Shown here: positions 1-49,882 of the stretch, one piece after another
Numbering within the stretch: position 1 is the stretch's first letter
Layout: each line of letters starts with the position of its first letter
Source: a virus
IMG/VR virus record: IMGVR_UViG_3300017605_000543
Span: 1 to 49,882 of that record
DNA length: 49,882 nt
Direction: 5' to 3' (one strand)
The notes under the pieces: generated by a model
What the model saw: only the letters and a program-made list of their open reading frames with translations
Databases searched by the model: none
Told to the model about the DNA's origin: nothing
Translations under genes and position numbers: made by a program

Positions 1-44
1 CGCCAGGCAAAGCAGCGTGATCAGCCGATGCAGCCGCGGTTTCA
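1..44. repeat. Terminal direct repeat, left copy (contig overlap)
   Basis: Bases 1-44 are identical to 49839-49882. The portal reading frame continues without interruption from base 1 into 49838 when the ends are joined, so the two copies are one stretch of a circular or permuted molecule rather than a biological duplication. Confidence 0.95.
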
Positions 45-1191
45 AGATGTCCTCTTGCGCCGCTGACACGGTGTCGTACCAGCCGCGGATGTCTGACTCA
101 CCTGTCGCGTTCATCCCGGCGGGCGAACGCCCGTACAGCAGAGTGAGCGGCATTTCTGCGGCCGATGCGATCCGCATCATGATCTTGTCGATCACTTCGG
201 ATAAACCCGCAAACGACGTGCTCACACGCTCGAATTTTTCCTTTTCCGCATCGATCGGGATCGCTCGAGCCACCGACCGCGCCATGTCCATGGCGGCCAG
301 GCGCGTGCGGAGCTCATCCATGCGGCCGGCGGCCAGCAGGTCTAGCAAGTTGGCGATGTGGAACACGCCTTGCGACGCGTCTGTCATGAGATGCGCCAGC
401 GACTGCCAACCCGTGGCGGACTGCTGCAGCGCTCCGTATGCGGCTTGCAACACGCTATCTTCCCACTCCGTGACCGATGGCTGTGTGTTGCGCGCGGTCA
501 AAGCACCGTCGAACAAGATCAGCCGGCTTGCGTGCACGTCCACGGTCGTGCCCAGCTGATCCGGCGTTTGCCGCTGGGCGGTCGATATGCCGGTACGATA
601 CACCGTGTAAATCTCGGGCTCATCATACCCGGCTTGTGTCACATCCAACCCGCGCGCCTTGACCACCATCTGCGGCCGCTTGACGACGTTCAAAAAAGAC
701 ACGGTGCTGATGTTGGATTCGTCCAGCGGCTGATCGGGCCTGCGGCCGTCTTGGGCGCCCACGTACAGGCCGGAGCCGCCACCGTACAGGCGAGCCCAGA
801 TCCAACCGTTACGCAGGCGCGCATCCGCCTGCAGGGCTTTCAACTTGTCTAGCAGCTCCCGCTCGACATCGGCGCCGGATGCATCGTCGTCGTCGCCCGC
901 ATCGGCTGCGGCGGCGTACTCGTCGTCGCCCTCCCCCACTTCGTTGTCGGCTTCGAGCTCTATACGGTAGCCGCGGCGCAAAGCTTCCTGCGGCAACTTG
1001 CTGACGATCTTGCGCGCGGTGTCGTCGTCGTTGAAAAGCGACTCGAGCGCACCATCACCAAGCCGTTCGCCCGGCGTCATGCGCGTGTGCGTGACCTTGT
1101 CTCGCGTGGTGCCCAACCCTGTCAGCAGGTTGACCCACGAATCCGTGCGCGTGACGGTGGCTGCGATTTCGGCTGACAGGTTTTCAGTCAT
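1..1191 (-). CDS. Portal protein, N-terminal 397 codons (DUF1073 / Acb1-like N-terminal family); continues at 49838
   Basis: The portal forms the dodecameric DNA channel at the capsid vertex and docks the terminase. The frame opens with ATG at 1191, in an ATGA overlap with the terL stop, and runs off base 1; it resumes in frame at 49838 and ends at 48537, giving about 830 aa. The family signature is clear near residues 350-375: a PLTLLYGRSPAGMNATGE-type segment followed by a D-R-W-Y stretch. An acidic loop (EADNEVGEGDDEYAAAADAG) lies near residues 80-100. The Pfam name links this family to the anti-CBASS protein Acb1, but here terminase adjacency and length indicate a portal. It is translationally coupled to terL. 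Confidence 0.9.
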   Translation of the reverse strand, partial: MTENLSAEIAATVTRTDSWVNLLTGLGTTRDKVTHTRMTPGERLGDGALESLFNDDDTARKIVSKLPQEALRRGYRIELEADNEVGEGDDEYAAAADAGDDDDASGADVERELLDKLKALQADARLRNGWIWARLYGGGSGLYVGAQDGRRPDQPLDESNISTVSFLNVVKRPQMVVKARGLDVTQAGYDEPEIYTVYRTGISTAQRQTPDQLGTTVDVHASRLILFDGALTARNTQPSVTEWEDSVLQAAYGALQQSATGWQSLAHLMTDASQGVFHIANLLDLLAAGRMDELRTRLAAMDMARSVARAIPIDAEKEKFERVSTSFAGLSEVIDKIMMRIASAAEMPLTLLYGRSPAGMNATGESDIRGWYDTVSAAQEDILKPRLHRLITLLCLA

Positions 1192-2600
1192 GCGATCAGC
1201 TCATCTTTGATGTTAGCCATGGCCATCTCGTAGATCCGCACGTTCGCCTGCGACAGCGCGCGGAATGCCCGCGACGATGCGTCAACGATATCGGAGTGCT
1301 TGCCCTCGGGGAATGCTTCGAGCTCACCTAAAAACTCGTCATTCCAGGGCCCACGCACGATATCCACGGCGCCAGCTTCCACCTGCGTGCTGAATGGGCC
1401 CGCGTAGGCGAGTTTGTTCTGGTTCGCGATTTCTGAGTCAACCCAGTACCCAGACAGCCATTGCTTTGTGAGTGTCATGTCGACAACGCCCGCTTGCGCT
1501 GGGTCCTGCCACATGCAGATCTTGACGCCCCGGCCGTCTTGCGTGGCCATGCGGCGGATCGCTTCGAGCACCGTCTGCGGCGATCCTCGCAGCGATTCGA
1601 CATGCAGCACCACGTACCGGCCCGCGCGCGTGACACCCATTTTGACGCCACGCGTCCAGCATGGATCGGGATTGCCCGGCCCTGGCTTGGTCGCCGCCTT
1701 GTCCCATCCACGCACCACCTGCACGAATTCGCGCTCATGCGGTGCGGCTTCGATCACGCGGAACCACGATCTTTGGAAGTACAGGCCCGCAGCCGGGCGT
1801 ATGTTCCAATTGCCGCCCTGGCCGTTGCCTAGAAGCCGCTCACGATCAACGCGCGGCAGCGACAGCAAGCGCGCGCGGTAGCCGGGATCGAGTTTCAACA
1901 AGATCTTGTTGTCCGCAAGCCGGCCCAAAATGAAGGTAAACGACATCGGCCGCTCAGTTTGCTCGGGAAATTTGGCCCGCAACGCATCTTCGGACGTCGC
2001 CCAGTGCATGGCGTCGCCGATGCGATAGAAGTAGCGCACCACGCCGCTACGCTCCGGCCGTGCGTACTCGCCTGCTTTGTCGAGCCACCAGCGGATCATG
2101 GGCTTGACCCACGAATCCGGATCCGGATTCATCGTCGCCCGCACGTACGACTTGACGCCTGATGTCGAGCGGCAGCGGCTTACCAAATACCAAAATTGGC
2201 CCTCGCTAAAGTGTGTCAGCTCATCGAAGCCGACGAATGAGTAGCCCTTGCCTTGATGCGCTAACTTCGTGTTTTCGTACTGCAGATGCGACAGCTGCAC
2301 CGTGGCGCCTGACTTAAACGTCGCCTTGAGCACCGGGCTTTCAGTCAGGCGCGCGCCCAGCGCCGGGTACCACTCCCGCATGAGCTCCCACAGCGAGCCA
2401 GGGCCCTCGAGCTGCGGCGAAGTGCGGCGAAACAATATCCCGCCGCTGCGTGGGATGTCGTGGCACCGCAGTCCCTCAAGGACAAGCCCGGCCGTCTTGC
2501 TCGAGCCCGCTTCACCGCCATAAAACACGATGTCAGCTTGGGAGGATAGAAAAGCCTCTTGTGAGCCAGGTTGTGGGGCGATGCGGACGGCGGCGGTCAC
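1188..2600 (-). CDS. terL: Terminase large subunit (packaging ATPase and nuclease)
   Basis: This 470-aa motor protein translocates DNA into the prohead and cuts the concatemer. The N-terminal ATPase shows a Walker A GGEAGSSKT at residues 28-36 and a Walker B FVGFDE at 122-127, followed by a coupling region with ATMNPDPDSW near 155-164. The C-terminal RNase H-like nuclease shows the first acidic residue in GWDKAATK (D300) and a late HSDIVDASS motif near 445-453. The start is GTG at 2600 in a GTGA overlap with the upstream gene, and the stop overlaps the portal start. Length and motif order are normal for the Terminase_6 type. Confidence 0.95.
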   Translation of the reverse strand: MTAAVRIAPQPGSQEAFLSSQADIVFYGGEAGSSKTAGLVLEGLRCHDIPRSGGILFRRTSPQLEGPGSLWELMREWYPALGARLTESPVLKATFKSGATVQLSHLQYENTKLAHQGKGYSFVGFDELTHFSEGQFWYLVSRCRSTSGVKSYVRATMNPDPDSWVKPMIRWWLDKAGEYARPERSGVVRYFYRIGDAMHWATSEDALRAKFPEQTERPMSFTFILGRLADNKILLKLDPGYRARLLSLPRVDRERLLGNGQGGNWNIRPAAGLYFQRSWFRVIEAAPHEREFVQVVRGWDKAATKPGPGNPDPCWTRGVKMGVTRAGRYVVLHVESLRGSPQTVLEAIRRMATQDGRGVKICMWQDPAQAGVVDMTLTKQWLSGYWVDSEIANQNKLAYAGPFSTQVEAGAVDIVRGPWNDEFLGELEAFPEGKHSDIVDASSRAFRALSQANVRIYEMAMANIKDELIA

Positions 2601-3226
2601 GCGTCCAATGGCTCCGGCTTAGGCGCTGCACCACGCGCCATATCGGTGATCGGCGTGTCACTGCGCTTCTGCCTCGACTCGCCGTGCAAGCTTAGAAGCC
2701 GACGCTCGCGCGAGTGGTTAGTCAGTGCTTCTGCACATCTTATAGCCAAATCGCACGCCTGCTCACTCATCCCGTTGGACATCTGCGCGATATAGAGCTT
2801 CGCCCGCGTCAAAAGCTCACCTGCCGCCGCCACGACGTTTGACTGTGCCTGCCTAACATCATTCTCAAGGCGCAAAAGCTCCGCCCGCGCACTGGCCACG
2901 CGACGCTCCAGATCCCTGCGTTCGGCTTCCAATGAGTGGAAAAGCTTTTCCGTATTCAGATGCATGGCCCTTTGACGGGCTTCAAGGTTTGCTATCCCCC
3001 TTTCGATCTCTGCCTTCCGGTGCACGACTTCCGTTACCGCCTTTTCATAGGCGATTCGCTCATATTCATCGCGCTCCGCCACCCGTGCGGGATCGTGACG
3101 AAAACACATGCCGCCAGGACTAACGACGGCTTGACATGGGTTTCCGATTCCGTTCAAAACTCCGCAGCGACCGATCCCACGCTCAGCATCGCGCTCCGCA
3201 CGCTTTTCCAGGTTTATTTTTGCCAT
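2597..3226 (-). CDS. Zinc-motif plus coiled-coil protein, function unknown
   Basis: The start is the ATG at 3226, which shares one base with the upstream stop (TGATG); a longer reading upstream of this start is arginine-rich and not credible. The 209-aa product starts MAKINLEK. Residues about 20-45 carry a Cys/His cluster (RCGVLNGIGNPCQ ... GMCFRHDP) that could bind one zinc, as in small phage HNH- or HGG-like modules. Residues about 60-140 are strongly heptad-like and charged (ERDEYERIAYEKAVTE, LEAERRDLERR), predicting a long coiled coil. It lies between the small and large terminase genes, so a packaging accessory role is possible but unproven. Confidence 0.75.
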   Translation of the reverse strand: MAKINLEKRAERDAERGIGRCGVLNGIGNPCQAVVSPGGMCFRHDPARVAERDEYERIAYEKAVTEVVHRKAEIERGIANLEARQRAMHLNTEKLFHSLEAERRDLERRVASARAELLRLENDVRQAQSNVVAAAGELLTRAKLYIAQMSNGMSEQACDLAIRCAEALTNHSRERRLLSLHGESRQKRSDTPITDMARGAAPKPEPLDA

Positions 3227-3462
3227 CACGCCAAGCCCTCCCGCGCCGCCCACCAGTGCTTGATCACCAGCTTGCCGCGCGCGTTGGCTTTGGCGTCGTA
3301 CACTTCGGAGTCGTCGTGCACGACAGACTTGGGTATCCACACGTAGAACGGCACGCGCGCGGTACGTGGCACCCGCACGAAGATCGCAAGCGGCGTTTCG
3401 GCGGCGCACTCCGCATCCGCGAAAGTCTCGGGCTCTGCGTCTAGGTCCGTTTGGCTCATCAT
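3226..3462 (-). CDS. Small conserved-type phage protein, unknown function
   Basis: The 78-aa product has an acidic N-terminus and a compact core around VPFYVWIPKSVVHDDSEVY followed by GKLVIKHWWA. That core resembles short proteins often found in phage DNA-metabolism or packaging operons, but no function is recognised. It overlaps its upstream neighbour by ATGA (3462-3459) and its downstream neighbour by TGATG, so it belongs to the terminase operon. ATG at 3459 is an alternative start one codon later. Confidence 0.75.
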   Translation of the reverse strand: MMSQTDLDAEPETFADAECAAETPLAIFVRVPRTARVPFYVWIPKSVVHDDSEVYDAKANARGKLVIKHWWAAREGLA

Positions 3463-3653
3463 GGCTGTTTCCCTTTCTGCTTTCGTTGCAGGCGAGCCAG
3501 AGCGGCCACCCTGCGGCGTTGCCTGCGATTCACGACCGGCACCGGCATGGGCTGCTGCGATCGCTGCTTTGCAGCGCGCACTCGCGACTCAATATCCCGA
3601 AGTTGGCTCTCAGAAAGAGGCGTTTTCTCATCGATACCGATCAGACGTTGCAT
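3459..3653 (-). CDS. Small basic protein in the terminase operon
   Basis: The 64-aa product has a helical N-terminus (LSESQLRDIESRVRAAKQ) and a very basic tail (NRRQRRRVAALARLQRKQK), consistent with nucleic-acid binding. Its start is 3 bp from the small-terminase stop and its stop overlaps the next start by ATGA. It is unrecognised; the basic tail and position suggest a packaging or DNA-associated accessory. Confidence 0.65.
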   Translation of the reverse strand: MQRLIGIDEKTPLSESQLRDIESRVRAAKQRSQQPMPVPVVNRRQRRRVAALARLQRKQKGKQP

Positions 3654-3656
3654 CGC

Positions 3657-4151
3657 CTAGCCTTTCCCGTTCGTGGTCGTGGTCGTCGTCGCGTCCGGCC
3701 TGCGGCCGTTGTCCGGCAAATAAAACTCAACCTTGGCGTGGGTGTCGCCGCTGCCATCCGCAGCCGCGCCTGGCCCGCGTAGCGTGACCGTAGCGATACC
3801 CCCACCGCCCTGGCCGCGCTGGCCGTACGTGAGTGGGTTTTTCTTTTCTAGCGACCACGCCGCAGCCTTCCAATCGCCTGCGAGCTCCGCGCGCGTGACC
3901 ACCGACTGCGAGCGCAACGTGTCGCGCGCTTGCGCCTTACGCACGGCCACCGCGAAATCGTAGTAACGCCGATCCTCTTTCGGTCCGCCGGTTTCCTCAT
4001 ACTTGGCACCGCGCGCCATCCAGTTCTGGTATGTGGTCTGCGAAATGCCGGCGGCTTCGATGGCGTGGTACGTGTAGCCACCTTGCCGGATTGCTTGAGT
4101 GATCTCCGCCTGGAGCTCTTTCGTGAGCTTGGAGTTTGCGCCGCGTGGCAT
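3657..4151 (-). CDS. terS: Terminase small subunit (DNA recognition)
   Basis: TerS proteins recognise the packaging site and present DNA to TerL. The ATG at 4151 (MPRGANSKLTKELQAEI) is preferred over an upstream in-frame ATG because it follows the preceding stop at 4156. The 164-aa protein has an N-terminal helix-turn-helix (ITQAIRQGGYTYHAIEAAGISQTTYQNWMARG), as in Terminase_2/HTH_Tnp small subunits. A helical oligomerisation segment follows (DFAVAVRKAQARDTLRSQ), then AAAWSLEKKNPLTYGQR, a typical TerS element. The tail is Gly- and Thr-rich. Confidence 0.85.
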   Translation of the reverse strand: MPRGANSKLTKELQAEITQAIRQGGYTYHAIEAAGISQTTYQNWMARGAKYEETGGPKEDRRYYDFAVAVRKAQARDTLRSQSVVTRAELAGDWKAAAWSLEKKNPLTYGQRGQGGGGIATVTLRGPGAAADGSGDTHAKVEFYLPDNGRRPDATTTTTTNGKG

Positions 4152-4155
4152 GGCA

Positions 4156-4503
4156 TCACCGCGCCAGCGCGGCACGCACCGCGGCGTCTTTCGATTCGAG
4201 CAACTTCCGCAGAGCGACCGTGCGCTCTGCGCAGCGCGGCAAGTTGTCCATGATGAATTCAGCCAGCACCGCGAACTGGGCGCTCACAGTCGCCAGCGTG
4301 GGCGGCAGGTGCTTGTATGAGAAATACTGCAGGATTGGCTCGAAAGCCTGCGGCGGTGGTGCCGGTGGTGTGCTGGGCGGCGTGGGCTCGTTTGATGTGT
4401 CGGTGGGCTCGGTGGGCTCGTCTGACATGTCCAGTTGTCCTTTCGTGATCGTGATGTAGGCAAACTTGCCGCTGTCCAAACGGATGCGCAAATGGTTGGA
4501 CAT
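4156..4503 (-). CDS. Small protein with an Acb2/Tad1-like helical hairpin (candidate cyclic-nucleotide sponge)
   Basis: The start is ATG at 4503, five bases after the stop of the methyltransferase gene; upstream in-frame sequence is only a shadow of that gene. The 115-aa product has a short N-terminal segment with LRIRLDSGKFAYITITKGQ, a disordered Pro/Thr-rich linker (about 30-50), and a C-terminal hairpin with FSYKHLPPTLATVSAQF, LAEFIMDNLP and ERTVALRKLLESKDAAVRA. This pattern matches the short phage proteins I associate with the Acb2/Tad1 hairpin family, whose characterised members sequester cyclic signals of CBASS or Thoeris. The family assignment is from memory of the motif and was not searched. 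Confidence 0.6.
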   Translation of the reverse strand: MSNHLRIRLDSGKFAYITITKGQLDMSDEPTEPTDTSNEPTPPSTPPAPPPQAFEPILQYFSYKHLPPTLATVSAQFAVLAEFIMDNLPRCAERTVALRKLLESKDAAVRAALAR

Positions 4504-4508
4504 CGGTG

Positions 4509-5723
4509 TTAGCCCCGTTCGGCTTTCTTCCCGGTTACAGCTTGCCAGCGTTCGATGATCACATCGCAGTATGCAGGCGAGATCTCGAGCGCCACGCACG
4601 TGCGGTCTAGTTGCTCCGCGGCGATCAGCGTGGTGCCGGATCCGCAAAACGGATCGTACACGACATCGCCTGACATCCCGTGATTGCGTATCGGCCTGGC
4701 CATGCACTCGAGCGGCTTTTGCGCTGAGTGCGTGGTTTCTTCGTTGGTATCGGTCGGACGATTCGAGATTTCCCACACCGTCGATTGCGTACGGTCGCCC
4801 GCCCAGCGCGCGGACGTGCCCTCACGCACGGCGTAAAAGCATGGCTCGTGCTGCCAGTGGTAGTGCCCACGGCCTGGCACCAGCCGGCCTTTCTTCCATA
4901 TGATTTGCGTACGCACACGCAGCGACGCCGATCCCAAGTCAACCTGTACACCCGCGCCGTTCGTGCCGCCGTGCCACACGTAAGCGACCGCACCCGTAAA
5001 CAGTTTGTATGCTTCAGGCCACGAACTGCGATCGTCGTTTTCAATCTTGCCCGTTCGCTCGCGCGTTACACCCTTGGGATTCATCCCGGATGCCTTTCGC
5101 CATGCGGCGTCGTACTGCACGCCATACGGCGGATCAGTCACCATGATAAAAGGCTCTAGCTTCGCCCTGGCCAGCGCCACGTGCTTCGCGTCCGTAGCAT
5201 CGCCACACACCAGCCGATGCCGACCGAGCAGCCACAGATCGCCCGCCTGCGTGACGGGCTCGGTGGGCGGCGTGGGCGCATCGTCGTCTGCGAGCTCCGT
5301 ACTCGAGCGAATCAGCCGCTCCATTTCTCGCAGGTCTTTGTCAACCCAACCCGCAAGCATCTGATCGCCCAGATCGTACGACCGCAGCAGTTCATGCAGC
5401 TCCGGCGTATCCCACTCTGCGAGCTCACCTAACCGATTGTCTGCGAGGGCCAGCAGGTGCGCTTCCCTCTCGGACAAATCCACGAAACGCACCGGCACAC
5501 GTTCCAACTTCAAAGACTGCGCAGCTTTCCAGCGCGTATGGCCCGCGATGATTTCGCGCGTGGCCAACCTGGCCACGATCGGCGCCGCGAAGCCGAACCG
5601 CTTGATCGATTCGGCGACCTTGACCACCGGTTCGCCATCGTTTTTGCGCGGGTTTTTGGCCCACGGTCGCAGCGATGCGATGTCTACCCATTCGGCGGCC
5701 GGAGCTGTGTTGTTCTCAGTCAT
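4509..5723 (-). CDS. ParB/Sulfiredoxin-fold domain fused to a DNA methyltransferase
   Basis: The start is ATG at 5723, in an ATGA overlap with the upstream nuclease-like gene. The 404-aa product has an N-terminal ParB-like domain (SLRPWAKNPRKND; IIAGHTRWKAA at 59-68; LADNRL at 93-98) and a C-terminal amino-methyltransferase with DPPY at 197-200 and DPFCGSGTT at 357-365. The DPPY-before-FxGxG order is the beta-type permutation, so it should methylate adenine N6 or cytosine N4. Such ParB-methyltransferase fusions are common orphan phage methylases. Coupling to an adjacent nuclease-like gene also allows a restriction-modification-like pair. Confidence 0.9.
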   Translation of the reverse strand: MTENNTAPAAEWVDIASLRPWAKNPRKNDGEPVVKVAESIKRFGFAAPIVARLATREIIAGHTRWKAAQSLKLERVPVRFVDLSEREAHLLALADNRLGELAEWDTPELHELLRSYDLGDQMLAGWVDKDLREMERLIRSSTELADDDAPTPPTEPVTQAGDLWLLGRHRLVCGDATDAKHVALARAKLEPFIMVTDPPYGVQYDAAWRKASGMNPKGVTRERTGKIENDDRSSWPEAYKLFTGAVAYVWHGGTNGAGVQVDLGSASLRVRTQIIWKKGRLVPGRGHYHWQHEPCFYAVREGTSARWAGDRTQSTVWEISNRPTDTNEETTHSAQKPLECMARPIRNHGMSGDVVYDPFCGSGTTLIAAEQLDRTCVALEISPAYCDVIIERWQAVTGKKAERG

Positions 5724-6349
5724 GTCAGCCCCTGCTCTGCTTTCCATGTCTCGAATCGTTCGCCGATTTGTATGTATTCGATGTCTGCATTTCGCAGCGA
5801 ATTGACGGCGGCAGCGTGCAACCGTTGCGGAGTCACCAGCACCGAACGAAGCACCTTTTTGCGCTCGCCCTGCATCTTCTCTAGCGTTTGCCTATACAAA
5901 CGAAGCTGCCGAATAACCTCACCAATGCTGGAAACGCTCGATTTCACTTCCACAAGGATTCGCGGCAGGTGCCAACTGTCGCTGATCCATACGACTTCCG
6001 GCGGACCTTCGCATTCTCGGATTTCGACAAGCTCAGCAACCAATCGATCCCTTTCAATGCCGTTCCATCCAACATCGCGCGGATACCGAAAGTACCTAAA
6101 AGATTCTTCGACTCTAATCAAAAGGTCTACAAATCCGACCTTGAAACCCCTCTCGCCACTCAAGAGATATTCCATCTCGGTTTGAGCGTGGCGATAGCAA
6201 ACGCCCGGAGTTTCCCCCGTGACCCGCCGCACAAATTCCTCTGCGTGCGCTTCGATGTACTGGCAGATATAGTCATGCTCCCGCGTGAACCGATCTAGGT
6301 CGCGAACGTCAAGCCGCGACGCCAGCGTGTTGCCGTGCGCGTGGCTCAT
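5720..6349 (-). CDS. PD-(D/E)XK-like nuclease, probable
   Basis: The 209-aa product has the acidic/lysine arrangement of a PD-(D/E)XK fold: E60 in TEMEYLL, D75 in GFVDLLIRV, E134 and K136 in RILVEVKSS, then a helix IGEVIRQLRLYRQ with Q148, followed by SVLVTP. No family name is recognised. The stop overlaps the start of the ParB-methyltransferase by ATGA, so the two should be translationally coupled. The domain could be a restriction-type or repair nuclease, or a degenerate DNA-binding version. The sequence is less GC-rich than its neighbours, which would fit transfer. Confidence 0.65.
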   Translation of the reverse strand: MSHAHGNTLASRLDVRDLDRFTREHDYICQYIEAHAEEFVRRVTGETPGVCYRHAQTEMEYLLSGERGFKVGFVDLLIRVEESFRYFRYPRDVGWNGIERDRLVAELVEIRECEGPPEVVWISDSWHLPRILVEVKSSVSSIGEVIRQLRLYRQTLEKMQGERKKVLRSVLVTPQRLHAAAVNSLRNADIEYIQIGERFETWKAEQGLT

Positions 6350-6389
6350 GATCGCGCCCGTTTCTTCGTGTCAGTTTCCGCGCGTATCA

Positions 6390-6719
6390 TCATGCATCCT
6401 TTTGCTTTTGCTCGACAAATCCCGCTCGAGCCCTGATTGTGTCACGTCGTATGCGTCTGACAGTTCGACGCACCGCGATCCGCGCCATCGCGCATGCGTC
6501 GCCACGATCAATCGCGTACCCAATACCGAGCACGATCTCACCACGCGACACGTACACGACCCAACCCACGCCATCGTGCCACTGCTGGATACGCCACACC
6601 GTCGCGCGCGGTGGCGGTGGCAGCGGTTCACCGAACAACAAGACCTGCAGCCACACCTTGAACCACTGCCACGCACGCCAGGCGTGGGACGCCTTGACTG
6701 CGACCGCCGCCACGGTCAC
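6390..6719 (-). CDS. Hypothetical protein
   Basis: The start is GTG at 6719, in a GTGA overlap with the stop of the RuvC-methyltransferase gene; a GTG at 6728 is also in frame. The 109-aa product has a Trp-rich N-terminal third (HAWRAWQWFKVWLQVLLFGEP) that could be membrane-associated, a short Pro run, a beta-rich middle (ATVWRIQQWHDGVGWVVYVS) and a basic C-terminal helix (RIAVRRTVRRIRR). I do not recognise it. A role at the membrane is speculative. Confidence 0.6.
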   Translation of the reverse strand: MTVAAVAVKASHAWRAWQWFKVWLQVLLFGEPLPPPPRATVWRIQQWHDGVGWVVYVSRGEIVLGIGYAIDRGDACAMARIAVRRTVRRIRRDTIRARAGFVEQKQKDA

Positions 6720-8071
6720 AGCCGCCACGGCTCGAGCTCCACGTATTCACGCCCGGCCGGCACTTCGCCCGGCGCACGTGCCACGATTTCAAAAGCCATG
6801 TAATCAGTCTTGCCGCCGCTAGCTGCATCCGTGCGACCGAATGACGGCCGCAGCACCAGCGGTGCCAGGCGCGTGATCCGCGTAACAGACCAAAGCGTTT
6901 CGTGTCTTTCCTTGCCGTGCAGTAACGACGTCTTGAAGATCCCGCACACGCGTCGCGAATACTTGAGCGCGTGCACGATGAAAGCTTCCGCTTTACCGAG
7001 CTCATACGGCGGATTCATCAGGCACAGATCGAAGATGTCCGGCCCGCCGCCGGCCAAAAAATCCCCGCACCGTGCAGTGATGGTGACGCCCGGCGGCGTG
7101 CGCATCGCTGCCAGGATCGCCACGTTCGCAGGATCCAAGTCGATGGCCGTGATCTGCGTACACGCATGCGGTGCGGCCAACACGGGCTCTAGCAGCGCGC
7201 CCAAGCCGGCAGAGGGCTCGAGCACGGTCACGGGCTCGCCGCCCTGCAGCGCCCACCGCCACAGCGCTGCAGCTGCTTTGGGCGGTGTGTACCACTGCGA
7301 CCTTTCCCGCTGCTCGCGCGTCAACTTCCGCTGGTTCACCACGACCACGCGCGGCAGGTCTGCACGCTGCGACGGTGCGCCATCCGGTGCGAGCACCGGT
7401 TTACGCGCGCCAGGCTGCACGGTCACCGCATCACGCCCAAGCACCGCGCCAACTTCCGGAGCTCGCTCCGCCCACACGCCGATCAAGATCGCGGCCGATT
7501 CATCGGGCCCGGTGGGCCCGCCCACCAGCGCCTGCGCTGTCGTACGTTCGTGTTCGCGGATCACATCACGCCGCATACTTGTGTACGCCGGTCCGAGTAC
7601 GTGACGCCGCCACCGCGATGGCTCGATTTTGACGACTCGCCGCTCATGCAGTCCGACCGCTCGCCAGGCCGTGAGCCACCGCTCCCGCGCCGCACCGAGG
7701 GCCATCAAAACGGCTTTGTTACCCCCATACGGTGATTCCAGAACAAGCACCGGTGCGAGCCCCAAAGCTTGGGCGTCGTGCACGAACCACCGCACAATGT
7801 ACGACAGCGCATCACTGTCCAGGCTTTCAACCTCACCATACGCAGACTGCACACCTGCGTAGCGTGCCGACCACCCAGATCGCCCGGCGGTGTCGACCGC
7901 GAGCACGGCACAGCGCCAGGGCAGTGCGGCGTACCCCCGTAGTCGCACCAGCTGGGCCTGCGTTGGCTTCCGGCGTGGCGGCCGGCGCACGTACGCGGTA
8001 GCCCGCTTGCGTGGCGCCTGGCGCCGTCCAGGTGCCTTCGTGACTGCGCGCTGTGTTCTAGTCGCACTCAT
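6716..8071 (-). CDS. RuvC-like resolvase domain fused to an N6-adenine DNA methyltransferase
   Basis: The start is ATG at 8071 in an ATGA overlap with the upstream gene, giving 451 aa. Residues 1-45 are basic. Residues about 55-200 look like a RuvC-type RNase H fold: D60 in VLAVDTAGRSGW, E112 in LVLESPYGG, KIEPSRWRRHVLG near 148-160 and D190 in GPDESAAILIG. The C-terminal half has methyltransferase motif I VLEPSAGLG (283-291), AIDLDP (309-314) and NPPY (353-356), diagnostic of adenine-N6 methylases. Both active sites appear intact. A single protein that could resolve branched DNA and methylate adenines is unusual. Confidence 0.85.
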   Translation of the reverse strand: MSATRTQRAVTKAPGRRQAPRKRATAYVRRPPRRKPTQAQLVRLRGYAALPWRCAVLAVDTAGRSGWSARYAGVQSAYGEVESLDSDALSYIVRWFVHDAQALGLAPVLVLESPYGGNKAVLMALGAARERWLTAWRAVGLHERRVVKIEPSRWRRHVLGPAYTSMRRDVIREHERTTAQALVGGPTGPDESAAILIGVWAERAPEVGAVLGRDAVTVQPGARKPVLAPDGAPSQRADLPRVVVVNQRKLTREQRERSQWYTPPKAAAALWRWALQGGEPVTVLEPSAGLGALLEPVLAAPHACTQITAIDLDPANVAILAAMRTPPGVTITARCGDFLAGGGPDIFDLCLMNPPYELGKAEAFIVHALKYSRRVCGIFKTSLLHGKERHETLWSVTRITRLAPLVLRPSFGRTDAASGGKTDYMAFEIVARAPGEVPAGREYVELEPWRL

Positions 8072-8535
8072 AGCCAAACCCCGTCAATCCGCAGGCCAAC
8101 CCGCCTGCACACGGCACCCAGCGACCACCCAAGCGGCCGCACCGATTCGCCCAGCTCACCCAGCGCTACGGCCCGCGACAGCCGCCAAAGCGGGCTTGCG
8201 GCTTTGGCAGTGAGCCACCCAGCCACGTCTCGCGGCCAGGCCCGGTCGTGCTCCGCAGCGAGCCACAGCGCGTGGAGCTCGAGCCCGGCCAGCGTGGGGC
8301 GTGGCTCGCCCGGCGGCGGCGGTGCGGCTGTCGACACTCGCAGCGCCACCGCCTGACCCGTCCTAGCCAGCACACAGCCGATGCAGGCCGGGATCGGCAG
8401 GGCGCTTAGCGTCCGCAGGTCACACTGGGCGGCTTCGAGCGCTGCGACCGTCACCACCTGCGGGACGGCATGACTAGCGGCGGGCAACCCAAGCCGGGGC
8501 ACACGGCGTGTTGGTGGCGTTCTAGATTCCGCCAC
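8068..8535 (-). CDS. Hypothetical protein
   Basis: The GTG start at 8535 is preceded by a purine-rich AGAAAG stretch about 10 nt upstream. The 155-aa product is Ala/Leu/Pro-rich, with CDLRTLSALPIPACIGC near 39-55, a Pro-rich linker (APPPPGEPRP) and a helical C-terminal half rich in Trp (LHALWLAAEHDRAWPRDVAGW). No known family is recognised. Its stop overlaps the RuvC-methyltransferase start by ATGA, which ties it to the replication operon. Confidence 0.6.
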   Translation of the reverse strand: MAESRTPPTRRVPRLGLPAASHAVPQVVTVAALEAAQCDLRTLSALPIPACIGCVLARTGQAVALRVSTAAPPPPGEPRPTLAGLELHALWLAAEHDRAWPRDVAGWLTAKAASPLWRLSRAVALGELGESVRPLGWSLGAVCRRVGLRIDGVWL

Positions 8536-8926
8536 GTTCGCCGCTTTCTATAAATAACTGGGCTCGTTTGGACTCATTTGGACTATAGCTTGGACTATAG
8601 CAAATCCAATCATTACATATACTTAGAGCCCGATTTATGGGTATAGCCCAGTTAGCACGGGTGTCGCCTCGCGTATGCGCGCGATGTTTTTTCTCAGGTG
8701 TCCCGCCGGATACTGGCTGACGCCCAAGGTGCGATACCGCATCACCCCGGCACACAGTGGTGCCAAGGAAAAATCTCACGCACATACGCGAGGCAGACCC
8801 CGTGCTAACTGGACTAGTCCCCAAAACGCGGTCGCAAGTATGCGAAACCATTGCGCCAGGGTGAGCCCATGGGCTAGTCCAAATGAGTCCAAACGAGCCC
8901 AGTTTTTTGTGAAAACTGGCGCTCAT
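8522..8926 (-). CDS. Doubtful reading frame spanning the inverted-repeat element
   Basis: This 134-aa frame starts in an ATGA overlap with the stop of the primase-helicase and runs 14 bp into the next gene, so its position is operon-like. Its sequence, however, comes almost wholly from the 349-bp inverted repeat. The same peptides (HTRG..RANW, SPNESKRAQ) are encoded on the other strand from the other arm. The composition, with many Ser, Cys and Trp, is atypical. I favour a non-coding element, but a translated product cannot be excluded. Confidence 0.25.
   Translation of the reverse strand: MSASFHKKLGSFGLIWTSPWAHPGAMVSHTCDRVLGTSPVSTGSASRMCVRFFLGTTVCRGDAVSHLGRQPVSGGTPEKKHRAHTRGDTRANWAIPINRALSICNDWICYSPSYSPNESKRAQLFIESGERGGI
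8556..8904. repeat. 349-bp imperfect inverted repeat element
   Basis: The outer arms 8556-8585 and 8875-8904 are perfect 30-bp inverted repeats (left arm begins AACTGGGCTCGTTTGG). Further in, 8648-8661 pairs perfectly with 8799-8812 (14 bp) and 8666-8677 with 8783-8794 (12 bp), with weaker complementarity between and towards the centre near 8730. The outer arms also contain internal repeats of GTCCAAA-type words. The element lies between the primase-helicase and downstream genes. It could be a replication origin, a structured RNA, or a non-autonomous mobile element. Confidence 0.8.
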
Positions 8927-11571
8927 TCGGCCAGCTCCACAATTTGCAAGAGCTCTACTACCTTGATTTGGCGTCCAGCGATTCGGACGCGCATGTCACA
9001 GCGGCCGGCGTCACATCGTGACCACCCGCGGCTCGCCCACAGCCGTATGACAACCTTCGCTGCGAGTCTATGGCGGCCGCAGAAATCCGAAAACTCGGTG
9101 GGCAGCACATACAGCGCATCGCCACTCCGAAAGCCGCGGAGCCGCTGTCCAGGTCGGATCACAGGCAAACACAGCCCGCCCGAAGTTGACATCGTGGCCA
9201 CCGGGAAACCATCCGGATCTGACAGTGCCCAATCTTCCACCAGCTGCCGCGCGCGCTGGGCGAGTGATTCGACCATGCTGGCCTGGCAGTGCTGCTGATA
9301 CGCAGCGCACATCCGGTCGCCCTGATTGCCGAATCCGATCCAATGGGCCATCGCTTCCGCGGTGGCGAGCGTCGCGAAATAGTGCGCCGTGCGTGCGTGG
9401 ATGCCGGGATCGTGCTCGCCGCCGGGCCCTGCGGCTTCGCGTGCGTAGCGCTGGAATTCCGCCAAGTATTCGGCGTGGTGCTGTCGCCATGCGGGCCAAT
9501 CGTCGATGTCCACAAGCATCTGCAGCCATTGGCGGCCGAAGTTGCCCGCGTGCTGGGCGCACGCCGCACGCAGCCGATCGATCGCGGTCGGTGTCAGCTT
9601 GCCGAATCCGGCCAGCGGCACGTTGATGATCCGTGTCCGCACGCCGGTGGCGCTGCTGTCCGACATCAAATCGCGCTCACCCGTGGATATGAGCACCGTG
9701 CGCCAGTGCTGGGTTTCACGCAGCGCCAGATCCCGCTGCGCACGCGTGCGGCCGGTGCCGTTGATCAGCATGTACACCATGCGATCGAGGGCTTCCGGTT
9801 CGCCGCCGCCGATTTCGTCGTAGCACTGCGGCAGGTCCGACAGCATCGCAGCGCGCAACTCAGCACCGGCGCCGGTCGCATTCCACGACGCCAGCCACTG
9901 CGGATCGTGCGGATCGCCGTACACGGATCCCGCGATCCGCAGCATCGATGTTTTGCCGGTGCTCGATTCGCCCGACAGGTGCACGCCGAAATTCGGCGCT
10001 GACAGCGGCTCGAGCAGCGGTGCGGCCAGCGCTGCGGCAATCACCAGCGCGCACGACAGGTCCGCGTCCCACGCCTCGCGCAGAGCGGCCACGTGGCTCA
10101 CTGCGTCACCACGCGGCCGCAGCGCGGCGTATAGTCGCTTTCGATCGCCACGTGAATCTAAAGCGACCTGTCCAGCAGCGCCGGCCGGCACACCGCGCGC
10201 GGTGATTGGTTCGCTGGACACAAAAGCCCGCTGGCCGTCCACGTCGTGCCACCCTACCCGGCCCACAGACTTGACCACGGGTATGTGTGCGGCGTTGACG
10301 GCGCCCAAGGCGTGCAGCCAATCGATCGTCTTGCCGGCGTTCGACGACGTGATCGGTGCACCGTACGCGCCGAGCTCCGCGACGCACGTGCGCGCATCGA
10401 CCATGGCGGACCGTGAGATGCATTGCGACGTCCACGAATCCGGCCCGTTGTGTTGATACGTGACGTCAACACGACCTTCGCCCGTGTACAGGTCTTCCAA
10501 ATACCGCTCGATCAGGATCGGGCCTGCGGCGCTGATCAGCTGGGCGCCGCCTTGGCGTTCTGCGACGCCCACACGCCACAGCGTGCCATCGTCGCGCACG
10601 TCGTACCCATCAGGCAGCACGCACGCTTTGGGCACCGGTGCGGCGGCCAGCGCCTTGACTGCATGGATACGTGCGCGCGGGTTGGACGGATCGATCGGAT
10701 CAAGCGGCGTGGCGGCACGCAGCACGGCCAGCGTTGCGTCTAGCCCGTGCTTCGCGAAATAATCGTCGATCCCCTTGCACGCCGGATCAGGCGAGCACGC
10801 GAGCACCACCGATGCCGCACCGTGGGCGTGGAGCACGCCGGCCAGGCGGCACGCAGCGCGCATCACTTGCCCGTTCGTGCGCGCGTCGCCGTCGAACACG
10901 ATCACATGCTGCCGCGCTGCTACGTGCACGTAGTCACGGATCAGCGGGTGCAGTTGCACGACTTCCGCATGCGACGTGCCGGGCTCGACCCAGTTATCCA
11001 CACCAGTTAGGCCGATGCACGGCAGGCCCAACTGATCGAGCAGCAGAGCCTTTTTCTCGCCTTCCGTCCAATACATCGGCGGCGGTGGTGCGGGTGCCGG
11101 ATCCACACCAGCTGTCGGCGGTGCGGCGGCCGGATCCTCACCAGCTGCCGGCGGGCCGTACGCACCGGCCATGCGCGCGCGCGGTGGGTAGTACACCACC
11201 GAGCCAATGCGGTGTGATTGGTCGTACTTGATGGCCCGCGGCTTCGACCCACGGGCGTCTACACGCGGCGTCGTGGGCTTGACGCGATACACGTACGGCG
11301 CGACGTCGCCAGGCAGAAAGAAAGGAAAAACCAGCGCGGCGCCGCAGCTCCGCGGGTACGTGCTGCGATCAACCAGCATCCCGATCGCGCGCGGCGACAG
11401 CTCCGTGTACAGCGCCGCAAGCGCGATGGTTTCATCTGTCAGGCCCGACGCATGCAGCTCCGCTGTGTGGGCGGTGCTGCATTCACGCTTGACCGGCAGT
11501 GGCACCACCACGCGCCGCGGCGTGGTGGTGGGGCGTGACTTTGTGATCGGGCCGTCTGACACGGCTTTCAT
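8923..11571 (-). CDS. Primase-helicase: TOPRIM (DUF3854-like) plus DUF927-type helicase
   Basis: This 882-aa protein is the main replication enzyme in the window. Residues about 75-130 resemble a CHC2-less primase N-domain. A TOPRIM-like DUF3854 region has the glutamate in TEGEKKALLLDQLGLP (169-184) and the acidic pair in VIVFDGDA (223-230). Residues about 320-870 match the DUF927 superfamily-3-like ATPase, with Walker A GESSTGKTS (534-542) and Walker B CYDEIGGG (583-590). A Pro/Ala linker sits at 140-166. No DNA polymerase is encoded nearby, so host polymerase use is likely. It is coupled to the upstream gene by ATGA. Confidence 0.9.
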   Translation of the reverse strand: MKAVSDGPITKSRPTTTPRRVVVPLPVKRECSTAHTAELHASGLTDETIALAALYTELSPRAIGMLVDRSTYPRSCGAALVFPFFLPGDVAPYVYRVKPTTPRVDARGSKPRAIKYDQSHRIGSVVYYPPRARMAGAYGPPAAGEDPAAAPPTAGVDPAPAPPPPMYWTEGEKKALLLDQLGLPCIGLTGVDNWVEPGTSHAEVVQLHPLIRDYVHVAARQHVIVFDGDARTNGQVMRAACRLAGVLHAHGAASVVLACSPDPACKGIDDYFAKHGLDATLAVLRAATPLDPIDPSNPRARIHAVKALAAAPVPKACVLPDGYDVRDDGTLWRVGVAERQGGAQLISAAGPILIERYLEDLYTGEGRVDVTYQHNGPDSWTSQCISRSAMVDARTCVAELGAYGAPITSSNAGKTIDWLHALGAVNAAHIPVVKSVGRVGWHDVDGQRAFVSSEPITARGVPAGAAGQVALDSRGDRKRLYAALRPRGDAVSHVAALREAWDADLSCALVIAAALAAPLLEPLSAPNFGVHLSGESSTGKTSMLRIAGSVYGDPHDPQWLASWNATGAGAELRAAMLSDLPQCYDEIGGGEPEALDRMVYMLINGTGRTRAQRDLALRETQHWRTVLISTGERDLMSDSSATGVRTRIINVPLAGFGKLTPTAIDRLRAACAQHAGNFGRQWLQMLVDIDDWPAWRQHHAEYLAEFQRYAREAAGPGGEHDPGIHARTAHYFATLATAEAMAHWIGFGNQGDRMCAAYQQHCQASMVESLAQRARQLVEDWALSDPDGFPVATMSTSGGLCLPVIRPGQRLRGFRSGDALYVLPTEFSDFCGRHRLAAKVVIRLWASRGWSRCDAGRCDMRVRIAGRQIKVVELLQIVELAE

Positions 11572-12293
11572 GCGACGTCGTGGCCGGGCGTGGACGTGGG
11601 CGGCTGCGTGCCGTCCGAACGTCTAGGCGGTGGCGGTAGTCGTGTGGGCCCGCTGGGCACGGCCACCACGGGCGGCACGAATTCCACGGTCGTGATAGGT
11701 GTCGAGCCGTCGTCGTCGGGCCAGGGCTCGAAGCCATCATCATCGGCCGGCGGCGGTGGCTCCGGCCCGTCGTCGCTGCTGTCGGCGGCTTCGCTGCCAA
11801 ACAAATCGTGCACCAAATCAGCGCCTGTCATCGTGCGCGATTCCACGGTGGTGCCCGTGTCGGTACGCAGCAGCCGCCATTCTTTCGCGGTGTAATCAGC
11901 GCGCCACACGCAATCGATCGGCCGTTCCTCGACGCCTGCATCGATGATGTGGGCCAGCTTGTTGCGGCGCGCCGCGTGCTCGCGTGCTGTCCTAGATATC
12001 TCCGCCGCCGCAGCTTTCAGGCGCTCATATTGCAGCTCGCATTCCGACTGCTCTTGACCGTACTCGAGCCGCTCAGCTTCTGTCAGCGCGCACGGACACG
12101 CGCGGGTTTCGGTGCGCTCGCCCGGTTCCGCCGCTATCGGCTGCAGTGGTTCCAACGGCTGCGCGTGGCCGTTGCTCGCTGCCACCGCCTGCACCGCCGG
12201 CGGTGTGGTCGCCGCCGGCGCCACCTTCCGGCGCTTGGATGTCTCGGGTGTCTCGGGTGTCGTCGTCGTGGGTGTCGTGGGTCGCTTCGCCAT
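11568..12293 (-). CDS. Conserved-type phage protein of the replication operon
   Basis: The 241-aa product has low-complexity ends (Thr/Pro-rich 1-60 and acidic Pro-rich 165-241) around a folded core at about 65-160. The core contains ECELQYERLKAAAAEISR, then RPIDCVWRADYTAKEWRLLR and RTDTGTTVESRTMT. Similar cores with an RxDTGxxVxxRxMT ending occur in many small phage proteins of unknown function. The ATG at 12293 has an AAAGG-type ribosome site about 12 nt upstream. The first 221 bp overlap the upstream regulator in another frame. The stop overlaps the primase start by ATGA. Confidence 0.75.
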   Translation of the reverse strand: MAKRPTTPTTTTPETPETSKRRKVAPAATTPPAVQAVAASNGHAQPLEPLQPIAAEPGERTETRACPCALTEAERLEYGQEQSECELQYERLKAAAAEISRTAREHAARRNKLAHIIDAGVEERPIDCVWRADYTAKEWRLLRTDTGTTVESRTMTGADLVHDLFGSEAADSSDDGPEPPPPADDDGFEPWPDDDGSTPITTVEFVPPVVAVPSGPTRLPPPPRRSDGTQPPTSTPGHDVA

Positions 12294-12510
12294 CTGGATC
12301 GCCGCCTTTCGCGTCTAGTCCTAGTGCCTCATGTGGTGCGGACCCGAACAGCATCACGAGCCGCCGCAGCTGCGACACGCACGGCTCGGACTCGCCACGC
12401 TCCCATCGCGACAGCGTGACGGGGTGTGTCTGCGCGATTTCGGCGACGTCACGTTGCAGCAAACCGCGCGACGTCCGCGCGGTGAACAACCATTCGCCGA
12501 AGGTCCACAT
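12073..12510 (-). CDS. XRE/Cro-type regulator (short HTH protein)
   Basis: Residues 1-65 form a helix-turn-helix domain (LFTARTSRGLLQRDVAEIAQTHPVTLSRWERGESEP), probably a Cro/C1-type DNA-binding repressor. Residues 66-100 are acidic, and the rest is Gly-rich and overlaps the next gene in another frame for 221 bp, so the biologically relevant C-terminus is uncertain. The gene is the first of the leftward early operon and faces the plus-strand regulator at 12618 across an AT-richer intergenic region. This is the classic layout of a genetic switch. Confidence 0.8.
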   Translation of the reverse strand: MWTFGEWLFTARTSRGLLQRDVAEIAQTHPVTLSRWERGESEPCVSQLRRLVMLFGSAPHEALGLDAKGGDPDGEATHDTHDDDTRDTRDIQAPEGGAGGDHTAGGAGGGSEQRPRAAVGTTAADSGGTGRAHRNPRVSVRADRS

Positions 12511-12617
12511 CGTGCCGCACGCTAGTCATTTTTGACGTGTCGTGGCAAGTTGACTTGCACAGCAAAAATGCAAATGCGCGATTGCGTTTTTGTTCGTTGG
12601 CAGCGTACACACGGGCC
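12511..12617. promoter_or_regulatory. Divergent promoter/operator region between the two XRE regulators
   Basis: This is the most AT-rich stretch for kilobases. It contains TTGACGTGT (12532-12540) and a perfect 6-bp-arm inverted repeat GCAAGTTGACTTGC (12545-12558) whose centre holds a -35-like TTGACT. It lies between regulators reading outward on opposite strands, so it probably carries divergent promoters and operators for both. Confidence 0.6.
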
Positions 12618-13088
12618 GTGACGTCCCGTAGTCCTACCCGTTCGCCCGCCCCCAAGCCGCCCGCCAAACGGCCGCCTAAACGCCCACCCGCGCCCGCCCT
12701 GACCCGCCCTGACTTCGGTCCACGCCTGCAGACTCTGCGCGAGCAATGCGGCCACACGCAGACGGACCTGGCCGTCAAGATCGACGTATCAATCGCTACG
12801 ATATCGCGCTGGGAACGCGGCCAGTCAGAGCCACGAATCGAGCAGATTATCGGCATTTCAGACGCGCTAGGACTGTCGATCGATCAGCTGCTGGGCGGCG
12901 GCGTCGCAGCACCGGATCCGATGCCGGATGCACTGATGTTGTTTCTGCGGTCGGCTGCCGGGCGACTCGCCATCGAAGCCGGACTGCTGCCAACGCTGCG
13001 ACACCTGCGACTGGCCAAGCCACCCACGCTTGAGCTTTATCGCGCCATCACGGTGGCCTTGCTCGGCGCTGGCGCGGGTGAGGACTAG
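12618..13088 (+). CDS. XRE-family transcription regulator (candidate repressor)
   Basis: The GTG at 12618 is preferred because the longer in-frame extension to 12537 runs through the presumed promoter. The 156-aa product has a Pro/Arg-rich arm (1-27), a clear XRE helix-turn-helix (LQTLREQCGHTQTDLAVKIDVSIATISRWERGQSEPRIEQI) and a helical C-terminal region (LMLFLRSAAGRLAIEAGLLP) suited to dimerisation. It faces the minus-strand HTH gene, and the pair could act as a lysogeny switch. The domain is certain; the repressor role is inferred. Confidence 0.85.
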   Translation: MTSRSPTRSPAPKPPAKRPPKRPPAPALTRPDFGPRLQTLREQCGHTQTDLAVKIDVSIATISRWERGQSEPRIEQIIGISDALGLSIDQLLGGGVAAPDPMPDALMLFLRSAAGRLAIEAGLLPTLRHLRLAKPPTLELYRAITVALLGAGAGED

Positions 13089-13110
13089 CGACGGGATCCG
13101 CGCAGCAAAA

Positions 13111-13147
13111 TTGACGTGTGATCGCTAGCGATTTTGTGCGTTGACGT
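13111..13147 (+). promoter_or_regulatory. Promoter/operator region upstream of the YozE-like gene
   Basis: TTGACGTGT at 13111-13119 repeats the 12532-12540 word. It is followed by the perfect 12-bp palindrome ATCGCTAGCGAT (13121-13132) and a second TTGACG (13141-13146) able to act as a -35 box. The cluster sits in the 167-bp gap before the gene at 13256. Confidence 0.5.
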
Positions 13148-13255
13148 CTGTCAGTGAGGCTACCTTGTACGACGTGTGACCGCGACTTTTGGGGTGTGCG
13201 AAAATCATCCCTTGATCCACCTAGACGGCTTGCACGCGTGCCAGTAGGTGGGCAA

Positions 13256-13504
13256 ATGGGTGATTTTCCCGCCAAGAAAACTCAGGGTTTCAAGACGTGG
13301 CTGCTCGAACGCGCGGAGACTGGCTGCGAGCTCCCGCTAGCGCATTTAGCAGTGCTGGCAGATGTGGCAGCGAGCCGCTGTCCCGCCGATGCCGCCGCCT
13401 ATGATCGGCTCGCCGATGTGCTGGCGAGCCACGACCGCGGAGCCACCGCCATGCCGCCAGAACTGCCCAAGGCGCCGCCGTGCGTCCTATGCGGGGTGCG
13501 CTGA
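13256..13504 (+). CDS. Small protein with a YozE SAM-like fold, probable
   Basis: The ATG at 13256 has a GTAGGTGGG ribosome-binding stretch directly upstream. The 82-aa product begins MGDFPAKKTQGFKTWLLERA, and GFKTWLLERA followed by ELPLAHLAVLADVAASRCP and YDRLADVLASHD resembles the YozE_SAM_like fold found in small Firmicute and phage proteins. The C-terminus has a CVLC pair. The function is unknown; it is the second gene of the rightward early region. Confidence 0.6.
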   Translation: MGDFPAKKTQGFKTWLLERAETGCELPLAHLAVLADVAASRCPADAAAYDRLADVLASHDRGATAMPPELPKAPPCVLCGVR

Positions 13505-13679
13505 CCTGCCGGACATCTCGCTGCCGGCCGCGGAGCGCGCGATTGCGGAGTGGCTTACGATATCGAGCCCGGCCCGCAACGCTTTTGTGCACCTCAGCGA
13601 CTTCCACACGACCACGAAAAACGCGGTAACACTTAGCTATTTTGTCGAAGCTGCAGCCGCGATCCGTCGCCCGCGCTGA
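13416..13679 (+). CDS. Possible small overlapping gene
   Basis: An open frame continues from inside the YozE-like gene (ATG at 13416) to 13679. The non-overlapping part, from about 13505, encodes a plausible helical segment (AAERAIAEWLTISSPARNAF, then AVTLSYFVEAAAAIRR). No ribosome site decides a start, and the frame is +1 relative to the preceding gene. It could be a separate small gene or a vestige. The antisense frame here is arginine-rich and not credible. Confidence 0.3.
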   Translation: MCWRATTAEPPPCRQNCPRRRRASYAGCADLPDISLPAAERAIAEWLTISSPARNAFVHLSDFHTTTKNAVTLSYFVEAAAAIRRPR

Positions 13680-13754
13680 TCTGCATTCCCGCTTAGTTAC
13701 CACGGGTCGATTATTTCGGGTTTTCCCCCGTTTTCTTGGTGTTTTTTTGCCCAA

Positions 13755-13788
13755 ACTAAGCAAATTTGCTTAGTCAAAAATGACGTGT
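13755..13788 (+). promoter_or_regulatory. 20-bp perfect palindrome and TGACGTGT word upstream of the Fe-S nuclease
   Basis: Positions 13755-13774 (ACTAAGCAAATTTGCTTAGT) form a perfect palindrome in a T-rich region. TGACGTGT follows at 13781-13788, the third copy of this word in the early region and 14 bases before the GTG at 13802. A dimeric repressor operator is the simplest reading. Confidence 0.55.
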
Positions 13789-13801
13789 TACGCCTGCCAG
13801 C

Positions 13802-14926
13802 GTGACATCGCACAGCAGTACCCACCCACTCACCGATACCGCCGTCACCACCACCGCGCTGGCCACCGCGACCGCGCCCACGCCGCACCGCCGGCTGCAG
13901 CTGCTGACAAACTCGCAGCTGCGCACGCACCACTCATGCGCGCTTGAGCACCACTACCGTTACCAGCTCGGTATGCGGCCGGTGGGCGCCACCGCAGAGG
14001 CTCTGCGGTGGGGCACGCTATGGCACGCTGGGCTCGAAGCTTGGTGGCGAGCATACGCCACGCCGGAGCTGCAGCTCACGGCGGCGCTTGATGCCATTCG
14101 CCCGCTCGCCCTGGACGCGTACGACCTGGCACGGGCAGAAGTGCTGCTGCGTGGGTACGACGCCCGATGGCGCGGTGACTTGGACCTTGAGATCTTGGGC
14201 GTGGAGCTCGAATTTCGTGCGCCGCTGGTAAACCCGGCCACCGGTCGGCACTCGCAGACGTTTGAAGTCGGCGGCAAATTCGATGCTCTGGTGCTCAACC
14301 ACCGCGACAGCCGCGTGTACACCGTCGAACACAAATCGTCGGGCCAGGACATCACGCCGGGCTCCGTATACTGGCAGTGTCTGCGGCTCGATTCGCAGGT
14401 GTCGACCTACCACGCTGGCGCCAAAGCACTGGGCTTCGACGTCGCTGGGTGCTTGTACGATGTCGTCGGCAAGCCGCGATTGTCGCCGCTCCAAGCGACG
14501 CCCGTGGAAAAACGGCAGTACACAAAAGCCGGCGCCCTGTACGCAAAACAGCGCGCGGAAAACGAGACGCCTGATGAGTTTGCGCTCCGCCTGACAGAGC
14601 ATGTCGTCGCGAACATCGACAGCGTGTATCAGCGCGGCTGGGTCGTGCGGCTGGCCGATGAGGAAATCGACGCAGCGCGCGACGCCTGGCTCACTGCACG
14701 CCGCATCCGCGACGAACAACTGGCCGGGTACTACCCGCGCAACGTTTCCAGCTGCGAGCGTTACGGCCGGATGTGTGAGTATTTCCCGGTTTGCACGCGC
14801 GAAACATCGCTCGCAGACTGGACGCGGTACCAGCGTGTAGACAACACGCATCCCGAGCTACCCAGCGCCGCTAAGGATGGCAGCGGCGCACCGATCTACG
14901 CTCACGACGACGGCAAGGCAGCCTGA
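13802..14926 (+). CDS. PD-(D/E)XK exonuclease with Fe-S cluster (Cas4/AddB-like)
   Basis: The 374-aa product has the RecB-family nuclease motifs: GTLWHAGLEA (71-80), D161 in GGKFDALVL and E176/K178 in TVEHKSS. C46 near the N-terminus plus C318, C325 and C331 near the C-terminus give the four-cysteine pattern of a 4Fe-4S cluster that staples the fold, as in Cas4, AddB and phage exonucleases. It precedes a Sak4-like recombinase and an SSB-like protein, so it probably resects DNA ends for phage recombination. The start is GTG at 13802. Confidence 0.88.
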   Translation: MTSHSSTHPLTDTAVTTTALATATAPTPHRRLQLLTNSQLRTHHSCALEHHYRYQLGMRPVGATAEALRWGTLWHAGLEAWWRAYATPELQLTAALDAIRPLALDAYDLARAEVLLRGYDARWRGDLDLEILGVELEFRAPLVNPATGRHSQTFEVGGKFDALVLNHRDSRVYTVEHKSSGQDITPGSVYWQCLRLDSQVSTYHAGAKALGFDVAGCLYDVVGKPRLSPLQATPVEKRQYTKAGALYAKQRAENETPDEFALRLTEHVVANIDSVYQRGWVVRLADEEIDAARDAWLTARRIRDEQLAGYYPRNVSSCERYGRMCEYFPVCTRETSLADWTRYQRVDNTHPELPSAAKDGSGAPIYAHDDGKAA

Positions 14927-14964
14927 CACCCGGCACACCGGCACGCAACTAACAAGAGGGCACC

Positions 14965-16113
14965 ATGTCAGCGACCACAGCAGCACAGCAATCCATCGAA
15001 GCCGCACGCGCGGCCATCGCACAAGCCACCGGCGGCCGCGCGCCCAGCGCGGCCAACCAAACCGGCCCAACCCCACCGCCCAGCATCCGCAAGCCTGGCC
15101 GCATGGCGCTGGGCGCCGTCGTCAAGGGCAAGATCGCCAAGCCTCTGCGCGTGGTGTTGTACGGCCTGGAAGGTGTGGGCAAATCCACGTTTGCCGCTGG
15201 CGCGCCTGCACCGATTTTTCTGGGCGCGGAAGATGGCACCTCAGAGCTAGACGTGCACCGCTTCCCGCAGCCGCGTGCGTGGTCCGACGTGTTCGACGGC
15301 ATCGCGGAGCTGTCCACAGCCGAGCACGGCTATCAAACACTGGTGATCGATACGCTCGATTGGCTCGAGCCGCTGTGCTGGCGTCACGTGTGCCAGAACG
15401 TGCGGGACCAAGGCGGCAAGCAATGCGCGGCGATCGAGGATTTTGGCTTCGGGCGCGGCTACACGGCGGCGCTGGACGAATGGCGGCGGCTCACCAGCGC
15501 ACTCGAAAGCCTGATCGCGAAGCGCGGTATGCACATGGTGATCCTGGCTCATAGCCACGTCAAAGCCTTCAAGGATCCCGGCTTCGAGCCATTCGACCGG
15601 CACGAAATGAAGCTCAACATCAAGGCGGCCGGCTTGTGGCGTGAGTGGGTGGATGCGGTGTTGTTCGCCGCGCACGACTTGTCCACAGTTGAAAAGGCCG
15701 GCCGCGTGCGCGGCGTCATGACTGACGCCCGGTTCATCCACACGCAGCGCACGGCGGCGTACGATGCCAAAAACCGTTACGACCTGCCACCACGTCTCGC
15801 CCTCGATTGGTCCGACTTTTACGAAGCGGTCACGGCCCGCCGGCCTGCAGCGCTGGCACGGCTTGCCGAACAAATCGAGGCTCTGTTGACGTTTGCCGCG
15901 GATGGCAAGCGCGCGGAACGTGTACGCGCTTCGACGGCTGCCGCGGTCGCCGCCCAAGATGCCGCGGAGCTCGCACGCATCGCCAACAAGTTGGCCGCAC
16001 TGATCGCCACCGACATCGACGCCGCCCAAGGCGCCCAAGCCGCCCAAACTGTCGAACTAGCCGCAGCCGTAGCCACCGACACCACCGCAGCCACGCAGGA
16101 GATCAGCCAGTGA
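14965..16113 (+). CDS. Sak4-type RecA-like ATPase (single-strand annealing/recombination)
   Basis: The ATG at 14965 follows a GAGGG ribosome site. The 382-aa product has an Ala-rich arm, then an AAA_24/Sak4 core: Walker A GLEGVGKST (67-75), Walker B TLVIDTLDWLE (125-135) and a motif near VILAHSHVKAF. A long Ala-rich helical tail begins near residue 290. Sak4 proteins are minimal RecA/Rad51-like recombinases in phages and are typically paired with an SSB. The next gene has an SSB-like tail and overlaps by GTGA. Confidence 0.88.
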   Translation: MSATTAAQQSIEAARAAIAQATGGRAPSAANQTGPTPPPSIRKPGRMALGAVVKGKIAKPLRVVLYGLEGVGKSTFAAGAPAPIFLGAEDGTSELDVHRFPQPRAWSDVFDGIAELSTAEHGYQTLVIDTLDWLEPLCWRHVCQNVRDQGGKQCAAIEDFGFGRGYTAALDEWRRLTSALESLIAKRGMHMVILAHSHVKAFKDPGFEPFDRHEMKLNIKAAGLWREWVDAVLFAAHDLSTVEKAGRVRGVMTDARFIHTQRTAAYDAKNRYDLPPRLALDWSDFYEAVTARRPAALARLAEQIEALLTFAADGKRAERVRASTAAAVAAQDAAELARIANKLAALIATDIDAAQGAQAAQTVELAAAVATDTTAATQEISQ

Positions 16114-16694
16114 CACAATACATTCAACCCGACACGTACCGCGCGCGCGCCATCGCAGCGGCGCTAGGCAGCTCATCGCAGGGTAACGCGCAAGTGGGCG
16201 TCGAATTTCAGATCCTGGACGGCGGCCGTGCAGGCGATGAAACGGCCATCGGCCGATCGATCACGTGGTACGGCTCATTCAGCGAAAAGGCCCGGGAGCA
16301 CACCTTCAAGGCGCTCCGTGTCTGCGGCTGGCAGGGTGACGACGTTGACGATCTCACCACCATCGACAGCAACGAAGTGCAGATCGTGGTCGCGGAAGAT
16401 CAGGACCTTGAAGGCAACCCCACGATCCGCGTGCGCTGGATCAACCCGATCGGCGGTGGCGGCATCGCCATGAAAAACCGCATGGATGAAACCAGCGCGC
16501 GCGCTTTCGCCGCGGAAATGCGCGGGTACGCCATCCAATCACGCGGAGCTGCACCACCGGCACGGCCGGCCGCAGCACCGCCCGCACCGCGTGCTGCGGC
16601 ACCTGCTGCACCGCGTGCACCACAACGTCGCCCCACCAATGCCGCGGTGGGCGCCGGACAGGGTGTTGTCGATGATGACAATATCCCGTTTTGA
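16110..16694 (+). CDS. Single-stranded-DNA-binding-like protein with acidic tip
   Basis: The GTG start at 16110 overlaps the Sak4 stop (GTGA). The 194-aa product has a beta-rich core (VGVEFQILDGGRAGDETAIG, then SITWYGSF) consistent with an OB fold of the DUF669 type, an Ala/Pro-rich flexible linker and the terminal residues VVDDDNIPF. An acidic ...IPF tip is the hallmark by which bacterial SSBs recruit partner proteins. It probably coats ssDNA during replication and works with the Sak4 ATPase. A strong terminator follows. Confidence 0.8.
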   Translation: MTQYIQPDTYRARAIAAALGSSSQGNAQVGVEFQILDGGRAGDETAIGRSITWYGSFSEKAREHTFKALRVCGWQGDDVDDLTTIDSNEVQIVVAEDQDLEGNPTIRVRWINPIGGGGIAMKNRMDETSARAFAAEMRGYAIQSRGAAPPARPAAAPPAPRAAAPAAPRAPQRRPTNAAVGAGQGVVDDDNIPF

Positions 16695-16721
16695 CACTGC
16701 CTGACTGCCTGTAACGTCACG

Positions 16722-16777
16722 GCGGCCGTGTGTTCGGTGGGATCGCCCTCTACACCGACACACGGCCGCATTTTTTT
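16722..16777 (+). terminator. Strong rho-independent terminator after the SSB-like gene
   Basis: Positions 16722-16739 pair with 16753-16769 in a 17-bp GC-rich stem with one bulged T, followed directly by seven T residues (16771-16777). It separates the recombination operon from the RecD2 genes. The ATG of the next gene lies 23 bp past the T run. Confidence 0.92.
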
Positions 16778-16799
16778 GGACCGCACCCACGGACCGCCC

Positions 16800-17717
16800 A
16801 TGCAAACCACGCCACAAGACACGCTACGCGGCGAACTGCAGTCCTTTTCGCCCAAGACGCCTGATGGTTGGGGCGTGGGCTTATTGATCCTCGAGGCCAA
16901 CAAGCGGGCCACCGTGACGGGGCGTTTCGTCGGCTGCTCGATAGGCGATGCGCTCGAGTGCACCGGCCAGTGGCAAGATACGTCCTACGGCCGGCAGTTC
17001 CGTGTCACGGCCTGCACCACGACGGAACCACAGTCGGCTGATGCGGTGTGCGCCTGGCTCGTGCGCGCGCTGCCTGACATCGGCATGGCACGCGCGCGCG
17101 ACATCGTGGCGCGGTACGGGCACGGCGCCCAGTTGTGGGCCACGCTCGAGCACTCGCCCGGTTCGCTCACCGACATCGCAGGCATCACCGCACCGCGCGC
17201 GGAGCGCATCGGCGCCGCGTACCGTGAGCAGCAAGCCGATCGCGCCGCACTGGTGACTCTGTACGGGTGGGGCTTGACGTACACGCAGATCGGCCGCTGC
17301 GTCGCTGAGTACCAAACGCTAACGGGCACCATCGCAGCCATCCGCGCAGACCCATACCAGCTGATCGACACCATCCACGGCGTGGGCTTCAAACGCGCGG
17401 ATGCTTTGGCGCTGCGCATCGGGCTCGCCACCGACAGCCCGCACCGCATCATGGCGGCGATCCGTTACGTGCTCTACGACTCCGCCCAGATGCACGGGCA
17501 TTGCTTCCTGCCTTCGGGCGCGCTGGTGCGCATGACTGCGGCTCTGTTGGGCCTGCCGGGCTCCGCAGTGGCGCCGATGCTCGGGCGTGCTGGCGTGGTG
17601 CTCCGCGACGACCGCGCGTATCTGCGGCACCTGCACCGCGCCGAAACGGACGCCGCCCGCACGCTGCTGCAGCTGTGTGCACGGGCCCGCAACTGGCAAG
17701 CGGGGGTGGCGTCGTGA
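16800..17717 (+). CDS. RecD2-type helicase, N-terminal part (OB and HhH domains)
   Basis: The ATG at 16800 gives 305 aa. The N-terminal 100 residues resemble the RecD2 OB-like domain (SPKTPDGWGVGLLILEAN, ALECTGQWQDTSYGRQF). Two helix-hairpin-helix elements follow (LTDIAGITAPRAERIGAAY near 138-156; LIDTIHGVGFKRADALALR near 190-208). This is the N-terminal half of a normal RecD2 of about 720 aa. It stops at 17717 and the ATPase half continues as a separate gene overlapping by GTGA, with the repeat array at the junction. Confidence 0.88.
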   Translation: MQTTPQDTLRGELQSFSPKTPDGWGVGLLILEANKRATVTGRFVGCSIGDALECTGQWQDTSYGRQFRVTACTTTEPQSADAVCAWLVRALPDIGMARARDIVARYGHGAQLWATLEHSPGSLTDIAGITAPRAERIGAAYREQQADRAALVTLYGWGLTYTQIGRCVAEYQTLTGTIAAIRADPYQLIDTIHGVGFKRADALALRIGLATDSPHRIMAAIRYVLYDSAQMHGHCFLPSGALVRMTAALLGLPGSAVAPMLGRAGVVLRDDRAYLRHLHRAETDAARTLLQLCARARNWQAGVAS

Positions 17718-18973
17718 GCACCAGTGCTCATGAGCTCATGAGCACCGGAGCTCATGAGCGGGCTCGCGTGGTGCTCGATCCCACGCAACGCCGGGCCGTG
17801 GAGCTTGTGTGCTCCGCACCGGTCGGCATCGTGACCGGCGGGCCCGGTACGGGTAAGTCAACGTGCTTGGAGCAAGCCGTCGATCAACTCGAGCGCTCGC
17901 ACCGCACGTACGCGCTAGCGTCACCCACCGGCAAGGCGGCCAAGCGGCTCGCAGAAGCCACCAAGCGCGACGCCTGCACGCTGCACCGGTTGCTAGAATA
18001 CTCGCCGCGGCTGGGCGGCTTTGGGCGCAACGCCGATGAACCGCTCGATCAAGACGTCGTGATCGTCGATGAATCGTCGATGCTGGACATAGAGCTGATG
18101 GCCGCACTGTGCGCTGCCATCGACACGCGGCGCACGCGGCTGATCTTGGTCGGTGATGCCGATCAGCTGCCACCGGTGGGCGCCGGCCAGCCTTTCGCAG
18201 ACATGGTGCGGGCCGGTATCGTGCCGGTGGTGCGGCTCGGTACGCTGCACCGCTCTGCGGCCGATTCGTGGATTCATACCGCCGCCCAGTGCATGTTGCG
18301 CGGTCACGGTTTTTCGCTGGACGCGATGCATGACTTTCGGTTCGCTGAGTGCACCGATCCGGCGTGGATACTTCCCAAGGTCCGGCGGCTGTGTTTGGAA
18401 GCCTTCCCACGCGGTGGGCCACGTGGCGAAGCGCAAGTCTTGATCCCGCAGCGGCCGGGCGTCGCAGGCGTCGATGCGGCCAACGTGCAGCTGCAAGCCG
18501 CGCTGAATCCACCGCCGCCCACGGCTGCGGGCCACCGTGACCCAACCCCGGGCGACCTGCGTGCAGGCGACCGCGTGATCCAAACCAAAAACAACTACGA
18601 TCTAGGCGTCTACAATGGCGAAGTCGGCCGCGTGCTGTCCGTAGACGCCGCCACCGGTGCGGCCGTTGTCGAGTATCCCGATCACGGCGCACTGGCGTAC
18701 ACGGGCGCGCAAGCGGCCGCGCTACAGCTGGCATACGCGCTCACGGTGCACAAAACACAGGGCTCAGAATACCCGTGGACAATCGTCGTGTGCCATTCGA
18801 CGCACACATACATGCTGTCGCGGCAGTTGCTCTACACCGCGATCACGCGCGCCAAAGCCGGCGTGGTGCTTGTCGGTGATCGTAAGGGTATTGATAGGGC
18901 CGTGCGCAATCGGCAGCCTGCCGTGCGGCACACATCACTGCTAGACCGCATTCGCGATGGCGACGTGGTGTAA
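17714..18973 (+). CDS. RecD2-type helicase, C-terminal ATPase part
   Basis: The GTG at 17714 starts a 419-aa superfamily-1B helicase coupled to the N-terminal gene by GTGA. Motifs in order are DPTQRRAVE (Q-like), GGPGTGKST (Walker A, 42-50), ASPTGKAAKRL, VIVDESSM (116-123), LVGDADQLPPVG (145-156), YALTVHKTQGSEYP and LYTAITRAK, so the motor is complete. The first 15 residues (STSAHELMSTGAHE) are encoded by palindromic repeat array A. It should form a working 5'-3' helicase with the upstream product, perhaps for end processing or repair. Confidence 0.9.
   Translation: MSTSAHELMSTGAHERARVVLDPTQRRAVELVCSAPVGIVTGGPGTGKSTCLEQAVDQLERSHRTYALASPTGKAAKRLAEATKRDACTLHRLLEYSPRLGGFGRNADEPLDQDVVIVDESSMLDIELMAALCAAIDTRRTRLILVGDADQLPPVGAGQPFADMVRAGIVPVVRLGTLHRSAADSWIHTAAQCMLRGHGFSLDAMHDFRFAECTDPAWILPKVRRLCLEAFPRGGPRGEAQVLIPQRPGVAGVDAANVQLQAALNPPPPTAAGHRDPTPGDLRAGDRVIQTKNNYDLGVYNGEVGRVLSVDAATGAAVVEYPDHGALAYTGAQAAALQLAYALTVHKTQGSEYPWTIVVCHSTHTYMLSRQLLYTAITRAKAGVVLVGDRKGIDRAVRNRQPAVRHTSLLDRIRDGDVV
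17716..17759. repeat. Palindromic array A (three CTCATGAG units) at the RecD2 gene junction
   Basis: The array consists of overlapping GCTCATGAGC palindromes and ACCGG/ACCAG-type spacers. It is translated in frame as the N-terminus of the ATPase half and supplies the GTGA coupling site. It is one of six loci of the same repeat family. Confidence 0.9.
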
Positions 18974-19195
18974 CCCACCCAGCTGCCGCCACGCCGCGCG
19001 CGCTTCGCTTTCGGTGTCGAAGTACTCGCGCGACTCGAGCGACACGTCACCCTGGCACACATCGCGGCTGATCACCCATCCATACGGGTAGCGCGACAGC
19101 ACGTGCACGATCGGCCAGTGCATGCCGAGCCGTAGCACCGTGCGTCCCGTATTGAGCTCCGCGTGTACGCCCATGCCGTTTTCATCGGTCGCCAT
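18941..19195 (-). CDS. Small protein convergent with the RecD2 helicase gene
   Basis: The ATG at 19195 has a strong GGAGGT ribosome site 8-9 nt upstream, which decides this start. The 84-aa product is beta-rich with aromatic residues (WPIVHVLSRYPYGWVISRD, YFDTESEARAAWRQLG) and is not recognised. The last 33 bp overlap the end of the RecD2 ATPase gene on the other strand. It is transcribed leftward from the region holding array B, so it is divergent from parA. Confidence 0.7.
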   Translation of the reverse strand: MATDENGMGVHAELNTGRTVLRLGMHWPIVHVLSRYPYGWVISRDVCQGDVSLESREYFDTESEARAAWRQLGGLHHVAIANAV

Positions 19196-19252
19196 CGTCG
19201 TAACCTCCAGGCCCAAGCAGATCACCGGGCGAACAAAAATGCAACCCGGTCA

Positions 19253-19354
19253 GAGCTCATGAGCTCATGAGCACCGGTGCTCCGGTGCACTGGAGCTCAT
19301 GAGCAAACCCGCACACTTAGCTCATGAGCTCATGAGCTCATGAGCACCGGAGCT
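19253..19354. repeat. Palindromic array B (six CTCATGAG units) upstream of parA
   Basis: Two blocks, 19253-19304 and 19320-19354, carry three CTCATGAG units each plus an ACCGGTGCTCCGGTGCACTGG-like palindromic spacer in the first block. The second block ends 62 bp before the parA start. Upstream placement next to a ParA/RHH operon is typical of partition centromeres of small type Ib systems. This is the best candidate parS locus in the window. Confidence 0.9.
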
Positions 19355-19380
19355 TGTGACGCGCGTGCGTTTTTGCTATC

Positions 19381-19417
19381 TGATGTGTCAGGGCGACTCA
19401 TCAAGGGCGACACATCA
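19381..19417 (+). promoter_or_regulatory. Inverted repeat overlapping the parA start
   Basis: TGATGTGTC (19381-19389) and GACACATCA (19409-19417) are perfect 9-bp arms separated by 19 bases. The right arm ends at the A of the parA ATG, so protein binding or an RNA hairpin here would directly affect parA expression. Autoregulation by the partition proteins is likely but not shown. Confidence 0.6.
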
Positions 19418-20190
19418 TGGCAGCAACGGCGGCGACAGGCGCGGTGTACGCGGTCACGAATCAGAAAGGCGGGTCGTGCAAGACGACGACCGCGATCAAC
19501 TTGGCGGCCGAGTACGCCGCACGCGGCAAGCGCGTACTGCTGATCGATCTAGACCCGCAGGGCAACGCCGGCACGTCGCTGGGCGCACCGCCCACCGATG
19601 GCGCGCAGCTGGTGGCGGCGATCGTCGATGGCGCCACCATGCCGATCATCGACACGGCGGCCGGGGTGTCGCTGGTGCAGTCCGGGCGGGCGCTGGCCAA
19701 GATCGATCGGCTGCTCGCAGGCGAGCCCGGTGCGGAGACGCTACTGCGGCACGCCCTGCGACGCCTGCCAGGCCGGTGGGATCTGGTGCTGCTCGATTGC
19801 CCGCCCACGCTGGGCCTGATGTCACACCTGGCCCTCACGGCAGCGCAGAGCGTGATCGTGCCGGTCTACACGGAAGCGGCGCCGCTGGAAGGTGTCGCAA
19901 CGCTGCTGGATACGCTCGCCAGCGTGCGTGAGCGACTCAACCCGCAATTGACGATCGCCGCCGTGGTGGCATCGCGAACAACTAACACGCGGCTGTCGCG
20001 CGACGTCGAAGCCGCTCTGCGTGACCGGTTTGGTGCGGCGATGTGCAAGACAGTGATCCGGCAGAACGTGAAGATCTCGGAATCGTATTCTCACGGTGCT
20101 CCGATCCGCGTGTACGCACCGGACAGCGCCGGGGCGCAGGATTTCGCGGCACTCGCAGCAGAGCTCATCCGACGCAAGGCGGTGCACTGA
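19417..20190 (+). CDS. parA: ParA partition ATPase
   Basis: The 257-aa Walker-type ATPase has the deviant Walker A NQKGGSCKTTT (near 14-24) with the signature lysine, the A' motif LLIDLDPQGNAGTS (45-58) and Walker B LVLLDCPPTLGLM (near 122-134). It lacks an N-terminal HTH arm, as in type Ib ParA or Soj-like proteins. ParA drives segregation of low-copy replicons by gradients on the nucleoid. It is followed by a ribbon-helix-helix partner overlapping by TGATG, which makes a partition operon. In a phage this implies maintenance as a plasmid. Confidence 0.93.
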   Translation: MAATAATGAVYAVTNQKGGSCKTTTAINLAAEYAARGKRVLLIDLDPQGNAGTSLGAPPTDGAQLVAAIVDGATMPIIDTAAGVSLVQSGRALAKIDRLLAGEPGAETLLRHALRRLPGRWDLVLLDCPPTLGLMSHLALTAAQSVIVPVYTEAAPLEGVATLLDTLASVRERLNPQLTIAAVVASRTTNTRLSRDVEAALRDRFGAAMCKTVIRQNVKISESYSHGAPIRVYAPDSAGAQDFAALAAELIRRKAVH

Positions 20191-20576
20191 TGGCCGCCGC
20201 ACGACCGCCACGGGCGTCCGTACTCGGGCGCGACATGTTCGATCGCGTGGGCGTGGGCGCCGCGACGCCAGCCAACACCACGCCCACGGCCGCCGCGCGC
20301 CCAGCGCCCAACCCGAACGCCGCCAAGACGACACCCGCAGAGCGGCGGGTCGGCACAATCACGGCGCCCTACCAGCGCGCAGACGGCCAGCAAACCCGGC
20401 AGGTGTCCTGCACCCTGCCGATCGATCTGGTGATGCGCCTGGAGCTCGCAGCGACACGCCGGCAGGTTCGAGTGCGGGATCTGATCGTCGAGATGATCGA
20501 GCAGCACTACCCGGCGGCGCCGGGCGACGTGCCGGCCGCACCGCCGGCACCCAAGCGCGGCAAGACCACCAAATGA
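20190..20576 (+). CDS. Ribbon-helix-helix partner of ParA (candidate centromere-binding protein)
   Basis: The 128-aa product overlaps parA by TGATG. Its N-terminal half is disordered and Ala/Pro/Thr-rich, a typical place for the ParA-stimulating arm. Residues about 65-110 (TRQVSCTLPIDLVMRLELAATRRQVRVRDLIVEMIEQHY) form a beta-strand and two helices as in ribbon-helix-helix proteins such as ParG or Omega. It is the likely ParB-equivalent that binds the centromere and represses the operon. The candidate sites are the upstream array B and the same array elsewhere. Confidence 0.75.
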   Translation: MAAARPPRASVLGRDMFDRVGVGAATPANTTPTAAARPAPNPNAAKTTPAERRVGTITAPYQRADGQQTRQVSCTLPIDLVMRLELAATRRQVRVRDLIVEMIEQHYPAAPGDVPAAPPAPKRGKTTK

Positions 20577-20764
20577 GCGGATCCAGGATCGTTTGCCCGA
20601 AGTGCGTGATCGCGGGCCTGCTCGAGCACCTTGCCTCCGATGATCTGCCAGCACGCAAACGGATGGCGGTGCATCTGCTCGCTTTCTGCGACGAAACGCT
20701 GCGCACACTGATGCATATGGAATTCGTGCCGTGCGAAGCGCATCAGCCGCGCACCCCGCCCTAG
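20573..20764 (+). CDS. Small Cys-containing protein in the parA operon
   Basis: The 63-aa frame starts in an ATGA overlap with the RHH gene. It opens with MSGSRIVCPKC, a CxxC knuckle, followed by a helical segment (LPARKRMAVHLLAFCDETLR) and a second Cys near the end (EFVPCEAH). It may bind one metal ion. No family is recognised; co-transcription with parA suggests a partition or copy-control accessory, but this is only positional. Confidence 0.65.
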   Translation: MSGSRIVCPKCVIAGLLEHLASDDLPARKRMAVHLLAFCDETLRTLMHMEFVPCEAHQPRTPP

Positions 20765-21039
20765 CCGGCTGATCTCAGATCCGCTTAAAAGCGGGAGTGT
20801 GTTGTCACACCACACCAGTAATGCTGGTTTGAAGCCCCGGAAGCCTGCGTCCGTCCATGGCGTGGGGCGTCGATCGGTGCTTCGACGCCCACCGATGCCT
20901 GCGTGAGAGCTCGCGAGGGCCGGCCGGCGGTCGCTGGACACGCCCACGACGCCCCAAAAACGCCCAAAAACGACGACAGGGCGCACGTGGCCCTAAGCCG
21001 CGTACGCCCTGCGTGGTGTCTCAGCGGTGCGGGCCGGCG
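20765..21039. other. Hairpin-rich intergenic region after the partition operon
   Basis: Four perfect-stem hairpins follow one another: 20781-20794 (CCGCTT/AAGCGG), 20797-20810 (GTGTG/CACAC), 20814-20828 (ACCAG/CTGGT) and 20865-20890 (GGGCGTCGA/TCGACGCCC). No credible gene was seen. It separates the plus-strand par operon from a convergent minus-strand gene, so termination in both directions is expected. The tight run of small hairpins might also be a structured RNA or a replication/partition site. Confidence 0.6.
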
Positions 21040-22023
21040 CTACGGCGGCGCTTGCGCGTGCTGCTGGGCTCGCAGTGCCGCGACGGTGCCGTACGCACAC
21101 CGCACGTACGGCCGCGTGTCGTCGCAGGCGTCGTGCGCCAGGTCACGCAGGATCGCGTACTGGATAACCAGCACCGGCGGCACCGAGCCCGGTGCGATAC
21201 GCGAGGCATCGGCTACGCGGCCGGCACGGTCACGGCCGGCCAGGTGGTACTCGTTACACGGGTACCCGCTGTCGCCGATCTCCCACGGCTCGCAGTACCG
21301 GGCGATCTGATCGGCGGTGCGCCACTGGTGCCGGGTGACGGCTCCGGCTTGCTCGAGCGCCACCAAGTACCCAATGTCGCCCGTTTCGAGCGAATCATCG
21401 GCTCCGCGGTGGTCCATGGCGCTCCGCGACGGGTGCCAATGGCCGCAGTCCCGGCAGTACGGATCGCCACCGTCCACGTCACGGATGAAACGCGCCAGAA
21501 CGCACAAGCTCACACCGCGGACCACACCGGCCCGCTCGAGCTTGCACTTGAGCCAGCCAAGCGTGAACACCCGCCGGGCTCGCAGCGCATTGCGGCCGGT
21601 GCCTCGCAGATCGTACCGGTGGGTGCCATCGCCCAGCGGCACGGTCGAAGCCCGCCACGTCCCGCCCACGACTTCTGAGTACCCACCGGCCGTGAGCTCC
21701 CTTGCCGCCCAGCGGATGCGCTCCCCGGTGGTGTCCGCAATTAGCAACTGGGCGCCTAGCCACAGCTCACGCCGGAGCTCCGGCGGGCCCGGCATAGGCG
21801 GCGCTTCCAGGTCGCCATGCCGCCGGAGCCAATCCCGGCGGCGGCGGTCTAGGCGCTCCGTGACCGCCTGCGGCGGCGTGGCGCGCCTGCGGGCGGCTGC
21901 GCGGTCGGCACGGTCGGCTGCCTTGGCGGCCGCTCGCTCGCCCCGGCGCCTGCGACGTGACGGCCCGCCGCCCGCAGGTTGCGGCTGGTGTTCGTCACTG
22001 TCTTGTCCTAGGCTTCCTGGCAC
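21040..22023 (-). CDS. Unrecognised basic protein, possible DNA-binding
   Basis: The frame is open from 22167, but the first codons there fall in a hairpin and the start would be TTG, so I chose GTG at 22023; the start is uncertain. The N-terminus is strongly basic (residues about 20-70, GPSRRRRRGERAAAKAADRA and RRRRDWLRRHG). A folded domain with ELWLGAQLLIADTTGERIRWAARELTAG and a Cys/His group (DPYCRDCGHWH) follows. No known family is evident. It stands alone between the par operon and the tail-fibre operon, a position where a plasmid-type replication or copy-control protein would fit, but there is no motif proof. Confidence 0.55.
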   Translation of the reverse strand: MPGSLGQDSDEHQPQPAGGGPSRRRRRGERAAAKAADRADRAAARRRATPPQAVTERLDRRRRDWLRRHGDLEAPPMPGPPELRRELWLGAQLLIADTTGERIRWAARELTAGGYSEVVGGTWRASTVPLGDGTHRYDLRGTGRNALRARRVFTLGWLKCKLERAGVVRGVSLCVLARFIRDVDGGDPYCRDCGHWHPSRSAMDHRGADDSLETGDIGYLVALEQAGAVTRHQWRTADQIARYCEPWEIGDSGYPCNEYHLAGRDRAGRVADASRIAPGSVPPVLVIQYAILRDLAHDACDDTRPYVRCAYGTVAALRAQQHAQAPP

Positions 22024-22135
22024 TGCCGATCGCGTGTGGTGCGTGACGTGGTGGGGCAGCCGCCCAGACGTGAAAACGTCGCGGATGTCCCGATGGCCGC
22101 GGGTGGTGAGACACCGGCGGCTTTCGCCCTTTAAG

Positions 22136-22163
22136 GGCCTGCACACATCAGCGTGTGCAGGCC
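22136..22163. other. Perfect 11-bp hairpin upstream of the basic protein gene
   Basis: GGCCTGCACAC (22136-22146) pairs exactly with GTGTGCAGGCC (22153-22163) around a 6-base loop, next to a GCCCTTTAAGGGC palindrome on its left. There is no T tract on either strand, so a control site or leader structure is more likely than a terminator. Confidence 0.55.
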
Positions 22164-22167
22164 GCAA

Positions 22168-22308
22168 CTACCGCGCGAATCCGCGGAGCACACAAGCCCA
22201 AACGCACGCAGACGCCCGTTTGCGTGCATTTTGGACGCCTGGAAGCCCGAAGATCGGCGATCTGGGCGCGTCCGATCGAATTGCCGCAGGCCCAAACCGC
22301 GATCGGCA
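22168..22308. other. Intergenic region with hairpins after the structural operon
   Basis: Two stems are visible: 22204-22210 with 22221-22227 (GCACGCA/TGCGTGC) and 22245-22255 with 22259-22267 (a GCCC..AGATC stem with a two-base bulge). They lie just past the last gene of the leftward tail operon and may end its transcription. No gene was seen. Confidence 0.45.
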
Positions 22309-22665
22309 CTACGGCGGCGTTAGCGCCAGCGTGCCATGCACGAGCTCTAGCCGCTGGCCGTCCAGCTCCGCCCAGCATGGCCACGACCACGACACCGGCG
22401 TGTGCAGGTCACCGAGCAGCGCAGATTGCTCCGCGGTGAGCGACAGCGACAGCGACGCGACGCCAGTCTGTACGACGGCAAAGCCCGCAACGGGCGGCAC
22501 GACGCCGCCCCGGTCGAGAAATGGCGCCGTGATCGTGTAGGCCGACAAGTCTACGGGCGTCCCGTCTGCATGCTTGACCGCGAGCCCAAAGCCAACCGTT
22601 GCCCCGGTGACAACACGGACAGTGATCGGCGGTGACGGCGTGTAGTCGAGTGTTTGCATTTGCAT
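22309..22665 (-). CDS. Small tail-associated protein (BppU/receptor-binding adaptor-like), probable
   Basis: The 118-aa product is almost all beta (PPITVRVVTGATVGFGLAVK, PVDLSAYTITAPFLDRGG, VASLSLSLTAEQSALL), with the pattern of short phage proteins that carry an N-terminal baseplate-upper-protein or Ig-like fold. It is the last gene of the structural run, next to the tail fibres, so a fibre adaptor or decoration role is likely. No specific family is assigned. Confidence 0.65.
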   Translation of the reverse strand: MQMQTLDYTPSPPITVRVVTGATVGFGLAVKHADGTPVDLSAYTITAPFLDRGGVVPPVAGFAVVQTGVASLSLSLTAEQSALLGDLHTPVSWSWPCWAELDGQRLELVHGTLALTPP

Positions 22666-22674
22666 CGTGCACCC

Positions 22675-23994
22675 CTAAACCAAAGGCATCTTGCGAACGC
22701 GCACGGAAGCCGTGGCGATGATCGTCAAGAATTCGATCTCATATGCCGTGACCGCGTTGACGCCCGCGGCCGGGTTGTCGTCTGACACGCCCGAGTCACG
22801 CAGGATCGTACGACCTGCAATCGACAGCGTGAGCGTGCGGCTGCCGGTGGCGTCTTGCTTGACGTACACGCGCAACATCACGCCATCGACGCCACCTGTT
22901 AGGGTTAGTGTCGAGTTGCCTGTCAGGGTGTTAGATGCAGCCCACACCGCACCGAAACCCGCAACGGCGATCGATGCTGCGTTGGTTGCCCACGCAAACG
23001 CAGTGAAAAGCCCAAGCACGGCGTGCACGTGGTTGGCTCGAGCCAACCCAGTGCCGGATCCGGCACTGTTTGCACCGCCGGCAGTCAGCGAAACCGCGGT
23101 GCTAACCAGAACGGCATGCGTGTGATCCTCATGCGCGGCCGCCGTGCCCACGCCAACCACGGCCGCAGTCGCGCCAACACTGGACGGTGCCACGTTCGTA
23201 AGCGCGAGCCCGGCCGGCAGGTTCGCAAACCCCGCGTGCGTCGCATCTACCGCGATCAGAGCTTGTCCCGCAGTCGGCACGGGCGATCCTGTTATGTCGA
23301 CCTGCTGCCCACTCGCGAGCTGCAAACGCTTAGCACCGCCGGCCGTATCGCTGACTAAACCCCAGATCGAACTCCCATCTTCGTGGTAGAAAATCCACTC
23401 GTAATTCGCGCCTGGCAGCAGCACCGCAGACGGGCCACGCAGGCCGTCTAGCCCTTGGATTTCCGATGTCCCGAGCACTTGGACTGTCACGGGTACCGTG
23501 ACGTCGCGATGCACGTACAGGCCGAAACGCGCATCGACGGGCGGAGCTTCGAGCGACGACACGATATACACAACGGCGGACGTAGTACCCACCGGCGGCT
23601 GCCAGATAAACCCCCACGTCCCCGGCAAGATCGTGGCAACGCCCGTGGTGCTAGTCCAAAATTTGATTGACGCGTCATAGTGCAGGCCCGGCACGCGCCA
23701 CACCGCGTGATCTGCGTCCGTCGCGGTCAAGACCTGACCTTCGACGGGCGGCGCGGACGCGGCGACGTCGACGGGCGCGCCCGTCGTATCGAGCGCAACT
23801 GCTATGCCCCCCGCATCCGCACCCGGGACACCCTGCGGACCTTGGGGACCCGGCGCACCGTCCGCACCGTCCGCACCGGGCGCACCGGGCGCACCGTCCG
23901 CACCGGGCGGGCCTGCAGGTCCGGGTGCGCCCTGCGGACTAACAGTGACTGTTAGCGTGGGCGGCGTGGGTATTACGACTGTAAAATCAGCCAT
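22675..23994 (-). CDS. Tail fibre with collagen-like repeats and HxH motifs
   Basis: The ATG at 23994 has GAGGG 9 nt upstream and is preferred over ATG 24009. The 439-aa product begins with a short beta segment, then about 14 Gly-X-Y triplets (residues about 22-62), a collagen-like trimeric shaft. Two His-rich turns, HEDHTHAV and ARANHVHAV, are the metal-binding repeats seen in long tail fibres. The C-terminal domain (TLTGNSTLTLTGGVDGVMLRV) is beta-rich and probably contacts the receptor. It follows a second fibre gene in the same operon. Confidence 0.8.
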   Translation of the reverse strand: MADFTVVIPTPPTLTVTVSPQGAPGPAGPPGADGAPGAPGADGADGAPGPQGPQGVPGADAGGIAVALDTTGAPVDVAASAPPVEGQVLTATDADHAVWRVPGLHYDASIKFWTSTTGVATILPGTWGFIWQPPVGTTSAVVYIVSSLEAPPVDARFGLYVHRDVTVPVTVQVLGTSEIQGLDGLRGPSAVLLPGANYEWIFYHEDGSSIWGLVSDTAGGAKRLQLASGQQVDITGSPVPTAGQALIAVDATHAGFANLPAGLALTNVAPSSVGATAAVVGVGTAAAHEDHTHAVLVSTAVSLTAGGANSAGSGTGLARANHVHAVLGLFTAFAWATNAASIAVAGFGAVWAASNTLTGNSTLTLTGGVDGVMLRVYVKQDATGSRTLTLSIAGRTILRDSGVSDDNPAAGVNAVTAYEIEFLTIIATASVRVRKMPLV

Positions 23995-24010
23995 TGGATT
24001 GGCCCTCATC

Positions 24011-25507
24011 TCAACACGAAAACTCGCAAATCAGACCGCTCTCGTGCACGGACTGAGCCCCCCACCACACGACGGTTGTGCTGGATGCCCAGATGAGCCA
24101 CGCGAGATAATGCGAACCAATCGGTACTTGCAGGCTAGCTTGGCCGTTCGTCTCGGTTGCGTCTGCCGTCTGAGTGATCAGTGTGCGCGGTCTGAGACCG
24201 GTCGGCGTGGATACGGTGTCTAGGCCGACCGCCGTCACAGCTGCAAAAGTTTTCGGCTGCACTGCGGCGAGCACATCCGCACGCGTCCACGGGCCAAGTT
24301 GCCCCTGCACAAGCTCGACACGCGATGATGTTCCATTTGCAGCAACCCATGTGTTAGCGGTGGGGTGCGTGAATGTCTCCGGCGTCCAACTGCGCGTGTA
24401 ACGGAACGGCGTCAACTCTCGGTTGTCAGCATTCCAAATGTCACATTTTGCTGATGTAACGTCGTTGCCGTTCTGCACCCAGCTGATCGTCGTTGCCGAT
24501 CGCGCGAAGATCGTTCCGAGGTAGCGCGCGGTGGGCGTGCCACTGCGCACCCACACGCCGTCTTGCAACGCTAGCGCAGCTACGCGCGCGGTCGTGCTTG
24601 TCCATGGCCACAGCTCGAGCGCTGGCGTGCCGCCGATTGTTGACGGCGCGTTGCAATAGACGTCATACGGCCGCCCAGTTGTCATTCCCGACAGCGCTAG
24701 CGAGAGGCCGGCCGATGCGATGTCGAACGGAATCCACATGCTAAGAGCACTTACATACAGGCTGATCGAGCTGCCGACATACGGCAGTAGATAGATCGTG
24801 CTGATGGCGGCGTTGTCGGCCGTCATGATGGCGCTCGCTGACTCGCCGCTGATCCGACACTGGTTCACGCGCGGCAATCGGCTGAGAATGAGCTTGTCGT
24901 TTGCCGACAAAAACCCGTCCGCACTCGTTGTCGCCAACCCCGGCATTTGGTGCACGTGATCCGCGCGGTTGAATGAATTGGACGCGCCCACGCTGGTGGC
25001 GCTTCCCACGTTCAAATTCGCAGGCGACGCCACCACCACGCCGTGCGCATGGTCGGACCGCGCAAACGTAGCTGCGGCACCAGTGCCGGCCGACTGGTTC
25101 GGCGTGAGCGTGGCCGCAGCCGCAGCGGCCGGCATGGCGTGCACGTGGTCCGCTCGAGCGAGCGACGCAGAAGTACCCGTAACCACCGTGCCGCCGATCG
25201 TGAGCGCCGCAGGCGCCGCCGTAGGCAGCGCGTGCACGTGGTCCGCGTGTGCGGCTCCCACGTCCGTACCGATCGTCGCTACGGTCGTAGCAGTCACCTG
25301 TGCCGGCGCAGTCGCGGTCGTGAGCGCTGGCCGATCGGTGTCGAGGTATGTGATCCACTGGTACGCCAGATTCGCGAGCCAGTTTGCGAGCTGGGCCGTT
25401 AGGATTGTCTGCGGCAAATGGCCCGCGTCTTTTTCGGGCTCGCTGGGCTCCACGATCACCGCGGTGCCACCGGTCGCCCAGCGTGGAAGCTTGGTAGGTC
25501 TAGCCAT
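24011..25507 (-). CDS. Tail fibre / receptor-binding protein with repeated DHVH motifs
   Basis: The 498-aa product starts with an anchor segment MARPTKLPRWATGG also seen, diverged, in the protein at 27752-28951 (KLPSWATGA), suggesting attachment to the same baseplate site. Residues about 80-200 carry four repeats ending AAHADHVHALP, ARADHVHAMP, ARSDHAHGV and NRADHVHQMP, spaced 30-40 residues apart. The remainder is beta-rich with many Trp and Tyr, consistent with a carbohydrate-binding tip. It lies between the DUF2612 protein and the collagen-like fibre. Confidence 0.8.
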   Translation of the reverse strand: MARPTKLPRWATGGTAVIVEPSEPEKDAGHLPQTILTAQLANWLANLAYQWITYLDTDRPALTTATAPAQVTATTVATIGTDVGAAHADHVHALPTAAPAALTIGGTVVTGTSASLARADHVHAMPAAAAAATLTPNQSAGTGAAATFARSDHAHGVVVASPANLNVGSATSVGASNSFNRADHVHQMPGLATTSADGFLSANDKLILSRLPRVNQCRISGESASAIMTADNAAISTIYLLPYVGSSISLYVSALSMWIPFDIASAGLSLALSGMTTGRPYDVYCNAPSTIGGTPALELWPWTSTTARVAALALQDGVWVRSGTPTARYLGTIFARSATTISWVQNGNDVTSAKCDIWNADNRELTPFRYTRSWTPETFTHPTANTWVAANGTSSRVELVQGQLGPWTRADVLAAVQPKTFAAVTAVGLDTVSTPTGLRPRTLITQTADATETNGQASLQVPIGSHYLAWLIWASSTTVVWWGAQSVHESGLICEFSC

Positions 25508-25511
25508 TGTG

Positions 25512-26171
25512 TCACCCTCCTAACAGTGCGCGGTCGAAGCCGAAATCCGGCCCGCCGCCGTCAAACGTAAAAGACTCAAGCGCGACGACTCCGCCGCCAT
25601 CAGATGCAAAGACAAACCGCCCAGCATCGAAGCCCAGCGGTGACGCCGCGATCGGCACATCGGCAGGCGCGAAAGTGAACACGGCAGGCCAGGCAACGTT
25701 ACTCCACGTCGCCAGGAACCGCACGCCGGCTGCTTTGGCCGGCACGATCAGCTGCGCGATCTGCAGGCCGGTGTGTGAGTCCAGCGCGCCCATGTCGAGG
25801 ATGAAAGACGCCGGGAAGTACTCCCGCAGGATCACCGTATTGCCGCCGGCAAGCTTGTCTGCGATGGCGATGATCTGCTCGGTCGTACCGCTCGACCGCT
25901 GCACCAGCACGCGCGCGGAAATCCACAGCCGATAGGTTTCATCGTCGCGCCCGTCGCGCGGCTGGCCCACGATCTCACCCAGCAGATCGAGCGTGGCACC
26001 GCTGGCCGTGGCGAGATGCCGCTCCGTGTAGAGCTGCCAGTAAGCATCTTCCACCGCCTGCAGCTCTGACACCCACGACCCGAGCAACGCAGACGTGCGC
26101 GGCTTGCGGTAGCGCTCGATCAGCCGTGCCACCGCGCGCGTCACGTGGTCCGGTACGTACTCGAGCGTCAT
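25512..26171 (-). CDS. Baseplate/tail-fibre connector protein (DUF2612-like)
   Basis: The ATG at 26171 is in an ATGA overlap with the baseplate J stop. The 219-aa product has a helical N-terminal half (LIERYRKPRTSALLGSWVSE, ATLDLLGEIVGQPRDGRDDETYRLWI) typical of DUF2612 and P2 gpI-like proteins, including the GQPRxGxxDExYR segment. The C-terminal part is beta-rich. Proteins of this type link the baseplate wedge to fibres, and the next gene downstream is indeed a fibre. Confidence 0.85.
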   Translation of the reverse strand: MTLEYVPDHVTRAVARLIERYRKPRTSALLGSWVSELQAVEDAYWQLYTERHLATASGATLDLLGEIVGQPRDGRDDETYRLWISARVLVQRSSGTTEQIIAIADKLAGGNTVILREYFPASFILDMGALDSHTGLQIAQLIVPAKAAGVRFLATWSNVAWPAVFTFAPADVPIAASPLGFDAGRFVFASDGGGVVALESFTFDGGGPDFGFDRALLGG

Positions 26172-27373
26172 GGGATTGGCACCACTGAGATCCGTGTTGT
26201 GTCTACGGTGCCCACCTGGCGCTGCGTGGTGGTCACGGCAGCCACGCCGCTGGCGTAGTTTGATGATACGGTCGACACACGACACTCAGCGTTCAAAACG
26301 CCGGCTTGCTGCATGGCGATCGTCACAAACTGGCCGGCGTACACTGCGTCGCCCACGTCCAAGTACCCGGGCGATCCTGGCGTTTCGGCCGATGCCGCGA
26401 TCGCATCCTTGAGTGCCGCATCGCCCACGTAATCAGCTGCCACGACCGTCACCCGCAGAGCTACATAGATCGCCAGTTCGGTGGGCCGGGAAAAGCCGAT
26501 CGTGTGCGTGATGCCTTCCGAATCGACCACCGGCACGCTGATTTGCCCGTAGGCCAAGATGCCTGCGGGCTTGTTGATCCAAATCAGTGTCGCGATGTTG
26601 TCGTCGTCGTCACTGCCGATCGCGGAGCGCACCACCGCTTCGAAAGAGTGCGGCGGCAAACCATCGACGGACACCGTATCGCTGGTGTTTTCGATCACCG
26701 ATGCGGCCAGCACCGTGGACAAGCCCAGCAGATCGGCGCGTATGCCTGCGACCGTGCCGCCGCCCTGCGCTGCGAGCTCATCCGTACGCCGCTGCCGGTA
26801 CGCGGCATCGGATTCGATGTCTGATCCGAGCTCCGCGTCTAGGGCATTGGTGATGGAAGTCCAGCCAGTGATCAGCGTATCGCGTACCGTGAGCGTGCCT
26901 GCGTTCGCGATCGTCGGGCCGGTGGCCATCGCCTCGAAAGGCACCTGCAGCGTGGCAGGCGAGCCCGTGGCGTTCGCCATCGCCACCGAGTTGGTGAACC
27001 GTGCCGCACCGTTGCCCAGCACCGAGGCAACGGCTGTCAGCGCCGGGATCGATGTCGAGGCTGCCAGGACCACCGTGCAGACGACACGCGACACCGTGGC
27101 ATCTTCGCGGAGCGAGTTGGTGAGCGAATACAAAGCATCCTGCGACTGGCCGGTGGCCTTGTCGGGATCCATCGCGTCATACAGCGCCTCACCGAGCTCC
27201 CACAGTTCCGCGACTTCCGCCGCCATGATGCCATTCAGTTGCCCGATCAGGCCAAACTGTGACGTGTCGATGCCGGGATCGATGTTGGCGCGCTGCTGGG
27301 CGACGAAACCCGCTTCGACGTCCTCAAGAGTCTTGGCGACGAAACCCGCATCCGTTAGGCCGTAGACGGTCAC
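26168..27373 (-). CDS. Baseplate J-like wedge protein
   Basis: The GTG at 27373 overlaps the gp25-like stop (GTGA). The 401-aa product shows the baseplate J architecture: N-terminal FVAKTLEDVEAGFVAQQRANIDPG, a helical region with GIMAAEVAELWELGEALYDAMDP, a central beta domain, then SDIESDAAYRQRRTDELAAQGG and a C-terminal domain starting with VEVVDSEG-like sequence. This wedge protein builds the arms of contractile tails and transmits the contraction signal. Its presence is strong evidence for a myovirus. Confidence 0.92.
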   Translation of the reverse strand: MTVYGLTDAGFVAKTLEDVEAGFVAQQRANIDPGIDTSQFGLIGQLNGIMAAEVAELWELGEALYDAMDPDKATGQSQDALYSLTNSLREDATVSRVVCTVVLAASTSIPALTAVASVLGNGAARFTNSVAMANATGSPATLQVPFEAMATGPTIANAGTLTVRDTLITGWTSITNALDAELGSDIESDAAYRQRRTDELAAQGGGTVAGIRADLLGLSTVLAASVIENTSDTVSVDGLPPHSFEAVVRSAIGSDDDDNIATLIWINKPAGILAYGQISVPVVDSEGITHTIGFSRPTELAIYVALRVTVVAADYVGDAALKDAIAASAETPGSPGYLDVGDAVYAGQFVTIAMQQAGVLNAECRVSTVSSNYASGVAAVTTTQRQVGTVDTTRISVVPIP

Positions 27374-27747
27374 GGTGCACCCCCGATCGTTTCGTTCAAT
27401 TGCAGCGTGGCCTGGCCGCCCTCGACATACGTCACGCTAGCCGTCACCGTGAGCACGCGCGTGGGCGCATCGAATGCGAATCGCAGATCGGTCACGTCTT
27501 GCACGCCGGGCGTTTCCCGGGATGCGCGAGCAAACAAGCCGCGAAGCACTGTTTTTGAAGGGTTTTTGATGAGGATCAAATTCTGGTAGTCGATACCGAG
27601 CGACAGATCCCGGAAGCACTCGCCCAGAAACATCGTCATGTGGGTTTCCCACGCTTGCGCCACGGCCGCAGCACCGGTCACAAGCTGGGCGGCGCCTGCG
27701 ACTAGCAGCAAATCATCGTCCACGGTGCTGACAGCTAGGTCTGACAT
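27370..27747 (-). CDS. Baseplate wedge protein, gp25/W-like
   Basis: The ATG at 27747 lies 5 bp after the preceding stop. The 125-aa product (DLAVSTVDDDLLLVAGAAQL, THMTMFLGECFRDLSLGIDY, RASRETPGVQDVTDLRFAFD, VTASVTYVEGG) has the size and beta-alpha layout of the gp25-like wedge initiator that nucleates the sheath. Position directly before baseplate J supports this. The alternative name DUF2634-like would carry the same role. Confidence 0.82.
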   Translation of the reverse strand: MSDLAVSTVDDDLLLVAGAAQLVTGAAAVAQAWETHMTMFLGECFRDLSLGIDYQNLILIKNPSKTVLRGLFARASRETPGVQDVTDLRFAFDAPTRVLTVTASVTYVEGGQATLQLNETIGGAP

Positions 27748-27751
27748 GGGC

Positions 27752-28951
27752 TTACCGATCAACCACAAGACTGTTAGCCGCGCGAATGGGCCCGGATGCA
27801 CGCAGCTTGGCATCAGCCGCTACGTAAATCAGCCGCCCTACCCCGGCACCATTGGGCGGTGCGCACAGCCCGCGGAACGCTCCACGCCGTGCAAGCGTCG
27901 TGTGGGCACCGCCCGGCACGCTGACAGCCTGCCAGCGCGATGGTTCAAGGGCCCAGCGCAGTGACGCATCCACACCGCGCACCCACAGCGCGCCAAAGCC
28001 GTCGAACACTTCCCACACATTCGCGCTTGCCGCTGGCGTGAGCCCTGCATCTGTCCAGGTGGTGCCGCCGTCCGCTGATACGCGCACGGTCCACAATGCG
28101 CCGGCCGACTTCGCACACACCGCTAGCAGGTCGCTTTCGCGGCAGTGCGCGAGACTCAATAGCCCGCCGCCTGTCAGGCCGTGCGCGCCTGCAGCGCTCC
28201 ACGTCACGCCGTGGTCCGTAGATATCATCGTGTTGCCGTTGCCAAACACAACCACGAATCGATCGCGTATCCCGTCCCACACGATGCAGCGCTGCATGGC
28301 GCCGGCAAAGTTGCCTGTGCCTGCGACTTCCGTGCATGCCGTGCTGCCGATCGGCACGCGACCATAAAAACTGTCAGTGTCTGACAATACAATCGTATTC
28401 ACCGAATCGGACGCGGCTGCCATCCACACGCGCGCGGTGCCCGTTATGGCGCTTGAAGTCAAAGTGCCGCTGCTATCCGTGACTCGCAACAGGCCCGCTG
28501 GTTGTCCAAAAGCCATCCAATGCGTTTGGACAAACGTCACGCCGTAAGTATCCAACGGCAGGCCCGTGGAACCTGTACGGGTATCGCTGGGCGCATTGAT
28601 CGCGCCGCCGGCAGCAAAGAAGCTGCCGGCACTCGTGAAACCGCCGATCCATCGGCCGTCGTCTGCGTCGAAGCCGATCGCGCCCAGCGCTGTATATCCA
28701 CCTGCCAAACCCGCCACCGCGGCACTTGCCGGAAGTGCGGTCAACACGGGCGCCATCACAGCCGCTTCGAGCGCTGCAGTTCGCGACGAAAGATCGGCAA
28801 CCCACTGGCCTACGAGATTTTGCCAGTAGTTGAAAAAACTCGCAGGCGGCTGCTCACCCGGCACCCAGCCTTGCGCCTTTTTCCCGTCGCTGGGCTCGAG
28901 TATCGAAGCGGCGCCGGTCGCCCATGATGGTAATTTCGGTGGTGCTGGCAT
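27752..28951 (-). CDS. Tail protein with Asp-box (BNR-like) beta-propeller, fibre-type anchor
   Basis: The 399-aa product has an N-terminal anchor PPKLPSWATGAASILEPSDG and FFNYWQNLVGQWV, matching in pattern the N-terminus of the fibre at 25507. The body holds at least two Asp-boxes (MISTDHGVTWSAAG, SADGGTTWTDAG), the SxDxGxTW signature of sialidase-like propellers. This suggests a glycan-binding or glycan-degrading tail component. Catalytic residues cannot be assigned. It lies between the spike and the gp25-like gene, unusual for a fibre. Confidence 0.75.
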   Translation of the reverse strand: MPAPPKLPSWATGAASILEPSDGKKAQGWVPGEQPPASFFNYWQNLVGQWVADLSSRTAALEAAVMAPVLTALPASAAVAGLAGGYTALGAIGFDADDGRWIGGFTSAGSFFAAGGAINAPSDTRTGSTGLPLDTYGVTFVQTHWMAFGQPAGLLRVTDSSGTLTSSAITGTARVWMAAASDSVNTIVLSDTDSFYGRVPIGSTACTEVAGTGNFAGAMQRCIVWDGIRDRFVVVFGNGNTMISTDHGVTWSAAGAHGLTGGGLLSLAHCRESDLLAVCAKSAGALWTVRVSADGGTTWTDAGLTPAASANVWEVFDGFGALWVRGVDASLRWALEPSRWQAVSVPGGAHTTLARRGAFRGLCAPPNGAGVGRLIYVAADAKLRASGPIRAANSLVVDR

Positions 28952-28957
28952 GGTTGA

Positions 28958-29707
28958 TCAGGTCGCTTTCGTCTTGGTGGCGGCCACGCTGGCCGGTGAG
29001 CTCGGAATCGCAACCGTTGTCGAATCAAACACGCCTGCAGCGGCCGGACCGTTCGCCGCGGCACCGGCACCCACGTTCGTAAAACCAGTGCTGATCGCGC
29101 TTTTCAAGTCTGCAATATCGCCCTTAACGCGATCGAGCTCCGTGGCCACCAAGTTGGCGAGCGCCACGTATTGCGTGCCCTCTGCGACGACGACCGATCC
29201 ATCAGCCTTCCAGCGCTGCAGCACCGTCCCGCTGGACGTCCCGATCACCAAATCCGATGCATCCACGCCCGTAAGCAGTGCCGACCGCGGTGCGGGCCCG
29301 CAGGGCATGGCGATGGCACCTTCCAGCGAATGCATCGACAGGTCGCCCGGCATCACTGGCTGCCTCGATGCGCGCTCTGCGTTTTGTATCCAGGTGTCGA
29401 GGCTCCGCTCCGCGAACACCAGCAGCACCGTGTCACCGACTGCGAGCGGGAGCGAAATGAAAAACCCGCCGCCCTGCATGTATGCAACCGGCACCATCTG
29501 CACCACGGGCAAGGCTTCATTTTGCTGATCGCCGTTTTCGTCGATGATCACGCGCTGCAGCATCGGCTGGACGTCAACGAACTGCCGCTTGTCTGCACCG
29601 CCATCACGCACCGCAACGATCTCCGCCGGCATGCACGTGTGCAGGTCAGACATAGCCTGCTGCACAAACAACTGCTGCACGTCTAGGCCGGATGGCAGGA
29701 TCGTCAT
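28958..29707 (-). CDS. Gp138-like membrane-puncturing spike
   Basis: The ATG at 29707 gives 249 aa. The N-terminal 120 residues (LHTCMPAEIVAVRDGGADKR, VDVQPMLQRVI, VPVAYMQGGGFFISLPLAVGDTVLLVFAERSLDTW) match the OB fold of the Gp138 N-terminal domain family, followed by SALLTGVDASDLVIG and a short beta-helix-like stretch. The Ala/Gly-rich C-terminus is predicted to trimerise. The spike sits at the tip of the tube and pierces the outer membrane, hinting at a Gram-negative host. Confidence 0.82.
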   Translation of the reverse strand: MTILPSGLDVQQLFVQQAMSDLHTCMPAEIVAVRDGGADKRQFVDVQPMLQRVIIDENGDQQNEALPVVQMVPVAYMQGGGFFISLPLAVGDTVLLVFAERSLDTWIQNAERASRQPVMPGDLSMHSLEGAIAMPCGPAPRSALLTGVDASDLVIGTSSGTVLQRWKADGSVVVAEGTQYVALANLVATELDRVKGDIADLKSAISTGFTNVGAGAAANGPAAAGVFDSTTVAIPSSPASVAATKTKAT

Positions 29708-29711
29708 GGCG

Positions 29712-30548
29712 TCACGTGGAAGCCTTTCGCTGCTCTGACTTGAGCTGCAGATCGATGTACCACTCTTTCGAAAACGTAGCGCCGGTGTGCTTCGACGTTT
29801 CGATCCGGTACATGCCGGACACGTGCTCGCTTTCGACCTGCACGCGGCGGCCGGGATACACATCCGGCAAGATCAAACACCGCACGTCGCACAAGCCCTT
29901 GTTGCCGGGCTCCGGACTGCCAATCAAGCCAGTTTCCGGCGTGAGCTTGATCGCCAGCTGCGACAGCGGTGCGCCGTACGGCAAGAAAAGCAGCTCATCG
30001 TCTTGAACCGACCACTCGAGCCCGCAGCTGCGGGCCAGCCGATCGATCTCGGTTTCAATCGCACCGGCCAGCGCGTAGCCGTTGAAAAACGTCGTGGCTT
30101 TGGTGCCTGCGATCTGGGCGTTGACGATGCGCTGTGCTGAGTTGCCGAGCCGCACGCCCATGGCTTTGGCGGCGGCGTTCAATACGTCACCCACCGTGGA
30201 GCCCGGGGCGAATGACTTTACGATGCGCGCCTTGCGCGCGCGCCTGCCAGAATCGGACGTGATGGTAGTCACCCACGTAGGGCCCTGCCGCGACGATGTG
30301 ACGTCCCGCAAGTCACCGCGGAAAAGCAGCGACGTCCCGTCCACGTAACCCGCCGTGATCGACACATACACCCGCTCGAGCTCTTGCAAGTGCTTGCGGT
30401 GCGTGGCTGACAGGTTGTGCACCTTGAGCTCGCAGCTGTTGGGCGTCTTGGCTGATAGCGACTTGGAAATTTCAAACGACAGGGCGAAGCCGTCGAGCTG
30501 CAGCGTATCGACCTGCACCGTGATGGCCCTGCCAAACAGCTTAGTCAC
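29712..30548 (-). CDS. Baseplate hub protein
   Basis: The GTG at 30548 overlaps the previous stop by GTGA; longer readings upstream are Arg-rich shadows. The 278-aa product has a beta-rich N-terminal domain (ITVQVDTLQLDGFALSFEISKSL, CELKVHNLSATHRKHLQ, VSITAGYVDGTSLLFRGDLRDV) typical of hub proteins of the gp27/XkdQ or Pam3 hub type. It then has KSFAPGSTVGDVLNAAAKAMGV and GLEWSVQDDELLFLP. It should cap the tube and hold the spike encoded next. Confidence 0.82.
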   Translation of the reverse strand: MTKLFGRAITVQVDTLQLDGFALSFEISKSLSAKTPNSCELKVHNLSATHRKHLQELERVYVSITAGYVDGTSLLFRGDLRDVTSSRQGPTWVTTITSDSGRRARKARIVKSFAPGSTVGDVLNAAAKAMGVRLGNSAQRIVNAQIAGTKATTFFNGYALAGAIETEIDRLARSCGLEWSVQDDELLFLPYGAPLSQLAIKLTPETGLIGSPEPGNKGLCDVRCLILPDVYPGRRVQVESEHVSGMYRIETSKHTGATFSKEWYIDLQLKSEQRKAST

Positions 30549-30871
30549 CGCAGCACCAGCGCTTCGACGTAGTACAGGACCCAGCGATCGCCGAATCCCG
30601 CTTGCGTGGGGTTGTCTGCGGGCCCTGACATGTCGAGCAAGACTAATTCGCCCGGCGGCCGTATGGCCGACACCACGCGGCGCAGCAGCGGCCACGCCGG
30701 CACCAGCGCGACCGATAGCGCGATCGGCTCATCGTCCAGCGTGCGCAGATCCATATGCCACGTGCTCGATCTATCCGACCACCGGAACCGAAAAGCATAC
30801 GTCACCCCGTCCAGGTCTGACTGCTGAGTTACCAGTGGGTGCGACGTCGTATTGATTCGCATGAGCGCCAT
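30545..30871 (-). CDS. Baseplate plug protein (Pam3 gp18-like, DUF6983)
   Basis: The ATG at 30871 gives 108 aa. The pattern of short beta strands with LDGVTYAFRFRWSDRSSTWHMDLRTLDDEPI, PPGELVLLDMSG and FGDRWVLYYVEAL fits the baseplate plug family named after cyanophage Pam3. The plug closes the hub lumen before contraction. It is located between the Dit-like and hub genes, as in Pam3-type tails. Confidence 0.8.
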   Translation of the reverse strand: MALMRINTTSHPLVTQQSDLDGVTYAFRFRWSDRSSTWHMDLRTLDDEPIALSVALVPAWPLLRRVVSAIRPPGELVLLDMSGPADNPTQAGFGDRWVLYYVEALVLR

Positions 30872-30875
30872 CGCA

Positions 30876-31751
30876 TCACCCTCCGAAACCCGGCAGGCCG
30901 GACAACAAGCCCTTGAAAGCGTCGGGCCCGAGCAGCTTGGCCTTTTCCAGCAGCGACGCCCGCAGCTGGGCTTTTGCAGAGTCTGACAACGTGGCCGGGT
31001 TGGTTTCCGTGGTCGTTTGCTTGCCGCGCGACACGGCCGGCTTCCCACGCTCATCCGCCGGGACTGGCACCGTTTGCGCTGCGACCGTGCGCATCACCTT
31101 GCAGCTTGCGGAAAACTTGAGAGTGTTACGCCCGATCTCACCGCTGCGCTCGAATGACAGATCCGACAGCGCCACCGTGTCGTACACTTCCAAGCCCGTC
31201 ACCAGCTGCACGGGCTGGGCGGCGTCCACGATCTGACACAGCGCGTCGTACACCGCGCGCACGCGATCGAAATCCTCGGTAAATGTCAGCGCTGACACCT
31301 GCCAACCCCGGTATGCCGTGCGGTCCACGTTGATCTGCTCTGCGGCGTACTTGCGGCGCGGCAGCTGGGTGGGTAACCCGAGTGCACCTGTTAGGTTGCT
31401 GGCGAGCGCCAGGGCTTGCCCAAAGCCCGGGATTCGCTGCAGGCCGTACGTCGTGGGCTCGCCCTCGATTTCGATCGTGTTGGGCGGCACGCGTGGCAGG
31501 GTGTTGGGCGCGGCGTTGATCTGGTACCCCGCACGCGACGCCCGCGCCGATCCGATGTGTGACAGCGGCTCCTCGATCGGATAGTTCGTAACCAACCCAT
31601 CGATCCGAATCGTGCGCGGCGTGGGCCGGATGTTGTCAGTCACATCGGGCCCGGTTTCGACCGGATGCTCTGACACTTCGGCGCTGAGTGAGTGCGTCTC
31701 GCTCACCGACACATCGATCCATATCGTGCCTATTTCAACGTGTGTCGGCAT
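30876..31751 (-). CDS. Dit-like baseplate protein
   Basis: The 291-aa product has an N-terminal beta domain with THVEIGTIWIDVSVSETHSLSA and PRTIRIDGLVTNYPIEEP, the signature of the Dit-like N-terminal domain that surrounds the tube end. A second beta domain (GWQVSALTFTEDFDRVRAVY, LVTGLEVYDTVALSDLSFER) follows, and the last 60 residues are helical. It connects tape measure, tube and hub. It lies directly after the tape measure gene, the conserved order. Confidence 0.82.
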   Translation of the reverse strand: MPTHVEIGTIWIDVSVSETHSLSAEVSEHPVETGPDVTDNIRPTPRTIRIDGLVTNYPIEEPLSHIGSARASRAGYQINAAPNTLPRVPPNTIEIEGEPTTYGLQRIPGFGQALALASNLTGALGLPTQLPRRKYAAEQINVDRTAYRGWQVSALTFTEDFDRVRAVYDALCQIVDAAQPVQLVTGLEVYDTVALSDLSFERSGEIGRNTLKFSASCKVMRTVAAQTVPVPADERGKPAVSRGKQTTTETNPATLSDSAKAQLRASLLEKAKLLGPDAFKGLLSGLPGFGG

Positions 31752-31760
31752 GGTCGTGCG

Positions 31761-33659
31761 TCACATCCCGCCGCGCCGCGGCAAGGCTGCGGCGAGTTTC
31801 TTATTGTTCGCATCGACCACTTGCTGCGCTACGCGGGCCATCACGGCTGGGTCGTTCGTCGATACGTTGATCACGGTGTCGCCCATGGCGACCGGCGGCG
31901 CAGACGTGAGCGCGCTTTCGCCCGCGTCAAGCGTGGACATCGGGCCCGCGGGTATCGATACCGGTGCGGCAGATAGTGCGGGATCTGTCGACTGCAGCGC
32001 ATCTGCGGCGAGCTCCTTTTGGCGTGCGGCTTCGCGCGCTTTCAGGGCTTCACGACGCCGCAGTGTCCACGCAGTGCCAGGTGTGTGGGCGATGCCGAGC
32101 TCATCGTCGTTTAGCCCGGCCAGCGCCGCATCTTCGATGAAGTTTTTGTGCGCTTCCGCTCGAGCGTCCACACCGCCGCGGCGATTACGCTCACGCTCAC
32201 GGCGGCGGGCTCCACGAAACTCATCATCACCCATCGCATCCGCGCCCACGCCTCGACCGCGCGCGCGTTCGTATGACTGGCCTTCCATCTCCGGGATGTC
32301 GACGCCAAATCGCTTCATGAAGCCCGCAAACGCGTGCTGCGCATCCATGATCGGCTTCATGAGCCAGTCGTAAATCTTGGCTGACAGGTCGCCGAACATC
32401 AGGCCCATGTCTTCGCCGAAACCCATCCAGCGCCCCGCGATCATGTCCCACAGCCCCTGCATGTCTCCGGCGGTGGCCATAAACTCTTTCAGGTACTGCC
32501 ACGCGGCGGCGAGCGCTTCCCCTACCCGATCGAAACCATCGGCGATCGACGTAACCAGTGCATCGGTGGTGCCGAGCCCGAATGTTTCGTCCAAGAAATC
32601 GCCGATCACGGTGCGCCCGCCCGTGAACAAATTGATCAGCTCATCGACAGCCAGGATCACGAGCCCGATCTGCAGCAGCGGGATCGCCATCGACATGAAC
32701 ATCGCGCGCCCAAGCCACAGCGCCGCGGTGCCAAGTACGATGAATGCCGCACGCAGCACTTCCGTGTCCTTGGCCATCTGGTTGAACCACGTCACGGCGT
32801 TGCGGCCGAATAGCACCAGCTTTTCCAGCGCCGGGATCATGGTCTGCGCCATGTTGGTGCCCAGATCCCGGATCTGCGCCTTGAGTGCCTTGCTCGCGTT
32901 CGCAAAGCCGGTGCCGGTGCGTGCGGCGTCGCCTTGGGCGGTCTTGGTCGCATTGATGATCGCCTGGTAGCGGAGCTCGGTCTTTTCCGCGACGGTCATT
33001 TGCGACACCTTTTTCTTGATGCCTTTCGAGTGCGCGAGCTCTTGCATCGTGGCTTCGTTCAAGACCACGCCGTAGCGCTTCAGCGACTCATACTCACCTG
33101 TTAGACCGCTGCGCAGCGCGAGCATTGCTTGCTCATCGGACGTGTTGAAAAACGACGCCAGGTCAACGGCCAAGCCGCCCAGCGTTTCCGACATCTTGGT
33201 CGCTTCCTCGCGTGACTTGGTCACGGGCCCGAGTACAGAGCCCAAGCGCGACGCGTACGACTGCAGGTCAAACTCCGACCGGCCCATGGCGGCGGCTTGG
33301 GTCTTGGACCACGCGATCACATCCGCCTGGCCCTCTTTCCCGAATAGCTCGCCCAGCGCATTGGTGGTTTCGTTCGCGTTCGACGCGAGCTCCACGAACT
33401 GGTGCAGCATCGCAGACAACCCCAGCGAGCCCAACACCTGGCCGATCTTGCCCAGCGTGCCGGCTAGGTCGCTGGCTGCCTCTTTCGTCTTGTCGAGCGC
33501 TTCGCTGGCCGCCTTACCGGCGGCTTCCGCTTTCGCGCCTGGCTTTTGCCCACCGCCGGCCGCGCGCTTTTGCGCTTCGTCGTATTTGCGCTCCGCAGCC
33601 TTGAAAGACGCTTCGTCAACTTCGAATCCAAGCCGCGTGATCAGCTCTCGAACGATCAT
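31761..33659 (-). CDS. Tape measure protein
   Basis: The 632-aa product is largely helical, with an N-terminal coiled coil (AAERKYDEAQKRAAGG, GKAASEALDKTKEAASDLAG), a TP901-like tail-tape segment (LGELFGKEGQADVIAWSKTQ, LGGLAVDLASFFNTSDEQAM) and a hydrophobic stretch near 305-350 (LRAAFIVLGTAALWLGRAMF, SMAIPLLQIGLVILAVDELI) that could form a pore during DNA entry. At about 1.5 angstrom per residue it predicts a short tail, roughly 90-100 nm. It follows the tail-assembly chaperone frame and precedes the baseplate genes. Confidence 0.92.
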   Translation of the reverse strand: MIVRELITRLGFEVDEASFKAAERKYDEAQKRAAGGGQKPGAKAEAAGKAASEALDKTKEAASDLAGTLGKIGQVLGSLGLSAMLHQFVELASNANETTNALGELFGKEGQADVIAWSKTQAAAMGRSEFDLQSYASRLGSVLGPVTKSREEATKMSETLGGLAVDLASFFNTSDEQAMLALRSGLTGEYESLKRYGVVLNEATMQELAHSKGIKKKVSQMTVAEKTELRYQAIINATKTAQGDAARTGTGFANASKALKAQIRDLGTNMAQTMIPALEKLVLFGRNAVTWFNQMAKDTEVLRAAFIVLGTAALWLGRAMFMSMAIPLLQIGLVILAVDELINLFTGGRTVIGDFLDETFGLGTTDALVTSIADGFDRVGEALAAAWQYLKEFMATAGDMQGLWDMIAGRWMGFGEDMGLMFGDLSAKIYDWLMKPIMDAQHAFAGFMKRFGVDIPEMEGQSYERARGRGVGADAMGDDEFRGARRRERERNRRGGVDARAEAHKNFIEDAALAGLNDDELGIAHTPGTAWTLRRREALKAREAARQKELAADALQSTDPALSAAPVSIPAGPMSTLDAGESALTSAPPVAMGDTVINVSTNDPAVMARVAQQVVDANNKKLAAALPRRGGM

Positions 33660-33847
33660 CTGCGCTGCCTCGATTCGTGGTTGCGGGCGATCTCCCGGTC
33701 TAGTGCGTCGTACGTGTCTAAGACGTCGTGTGCTGCGTACAAATCATCAAGTGACCACTGCGTTTCGATGGCGATCAGGGTGTCTTGGTAGCGGCCGGCG
33801 GTGGCGATTCGGTGGATGTCCCAATCGATCCCGTTTGGGATTGCCAC
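33656..33847 (-). CDS. Tail assembly chaperone second frame (probable -1 frameshift extension)
   Basis: This frame overlaps the 3' end of the 33775-34305 gene in the -1 register and continues to the tape measure start. It encodes an acidic helical segment (LIAIETQWSLDDLYAAHDVL, DTYDALDREIARNHES). It can be read alone from GTG at 33847, or as a fusion if ribosomes slip back one base upstream. An in-register T TTT TTC heptamer lies at 33913-33907. The position just before the tape measure is where phages make the GT-type chaperone by frameshift. Confidence 0.7.
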   Translation of the reverse strand: MAIPNGIDWDIHRIATAGRYQDTLIAIETQWSLDDLYAAHDVLDTYDALDREIARNHESRQRR

Positions 33848-34305
33848 GCTGATACCATTCCCATCGCGCGGTTGAGCAGTCCGCCCTTTCCTGCGCTCGA
33901 TACGGCGAAAAAAGACGCGAAATTTACCTCCGAACAAAACCGCAACCACTGCAACATTTCGTCGTACTTGCCTGCGAAATGTTCGTCGAACACATCGGAC
34001 AGCCGGAGCTCGACATCACGCGACTTGACGACGATCGTATACCGCGCGAATTCCTCGCATATGGCATCGAGCTCCGCATCATTGATGCGCGTCGTAAAGT
34101 CGTGGATCGCCTCTGCAATGCCGCCGCCTACCGAGCCGTCGAAAGTGCCGGCTTTGCTGCTGGATAAGCCGCCCACGAAAGCACCGGCGCCTGGCCCTGC
34201 GAGCCGTATGTACCGCACCAGCATCGCTCGGCCGGGCTTGGCTGGTAGCTGCGTCACGCGGTACGTGGTGGCGCCGATGCGTCGCTCGCGAGTCTCAATC
34301 GCCAT
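33775..34305 (-). CDS. Tail assembly chaperone
   Basis: The 176-aa product starts at an ATG sharing a base with the tube stop (TGATG). The sequence (ATTYRVTQLPAKPGRAMLVR, DAICEEFARYTIVV, HFAGKYDEMLQWLRFCSEVN) resembles tail-assembly chaperones of simple myophages, which coat the tape measure during tube polymerisation. The gene lies between the tube and tape measure genes, and its end overlaps a -1 frame extension. Confidence 0.82.
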   Translation of the reverse strand: MAIETRERRIGATTYRVTQLPAKPGRAMLVRYIRLAGPGAGAFVGGLSSSKAGTFDGSVGGGIAEAIHDFTTRINDAELDAICEEFARYTIVVKSRDVELRLSDVFDEHFAGKYDEMLQWLRFCSEVNFASFFAVSSAGKGGLLNRAMGMVSAWQSQTGSIGTSTESPPPAATKTP

Positions 34306-34748
34306 CAGCGACCACCGATGAACGTCCCGACGGACGCATCAGCAAGTTGGATCTTCCACTGCACGGTTTGGATCGTCTTGCCCATGGTGACGCTCGGGTA
34401 CGCCATGATCCACGACCGTTCCGACGACACCACCATCCGGCCGGCGGTGTCGCGCGCGGAAAACATCCCGGCGCCTGCACCGTTCGATGCTGCGATGTCC
34501 GCTTTCAGCAACGCAGTCAAACGGTCGTTTGCGGCCGCTGTCTGCGCGTAGGTGAGCGTGACCGTGGCCAGGTTGTTGTTGGTGCTGGCGCGCGATACTT
34601 CGCCATCGGCGCCCACGTAGGCCGTGAACTGATCTTCGGCCCACTCGAGCTGCATCACCTCATCTTCGCCGTACCCGCCATCGTCCAGCGGCACGGCGTT
34701 AAGCGACAGCGCCAGATCCTTGATGTTCCACGCACGCATGTTTGACAT
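34305..34748 (-). CDS. Tail tube protein (DUF3277-like)
   Basis: The 147-aa product (AWNIKDLALSLNAVPLDDGG, VMQLEWAEDQFTAYVGADGE, NNNLATVTLTYAQTAAANDRL, WIMAYPSVTMGKTIQTVQWK) has the size and beta-barrel pattern of DUF3277 tube proteins, which stack as hexamers inside the sheath. It follows the sheath gene as in other simple contractile tails. Palindromic array C lies between the two genes, so this gene may have its own transcription or translation control to reach a high yield. Confidence 0.85.
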   Translation of the reverse strand: MSNMRAWNIKDLALSLNAVPLDDGGYGEDEVMQLEWAEDQFTAYVGADGEVSRASTNNNLATVTLTYAQTAAANDRLTALLKADIAASNGAGAGMFSARDTAGRMVVSSERSWIMAYPSVTMGKTIQTVQWKIQLADASVGTFIGGR

Positions 34749-34768
34749 GTCGAAAGCCTTTCTCGCCC

Positions 34769-34850
34769 GCTCATGAGCTCATGAGCACCGGTGCACCGGA
34801 GCTCATGAGCACGGGTGCACCGGTGCACCGGAGCTCATGAGCTCATGAGC
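34769..34850. repeat. Palindromic array C (five CTCATGAG units) between sheath and tube genes
   Basis: GCTCATGAGC units are arranged 2+1+2 with ACCGGTGCACCGG-like spacers that are themselves palindromic. The array fills almost the whole 104-bp gap, starting 2 bp from the sheath stop and ending 20 bp before the tube ATG. Confidence 0.9.
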
Positions 34851-34852
34851 CG

Positions 34853-36175
34853 TCACGCCACAAGCACCGTGCCCTGAATAAACACCTTGTTGATCGCGCC
34901 CTGCAAAACAAACTGGAATTTGACGTTACGCAGGATGCGCGCGATCTTATCGGTCGGGTTGACGTCTGCGACCTTGGGCGCCGACGACGACCACGGCTGT
35001 GCACCATCGGCGATCGTCGCGGTGATGGCTTCCAGGATCTGCGCATCCACCTGGCCGCGGATCAGCTGAATGCCTTGATCCGTGTACGGTACTTTGTCGT
35101 TGTTCGCGAGCACACCAACGATGCGCGACTGCAACGCGTCAACAAACCAATCGATCCCGATCGTGATGTCTGCGTACCGACCGCCCGACGCGCGGCCGTC
35201 CAGCGTGAAAGGTACGCCCTTGACCGGCACGTAGTAATTCACGTTTTTGGTTCGCATGTTGCCGCGCTGTGTGTCGTCTAGATTCGACACATCCACCAGC
35301 GACAGCGACTGATTCGCCCAGTTCGCAGAGCCCGGGGTTTTCGGGAACATTTTGCCTTCCCAACCCGTGTCCGCCCATTGCTCCGCGCCACGGTGGTGCC
35401 ACAGCGGGATCGTGCGTTGCAGCGATGCCGCTTTCAGCTGCGACCCCACATCCGTACTGCCGGCACCCCACACGGCCGAATCTGCGAGCGTCGGAAAAAA
35501 CAGCACGACCTGCGTTTCCGCCCAGTTCGCAGCGGCGATGATTTCCGCCGGGCCCACTGAATCGATCGTCAAGCCGTACCAGTTCTGATCGGCACTGCGG
35601 ATCGTATTCAGGTCGGTGGCCACCGTGATCGCTGGCTCCGGCGTGGTCTCGAGATACGAGATATTCGCAGACGAACACGACCACGGGTGACGCGTGCCGG
35701 GCACGCTCGCCACGCACGTGACCTGCGTCGCAGTGGCGGTGGGCGTGATGCCAGTGGCTGCGGCAGTAATGGCGGCGGCGATCGCCGTGCATGCCTGTGC
35801 AAGCGTGCCTGCGGCCGGTACGCTGGCTGTAAGCGGCTTGCCGTCTATTTGGAAGGTGTACGTCGCACCGCCGGCAGGTGGCGTCGCAGGCACCAGCGTA
35901 AACGCCTGCGTAGCGATGCCGGAGCGCTTGCCCACCTTGAACTGCGATGGCGAGGGCTTTTGCGCCTTGAGGGCTTGGGCCTGCAGGTAAATGGGGTGCG
36001 TGGTCGGCACGTTGATGGCCGGCACCGTGAGCTCCACGACATCGGAAAACGTGCGCACGGTTTCCGGCCAAAAGTTGTGATACGCGGCGATCAGCGGCAT
36101 GCCGAATGCAGTTGTAGATACCGCTGCGTCGCGGATGTCCACGGTGATGTCTACGACTTCGGTGGTGGTCGTCAT
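34853..36175 (-). CDS. Tail sheath protein (DUF3383-like)
   Basis: The 440-aa product matches the DUF3383 sheath family: an N-terminal VDITVDIRDAAVSTTAFGMPL, a small beta insertion with GGATYTFQIDGKPLTAS, a core with ADQNWYGLTIDSV and IIAAANWAETQVVLFFP, and a C-terminal RILRNVKFQFVLQGAINKVF that inserts into neighbouring subunits. The sheath contracts to drive the tube through the envelope. It is read from ATG at 36175, 12 bp after the neck-terminator gene. Confidence 0.9.
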   Translation of the reverse strand: MTTTTEVVDITVDIRDAAVSTTAFGMPLIAAYHNFWPETVRTFSDVVELTVPAINVPTTHPIYLQAQALKAQKPSPSQFKVGKRSGIATQAFTLVPATPPAGGATYTFQIDGKPLTASVPAAGTLAQACTAIAAAITAAATGITPTATATQVTCVASVPGTRHPWSCSSANISYLETTPEPAITVATDLNTIRSADQNWYGLTIDSVGPAEIIAAANWAETQVVLFFPTLADSAVWGAGSTDVGSQLKAASLQRTIPLWHHRGAEQWADTGWEGKMFPKTPGSANWANQSLSLVDVSNLDDTQRGNMRTKNVNYYVPVKGVPFTLDGRASGGRYADITIGIDWFVDALQSRIVGVLANNDKVPYTDQGIQLIRGQVDAQILEAITATIADGAQPWSSSAPKVADVNPTDKIARILRNVKFQFVLQGAINKVFIQGTVLVA

Positions 36176-36187
36176 GCGAGCGGGCTC

Positions 36188-36781
36188 CTATGGGGGTGCA
36201 TCTAGCGGCGGCATCATCGTGGGCGGGACGATGATCACTTCCGTAACGTTGGTGACTTCGCCATCGACTTCGACATGTTCGATCGTCTCGACGGTCGCAG
36301 CAGCGCCTGGCGCGTGGATGGCCAGCACGTAATCGAGCTCCACGGCCAGCGTCGCCTGACACAAGTCGCGGTGCTCGCTGGACGGGTAGGTTGAATGAAT
36401 CGGCGCGACGACTCCGCCCATGCTGAGCCCCACCGATTCGAAAACTTGCTCGCTGTACGGGAGCTCGAGCGCAACGGCCAGGGCGTCAAGGACCTGATAC
36501 GCGCGTACGTCTGCGTGCTGATCGCGTGTCGTCACGGTGATGGCCCATGTCAGCGCGCGCTGGCCGATCGCCGTGGGCGTGAGCGTGCCGGAGCCGTCGT
36601 CCACGTAGCTGATCTCCACGGGCATGCCGGTGCGCGCGCGGTGGTCGCCGAAACGCATATCGATTTGACGGTACAGCCGCATGCCCACGGGCTCACGGTC
36701 CCACGCGATCAGACTTGGATCGGTCGCAGTCATGAGCGCTACCCACGCTGTCAGCGCATCTTCGGCCGCCTGCCAGTTCAT
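36188..36781 (-). CDS. Neck/tail terminator protein (gp12-like)
   Basis: The ATG at 36781 is in an ATGA overlap with the upstream gp10-like gene. The 197-aa product (EDALTAWVALMTATDPSLIA, EISYVDDGSGTLTPTAIGQR, TWAITVTTRDQHADVRAYQV) has the terminator alternation of helix and strand seen in phage neck-terminator gp12-like proteins, which cap the tail and join it to the head. An acidic C-terminal tail is present. Its position before the sheath gene supports the assignment. Confidence 0.78.
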   Translation of the reverse strand: MNWQAAEDALTAWVALMTATDPSLIAWDREPVGMRLYRQIDMRFGDHRARTGMPVEISYVDDGSGTLTPTAIGQRALTWAITVTTRDQHADVRAYQVLDALAVALELPYSEQVFESVGLSMGGVVAPIHSTYPSSEHRDLCQATLAVELDYVLAIHAPGAAATVETIEHVEVDGEVTNVTEVIIVPPTMMPPLDAPP

Positions 36782-37287
36782 GGCGCGCCCTCGACTACCC
36801 AAGTGATCGAGCTACGCAGCTGGCCCGTGTCGATGAGCGGCACGCTCGATTTTTTCTTGGCGATCGTCCAGTCGGAATTCGGCGGCGGGATGCGGTTCGC
36901 GATGCGCTGCTGGCACAGTCCGACGACGTACGCGCCCAGCAGGCCCAGCGCCTTGGACAGCGGCCATTCTTTGTACAGCACGCCCTGCAGCGCGAGCATT
37001 TCACGCCGGGCGATGGCTTCGCGGTGTATGTCCACGGTCGCACGCAAAAACGAGCGTGCCGGGATCACGATCACACGCCGCATTTTCGGCTGCACAATCC
37101 GGCGCCCAAACTCTTGCACGTCTGCGATCTGCGCCACCGTGAGCTTGCTGTGCTGGTGATTCGCCGCGCCCTTTTCGCCCTGCACGCCCACACGCACGAT
37201 CGCCGATTCGGCGCCCATCTTGACCACGGCGTCGCGGATCTTGGTCCAGCCGTGATCAATGACTTTGACCGAGCGTGTGACAGGCAT
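36778..37287 (-). CDS. HK97 gp10-like neck protein
   Basis: The 169-aa product shows ESAIVRVGVQGEKGAANHQH, VAQIADVQEFGRRI, IPARSFLRATVDIHREAI and SSVPLIDTGQLRSSITWVV. The terminal PLxDTGxLRxSIxW element and IPARxFLR are characteristic of HK97-gp10/minor neck proteins that complete the head-tail joint. It overlaps the DUF4054 gene by TGATG and the next gene by ATGA. Confidence 0.85.
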   Translation of the reverse strand: MPVTRSVKVIDHGWTKIRDAVVKMGAESAIVRVGVQGEKGAANHQHSKLTVAQIADVQEFGRRIVQPKMRRVIVIPARSFLRATVDIHREAIARREMLALQGVLYKEWPLSKALGLLGAYVVGLCQQRIANRIPPPNSDWTIAKKKSSVPLIDTGQLRSSITWVVEGAP

Positions 37288-37580
37288 CAGAGCACCACCG
37301 CGGTGATCACCGTCCCGCGCAAAATCGCCTTGTATTGCCGCTCGTAAGTGGTCGAAGCCCCACCGGGCGAATCGCTTTCCACAAGCCGCGCAAACTCACC
37401 ATGCGGCGCCAAGCACACCAGATGGCACGCCAGATACTTGACCGCATCGTCGCGGAGCCCCGCCGCATCCGCGGGCCCGATCATGCGCTCTGCATCGGCC
37501 AGCTTGTAGCCGATGAGCACCGAGTCTGTGTTGGCAAACTCGGGAAATTCCGCCTTGATCTGGTCCACGGTCACAGTCAT
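37287..37580 (-). CDS. Head-tail connector protein (DUF4054-like)
   Basis: The 97-aa helical product (VDQIKAEFPEFANTDSVLIG, YKLADAERMIG, KYLACHLVCL, YERQYKAILRG) matches DUF4054/gp6-like adaptors, which bind under the portal as a dodecamer. It starts 2 bp from the previous stop and ends in a TGATG overlap with the gp10-like gene, the conserved neck order. Confidence 0.85.
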   Translation of the reverse strand: MTVTVDQIKAEFPEFANTDSVLIGYKLADAERMIGPADAAGLRDDAVKYLACHLVCLAPHGEFARLVESDSPGGASTTYERQYKAILRGTVITAVVL

Positions 37581-37582
37581 GG

Positions 37583-37873
37583 CTAGGGCGTTTCATCTTC
37601 CGGCGGCGGTGCGGGCGGCGTGGGCGTCGCTTCGACCAAATACCCAGCGGTGATCCAACCCTGATAGATCGTCTGCTGCTCGAGCTGCTGGCGCGCGCGC
37701 TGCAGCTGATCCTGGTTGAGCGCGTAAAACGTGGTCGCCATGGCGTCGAAAACCATGTAGTCGCCACGCAGGATCCCGATCGTGAGCATGGTGTCGATCG
37801 TGTTGTCGAAACCGATCAGGGTGGTGCCCTCGGGTGCCGGTTCGCCATCGGTGTGCGGTGCGAGTTTTGCCAT
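37583..37873 (-). CDS. Small head-region protein, unknown
   Basis: The ATG at 37873 gives 96 aa; the frame is open further upstream through array D, which would add MSTKDDT. The product has a beta N-terminus (GTTLIGFDNTIDTMLTIGIL, GDYMVFDAMATTFYALNQ), a helix (DQLQRARQQLEQQTIYQGW) and a Pro-rich tail. No family is recognised. Position between decoration-type genes and the connector suggests a virion or assembly role. Confidence 0.65.
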   Translation of the reverse strand: MAKLAPHTDGEPAPEGTTLIGFDNTIDTMLTIGILRGDYMVFDAMATTFYALNQDQLQRARQQLEQQTIYQGWITAGYLVEATPTPPAPPPEDETP

Positions 37874-37887
37874 GGTGTCGTCTTTCG

Positions 37888-37937
37888 TGCTCATGAGCTC
37901 ATGAGCACCGGAGCTCATGAGCACCGGTGCACCGGAG
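37888..37937. repeat. Palindromic array D (three CTCATGAG units)
   Basis: Two overlapping GCTCATGAGC units and one more are separated by ACCGG, followed by an ACCGGTGCACCGG palindrome. It lies just upstream of the small gene at 37873 and provides in-frame ATG codons (MST, MSS) for it. Confidence 0.9.
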
Positions 37938-37945
37938 CAAACCGA

Positions 37946-38332
37946 TCAGATGTCGTCGTCGTCGTCGTCGTCGCGGTACGCAGCCGCAGGCGTGGATGTG
38001 GGCGCGCTGGGCGCTGGTGCCGGCGTGGGCGCCGGTGCGGCGGCCGGTGGCTCATACACGGCCGGCGTAGCAGGCGCGGAGTCGTCTGCGGTTTCGATCA
38101 GCACGTCACCCGCAGCGATCCACGCCTTGACCGTGGGCGACTCCCACGCGCGGTCGAAAGCCGCCTTTTCGTCCGCAGTGAGCGCGATCGCGATGGCGCC
38201 GCCCACGGTGGGCGGCAAGGTCAAAAACGCGCCGTCACGCAGCGACAGGTGCGTGACGTGGGCCGTTTGGTTGCGCAGCCTAACGACGATTTCGCCAGGG
38301 CGCGGGCCGTCGGCTGCTGTGAGTTGTCTCAT
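37946..38332 (-). CDS. Small acidic-tailed virion-type protein (paralogue of the next)
   Basis: The 128-aa product has a beta domain (GEIVVRLRNQTAHVTHLSLR, FLTLPPTVGGAIAIALTADE), then AAFDRAWESPTVKAWIAAGDVLIE, a Pro/Ala linker and a run of Asp at the C-terminus. The motif around AAFDRAWxSPxVxxWxxAG also occurs in the upstream gene (AAFDAAYRSAPVQEWVQAG), so the two are tandem paralogues. The gene overlaps its neighbour by 53 bp. A head-associated role is inferred from position. Confidence 0.65.
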   Translation of the reverse strand: MRQLTAADGPRPGEIVVRLRNQTAHVTHLSLRDGAFLTLPPTVGGAIAIALTADEKAAFDRAWESPTVKAWIAAGDVLIETADDSAPATPAVYEPPAAAPAPTPAPAPSAPTSTPAAAYRDDDDDDDI

Positions 38333-38750
38333 GGGTGGGCTCCGTGCATTCAGGTGTGGGCGTGGGCGTGGGATCCGGCACCGGATCTGCTTCGGGATCG
38401 GGATCCGGATCGGGATCCGGATCGACCGGCGGTGGCTCGGGCTTGTAGCGCCGGACAGTCAGTAATCCGGCCTGCACCCATTCCTGCACGGGCGCAGACC
38501 TGTATGCGGCATCGAACGCCGCGGCTTCCGTGGCGTCGAACTGCACGACCGTGATCTCAGCCGGCCGGCTTGTGACCGGTGCCGTGACCGCTGCGGACGT
38601 GTGCAGCGGAATCACGATCACATGCGTGGATGCGTTGCCCAAAAATACGAGATTGGCCGGCGGCACCATGGGCGTGTCGTTTGGCTCGAGCTCCGCAGCG
38701 GGATCGATCAGGCCGGCCGCTACCGCGTATTCGTGGGTGTATTCGCGCAT
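38280..38750 (-). CDS. Small virion-type protein with DP-rich linker (paralogue of the previous)
   Basis: The ATG at 38750 gives 156 aa. It has a beta region with ANLVFLGNASTHVIVIPLHT and AEITVVQFDATEAAAFDAAY, followed by APVQEWVQAGLLTVRRYKPE, a DPDPDP repeat and an Arg-rich end. The shared motif shows it is a duplicate of the 37946-38332 product. It follows the capsid gene, so both may be head fibres or cement-like accessories. Confidence 0.65.
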   Translation of the reverse strand: MREYTHEYAVAAGLIDPAAELEPNDTPMVPPANLVFLGNASTHVIVIPLHTSAAVTAPVTSRPAEITVVQFDATEAAAFDAAYRSAPVQEWVQAGLLTVRRYKPEPPPVDPDPDPDPDPEADPVPDPTPTPTPECTEPTHETTHSSRRPAPWRNRR

Positions 38751-38783
38751 GCTTGGTGCCGTCAATTGGCCGTCAAATGGCCG

Positions 38784-39869
38784 TCAAATGCCGTTCATGT
38801 ACACAGCGGCCAGCGGGTATTCCCACGCCACGCCGCCGATGCGTCCAACTGAGTTGATCTCGAGCGACAGGTTTTTGGCCTGCGGCGGCATCTCTTGCTG
38901 CTCGAGCGGCAGCTCCAAGTGCACCACGATCGGATTGCGATCGTACATGATGGCGCGCGGTGTGCTGCCGGTGTTGGCAGTGTCGCAAAAGCCCCACCAT
39001 TCGATGTCTGTCACCAGCTGCGTTTTGTCGAGGAAAACGCGCATAATCGTATCGCGCGGATTCGCGCCGCCGGCTGTACTCACGGGCGTTTTCTGAATGT
39101 AGCGGTAGCGAGCGAGCGGCAACACCAGAGTGTTGGGCGTGCGTGTGCCCTTGGTGTTGTTGATGATCGCATCTTCCATCGCGTGCAGGTCGTTTAAGAC
39201 TTCCTGCGGCGTCTTGTCGCCACCGCCCCACACGGTGGATACGCCAGTGGCCGGCGTCGAAGCTGAGATCTGCGGAACGTTCGCGTTATTCAGCAACCCG
39301 GTGGCGCCGGTCTCAGTGATCCCCATCGCGCCGATCACTTCGATGCGCTGCTCGAAGCCCTCGCGCACACCATTGGCGAGTCGCGTCTGCAGAGGCACCC
39401 CAGCGCGCGACGTGCGCTGCAAATCGAGCCACGACCACCCGTAACCGAGTGCGATCGTTTCCACCGTGTTGACGAATTTCTTCGCGAAAGTAGCGACTTT
39501 CGGAATGTCGTCGCTGTAGTTCGCGATGACCTTGGCCATTCCAGTGCGATCCCACTGCGAATAGGCCCACGTTTCGGCGCCGGGATCGACTTCGGACGTG
39601 ATCGGCACCAGCATGCGCGCCTTGAAAGCCGGCCTTTCGATGTCGGCCGTGCGCGCGCGCATGAATTCTAGCTGCTGCGTGAGCACCGCCGTTTCGTTGG
39701 CGTCCAGGCGGTTCTGTCCGTACACCGATGCGCGGTGCACAATCAGCTGCCGGTAAACGTTGTCGACTGCGGCGCTATCGAGTCGCTCACCCGGCAGCAG
39801 CTTTTGCAGCTCGCCTAGTACCTGCGCACGATCGTACGGTGACATCTCGCGTGGAGCGGTGAATAGCAT
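38784..39869 (-). CDS. Major capsid protein (DUF2184-like)
   Basis: The ATG at 39869 is preferred because upstream sequence is a Cys/His/Arg-rich shadow of the preceding gene. The 361-aa product has the N-arm SAAVDNVYRQLIVHRASVYG, the segment ETWAYSQWDRTGMAKVIANY and a P-domain with GYGWSWLDLQRTSRAGVPLQ, all typical of DUF2184 capsids with the HK97 fold. The C-terminal part (RIGGVAWEYPLAAVYMNGI) is also conserved in the family. It is preceded by a decoration protein and a DUF2213 gene, the Bcep781-like order. Confidence 0.9.
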   Translation of the reverse strand: MLFTAPREMSPYDRAQVLGELQKLLPGERLDSAAVDNVYRQLIVHRASVYGQNRLDANETAVLTQQLEFMRARTADIERPAFKARMLVPITSEVDPGAETWAYSQWDRTGMAKVIANYSDDIPKVATFAKKFVNTVETIALGYGWSWLDLQRTSRAGVPLQTRLANGVREGFEQRIEVIGAMGITETGATGLLNNANVPQISASTPATGVSTVWGGGDKTPQEVLNDLHAMEDAIINNTKGTRTPNTLVLPLARYRYIQKTPVSTAGGANPRDTIMRVFLDKTQLVTDIEWWGFCDTANTGSTPRAIMYDRNPIVVHLELPLEQQEMPPQAKNLSLEINSVGRIGGVAWEYPLAAVYMNGI

Positions 39870-39913
39870 GGCGTTACGCGGGCCTTTCTGCAGCTGCAGC
39901 TGATGGCTGACAA

Positions 39914-40402
39914 TCAGTAAATGGAAATCTCGACTAGCACCAAAGCACCGGCGGTGGCATCGGTGATGAACATCGCCCAAGGACACGCAGCCGCCGATGC
40001 GGTGTCGACATCGGCACGGAATGAGCCCAGCTCTGTGCCACCGGCGCCCGCCGCATAACGAATGAAGCACTGCGTAAACCGCGTCACCGCAGATTCAGCC
40101 GTCACCCAGATACGCCCGCGACGCACCACCGGCGTGGGTCGCAGCGCCGGATAGTCAACGCCGCCCTCGCGCGATTGGTCCCACCGCGTGATCCCGAGCA
40201 GCTTTTCTTTCGTGGTGATGTCTGCGGCCGCCGCTGGGTAGCGCGCTTTGTTGCGGACCTGGCCCACCGTCGTGTCGGCCACTAGCAGCTTGCCGACCTT
40301 GACCGAAACCGTAGGGATCACGGTGTCGGTATAGTTCGTGAAATCTTCGGCAGGTAACCCGAGCAAGCCCTCGGGCGCCAATACTGAGTACGTGGTCTGC
40401 AT
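39914..40402 (-). CDS. Capsid decoration/cement-like protein
   Basis: The 162-aa product (SVLAPEGLLGLPAEDFTNYT, VIPTVSVKVGKLLVADT, RRGRIWVTAESAVTRFTQCF) is beta-rich and sits between the scaffold/protease gene and the major capsid gene, as do structural cement proteins of related phages. No catalytic motif is visible. It probably stabilises the expanded capsid. Confidence 0.75.
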   Translation of the reverse strand: MQTTYSVLAPEGLLGLPAEDFTNYTDTVIPTVSVKVGKLLVADTTVGQVRNKARYPAAAADITTKEKLLGITRWDQSREGGVDYPALRPTPVVRRGRIWVTAESAVTRFTQCFIRYAAGAGGTELGSFRADVDTASAAACPWAMFITDATAGALVLVEISIY

Positions 40403-40461
40403 GGTGTCGCGTGGCTCCTATTCCGGGTGTTGCTGTGTCGCGCGGGCGGTGCGGGCGGTGA

Positions 40462-41022
40462 TCAGTTGCCGTCGTCTTGGTTGCGGCGCGACGTGCTTAG
40501 CGAGCGCTGCCAGTCCGGCACGAAAGGCTTAGGCGCTGCGGCAGGCCCGGCCGGCGCACGCTGCGGCGCCAGCACGCGGCGTGATTGGTCGATCGCATCG
40601 TTGCGCACGGTGCCGGTGGCGGCGTCGTCGCTGGTGAGCGTCTCGAAGATGGCCGCACGCTCGTATGTGGTTTTCTTGGCTAGATCGATCTTCGGGCGGA
40701 GCTTGCCAATCACCGCCGCCTGGATTTCCTCGGTGCTCTTGCCGTCGAAACGCTCATCCGGCAGCACCTTGCGCGCGCTGGCCAGCGTATCGGCGTGCTC
40801 GACTACCCACGCATCGAAGCGCGACTGCTCGCCATCGATGTAGAGCTCGAGCTCCGCGATCCGCGCGGTCAACTCCACAACCTTGCCGTCTGCGGCTTCC
40901 TTGTCGATCACCGCTTCGCCCAGTGCATCCGTACGCACTTCGATGGCGTCTTGGATGCGCTTGGCAGCGTCGCGCGGCACTTCGGTTTGCAGGCCGTCTA
41001 TTTCGATCGTCGTCGTTTCCAT
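40462..41022 (-). CDS. Possible nested scaffold (internal in-frame start of the DUF2213 gene)
   Basis: An in-frame ATG at 41022 is preceded by AAAGGGA (about 41033-41039), a better ribosome site than that of the full gene. The resulting 186-aa product METTTIEIDG... is the coiled-coil scaffold-like half. This is the lambda C/Nu3 arrangement, in which a separate scaffold is produced from the end of the protease gene. It is inferred from sequence and not demonstrated. Confidence 0.55.
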   Translation of the reverse strand: METTTIEIDGLQTEVPRDAAKRIQDAIEVRTDALGEAVIDKEAADGKVVELTARIAELELYIDGEQSRFDAWVVEHADTLASARKVLPDERFDGKSTEEIQAAVIGKLRPKIDLAKKTTYERAAIFETLTSDDAATGTVRNDAIDQSRRVLAPQRAPAGPAAAPKPFVPDWQRSLSTSRRNQDDGN

Positions 41023-41700
41023 GGTGCGTATCCCTTTCGCGCGCTGCGGTGCGACCGCTGCCACGCTGAGTGCGTCTGCGGCGTCCAATCGAAACAACTG
41101 CGCATCTGCAGCTGTCGGCGGCTGATCATTTTCAGAGCCCTGCGAGTCGATGCGGAGCGCGATTTCACGCCCGGCCCTACCCCAATTGCGTGGCCCAAGC
41201 GCGACGTGGTTGTACACGATGTCGCGCTGTACTTGGTCGTACGGCTTGCCCTCGAAAGTGCCGGGCGTCGCATCGATGCGGCACCGGTAGCCACACGACA
41301 GCTCCCGCCTAGCGCCAGACTCCACCGCAGCGATCGCCGTTTCGGCTTGGAGCGTGAGCGCGCCTGCGACCAAATCGCCATCTGCGCGCTGCACATCTTC
41401 CGACACGTGCCCGATCGACAGCGATCGGACATTCTTGGGCGATACCATCTCGGTGGGATGCAGATCGGTCACGGGCGCGGCTCGCAGAGTCGCCAGCGAC
41501 TTGGGCGCGAACACTTCGGACGCCGGGCGGAGCTCGCGCACGGTGGTGCCGTCGTGGCGCTTGTATTCGAGGATCCCGGCACGCGTGAGATACGCCGGCA
41601 CGCGTAAGAAACCCTGCGGCGTTCGCTCCGCGTTTCCAAGCGTCGCCACGTCGTAGCGACTGACGATCTCGGGTGGCACGCAACTTGATACGCAGGTCAC
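40462..41700 (-). CDS. DUF2213 prohead protease/scaffold-type protein
   Basis: The 412-aa product has the DUF2213 N-terminal region (TPQGFLRVPAYLTRAGILEY, RELRPASEVFAPKSLATLR, VTDLHPTEMVSPKNVRSLSI, GARRELSCGYRCRID) and a C-terminal coiled, acidic scaffold-like region (EVRTDALGEAVIDKEAADGK, VELTARIAELELYIDGEQSR). Such proteins couple prohead maturation protease and scaffold functions in this capsid lineage. The start is GTG at 41700, without a clear ribosome site. An internal ATG with a good site lies at 41022. Confidence 0.82.
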   Translation of the reverse strand: MTCVSSCVPPEIVSRYDVATLGNAERTPQGFLRVPAYLTRAGILEYKRHDGTTVRELRPASEVFAPKSLATLRAAPVTDLHPTEMVSPKNVRSLSIGHVSEDVQRADGDLVAGALTLQAETAIAAVESGARRELSCGYRCRIDATPGTFEGKPYDQVQRDIVYNHVALGPRNWGRAGREIALRIDSQGSENDQPPTAADAQLFRLDAADALSVAAVAPQRAKGIRTMETTTIEIDGLQTEVPRDAAKRIQDAIEVRTDALGEAVIDKEAADGKVVELTARIAELELYIDGEQSRFDAWVVEHADTLASARKVLPDERFDGKSTEEIQAAVIGKLRPKIDLAKKTTYERAAIFETLTSDDAATGTVRNDAIDQSRRVLAPQRAPAGPAAAPKPFVPDWQRSLSTSRRNQDDGN

Positions 41701-41716
41701 GCGCTGGCCGTCAAGT

Positions 41717-41822
41717 GCTCATGAGCTCATGAGCACCGGAGCTCATGAGCACCGGAGCTCATGAGCACCGGTGCTCCGGTGCACTGGAGCTCATGAGCTC
41801 ATGAGCACCGGAGCTCATGAGC
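41717..41822. repeat. Palindromic array E (seven CTCATGAG units), the longest
   Basis: Seven CTCATGAG units with ACCGG spacers and one ACCGGTGCTCCGGTGCACTGG block occupy the entire gap between the MuF-like and DUF2213 genes. The MuF-like gene uses a TGA inside the last palindrome as its stop. Confidence 0.92.
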
Positions 41823-43290
41823 GACGCAGGCCCGGCTTGCGACGTGGCCGCTTAGCCTGCTTTGGCTGCTTTCGGGGTGCCGCAGGCTGGCGACGCCCGC
41901 CCGGCGTCGCTTTCGGGCGCATGGGCGGCTGCGCAGCACCGGCCGCGGCAAACTGCCGGCTAGCGCGTACGTAGTCGGCACCAGCGCGTGCCTCTGCGAT
42001 CGCCAGGGCTTCGGCTGCCGCCGTGGCTTCCGCTGCGGCGGCCGCCGTGTCGAGCTCCGCAGCTATGCGGCGGGCCAGGGCCCGGCGTTCTGCTCGAAGC
42101 TTGTTCACCCGCTCGATAGCCTGATCGACTTCTCGCTTAAGCCGGGCGTCGATCTCCCGCTGCAGCTCCGCATCGTTGGCCGCTGGGCGCTGCAGTGCAG
42201 GTGTGACCGGTGCGACCACGGGCGCGCGCTGTCCGACCGGCGGATCCGGTGGCGGCGGCGTGGGCGGCATGGGTGCCGGCGGTGGGCGCACGGTGGGCGT
42301 GGGCGTGTTGGCCGGCGGTACGCTGGGCACACGCTGCGGCGGTGACTGCATGCCGGGTTGCTCGCCTGGCCGCGGGTGCGTGGTTTCGACGTCGCTCGGA
42401 TCAATCAACCCGGCATCTGCGAACACATCGTCAATGATCGGGATCGCCACGCAGCGGCACCGGATAGGCTGGCCAGGGTGCCCACGCTCCATTGTCTTGG
42501 TGTCGACTATGGGCGGCGCGGACCACTCTTGAATCGAGCCATTCAAGACTTTATGCCGCGGTCGCACACGCTGATCCTGCGACGACGACCACCGATAGCG
42601 CCGCACGCCTAGCCCTTGCTGGCGGATCTGGTTGAGCTCTCCGTTTAATTTGCCGATCTGATCGCTCGCAATCAAAGCCGCGCGCTTGCGCGATACCTTG
42701 AATTTATCAGCGATCTCCGCCGCAACTTCCGTGTGGTGCTTGCCCGCTCGAGCTCCGCGCACGATCACGCCCTTGACGTCTGCGAGTTGATCCGCCGGGA
42801 TCGATTTGATCAGGGCCACGTTGTCAGTTACGAACAAATCAAGATGCTGTTCGAGCCCGGTGCTGCCGTCGTACAGGTTGACTTTCGTCACCTTCTGCAC
42901 CTGGCGGCCTAGTTCATCGGCTTGCCATTCCGACATACGCACGGCCGTTTGCTTGGCTGCGGCTTCGACATCCGCATCGGGTATCGCGCGCGCCGTGGCT
43001 GCGGCGGCGCCGTCGATGGCTGCGTCGATGTCGTCGGCTGCGTCGCGCCGCAGTACGGTGGGCGCTGGCACGCGTGACTGCTCACCCAGCAATCGAGGCA
43101 GCGCCGGGAAGATGTCGCGACGGATGATGTATTCGGCTTGCTGGCAAAAATAGCGGATTTTGCGCTGATAGATCAGCACCTCCCGGTGCGGGTAGCGCGG
43201 CCGCGGCCACTTGGTGCGGGCGACCTGGCGCGCGTACCCGGCACCACGCACCGCAGCCTGCGTGCGCAGCGCTGATGCCAGTCCTTTCAC
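41815..43290 (-). CDS. MuF-like (SPP1 gp7-type) minor head protein
   Basis: The 491-aa product has an N-terminal helical domain and then the MuF core: SRKRAALIASDQIGKLNGEL, YRWSSSQDQRVRPRHKVLNG and GHPGQPIRCRCVAIPI. The RPRHxxLNG and GxPIxCRCxxxP motifs are diagnostic of Phage_Mu_F. The protein sits inside the capsid near the portal. The C-terminal 190 residues are Pro-rich and then Ala/Arg helical. The stop codon lies inside palindromic array E. It overlaps the P-loop gene by ATGA. Confidence 0.9.
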   Translation of the reverse strand: MKGLASALRTQAAVRGAGYARQVARTKWPRPRYPHREVLIYQRKIRYFCQQAEYIIRRDIFPALPRLLGEQSRVPAPTVLRRDAADDIDAAIDGAAAATARAIPDADVEAAAKQTAVRMSEWQADELGRQVQKVTKVNLYDGSTGLEQHLDLFVTDNVALIKSIPADQLADVKGVIVRGARAGKHHTEVAAEIADKFKVSRKRAALIASDQIGKLNGELNQIRQQGLGVRRYRWSSSQDQRVRPRHKVLNGSIQEWSAPPIVDTKTMERGHPGQPIRCRCVAIPIIDDVFADAGLIDPSDVETTHPRPGEQPGMQSPPQRVPSVPPANTPTPTVRPPPAPMPPTPPPPDPPVGQRAPVVAPVTPALQRPAANDAELQREIDARLKREVDQAIERVNKLRAERRALARRIAAELDTAAAAAEATAAAEALAIAEARAGADYVRASRQFAAAGAAQPPMRPKATPGGRRQPAAPRKQPKQAKRPRRKPGLRRS

Positions 43291-43676
43291 TGCGAGCGCT
43301 CCACGGTCACGCCACGCGCACGCAGCACTGGCTCGATCTCACGCAGGATCGTGGCACACGCAGTGCGCATGCGGGCCTGGCCCGGCGTGAGCTGCAACCA
43401 TGGGCGCTCGAGCACCACGCAGCGGGCCACCGGTGCGGCGTGCGGCTGTGCCTGCAGTGCTTTGCGTAGCGCCCTCACCACGCCCACACCTTCGTAAATC
43501 GTCGGGCCCTGCGGCGTGAGCATGAGCGACGCCAGCACATCCGACGCACCCGACCACCCAAGCCCGATCAGATCATCGGCGTGCACCACGGCCAGCGACG
43601 GATCATCCGCCGCCATGCGCTGCGCTAGCGTGGTTTTGCCGGCACGGGGCGAGCCGATGATCGCGATGCAGGTCAC
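43287..43676 (-). CDS. Small P-loop NTPase in the head operon
   Basis: The GTG at 43676 overlaps the previous stop by GTGA. The 129-aa product begins TCIAIIGSPRAGKTTLAQRM, with Walker A GSPRAGKTT (8-16), then VVHADDLIGLGWS (Walker B-like) and CVVLERPWLQL. It resembles small kinases of the adenylate kinase/zeta-toxin-like superfamily but lacks a recognised lid. A P-loop kinase between two virion genes is unusual. It may be a nucleotide or peptide kinase, or a cargo factor. Confidence 0.75.
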   Translation of the reverse strand: MTCIAIIGSPRAGKTTLAQRMAADDPSLAVVHADDLIGLGWSGASDVLASLMLTPQGPTIYEGVGVVRALRKALQAQPHAAPVARCVVLERPWLQLTPGQARMRTACATILREIEPVLRARGVTVERSQ

Positions 43677-45493
43677 GTCGCTTTCTTGCGTTTAGCGGAG
43701 CCGCCGATCGGCCCAAATCCACGCGGCAGCCGCGACATCCCGGGCCCTGCTCGCCGCGCGACTTCCGCATGCAAGAAGAAACGCTCATCGCTCAGACGTA
43801 CGTGTTCGGCTCGCAAGGTTTGGTGCCCTGGATTGTTGAGCCCTGCCGGTGCTTCCCTACGGCCCATGTGAATATCGGCCGTCTCGTGCGCCGTCTCGTG
43901 ACCTAACCCCGCGGCGATCATCTTGCTGGAATTCGCCGATTGCTTTGCGCTTGCACGCTCGATCTGCTTGTTGATTTGCGCAGCAGACTTTTGGCTGTGA
44001 TCGTGCTTCATGCGTTCGCGTGCACGCTCTGAATCGCGCGACGCCTGGAATGATGCTTGCTCTTTTGCCTTGGCTGCTGCTGCGTGTTCGGCTGTCGCGT
44101 GCTCTTGCGCGGCTTGCTTGTCGGCTTTCTGCTTTGCTTCATGTGCCGCGTTTTCGGCTTCGACTTTGCGCGCGGCAGCTTCACCACGCCGTTTCAAACC
44201 CTGTCGGTGCGGCGTGTTTACCTGATTGTATTCGTTGACGCCGCCGTGAGCGGCTGCAGCTTCATGCAGGTGGCCACGCTCCCGCGTTAGTGCGGCATGC
44301 TCATCTGCCAGCTTTCGCGGGCCCATGCTGATCGGAAGCGTTGCAAACCGCGCCAAGGCTTGCTCGGGCGTTTCATGCATCCCGCTGGACGTTCCAATCC
44401 GGAAGTTTAGATCGCTTAGTTTCTTGGCGTTGCGCTCGAGTGCCGTATCGAGTTGCGCCGGTTTCTTGCCTAGATGCGGATTCTCGCCCGCTTCTAGCGC
44501 TCTGTTTTTTGCGGCTTTGGCAAGGTCTGCAGCGCGGCGCTGGGCGCCTTGCTCTTTCCACTGCGCTGCCAGCGATCCCGGTGCTGGTGCTGCGGCGGCC
44601 GGTGCGGCGGCCGGCGTTCTGCCAGTCATACGAGCAATCAGCGCGCCCGCTGTCTTTCCTCGCTCGGTCACTGCCGCGACTTCCGCATTAGACTTGCCGT
44701 GCTCTGCAAAATGCTTGGCATCTTCGGCTGCGATCGTGGCTTTCGCTTTCGCAACGCGCTCCGCGGCTTTTTCTTGGATGTGATTGGGGTGCCCCATGCC
44801 GACCAGATCACGCCGCTTTTGCGTCTTTCTGAAATGCTCGGCTTCCGCAGTCGCGCGCGTGTGCAGGTCGGTAGCGTCGGCAAGCTCTTTCGTCGCGGCC
44901 GCATGCGCCGGAGACTTATTGAACCGTGCGGCGTTCGCTACGCGTTCGGCATGCTCGCCGCCGTGGGCGGCCGGTGCTGCCGCAGGCGCCGCAGCCGATG
45001 GCGGCACAGTGCGGCCGGTGCGTGCCTTGCGCGCCTTGTGCTCTGCTAGGGCGATTTCGCCCTTGGCGTGCACCATCGCCTTGTTTTTGATGCCTTGAAC
45101 GGCTTTCGTGCCGCTTGCACCTTGGAATACCTTGTTGACGGTGTAACCGCCCTCGGGCGCGGATTTCTTCGGGGCTCGCTTGAATAGCAGCGTTTGCTGG
45201 GCGCGCTCTTTCGCGGCTGCGGAGCGCGCCGCACGCTTTTCGCGCGACTGCTGCAAGTACGCAGCGGCTTTCGCCATCTTCTGCTCGGGTGTCAGGCGCA
45301 CCGCCGGACCACTGCGGCCGCCTGTGCCGCCGCTGGTGAACCGACCGCCGCCTGACTGGCCCTTGGGTATGCGGGCCTGCTCATCTAGCCGCTCACGCTC
45401 CCGCATGCGGTACTTGAGCAGAGCTGCATGCCCTGCGTCGTGATGCGACCTGGCTACGGTGTGAGCGGCGGCGATGCGGGCGGCAGCAGACAT
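43673..45493 (-). CDS. Large Ala/Lys-rich head-region protein with duplicated motif
   Basis: I chose ATG at 45493 (606 aa); a TTG at 45529 is also open. The N-terminus has IPKGQSGGGRFTSGGTGG, a motif that often opens MuF-associated virion proteins. The rest is low-complexity Ala/Lys/Glu coil. Two related segments are present: near 365-425 of the longer reading (LSDLNFRIGTSSGMHETPEQ, LADEHAALTRERGHLH) and near 520-592 (IAAGLGHETAHETADIHMGR, LRAEHVRLSDERFFLH). The operon position suggests a capsid-internal or ejected protein. Confidence 0.75.
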   Translation of the reverse strand: MSAAARIAAAHTVARSHHDAGHAALLKYRMRERERLDEQARIPKGQSGGGRFTSGGTGGRSGPAVRLTPEQKMAKAAAYLQQSREKRAARSAAAKERAQQTLLFKRAPKKSAPEGGYTVNKVFQGASGTKAVQGIKNKAMVHAKGEIALAEHKARKARTGRTVPPSAAAPAAAPAAHGGEHAERVANAARFNKSPAHAAATKELADATDLHTRATAEAEHFRKTQKRRDLVGMGHPNHIQEKAAERVAKAKATIAAEDAKHFAEHGKSNAEVAAVTERGKTAGALIARMTGRTPAAAPAAAAPAPGSLAAQWKEQGAQRRAADLAKAAKNRALEAGENPHLGKKPAQLDTALERNAKKLSDLNFRIGTSSGMHETPEQALARFATLPISMGPRKLADEHAALTRERGHLHEAAAAHGGVNEYNQVNTPHRQGLKRRGEAAARKVEAENAAHEAKQKADKQAAQEHATAEHAAAAKAKEQASFQASRDSERARERMKHDHSQKSAAQINKQIERASAKQSANSSKMIAAGLGHETAHETADIHMGRREAPAGLNNPGHQTLRAEHVRLSDERFFLHAEVARRAGPGMSRLPRGFGPIGGSAKRKKAT

Positions 45494-45533
45494 GCAAGCG
45501 TTATCGGCTGCGACACCCACAGCCGTCAACGGT

Positions 45534-45602
45534 GCTCATGAGCTCATGAGCTCCGGTGCACGGGTGCTCATGAGCTCATGAGCACCGGAGCTCATGAGCT
45601 CG
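45534..45602. repeat. Palindromic array F (five CTCATGAG units)
   Basis: Units are arranged 2+2+1 with CTCCGGTGCACGGGTG and ACCGG spacers, between the terminator at 45609 and the start of the structural operon. It therefore lies in or near the promoter/leader of the capsid-tail transcript. Confidence 0.92.
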
Positions 45603-45608
45603 AGCCCC

Positions 45609-45648
45609 AAAACGCAAAACGCCCGGCCAGTTACCCGGCCGGGCGCTT
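45609..45648 (-). terminator. Rho-independent terminator of the Cys-rich gene
   Basis: CGCCCGGCC (45620-45628) pairs with GGCCGGGCG (45637-45645). Read on the minus strand, the stem is followed by TTTTGCGTTTTGG. It ends transcription of 45669-45872 just before array F and the structural operon. Confidence 0.85.
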
Positions 45649-45668
45649 TGCTTGGGTACGGCGGCGAA

Positions 45669-45872
45669 TCAGCCGCCGTACGCACCTTCCGCACAGCATT
45701 CCTTGTCAGGATCGCAGGCTGCGGTTTCGCAGGCGTGGCACAGCGCGCCCTCGACACCGATCGCAGTTTCCATGCAATCCCGGCAGGCACATGCGCGGTA
45801 ACCCGCGCTGGTGCTGCGTGGCTTGCGTGACTTGGCGGCTGTCTTGGCGGCGGTGGTCTTGGTGAACTGCAT
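45669..45872 (-). CDS. Small Cys-rich (zinc-binding) phage protein
   Basis: The ATG at 45872 gives 67 aa: a basic N-terminal arm and a Cys-rich half (ACACRDCMETAIG, ALCHACETAACDPDKECC) with CxCxxC and CxxC pairs, suited to one or two zinc ions. Similar short proteins are widespread in phages without known function. A terminator follows. It is transcribed divergently from the plus-strand zinc-finger cassette. Confidence 0.75.
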   Translation of the reverse strand: MQFTKTTAAKTAAKSRKPRSTSAGYRACACRDCMETAIGVEGALCHACETAACDPDKECCAEGAYGG

Positions 45873-45900
45873 GATCAAAACGTGGCATGCGTTCGGTGTG

Positions 45901-45955
45901 GGCGTCAATAGTTGACGCCGGAAAAGGCTTTACCACGTAGCCGGCGCCGGCTACG
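45901..45955. promoter_or_regulatory. Divergent control region with two perfect inverted repeats
   Basis: GGCGTCAA-TAG-TTGACGCC (45901-45919) is a perfect 8-bp-arm inverted repeat containing TTGACG on both strands. A 20-bp perfect palindrome CGTAGCCGGCGCCGGCTACG lies at 45936-45955. A TATAGG stands immediately before the ATG at 45964. The region lies between the divergent genes at 45872 and 45964 and probably holds operator sites for the DNA-binding protein encoded next. Confidence 0.6.
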
Positions 45956-45963
45956 GTATAGGC

Positions 45964-46239
45964 ATGAGCAGTACACGCCCCAAAGCACCACGCGCACCCA
46001 GAATCCGCGCGCTACTCGCCGCCGGCCTGGCGCCCACTGAGATCCGCGCTTCGACAGGCGCGAGTCTGCAGGCCGTGCGCGATGCCGACCTGGCACGCAA
46101 GCCACGCGGCCGGCCGCCTGCCGGCATGCAGCGCATCACGCTGCATGTCAGCGCCGCAACGGCGGCGTGGTTACGCGCGGAATCGAAACGGTGCGGCTGC
46201 ACGCTGGGCGATGTCGTCGAAAGTGAGATCGGCCGCTGA
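45964..46239 (+). CDS. Small DNA-binding protein (HTH arm plus ribbon-helix-helix), probable
   Basis: The 91-aa product has a basic start and an HTH-like segment (IRALLAAGLAPTEIRASTGA, then SLQAVRDADLAR), followed by RPPAGMQRITLHVSAATAAWLRAESKRCGCTLGDVVESEI, which matches a ribbon-helix-helix fold. It is the first gene of the plus-strand cassette, downstream of two perfect palindromes, so autoregulation is plausible. Confidence 0.65.
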   Translation: MSSTRPKAPRAPRIRALLAAGLAPTEIRASTGASLQAVRDADLARKPRGRPPAGMQRITLHVSAATAAWLRAESKRCGCTLGDVVESEIGR

Positions 46240-46436
46240 TGGCTGCACGGTGTAAAGCCTGTCGCTACGGCAGCAGCTCCGCTTGGGTAACATGTCCGGA
46301 GCACCTGCTGCCGCATCTGAAAGCTTGCCTGGCGAGGGCCAGGAAACGCGGCGATGTCGCTTTCGTCGGACGTGTCGAGCGGAAGATCAGCGATGCGGAA
46401 GCCTGGACGGCGGCGCGGAAAGGCGGCGCCCAGTGA
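46239..46436 (+). CDS. Small zinc-finger-type protein
   Basis: The 65-aa product overlaps its predecessor by one base (TGATG). It begins MAARCKACRYGSSSAWVTCPEH with CxxC plus C/H, then a basic helix (LKACLARARKRGDVAFVG). It is not recognised; metal binding is likely. Confidence 0.65.
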   Translation: MAARCKACRYGSSSAWVTCPEHLLPHLKACLARARKRGDVAFVGRVERKISDAEAWTAARKGGAQ

Positions 46437-46762
46437 TATCGAAACGCTGCCTGCACTGTCATGCGGAGTCGTCGCTGGCGCTGGCCGAAAGAGAGCTCGC
46501 AGACCCGCGAGCCGCACTCACCATAGGCAAAAACTACCCCGGCGCCGCGGGCGCGCTTCAGGCCAGCATGTGCCACATACTCAACCCGCAGATCTCATGG
46601 GTGATGTGTGCCAAGCACCGCCGCATACAACGCGCCGCACGCGCGGAGCTCGAGCGTGAAGACCGCGCGCGCATGGAAGCCTGGCGAGCGAGCGAAGCCG
46701 CACGCGTCGCTGGCACTTTGCCCGATGTGGTTGAGAGCCCCGATCACCCGACAGCCCGGTAA
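46433..46762 (+). CDS. Small Cys/His protein
   Basis: The GTG start overlaps the upstream stop by GTGA. The 109-aa product begins with a CLHCHAE knuckle, has a second Cys/His site (MCAKHRRIQ) and a helical, charged C-terminal half (RAELEREDRARMEAWRASEA). It may hold one zinc between the two Cys/His sites. No family is recognised; it belongs to a run of five tightly packed small genes. Confidence 0.6.
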   Translation: MISKRCLHCHAESSLALAERELADPRAALTIGKNYPGAAGALQASMCHILNPQISWVMCAKHRRIQRAARAELEREDRARMEAWRASEAARVAGTLPDVVESPDHPTAR

Positions 46763-46770
46763 GAGTCTTT

Positions 46771-46971
46771 ATGTCTACTCCAATCGCCATAAACGACGGT
46801 TCCGATCAGCGACTCGGCTACTGCTGCGCGTGCGACTGCCCGATCGCCATCGGCGAGCCGCTCTATTCCGCGGGCGACGATGCCGGCTATCCAACGTGTT
46901 CGCGTGACTGCGCCCTGTCACTACGCGAGCGGATCGACGACTACGAAAGCCAAATGGAACGGGAACTATGA
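46771..46971 (+). CDS. Small treble-clef zinc-finger-type protein
   Basis: The 66-aa product has GYCCACDCPIAIGEPLYSAG and GYPTCSRDCALSLRERI, a CxxC...CxxxC arrangement typical of FCS/MYM-like or treble-clef fingers in phages. A GTAAGAG ribosome site precedes the ATG. The function is unknown. Confidence 0.7.
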   Translation: MSTPIAINDGSDQRLGYCCACDCPIAIGEPLYSAGDDAGYPTCSRDCALSLRERIDDYESQMEREL

Positions 46972-47261
46972 CGGCAGCACAATATCCCGAGCGTCCCGAG
47001 TCGCTGTATTGGCGTGCCATCGACGACGACTACGAGATCACGGTGTACCGCATGGGCCTGAACACACGCGTGTGCATGGGCGAGCGTGGCACGTTCGGCG
47101 CGATCCTCGACGCGTGGTGCTATCTCGACTCACGCCGGGCGATGGAAGCCGCCGCAGCTTGGAGCGGCACGGGCGATCCGATCGACGGGTGGCACCGCAA
47201 TCCGATCACGGGGCGGCGGCGTGAAGGTGGCGATCCGGCGAAGGAATATCACCGATGGTGA
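46968..47261 (+). CDS. Hypothetical protein
   Basis: The ATG overlaps the upstream stop (ATGA). The 97-aa product is mixed alpha/beta (SLYWRAIDDDYEITVYRMGL, GTFGAILDAWCYLDSRRAM) and ends in a Gly/Arg-rich, His/Trp-containing tail. It is unrecognised, and is the last gene of the plus-strand zinc-finger cassette, facing the convergent ParE gene. Confidence 0.65.
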   Translation: MTAAQYPERPESLYWRAIDDDYEITVYRMGLNTRVCMGERGTFGAILDAWCYLDSRRAMEAAAAWSGTGDPIDGWHRNPITGRRREGGDPAKEYHRW

Positions 47262-47293
47262 AGCGGGTGCAGCCTGCACCCGCGCGCCCGCGA

Positions 47294-47587
47294 CTACAGA
47301 TGCAGCTCCGGCGCCATGCGCTCATGCAGGATCCGCACGACTTCCAATCCATCGGCATCAATCCGGAAATACACAACATGCCGCTCTACACGCCACCGGA
47401 AAACGCCCGGCCGCCCAGCCACCGGCCGTGCGAAGCGGCGTATTTCCGGCAGCACCAATTGCCGCTCGCAACTGTCTCGCAGTTGCGTCACGTACAGGAT
47501 CGCTTGTGCGAGTCCCCACTCCGTACGCGTGTACACCGCAATGCTTTCGATGTCCGATTCAGCGAGCGGCCGATAACGGACCTTCAT
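47294..47587 (-). CDS. parE: ParE/RelE-family toxin
   Basis: The 97-aa product has the RelE/ParE fold signature: KVRYRPLAESDIESIAVYTR, then AILYVTQLRDSCERQL, GRPGVFRWRVERHVVYFRID and VVRILHERM. ParE toxins typically block gyrase, whereas RelE types cleave mRNA; the Ala/Glu helix and partner of ParD type favour ParE. The start overlaps the antitoxin stop by 4 bp. It probably stabilises the phage-plasmid by post-segregational killing. Confidence 0.9.
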   Translation of the reverse strand: MKVRYRPLAESDIESIAVYTRTEWGLAQAILYVTQLRDSCERQLVLPEIRRFARPVAGRPGVFRWRVERHVVYFRIDADGLEVVRILHERMAPELHL

Positions 47588-47847
47588 TCGCCGCCCACAG
47601 CCTTGCTCTGCGCGAGCGATTCCAGCCGCGCCAGCACCCGATCAAAAGCGCCGGTCTCCGCACGGCCGCTCGCGATGCCAGCATCAAGCGCGGCGAGCAC
47701 CCATGCTTCCTTGCGCTTTTGTTCCGCCATGTGCTCGAGCGCAGCGCGGATCACGTCGCTTGCGGTCTCGTAGGCGCCGGCCGCCACTTGCTCGCCCACG
47801 AATCGATCTAGATCGTCACCCAGCACGAAGCTTGTTGTTCTGCTCAT
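47584..47847 (-). CDS. parD: ParD-type antitoxin
   Basis: The 87-aa product has an RHH-type N-terminus (SRTTSFVLGDDLDRFVGEQV) with AAGAYETASDVIRAALEHM, the conserved ParD GxYxxASEVIRxALR element. The C-terminal helix (GIASGRAETGAFDRVLARL) would wrap the toxin. It precedes the toxin gene, as usual, and should repress the operon through its promoter region at 47848-47880. Confidence 0.92.
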   Translation of the reverse strand: MSRTTSFVLGDDLDRFVGEQVAAGAYETASDVIRAALEHMAEQKRKEAWVLAALDAGIASGRAETGAFDRVLARLESLAQSKAVGGE

Positions 47848-47875
47848 AGGATGAGGATACTATGCGCGGCACCGG
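47848..47875 (-). promoter_or_regulatory. ParDE promoter/operator region
   Basis: The short AT-richer stretch with GGATGAGGATACTATG contains a minus-strand TAGTAT that can serve as a -10 box directly before parD. ParD-type antitoxins autoregulate at such sites; the exact operator is not defined by eye. Confidence 0.4.
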
Positions 47876-47898
47876 CTTGCAACGGGCACGAAAAAACC

Positions 47899-48150
47899 AT
47901 GCCACAGCGACGACCAATCCAACATATCGCCATCGGTGCACTCAGCATTCAACTGTGTGACACGCGGCCGGTGTCCGACCGCCGCCGGTTTCTGCTGCTC
48001 GGTCCGTTGCCTGGCCCGCGCCGCATTCGCCCGCTTCAAGCTGCGGGATTCATCGAAGCGGATGGCCACGCATCGATCGATCACGGCGCGATCGGCGCAG
48101 ACATGCTTGCCGTAATCGAGCGGGCTTGTGTGCCTGGCGCAGTGGCCTAG
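47899..48150 (+). CDS. Small hypothetical protein
   Basis: The ATG at 47899 gives 83 aa, mostly beta (PIQHIAIGALSIQLCDTRPV, RRFLLLGPLPGPRRIRPLQA). No family is recognised. It overlaps the convergent RyR-domain gene by 4 bp at its end. There is no strong ribosome site (only an A-rich stretch), so confidence is limited. Confidence 0.5.
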   Translation: MPQRRPIQHIAIGALSIQLCDTRPVSDRRRFLLLGPLPGPRRIRPLQAAGFIEADGHASIDHGAIGADMLAVIERACVPGAVA

Positions 48151-48527
48151 ACCGGCCGCGGCAAAGCGACCACTTGCGCCGCGTACCGCGCGCAGATGTC
48201 GAAGATCCGCGCTTTGGAACGTGTCGACACCGGCAGCTCATCCCACGGCAGCAAGTTGGGGTGCCGCTTGTTGGCCGGATCGAGCTCCGCGCCGTACGTC
48301 CAACCCTGATCGATGTGCATCAGCATCCACGACTCGTGCCGCTCTGCATCCGTGGTCCGCTGCGCAGCGCACAGCTTCAAGGCTTCGACGCGTCGAAGCT
48401 GATCGGCCTCGGTGAAGATCCGCGGGTCGTGCTTTTCCTCGCCCAGCAGCACACGCACTTCGCGCGCGATCTCCGCCTGCATGCGCTCGATCAGAATCCA
48501 CACAGCTGTCTCGTATTGGTCGCTCAT
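48147..48527 (-). CDS. RyR-domain protein
   Basis: The 126-aa product has an N-terminal helix (ETAVWILIERMQAEIAREVR) and a RyR-type domain: RHESWMLMHIDQGWTYGAEL, DPANKRHPNLLPWDELPVS and KARIFDICARY. HExW, GWxYG and HPxLxPxxELP are the signature of the small RyR fold, which occurs in phage and bacterial proteins and in some defence- or nucleotide-related proteins. It lies immediately after the portal gene on the same strand. Its function here is unknown. Confidence 0.82.
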   Translation of the reverse strand: MSDQYETAVWILIERMQAEIAREVRVLLGEEKHDPRIFTEADQLRRVEALKLCAAQRTTDAERHESWMLMHIDQGWTYGAELDPANKRHPNLLPWDELPVSTRSKARIFDICARYAAQVVALPRPV

Positions 48528-48536
48528 GATGTCGCC

Positions 48537-49882
48537 TCACAGTTGTTGCAGATGCGCTTCGAGCAAGCCCGCATGCACGTCACGCAGCCGTGCGCGCGCA
48601 TCGCGGTCGAAGCCACGCACCACCGCCCGCCGCTCTTTCGGTGGCAGGCGTGGGTGCCCAGTCATGAGCGCATCGGTGTTGGAATCGGCACCGCCCAAAA
48701 GATCATCGTCCACGGCATCAGCCGCCCGGCGGAATGCCGCGCGCGCTTCGCGCTTGGTGGTCGGCAGTGGCCCGCCGGCTTGGAGCTCCCGCACCATGTA
48801 CGTACGGATCACGCTGTCCGATGTCGCCGCAGCGTGCAGTGCGCCGCCGGCTGCGACGAAATCCGCGCGCGTGCCGTGCTGCCGGTGCGCCTGCATGATC
48901 TGCGACTCGAGCCGCCAAATATCCCGCACCACGGGCGACTGCTCGCCGCGTGCGGCGGCGTCCAGGTGCGTGCCCCGGTGTGACTTGAGCTCGGTGTGTA
49001 GGTCCTTGAGCAGCGCGGCGCCGCGTGCGGGATTGGCCACGTGGCCTGCACGGCGCCGCTCATCCCGCAGGCGGTCACTGGCCGCACGCAGCGCCGCCGC
49101 AGTGGCTGGCGTGGGCGCTGCCTTGTGTGCATGGGCGGCATCGCGTAACGCCTGCCGGTGGGGCTCGAGCAGCGCCGCGCGTTCGTCTTTCGAGCGAAAC
49201 GCGCGCGTGCCCCGGCGGTCTGTCTGAGTAACGCCCTGCGGCTGTTCATACTGGCGCGCCAAACGCCGCCGGGTTGCTCGAAGCTTATCTGCAGTGCGCC
49301 CTAAAGCCGCCGCAGTGGCAGCCGTGGGCGTCGAAGCGTGGGCGGCACGCGCGCTGGCGTACGCCGCCCGGTGCGGCTTCAAGACTTTTGCGCGCACAGC
49401 CGCCGCTTGCTGTGCGCGCACACGCCTAGACACATCGCCCACAGCCCGCCCGGTGGATGTCCAGCGCCCTACGGGATCGCGTGGCTGTGCTTCCGACCAC
49501 GCATCACCGCGTGCTTTCGGTGGCGCATCGTCGTCGGGCTCTGTGCCACCGCCGCCATCAGCTGCCAGCGGATCAGGCGGGTTGATCAGCGACTCTGCGT
49601 ACACGTCCAGTTGCTTATCGCGGAGTGCTTCACGCTCTGCGACGTCGATTACCGGGAAATCAGGCGCCAGGCCGATCGCAGCTTCTGTCTCCGTGATTAT
49701 CTGCGCGCCTACCAAAGCCACATAGGTGTCGGCTTTGACTTTCTTGGTGTCTGCGCATTCCTTGTCGGTTTCTTGCCAAAGCGGGTTGAATTTGACGTCC
49801 CACCGCTCCGGCACGACGCCGCGTGTGGGCCCGTCTTTCGCCAGGCAAAGCAGCGTGATCAGCCGATGCAGCCGCGGTTTCA
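48537..49882 (-). CDS. Portal protein, C-terminal part (about 434 codons to the stop); begins at 1191
   Basis: This continues the portal from base 1 (codon K at 49838; bases 49839-49882 repeat 1-44). The family-typical core ends near VKFNPLWQETDKECADTKKV and ALVGAQIITETEAAIGLAP. It is followed by an acidic linker, a PRDPVGRWTSTGR motif and a helical Ala/Arg-rich tail. The tail holds two related segments (LKPHRAAYASARAAHASTPT... and LEPHRQALRDAAHAHKAAPT...) of about 45 residues each, a duplication. The tail adds some 300 residues beyond a normal DUF1073 portal and may line the capsid interior. Confidence 0.88.
   Translation of the reverse strand, partial: KPRLHRLITLLCLAKDGPTRGVVPERWDVKFNPLWQETDKECADTKKVKADTYVALVGAQIITETEAAIGLAPDFPVIDVAEREALRDKQLDVYAESLINPPDPLAADGGGGTEPDDDAPPKARGDAWSEAQPRDPVGRWTSTGRAVGDVSRRVRAQQAAAVRAKVLKPHRAAYASARAAHASTPTAATAAALGRTADKLRATRRRLARQYEQPQGVTQTDRRGTRAFRSKDERAALLEPHRQALRDAAHAHKAAPTPATAAALRAASDRLRDERRRAGHVANPARGAALLKDLHTELKSHRGTHLDAAARGEQSPVVRDIWRLESQIMQAHRQHGTRADFVAAGGALHAAATSDSVIRTYMVRELQAGGPLPTTKREARAAFRRAADAVDDDLLGGADSNTDALMTGHPRLPPKERRAVVRGFDRDARARLRDVHAGLLEAHLQQL
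49839..49882. repeat. Terminal direct repeat, right copy (contig overlap)
   Basis: This copy is identical to bases 1-44. Joining the copies restores the portal frame, so the true molecule has about 49,838 bp. Confidence 0.95.

Follow-up and report, generated by a model that had tools for sequence, protein, structure and literature searches.

Does one gene of this virus encode a RuvC-like resolvase and a DNA adenine methylase on the same polypeptide chain and, if so, what could such a protein do? Resolvases and orphan methylases are both frequent in phages. The gene in question lies in IMG/VR record IMGVR_UViG_3300017605_000543, of which the whole stretch of 49,882 nucleotides was analyzed (hereafter ‘the window’). 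An earlier note on this DNA had proposed the fusion and had added that it knew of no characterized protein with this architecture, a statement that stands within the literature searched (subscription papers mostly lay outside it), where no RuvC–methylase fusion is described. Here, we argue that the protein probably reflects a single fusion of two neighboring genes, one for a divergent RuvC-fold domain that would process or bind junctions and the other for an orphan methylase that probably marks phage DNA. Taken singly, the halves belong to enzyme types that are ordinary in phages; the join and the changed acidic motif of the first half are the points that look undescribed.

Reading frame and domain layout

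The fusion gene occupies positions 6716–8071 on the minus strand (start ATG at 8071, end at 6716) and encodes a protein of 451 amino acids (aa) comprising a RuvC-fold domain, a linker, and a gamma-type amino-methyltransferase. An open reading frame (ORF) of this length had already been placed at these positions, with the strand left unstated; the plus strand of 6716–8071 holds no ORF of that size. At 8071, the start of the fusion gene and the stop of the upstream gene overlap by four bases (ATGA), which makes the 451-aa product the likely protein; an alternative TTG start at 8077 would yield 453 aa. On the 451-aa reading, the residues singled out previously (D60, E112, D190, motif I at 283–291, and NPPY at 353–356) are numbered correctly, and they are invariant in the five fused homologs, save for variable positions within motif I.

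The protein begins with an Arg/Lys-rich extension predicted with low confidence (residues 1–53; 7913–8071), followed by the RuvC-fold domain (residues 54–215; 7427–7912), as delimited with AlphaFold2, Foldseek, and VIA. A variable linker (residues 213–257; 7301–7435), mostly with pLDDT below 50, leads to the methyltransferase domain (residues 258–451; 6719–7300), assigned by a match to phrog_799, a fold match, and alignment. The linker measures 45 aa in the window and 45–84 aa in the three fused homologs measured, differing in both length and sequence. Because the AlphaFold model of the full-length protein is weak (pLDDT 52), the orientation of the domains was not taken from it. Fold predictions, motifs, and the profile match support the proposed architecture of a RuvC-like resolvase fold joined to an N6-adenine-type methylase.

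Authenticity and origin of the fusion

The existence of a relative with overlapping separate genes (L042, described below) would suit the suspicion that a sequencing or assembly error has joined two genes, but we regard such an error as next to impossible: a scan of IMG/VR recovered the whole fused protein in four further contigs from three metagenomes (L001–L004), with both halves in frame in all five fused contigs and with variable linkers. Best-segment identity to the window protein is 89% for L001 and 50–52% for L002, L003, and L004. Between the window and L001, dN/dS is 0.09 and 0.06 for the two halves; among L002–L004, it is 0.12–0.16 and 0.16–0.22. Since these values for close pairs (0.06–0.22) are well below 1, both halves are evolving under purifying selection, and with the four other fused contigs they exclude the frameshift that the earlier note had named as a possible source of the join. 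When the two fused groups are compared, conservation is higher in the RuvC-like half than in the methylase half (about 66% versus 52%). The fused group is a small set of phages known from metagenomes.

In related phages, the two parts also occur as separate genes. In L042 (IMGVR_UViG_3300003203_000001), which has both domains, their order, and the upstream genes in common with the window, there are two ATGA-overlapping ORFs in place of one: a RuvC-like gene with a GTG start (4411–4965) and a methylase gene, in a different frame, whose start at 4962 overlaps the RuvC-like stop by 4 bp. The pair lies apart in L050, with other coding sequence in between, and in L041, with a cytosine methylase gene in between. 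The latter, recognized by eye as a C5-cytosine methyltransferase gene (about 3700–4680 of L041), is an example by which the slot collects modification genes. A RuvC-like gene is likewise present in L048 and L051, and no methylase of the phrog_799-type family was found in these two contigs; the RuvC-like half can therefore fulfill its role without the methylase.

In the trees of each half, the five fused proteins form one clade (support 100/100 and 98/98), and one fusion event is therefore enough; most likely, two neighboring genes of the replication module were joined once. The product of the first ancestral gene would have been a divergent RuvC-fold protein, and that of the second, a small orphan gamma-type N6-adenine methyltransferase. 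The join could be neutral, a small indel having removed the stop between coupled genes while the halves stayed independent and the join was without effect. We consider this quite possible, and it overlaps with our preferred reading of a single fusion, in which the join may or may not have an effect. The 4-bp overlap of genes in different frames in L042 and the freely varying length and sequence of the linker accord with neutrality, but the join has persisted in five contigs over divergence to about 50–65% identity and is thus at least well tolerated. As separate, overlapping, and fused states coexist in related phages, the effect of the join is directly testable.

Genome neighborhood

The common gene order is g11568 – primase – g8068 – RuvC-like – methylase – (g6390) – ParB-methylase – g3657 – terminase. 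In the window, a primase/helicase gene with DUF927 and DUF3854 (8923–11571, minus strand) runs in the same operon direction as the fusion gene and is followed by a 155-aa gene of unassigned function (8068–8535, minus strand), which stands ahead of the RuvC-like gene in relatives with and without the fusion. The product of this 155-aa gene, which is the one coupled to the fusion gene by ATGA in the window, shares 33–84% identity among relatives, and its search returned no family matches. Downstream, a small gene (6390–6728, minus strand) is kept behind the fusion in L001–L004, and a second methyltransferase gene with ParB_N and N6_N4_Mtase domains (4509–5747, minus strand) retains its synteny.

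At the corresponding place, a sister group of phages (L020, L023, and L025) has a canonical RuvC (phrog_159, E about 1e-32), located between g11568-type or replication genes, where present, and the ParB-methylase. Neither the window nor L001 contains a match to phrog_159 or RusA. A RusA-like reading of 2997–3461 in L021 proved unsupported. Recombination-dependent replication would fit with three further products of the window, namely a Sak4-like annealing protein, a PD-(D/E)XK exonuclease, and a RecD-like helicase.

The RuvC-like half

Modeled alone by AlphaFold2 from five natural sequences, the N-terminal domain reached a pLDDT of 75 and a pTM of 0.70, with the predicted order b1-b2-b3-aA-b4-aB-b5-helices-last helix. 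The top twenty Foldseek rows in the PDB for this model are all RuvC or MOC1 resolvases. VIA alignment gave Z scores of 11.7 for Thermus thermophilus RuvC and 10.9 for Escherichia coli RuvC (RuvC/MOC1 range 10.0–11.7), the next group being Tex at 9.1. The full-length model independently matches Deinococcus radiodurans RuvC (4.6e-5), alongside methyltransferases. The N-terminal half, previously supposed to be RNase H-like, is accordingly so in structure prediction and PDB comparison, with RuvC and MOC1 on top, and is predicted to fold as RuvC.

Matches at the profile level are weak but agree in pointing to resolvase PHROGs (phrog_1770, E 0.001–0.004, spanning nearly the full profile; phrog_827, 0.048; phrog_159, 0.058). 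No Pfam model matches the RuvC-like half, and its comparison with seven phage RuvCs by hhalign yielded nothing usable. Searches with this half found nothing by tblastn in 50,697 phage records, nothing that was confirmed in a scan of genome contigs, and only chance matches among PDB sequences; a weak match in Synechococcus phage S-N03 was dropped, as it lies antisense to an annotated gene.

Compared with cellular RuvC (E. coli, 1HJR; T. thermophilus, 4EP4) and chloroplast MOC1, the domain has the same predicted fold, at the Z scores given above, but only 10–18% identity, one carboxylate position lost, and no Pfam family. With phage-type RuvCs (that of Lactococcus phage bIL67, PDB 4KTW; phrog_159, phrog_1770, and phrog_827), it shares the predicted fold, the genome place, the first Asp, the strand-4 Glu, and the Asp at the helix start, and two conserved Arg residues ahead of the last helix, as a pair, may match basic residues of the DNA cleft of bIL67 RuvC (PMC3864405). 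It differs from them in having Ala or Pro for the canonical last Asp, in its very low similarity, and in the fused methylase.

The methyltransferase half

The C-terminal half matches phrog_799 (DNA methyltransferase) with E 2.2e-16. Motif X (SQWYTPP; 7280–7300), invariant among the aligned methylases, is followed by the SAM-binding motif I (LEPSAGLG; 7199–7222) and by motif IV (NPPY; 7004–7015), the latter two placed by alignments and all three on the minus strand; the order X–I–IV with NPPY is that of gamma-type amino-methyltransferases. The full-length model, of low confidence, has 310 PDB matches at E ≤ 0.001, and among the 50 listed nearly all are methyltransferases, including the type I restriction-modification subunit 3lkd. 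NCBIfam matches are weak and mixed, some being to rRNA methylases. Judging from the motif, we infer adenine in DNA to be the target of the methylase half.

Phage orphan gamma-type N6-adenine methyltransferases (phrog_799; TaqI-like X–I–IV order) have the same SQWYTPP, motif I, and NPPY, whereas here the enzyme follows a RuvC-fold domain on the same chain. Beyond NPPY there are only about 95 residues, and by length and alignment no separate target-recognition domain is visible; the stand-alone methylase relatives (in L018, L020, L021, L041, L042, and L050) are equally short. A scan of genome contigs with the methylase half confirmed no match. Among cultured phages, one instance of a methylase beside a resolvase, NinG, was seen in Aeromonas phage 2_D05. 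Separately, L021 encodes at 4001–4600 a methylase of the same family with NPPW, not NPPY, in motif IV.

The acidic center

The active site of RuvC consists of four carboxylates. In the window protein, D60 (7892–7894, minus strand) lies at the end of strand b1 and aligns with D7 of E. coli RuvC, a placement based on the VIA alignment, in which model residue 18 pairs with RuvC residue 1. E112 (7736–7738, minus strand) ends strand b4 at the position of E. coli E66. The last helix starts with D190-E191-S192-A193 (7493–7504, minus strand), where D190 takes the position of E. coli D138 and A193 that of D141. The motif reads D-E-(S/A)-(A/P)-A in the ten RuvC-like members, and D60, E112, D190, and E191 are invariant among these relatives down to 41% identity. 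In the inferred register, all ten have Ala or Pro where the canonical last Asp would stand, while this Asp is invariant in the seven phage RuvCs compared. The ‘apparently intact’ acidic set of the earlier note thus stands for D60, E112, and D190 and fails at the canonical last Asp.

The register of the last helix is taken from the ends of phrog_1770, a profile with matches to canonical RuvCs as well as to a family member (L050), and from the position of the helix, assuming no gap in the final stretch; it puts the Asp of the relatives at the earlier position and Ala or Pro at the canonical one. In an alternative register, the canonical Asp would be kept and the D138-type Asp absent instead. By sequence comparison, then, at least one of the four carboxylates is absent, and which one depends on the inferred register. 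Holliday junction resolvases have an extra Asp three residues ahead of the canonical last Asp (PMC3985635), and in NtMOC1 Ala at any one of the four acids abolished cleavage, while MOC1 catalytic mutants still bind junctions (PMC7078210). Because the canonical Asp was not found, we do not file the domain as a proven RuvC member. The family-wide loss of a usual acidic residue raises the question of whether these proteins cut with a rearranged center or bind junctions only.

On the second of these options, a nuclease-dead RuvC fold would serve as a branched-DNA-binding module in place of the target-recognition domain that the methylase lacks. The missing Asp in all ten relatives, the methylase half with no visible target-recognition domain, and the junction binding retained by the MOC1 mutants all point that way, but four residues invariant to 41% identity would be unusual for a dead site, the RuvC-like gene of L048 and L051 has a role of its own without this methylase, and sister phages place a canonical RuvC at the corresponding site. 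We therefore think this reading rather unlikely. The invariance of D60, E112, D190, and E191 argues for a kept function. Cutting of branched DNA by the modeled domain is plausible; its active site lacks the usual last Asp.

Proposed function

In the preferred reading, a single fusion of a junction-processing or -binding domain with a marking methylase, the RuvC-fold half would bind, and probably cut, branched DNA arising in recombination-dependent replication, and would fill the place of the phage resolvase where sister phages have a canonical RuvC. The bIL67 RuvC is a proven resolvase that cuts forks and Holliday junctions (PMC3864405). The methylase half, having no target-recognition domain of its own, would methylate adenines of the phage DNA, most likely as protection from restriction by the host; orphan phage methylases shield phage DNA from restriction (PMC4190342). 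Through the join, the methylase would be recruited to DNA that is branched and newly replicated, or the two enzymes would be kept at one amount and place; alternatively, the join would have no effect of its own. A bifunctional enzyme, in which the RuvC-fold domain with its altered acidic center steers adenine methylation to branched DNA, strikes us as improbable; if true, junctions would be processed and newly replicated phage DNA marked in one coupled step.

RuvC folds are structure-directed rather than methyl-directed, and this speaks against the proposal of a self/non-self discriminating nuclease, that is, a restriction-modification or defense-like enzyme that cuts DNA without the methyl mark. 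A methylase and a nuclease-fold domain do share one chain, and the methylase half weakly matches PADLOC type II methyltransferases and MADS mad2, but the RuvC-like half has no defense-model match, the gene sits within a phage replication and packaging block of conserved synteny, relatives encode both parts as separate genes, and sister phages have the canonical RuvC. We thus set the proposal aside as very improbable. No cognate restriction nuclease is conserved beside the methylase in the loci searched, and the stand-alone RuvC-like protein has no PADLOC match.

Other genes in the window

Between g6390 and the ParB-methylase gene lies an ORF of 209 aa (5720–6349, minus strand) with a PD-(D/E)XK-like pattern (FVDLLIR ... 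ILVEVKSS). Neither the close relative L001 nor any other locus searched has a counterpart, and the ORF has no family match and no PADLOC match; it may be a nuclease gene that was inserted recently. A ParA-like ATPase, recognized by eye, is encoded at 19417–20190 on the plus strand of the same genome as the ParB_N-methyltransferase fusion; the two are possibly the partition system of a plasmid-like phage.

Follow-up and report, generated by a model that had tools for sequence, protein, structure and literature searches.

A putative iteron-type replication origin in a large inverted repeat directly 3' of a DUF927 helicase gene in an uncultivated phage

Results

We studied a large inverted repeat in the window, the whole 49,882-nucleotide stretch of viral DNA that was analysed, and judging from its sequence we consider it highly probable that this repeat is an iteron-type replication origin of the phage. 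The putative origin (no strand assigned) takes up the entire intergenic gap, 8536-8922, from a primase-helicase gene to the gene for a 155-aa protein. Its short sites, their layout, an AT-rich stretch, the position after the helicase gene and an arrangement kept despite changed sites all support this reading, as do the iteron arrays that distant DUF927 elements carry at this position. The origin is best explained as a member of the known SaPI/Cch-like iteron-type class, one whose dyad is notably continuous and whose sites turn over rapidly.

The inverted repeat and its sites

The repeat occupies all 387 bp between the helicase gene (8923-11571) and the gene that follows it (8068-8535), both on the minus strand. 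By direct reading, the outer arms (8556-8585 and 8875-8904) pair without a mismatch over 30 nt; a repeat search lengthened them to 58 nt (8539-8596 and 8864-8921, 81% complementary) and gave inner arms of 88 nt (8607-8694 and 8766-8853, 70% complementary). When the region was compared with its own genome by blastn, a self-inverted match covering 8539-8921 was returned (E=1.4e-28), and no second copy. The perfect 30-bp outer arms reported in a preliminary description of the sequence are borne out by this direct reading, and the inverted repeat by repeat search and self-match as well. The same description placed the element at 8556-8904 (349 bp); the repeat is indeed there, but its true unit is larger and is the whole gap, 8536-8922. 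The similar peptides it had noted on opposite strands, RANW and SPNESKRAQ, are present and are a by-product of the inverted repeat.

RNA folding had been proposed as a check, and the fold proved strong: taken as single-stranded RNA, 8540-8920 reached -202 kcal/mol, whereas shuffled versions averaged -116 +/- 5.6 (z=-15.3) and none of the 100 was as good. The self-complementarity score of the gap, 178, was the highest among the 387-bp segments sampled in the contig, followed by scores of 118, 104 and 96, all from arrays of the 12-mer GAGCTCATGAGC. No Rfam covariance model matched the gap at the gathering threshold, a promoter scan of the gap gave no hits, and GC skew, which had also been suggested as a check, did not switch at 8536-8922.

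Beyond what had been seen before, the outer arms turned out to be built from tandem repeats of about 10 bp carrying TGGACT or TGGGCT: the four on the left face inward, the four on the right mirror them, and further sites lie inside. The left outer cluster (8559-8596, plus strand) has TGGGCT at 8559 and TGGACT at 8569, 8579 and 8591, with start spacings of 10, 10 and 12 bp. Its mirror image, the right outer cluster (8864-8901, minus strand), has AGCCCA at 8864 and 8896 and AGTCCA at 8876 and 8886, spaced by 12, 10 and 10 bp, and an additional plus-strand TGGGCT lies inside it at 8870. Two inner iteron-like sites were found, AGCCCA at 8645-8650 (minus strand) and the near-palindromic TGGACTAGTCC at 8810-8820 (plus strand). 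Since the spacing is 10-12 bp, the sites should face roughly the same side of the double helix. Multiple short repeats, as expected of an iteron origin, are therefore present: TGGRCT occurs 11 times in the gap and at most three times in any other 387-bp segment sampled, and six of the 11 are TGGACT, which is found only four times in the remaining 49.5 kb.

The left half of the gap also contains the most AT-rich 100 bp of the contig (8546-8645, no strand assigned), with 64% A+T compared with about 36% for the contig, and we regard this stretch as a candidate DNA unwinding element. It fits the AT-rich DNA expected next to or between the iterons of an origin, and it should be noted that it overlaps the left cluster and is not central between the clusters.

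Towards the centre lies an inverted pair of the pattern CGTATGYGCG...TTTTT, with the T-run on the inward-reading strand. Both its left half, CGTATGCGCGCGATGTTTTTT (8669-8692, plus strand), and its right half, CTCGCGTATGTGCGTGAGATTTTTCC (8766-8792, minus strand), consist of a small hairpin and a T-run pointing inward. Terminator-like hairpins with a T-run number two in the gap, one per strand, where 0.6 would be expected. The pair may act as a terminator or transcription block, as an aid to melting (strand opening) or as a site for a second factor. Between the window and its relative L003 the pair (8666-8692 and 8766-8794) is more conserved than the iterons. It is mainly the mirror layout of the sites, with this inner hairpin pair in addition, that gives the putative origin its look of one giant inverted repeat.

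The presumed initiator gene

The gene at 8923-11571 (minus strand) encodes the presumed initiator, in which DUF3854 and DUF927 (an MCM-like AAA+ helicase) are followed by a C-terminal winged-helix-like domain related to HTH_56 (Cch). Pfam matches were found for DUF3854 (E=7e-15) and DUF927 (E=3e-35), so that a DUF927 MCM-like helicase, as expected for an origin of this class, is the direct neighbour of the repeat. The gap adjoins the gene end at 8923 and hence lies directly downstream of the initiator gene. The nearest solved structures are 8tch, a pathogenicity island protein (E=2.5e-15), and 5dgk (E=1.2e-9); the record of the latter says only 'active helicase', and we take it to be Cch, the SCCmec helicase of work published in 2016.

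The C-terminal 118 aa, encoded by 8926-9279 (minus strand), form the candidate iteron-binding domain, and the divergence between the window and L003 peaks here. Against the Pfam family HTH_56 ('Cch helix turn helix') the helicase C-terminus scored 22.3 bits, under the cut-off of 26.2. When an alignment of the C-termini from the window, L003 and L015 was compared by hhalign with the HTH_56-positive C-termini of five other DUF927 phage helicases, the match had a probability of 96.5% (E=8e-10). It is this profile comparison that points to an HTH_56-like winged helix; an AlphaFold model of the C-terminal 193 aa, made with three sequences, is of low confidence (pLDDT 54) and too weak to support it, its order of strands and helices being only loosely compatible with a winged helix.

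The gene on the other side (8068-8535, minus strand) directly abuts the gap. Its 155-aa product had no Pfam or PHROG match, and relatives of it follow the origin in both L003 and L015.

Related phages

Searches with the element itself (phages, plasmids and IMG/VR patterns) found L003, an IMG/VR contig, as the only relative. A search for genome contigs with the helicase found nothing, and one with a 412-aa ParB/methyltransferase-like gene found 80 loci at 45-53% identity, mostly from Alphaproteobacteria and Planctomycetota.

L003 shares the gene order of the window, and its helicase is 90% identical. Its gap is homologous, with the inner core and right flank kept and the outer sites different (TGGTCCC/GGTGGGACC); six exact copies of GGTGGGACC/GGTCCCACC lie in this gap and none elsewhere in the 9.7-kb locus. 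When the sites were searched for in the degenerate form TGRWCY, 13 of 16 had the same position and orientation in the window and L003 (p=0.014 by circular shift, a small test). The corresponding comparisons with L015 were weaker (p=0.06 and p=0.19); in L015, where the helicase C-terminus is 37% identical, the gap holds arrays of TGATCCC.

Compared in blocks of 50 residues, the helicases of the window and L003 are mostly 86-100% identical, with 80% and 78% in the second and fourth N-terminal blocks and 72% and 62% in the last two. From codons 1-780 to the codons after them dN rises from 0.05 to 0.21 and dS from 0.60 to 1.08. In these sequences the C-terminal domain of the helicase thus diverges together with the iteron sites, and since dS rises too, both faster change of the protein and recombination of a module made up of gene end and gap fit the data.

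Two further contigs have another initiator at this locus. In L014 (4204-6860) a protein with Pfam matches to Prim-Pol and DnaB_C-like domains replaces the helicase gene, and the 707-aa protein at the helicase locus of L016 (1106-3740) resembles it. Directly 3' of the replacement gene L014 has 12 GGGAAC sites, and L016 has similar repeats of GGTTCCC. As each replacement initiator has its own repeats at its 3' side, initiator and repeats seem to travel as a single cassette, which suggests that initiator and origin have been exchanged together at the helicase locus in related phages.

Other DUF927 loci

We scored short repeats by exact 8-mers at 18 DUF927 loci including the window, 11 in a first set and seven added later from phages and plasmids. 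At 13 of the 18 the 350-bp segment at the 3' end of the helicase gene outscored all other segments of the locus, counting one plasmid whose top segment lay 200 bp further on. The gap of the window itself is not the top by this score, being equalled or exceeded by 49 of 975 other segments; those among them that were listed by a related measure are GAGCTCATGAGC arrays. The 3' repeat pattern was not clear in phage Rollin, Planobispora pPR2 and Pae_U10, and was weak in Jekyll. The motifs that recur at the DUF927 loci (GGTTACC, GGTTCCA, GTTTCACC, AGTTCCC and others) look alike.

Other repeats and regulators in the genome

The palindrome-rich 12-mer GAGCTCATGAGC has 35 matches on both strands where none would be expected, largely at gene boundaries and in six clusters (17726-17759, 19253-19345, 34769-34850, 37889-37922, 41717-41822 and 45534-45601). 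The L003 contig has 31 matches, likewise in six clusters, and the L014, L015 and L016 contigs have none. These clusters resemble dispersed operator or stoperator sites. A divergent pair of Cro/CI-like HTH regulators is encoded at 12073-12510 (minus strand) and 12537-13088 (plus strand), and is likely to be a lysis-lysogeny or early control switch.

Discussion

Alternative readings of the gap

The preliminary description had left open whether the repeat is an origin, a structured RNA or a mobile element. Comparison supports the first of these well: iteron-like sites and AT-rich DNA lie 3' of an initiator-type DUF927 helicase gene, in a layout found in relatives. If the gap is transcribed with the operon, the flanking genes being on one strand, its hairpin could be a processing site, an attenuator, an antitermination element or a primer RNA, and the very strong fold, the inner hairpin core kept in L003 and the two terminator-like hairpins with T-runs would suit such a role. 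We nevertheless find a structured RNA improbable as the explanation of the repeat. No Rfam family matches, the fold is weaker in L003 (z=-5.8 compared with -16.5 for the gap of the window), and pairing leaves unexplained why sites also repeat directly within one arm at 10-12-bp spacing, or why distant DUF927 phages and plasmids, though unrelated in sequence, hold direct and inverted iterons at the same position. The symmetry can be explained without an RNA, although the inner core may have an RNA or terminator role alongside the origin. Another reading is a bidirectional terminator region, or a cluster of operators for a phage repressor, in place of an origin. The inward-facing hairpin and T-run on each strand (two against 0.6 expected) and the two HTH regulators encoded at 12.1-13.1 kb speak for it, but it leaves unexplained why such regions follow DUF927 helicases in many elements, why the gap has an AT-rich stretch and why the sites diverge together with the helicase C-terminus, and the stem, as read from the sequence of L003, looks weak in the direction of the genes; we therefore give this reading little credence.

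A MITE-like, non-autonomous mobile element would account for terminal inverted repeats in an intergenic position, yet it is extremely unlikely because no other copy was found in the genome, in IMG/VR (two core patterns and one arm pattern), in INPHARED or among plasmids, apart from the homologue in L003. The several copies or empty site and the target-site duplication by which a MITE or other non-autonomous transposon is recognised were not seen either. Comparison of relatives for presence or absence, which the preliminary description had proposed, showed occupied sites: the homologous site in L003 carries a diverged version with a conserved core, and the L015 gap is occupied too. We see hardly any chance that the gap is a protein-coding gene. 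A 134-aa frame (8522-8926, minus strand) is open in the window, and L003 has an open frame of 132 aa with similar last residues, but family searches gave no match for the former, the two share a frame in only 75 of 387 aligned columns, and their reading frames differ across the conserved core. The conserved 134-aa protein that had been named as the finding to overturn the inverted-repeat reading is thereby ruled out.

A model for initiation

If the gap is the origin, we propose that the DUF3854-DUF927 helicase would bind the TGGRCT sites through its C-terminal winged-helix-like domain, by analogy with the related systems described below. Because the sites form mirror-image clusters, two opposed helicase assemblies could form, and by the same analogy the clusters may load them facing in opposite directions. 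These assemblies would then melt the AT-rich DNA beside the left cluster, and forks would presumably start from the gap in both directions, giving bidirectional replication. Further, we speculate that the continuous dyad might itself be functional, the origin working in part through extrusion of a cruciform or through a hairpin transcript by which initiation is primed or gated. In this reading winged helix and iterons would be swapped together as a specificity cassette (TGGACT, TGGTCCC or TGATCCC), and related phages would thereby be prevented from firing one another's origins; this extension is conceivable but rather doubtful.

The iteron-type origin proposed here gives an uncultivated phage a concrete candidate origin, and suggests a rule for phages and plasmids with a DUF927 helicase, namely to seek the origin in the DNA that immediately follows the helicase gene. 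Close phages with near-identical motors and different C-terminal domains and iterons are also a natural system for studying how winged-helix initiators read their origins.

Comparison with known origin systems

The origin of SaPI elements and the putative origin of SCCmec elements occupy the same position, 3' of the helicase gene. SaPIbov1 Rep is of the DUF927 type. In SaPI the iteron origin directly follows the gene for Rep, which recognises it with its C-terminal domain (PMC7581432). The phage shares with SaPI the iterons directly downstream of the gene for a self-loading helicase and presumably the reading of these iterons by the C-terminal domain, which is predicted here from sequence; in addition, the nearest PDB sequence to the phage helicase is the pathogenicity island protein 8tch. 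It differs from SaPI in being a phage of another lineage, with DUF3854 fused to the helicase, another iteron sequence and a dyad that runs almost unbroken over 383 bp and holds an inner pair of hairpins.

In SCCmec, Cch contains DUF927, and the isolated C-terminal domain of Cch2 binds repeats that lie immediately 3' of the gene for Cch2 (PMC7581432), a layout like that of the phage. The C-terminal HTH_56 domain is named after Cch. Cch2 itself differs in being of the D5/Primase_Cterm type and not DUF927, and its inverted repeats are dispensable for binding, whereas the phage iterons themselves form the outer inverted repeat.

The DUF927 phages and plasmids in which we found 3' iteron regions (THSA-485A, FP_Epona, P12620-1, phiAH14b, AC844P2, phiRg507T2_3, pFP4, pSJEF4-2-2 and others) have direct and inverted short repeats in a gap of about 200-730 bp, mostly directly after the helicase gene. 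Their repeats differ in sequence from those of the window (e.g. GGTAACCGA, TAGGTGAAAC, TTGGTTCA and GGGGAACAG), and the seven phages folded are less continuously symmetric, with z from -2.4 to -7.3 compared with about -16 for the window.

What the first reader, a model, noticed from the sequence alone, without database searches (positions are those of the whole stretch)
19253..19354. Dispersed palindromic arrays as candidate multi-site centromere of a phage-plasmid
Arrays of CTCATGAG/GCTCATGAGC with ACCGG-type spacers occur at six loci: 17716-17759, 19253-19354, 34769-34850, 37888-37937, 41717-41822 and 45534-45602. By eye I count 3, 6, 5, 3, 7 and 5 units, 29 in all. One locus lies 62 bp upstream of parA, and the operon encodes an RHH protein, the usual centromere binder of type Ib systems. 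In prophage-plasmid N15, centromere repeats are dispersed among late genes. The hypothesis is that the RHH protein binds all six arrays to partition the phage-plasmid and perhaps silence structural genes.
Basis: partly seen in the sequence, partly recalled or inferred. Interest (0 to 1): 0.88.

Follow-up and report, generated by a model that had tools for sequence, protein, structure and literature searches.

The report
Scattered partition-protein landing arrays in phage
This virus carries six short DNA ladders, one beside its DNA-partition genes and most of the others among its particle-building genes; they are very probably landing strips for its own partition protein, so one protein could both share out virus DNA at cell division and influence late virus genes.

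Summary
All 29 copies of CTCATGAG in the window lie in the six named arrays (0.6 expected by chance). Each array is a strict 8-bp ladder: the invariant part is the hexamer GWGCWC (51 copies) with a 2-bp spacer (mostly AT or CG). The window has a 44-bp terminal repeat, so it is a complete genome of about 49.8 kb. A relative with about 82% identical DNA (G002) has all six arrays at the same sites with changed unit content. A more distant relative (G006, ParA 60%, ribbon-helix-helix (RHH) protein 45% identical) has one diverged 8-bp ladder, just upstream of its par operon, and none at the tail-gene site it still covers. The par-linked array therefore looks ancestral and the scattered ones acquired. 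Phage RedRock, whose ParB binds 8-bp repeat parS sites (published), shows the same ladders but only at par. A second, unrelated family of ~100-kb phages also pairs ParA/RHH with scattered 8-bp ladders (13 of 13 contigs tested). Best reading: the RHH protein binds all six arrays as dispersed parS sites and probably also regulates neighbouring genes. Binding, partition and the direction of regulation are untested. New variant of a known kind.

The parts
17716..17759 (.). Array 1: 8-bp ladder, 5 hexamer units, at the junction between the two halves of a split recD2-like helicase gene
   Evidence: helicase halves by Pfam and PDB match
19253..19358 (.). Array 2 (par-proximal, putative main parS and operator): two sub-arrays (6 + 4 octamers) separated by a phase slip, ending 62-64 bp before parA
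   Evidence: orthologous array in G002; diverged ladder upstream of par in G006
34770..34849 (.). Array 3: 10 octamers between the tail sheath gene and the next late gene (tail-tube position), just upstream of the latter's start
   Evidence: absent at this junction in G006, L200, L201, L202
37887..37937 (.). Array 4: 6 octamers, roughly 20 bp upstream of the probable start of a small late gene
41715..41821 (.). Array 5: 13 octamers between the minor head protein gene and the head maturation protease gene
   Evidence: 9 octamers at the same site in G002
45527..45602 (.). Array 6: 9 octamers upstream of the late gene 43673-45529
19417..20190 (+). parA: Walker ATPase of 257 aa without an N-terminal DNA-binding extension (type Ib size)
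   Evidence: Pfam AAA_31 1.4e-41; PHROG 164 ParA-like 7.6e-52
20190..20576 (+). Putative centromere-binding protein (ParB analogue), 128 aa: low-confidence N-terminal part, C-terminal strand-helix-helix (residues 69-77, 78-91, 95-106)
   Evidence: AlphaFold model, block pLDDT 65-78 in the core; weak match to the BrnA antitoxin family (E 0.054); alignment A2 with invariant RQ-S-T-LP strand

Best explanation
The six arrays are binding sites (parS) for the RHH protein encoded directly downstream of parA. Dimers bind the GWGCWC core side by side at 8-bp pitch and coat each array; the par-proximal array is the ancestral centromere and operator of the parA-RHH operon, and the five others give a non-spreading RHH protein more points of attachment for ParA. 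Because most scattered arrays lie immediately upstream of late genes, the bound protein probably also affects their expression in an extrachromosomal prophage. Shown here: array anatomy, conservation of site with change of content, linkage with ParA/RHH, and the same pattern in an unrelated phage family. Inferred: binding, partition, regulation.
For: Exact ladder far beyond chance. Complete genome with 44-bp terminal repeat; no tyrosine or serine integrase domain found, consistent with a non-integrated prophage. Six of six arrays conserved at orthologous sites in G002 while unit number or order differs in most. In G006 the strongest 8-bp periodicity of the contig lies just upstream of the par operon, with GTGC/GCAC (a GWGCWC-type core) at 21 per 200 bp against a mean of 3.4. 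Strand residues Q71, S73 and T75, expected to face DNA, are invariant across the three proteins. RedRock, analysed the same way, gives exactly two strong ladders, both flanking parAB, matching its published parS-L and parS-R, eight 8-bp repeats each (PMC7157519). pSM19035 has six parS sites of 7-10 heptads at promoters and needs at least four contiguous repeats (PMC9499535); every array here has at least four contiguous octamers. Independent family: 13 of 13 tested contigs with its RHH protein have TTCATNNN ladders (most with many), against 1 of 15 others (a single hit); a 93-kb relative without detectable ParA and one with a diverged RHH have none.
Against: No binding data. Only two near-complete genomes of the window's own kind are known; the other array-bearing contigs are 4-8 kb fragments that do not show par. 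The RHH model is of moderate confidence and no solved structure matches significantly. The G006 ladder is degenerate. Regulation is inferred only from position.
Confidence: 0.77

Rival explanations
1. The arrays are operators of a dedicated late-gene regulator or lysogeny repressor (like the stoperators of cluster A mycobacteriophages), with no role in partition; the array near parA is just one operator among six.
For: Four of six arrays lie in the late region, close upstream of late genes. In the independent family many arrays end 3-16 bp before gene starts.
Against: The only ladder shared with G006 is the par-linked one. The other RHH-like protein (45964-46239) is absent from G002, which keeps all six arrays. 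Co-occurrence with the RHH protein next to parA in a second family.
Confidence: 0.13
2. The arrays act as RNA: tandem palindromes form long hairpins in late transcripts and work as terminators, RNase III sites or translation controls.
For: Five array regions folded as RNA are much more stable than shuffles (z -4.2 to -9.6).
Against: Tandem palindromic units fold whatever their function. The diverged G006 ladder folds only modestly better than shuffles (z about -2.6) and the ladders of the second family not notably (z 1.3 to -1.1); none of the late-region arrays is listed as a terminator-like site.
Confidence: 0.06
3. The arrays are dispersed mobile or recombinogenic palindromic repeats without a specific protein partner.
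For: Unit number and order change between orthologous arrays; scattered arrays are absent from outgroups at the sites covered.
Against: Strict 8-bp register, invariant core in 85 of 85 junctions, same sites in two genomes about 18% diverged, and a diverged ladder next to par in G006.
Confidence: 0.04

Closest known systems
parABS of mycobacteriophage RedRock (extrachromosomal prophage)
   Same: Small ParA plus a small ParB that by sequence reads as RHH (own reading), parS made of 8-bp direct repeats, carried by a phage (PMC7157519; arrays re-found).
   Different: Two arrays only, both flanking parAB; here six, spread over the genome. Repeat sequence unrelated (CGAGTNNT-type against GWGCWC).
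pSM19035 delta/omega type Ib system
   Same: RHH centromere-binding protein; six parS arrays of contiguous short repeats that overlap promoters, also of a gene other than par (PMC9499535).
   Different: 7-bp non-palindromic heptads, on a plasmid, controlling plasmid genes; here an 8-bp pitch with a palindromic core, next to phage late genes.
ParF/ParG-parH of plasmid TP228 (type Ib)
   Same: RHH protein with a flexible N-terminal tail coating an array of short boxes with spacers and binding an operator upstream of its operon (PMC7308502).
   Different: Degenerate boxes with AT-rich spacers at a locus beside the operon; no scattered copies described there.
Phage-plasmid N15 sop system
   Same: Four centromere sites IR1-4 in a prophage-plasmid (PMC7205306); a paper title links Sop to late gene expression (reference in PMC11652158). 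That the sites are scattered in the genome is from own knowledge.
   Different: Type Ia with a helix-turn-helix SopB that can spread; single inverted repeats, not ladders; linear prophage.
Stoperators of cluster A mycobacteriophages
   Same: Short regulator sites dispersed over a phage genome (own knowledge).
   Different: Single asymmetric sites for the immunity repressor, not 8-bp ladders, not linked to par (own knowledge).

Membership tests
Type Ib ParABS partition system | Small Walker-type ParA without N-terminal DNA-binding domain | tested here: met
   257 aa, AAA_31 from residue 10, PHROG 164 ParA-like
Type Ib ParABS partition system | RHH centromere-binding protein encoded downstream in the same operon | tested here: inconclusive
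   Gene starts at the parA stop; strand-helix-helix predicted with moderate confidence; no curated family or solved structure match above cut-off
Type Ib ParABS partition system | Array of short repeats upstream of the operon | tested here: met
   10 octamers at 19256-19352, parA at 19417
Type Ib ParABS partition system | At least four contiguous repeats per functional array (pSM19035 criterion) | tested here: met
   Runs of 5, 6+4, 10, 6, 13 and 9 octamers against the criterion in PMC9499535
Type Ib ParABS partition system | Centromere-binding protein binds the array and the locus stabilises a replicon | not testable with these tools
   Needs purified protein and a plasmid stability assay
Phage-plasmid | Phage structural genes plus plasmid partition genes in one complete replicon | tested here: met
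   Terminase, major head, sheath, baseplate with parA; 44-bp terminal repeat
Phage-plasmid | No integrase | tested here: met
   No PF00589 or PF00239 match in the window
Phage-plasmid | Extrachromosomal replication as prophage | not testable with these tools
   No host or lysogen known
N15-type dispersed centromere | Several centromere sites away from par, among phage genes | tested here: inconclusive
   Five further arrays at such sites, but that they act as centromeres is untested
N15-type dispersed centromere | Type Ia ParA with HTH SopB | tested here: not met
   Short ParA and small strand-helix-helix partner
Cluster A stoperators | Single asymmetric sites spread over the genome | tested here: not met
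   Sites are multi-unit ladders with a palindromic core

The most novel reading that the evidence does not exclude
Non-spreading RHH partition proteins of phage-plasmids have repeatedly evolved genome-wide sets of parS ladders beside phage genes, so that the segregation protein doubles as a global regulator of the lytic programme; segregation and late-gene control would be one system in at least two unrelated phage families.
Probability: 0.4. Interest if true: 0.8.

Novelty: new variant of a known kind. Interest (0 to 1): 0.62.

Why it matters
RHH-type ParB proteins are reported not to spread beyond their sites, and how a system with so few bound dimers fits the ParA diffusion-ratchet model is described as unclear (PMC9499535). 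Genome-wide arrays would be a natural answer, and their position beside late genes would join partition to the choice between plasmid-like and lytic life, as hinted for the unrelated N15 system. The pattern is simple to score (8-bp ladders plus a RHH gene next to parA), so it can be used to recognise phage-plasmids and their centromeres in metagenomes.

Tried and rejected
Second RHH-like protein (45964-46239) as the binder: absent from G002, which keeps the arrays. RNA hairpin or terminator function: strong folding in the window but not in the other families. Modification-site explanation: GWGCWC is over-represented outside the arrays too (134 against about 68 expected from base composition), but so are some control palindromes, and this does not explain an 8-bp pitch. 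Single GCTCATGAGCACCGG matches in 47 other viral loci: one match each; five of these loci hold at least two CTCATGAG and none at least three, so no arrays. Genome-collection search with ParA: nearest 44%, no host found. No RHH relatives in plasmid records. Fold search with the RHH model: no match at E 0.001; a few proteins known to me as RHH (VapB, YiiF, Arc, CdbA) appear among the non-significant matches. Profile comparison of the two RHH families aligns the same domain, but weakly (probability 7%). Literature searches for dispersed RHH centromeres in phages found no direct report.

Full report
Observation. The window is a virus record of 49,882 bases whose first and last 44 bases are identical; the relative G002 aligns to it as a circular permutation, so the genome is complete. 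Laid out in steps of eight, each array is a continuous ladder of octamers: CTCATGAG, CACCGGTG, and hybrids such as CACCGGAG and CTCCGGTG; the par-proximal array has one phase slip. In the window and G002 together all 85 junctions between octamers read GWGCWC, while the two bases between hexamers vary, mostly AT or CG. The ladder is therefore best read as GWGCWC plus a 2-bp spacer. Neither pitch 7 nor pitch 9 gives any run.

Surroundings. Array 2 lies between a small leftward reading frame and parA. The operon encodes a 257-aa ParA and a 128-aa protein with a low-confidence N-terminal part and a C-terminal strand-helix-helix predicted at moderate confidence, the usual make-up of type Ib centromere-binding proteins (reviewed in PMC5016525). 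Array 1 lies at the junction of two reading frames that together make a RecD2-like helicase. Arrays 3-6 lie in the leftward late region: between tail sheath and the next gene (tube position), before a small gene, between minor head protein and head protease, and before a gene of unknown function. The ends of arrays 3-5 are roughly 20 bp from the probable start codons. No integrase domain was found.

Relatives. G002 (48.2 kb, about 82% nucleotide identity over most of the genome) has the same six arrays at orthologous places; two have identical unit order and the others differ in number or order of units. Four short contigs of the same kind also carry arrays with flanks like those of the late-gene sites. 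G006 (25.9 kb) is syntenic but more distant: ParA 60%, RHH protein 45%. It has no CTCATGAG ladder; its strongest 8-bp periodicity lies just upstream of the par operon, where GTGC/GCAC reach 21 per 200 bp against a mean of 3.4. At the sheath-tube junction, where the window has array 3, G006, L200, L201 and L202 have none, and L202 shows no array between its minor head and protease genes, the position of array 5. The simplest history is an ancestral par-linked ladder and later spread of arrays in the window's lineage. The strand residues expected to face DNA (Q71, S73, T75) are invariant in the three proteins while the residues between them vary, which fits the shared GTGCAC-type core; this is suggestive, with only three sequences.

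Positive control. The same periodicity scan on phage RedRock, whose ParB binds two parS loci of eight 8-bp repeats each (PMC7157519), gave exactly two strong ladders, both flanking parAB. RedRock has none elsewhere in the 50 kb scanned.

Independent family. Among the ParA relatives found in viral contigs was a family of contigs up to 106 kb with ParA only about 30% identical to the window's. One member (G018) encodes a head maturation protease, a tail protein and a reverse transcriptase by PHROGs. Their RHH protein is a different one. A pattern search with TTCATNNN at 8-bp pitch found ladders in all 13 tested contigs with that RHH protein, and in one of 15 other ParA contigs (a single hit). 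In G018, G037 and G028 there are 13, 8 and 8 arrays, almost all between genes and many 3-16 bp before a gene start; scrambled cores give none there. A 93-kb relative by terminase without detectable ParA (G038) has none, and G030, with a related ParA but a diverged RHH protein, has none of this sequence. G040, a 62.6-kb fragment without ParA in the part held, has four; as a fragment it cannot decide. I take this family as independent support that such ladders go with RHH partition proteins.

Mechanism. The best-supported reading is that the RHH protein binds all six arrays. RHH-type ParB is reported not to spread beyond its sites; pSM19035 needs at least four contiguous repeats to activate ParA and has six parS arrays at promoters (PMC9499535). 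Every array here has four or more contiguous units. Scattered arrays would load more RHH protein per genome and place it beside late genes. Whether that silences or helps late genes cannot be told from sequence; for the unrelated N15 system a paper title speaks of facilitation (reference in PMC11652158). An older N15 partition paper that I tried to read was not held.

Rivals. A separate late-gene repressor is less likely because the ladder shared with G006 is the par-linked one and the other RHH-like protein is missing from G002. RNA hairpins are very stable in the window, but the diverged ladder of G006 is only modestly so and those of the second family are not. Inert repeats do not fit the strict register and conserved sites.

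Verdict. Observation confirmed; interpretation partly supported. The finding combines known elements, type Ib parS ladders and dispersed centromere sites, in a combination I did not find described in the papers searched, a library that lacks most subscription journals. Interest 0.62.

Noticed in passing
1-44 and 49839-49882: Exact 44-bp direct terminal repeat; the record looks like a complete circular or circularly permuted genome.
   Followed up: yes
16728-18973: RecD2-like helicase split into two overlapping reading frames (OB/HHH part and motor part) with array 1 at the junction; array at the same site in G002; no counterpart of this region seen in G006.
   Followed up: partly
45964-46239: Small protein with a second RHH-like C-terminal segment, present in the window but not in G002 or the G006 fragment.
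   Followed up: partly
4509-5747: Fusion of a ParB N-terminal-like domain with a DNA methyltransferase domain.
   Followed up: no
19417-20190: ParA P-loop reads KGGSCKT, with cysteine in place of the last glycine of the usual KGGxGKT; same in G002 and G006.
   Followed up: no
L204-L209 (G018), L210-L214 (G037), L215-L219 (G028): Family of ~90-106-kb phage contigs with ParA, a different RHH protein and 8-13 scattered TTCATNNN ladders, many 3-16 bp before gene starts; G018 also encodes a reverse transcriptase.
   Followed up: partly
L265-L269 (G030): Relative with ParA 61% identical to that of L022 but a diverged RHH protein; lacks TTCAT ladders and may have GTAC-type repeats near par (around 79.85 kb).
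   Followed up: partly
17716-45602, all arrays: The array core GWGCWC equals a known type II restriction recognition sequence (own knowledge, HgiAI/BsiHKAI type); probably coincidence.
   Followed up: partly
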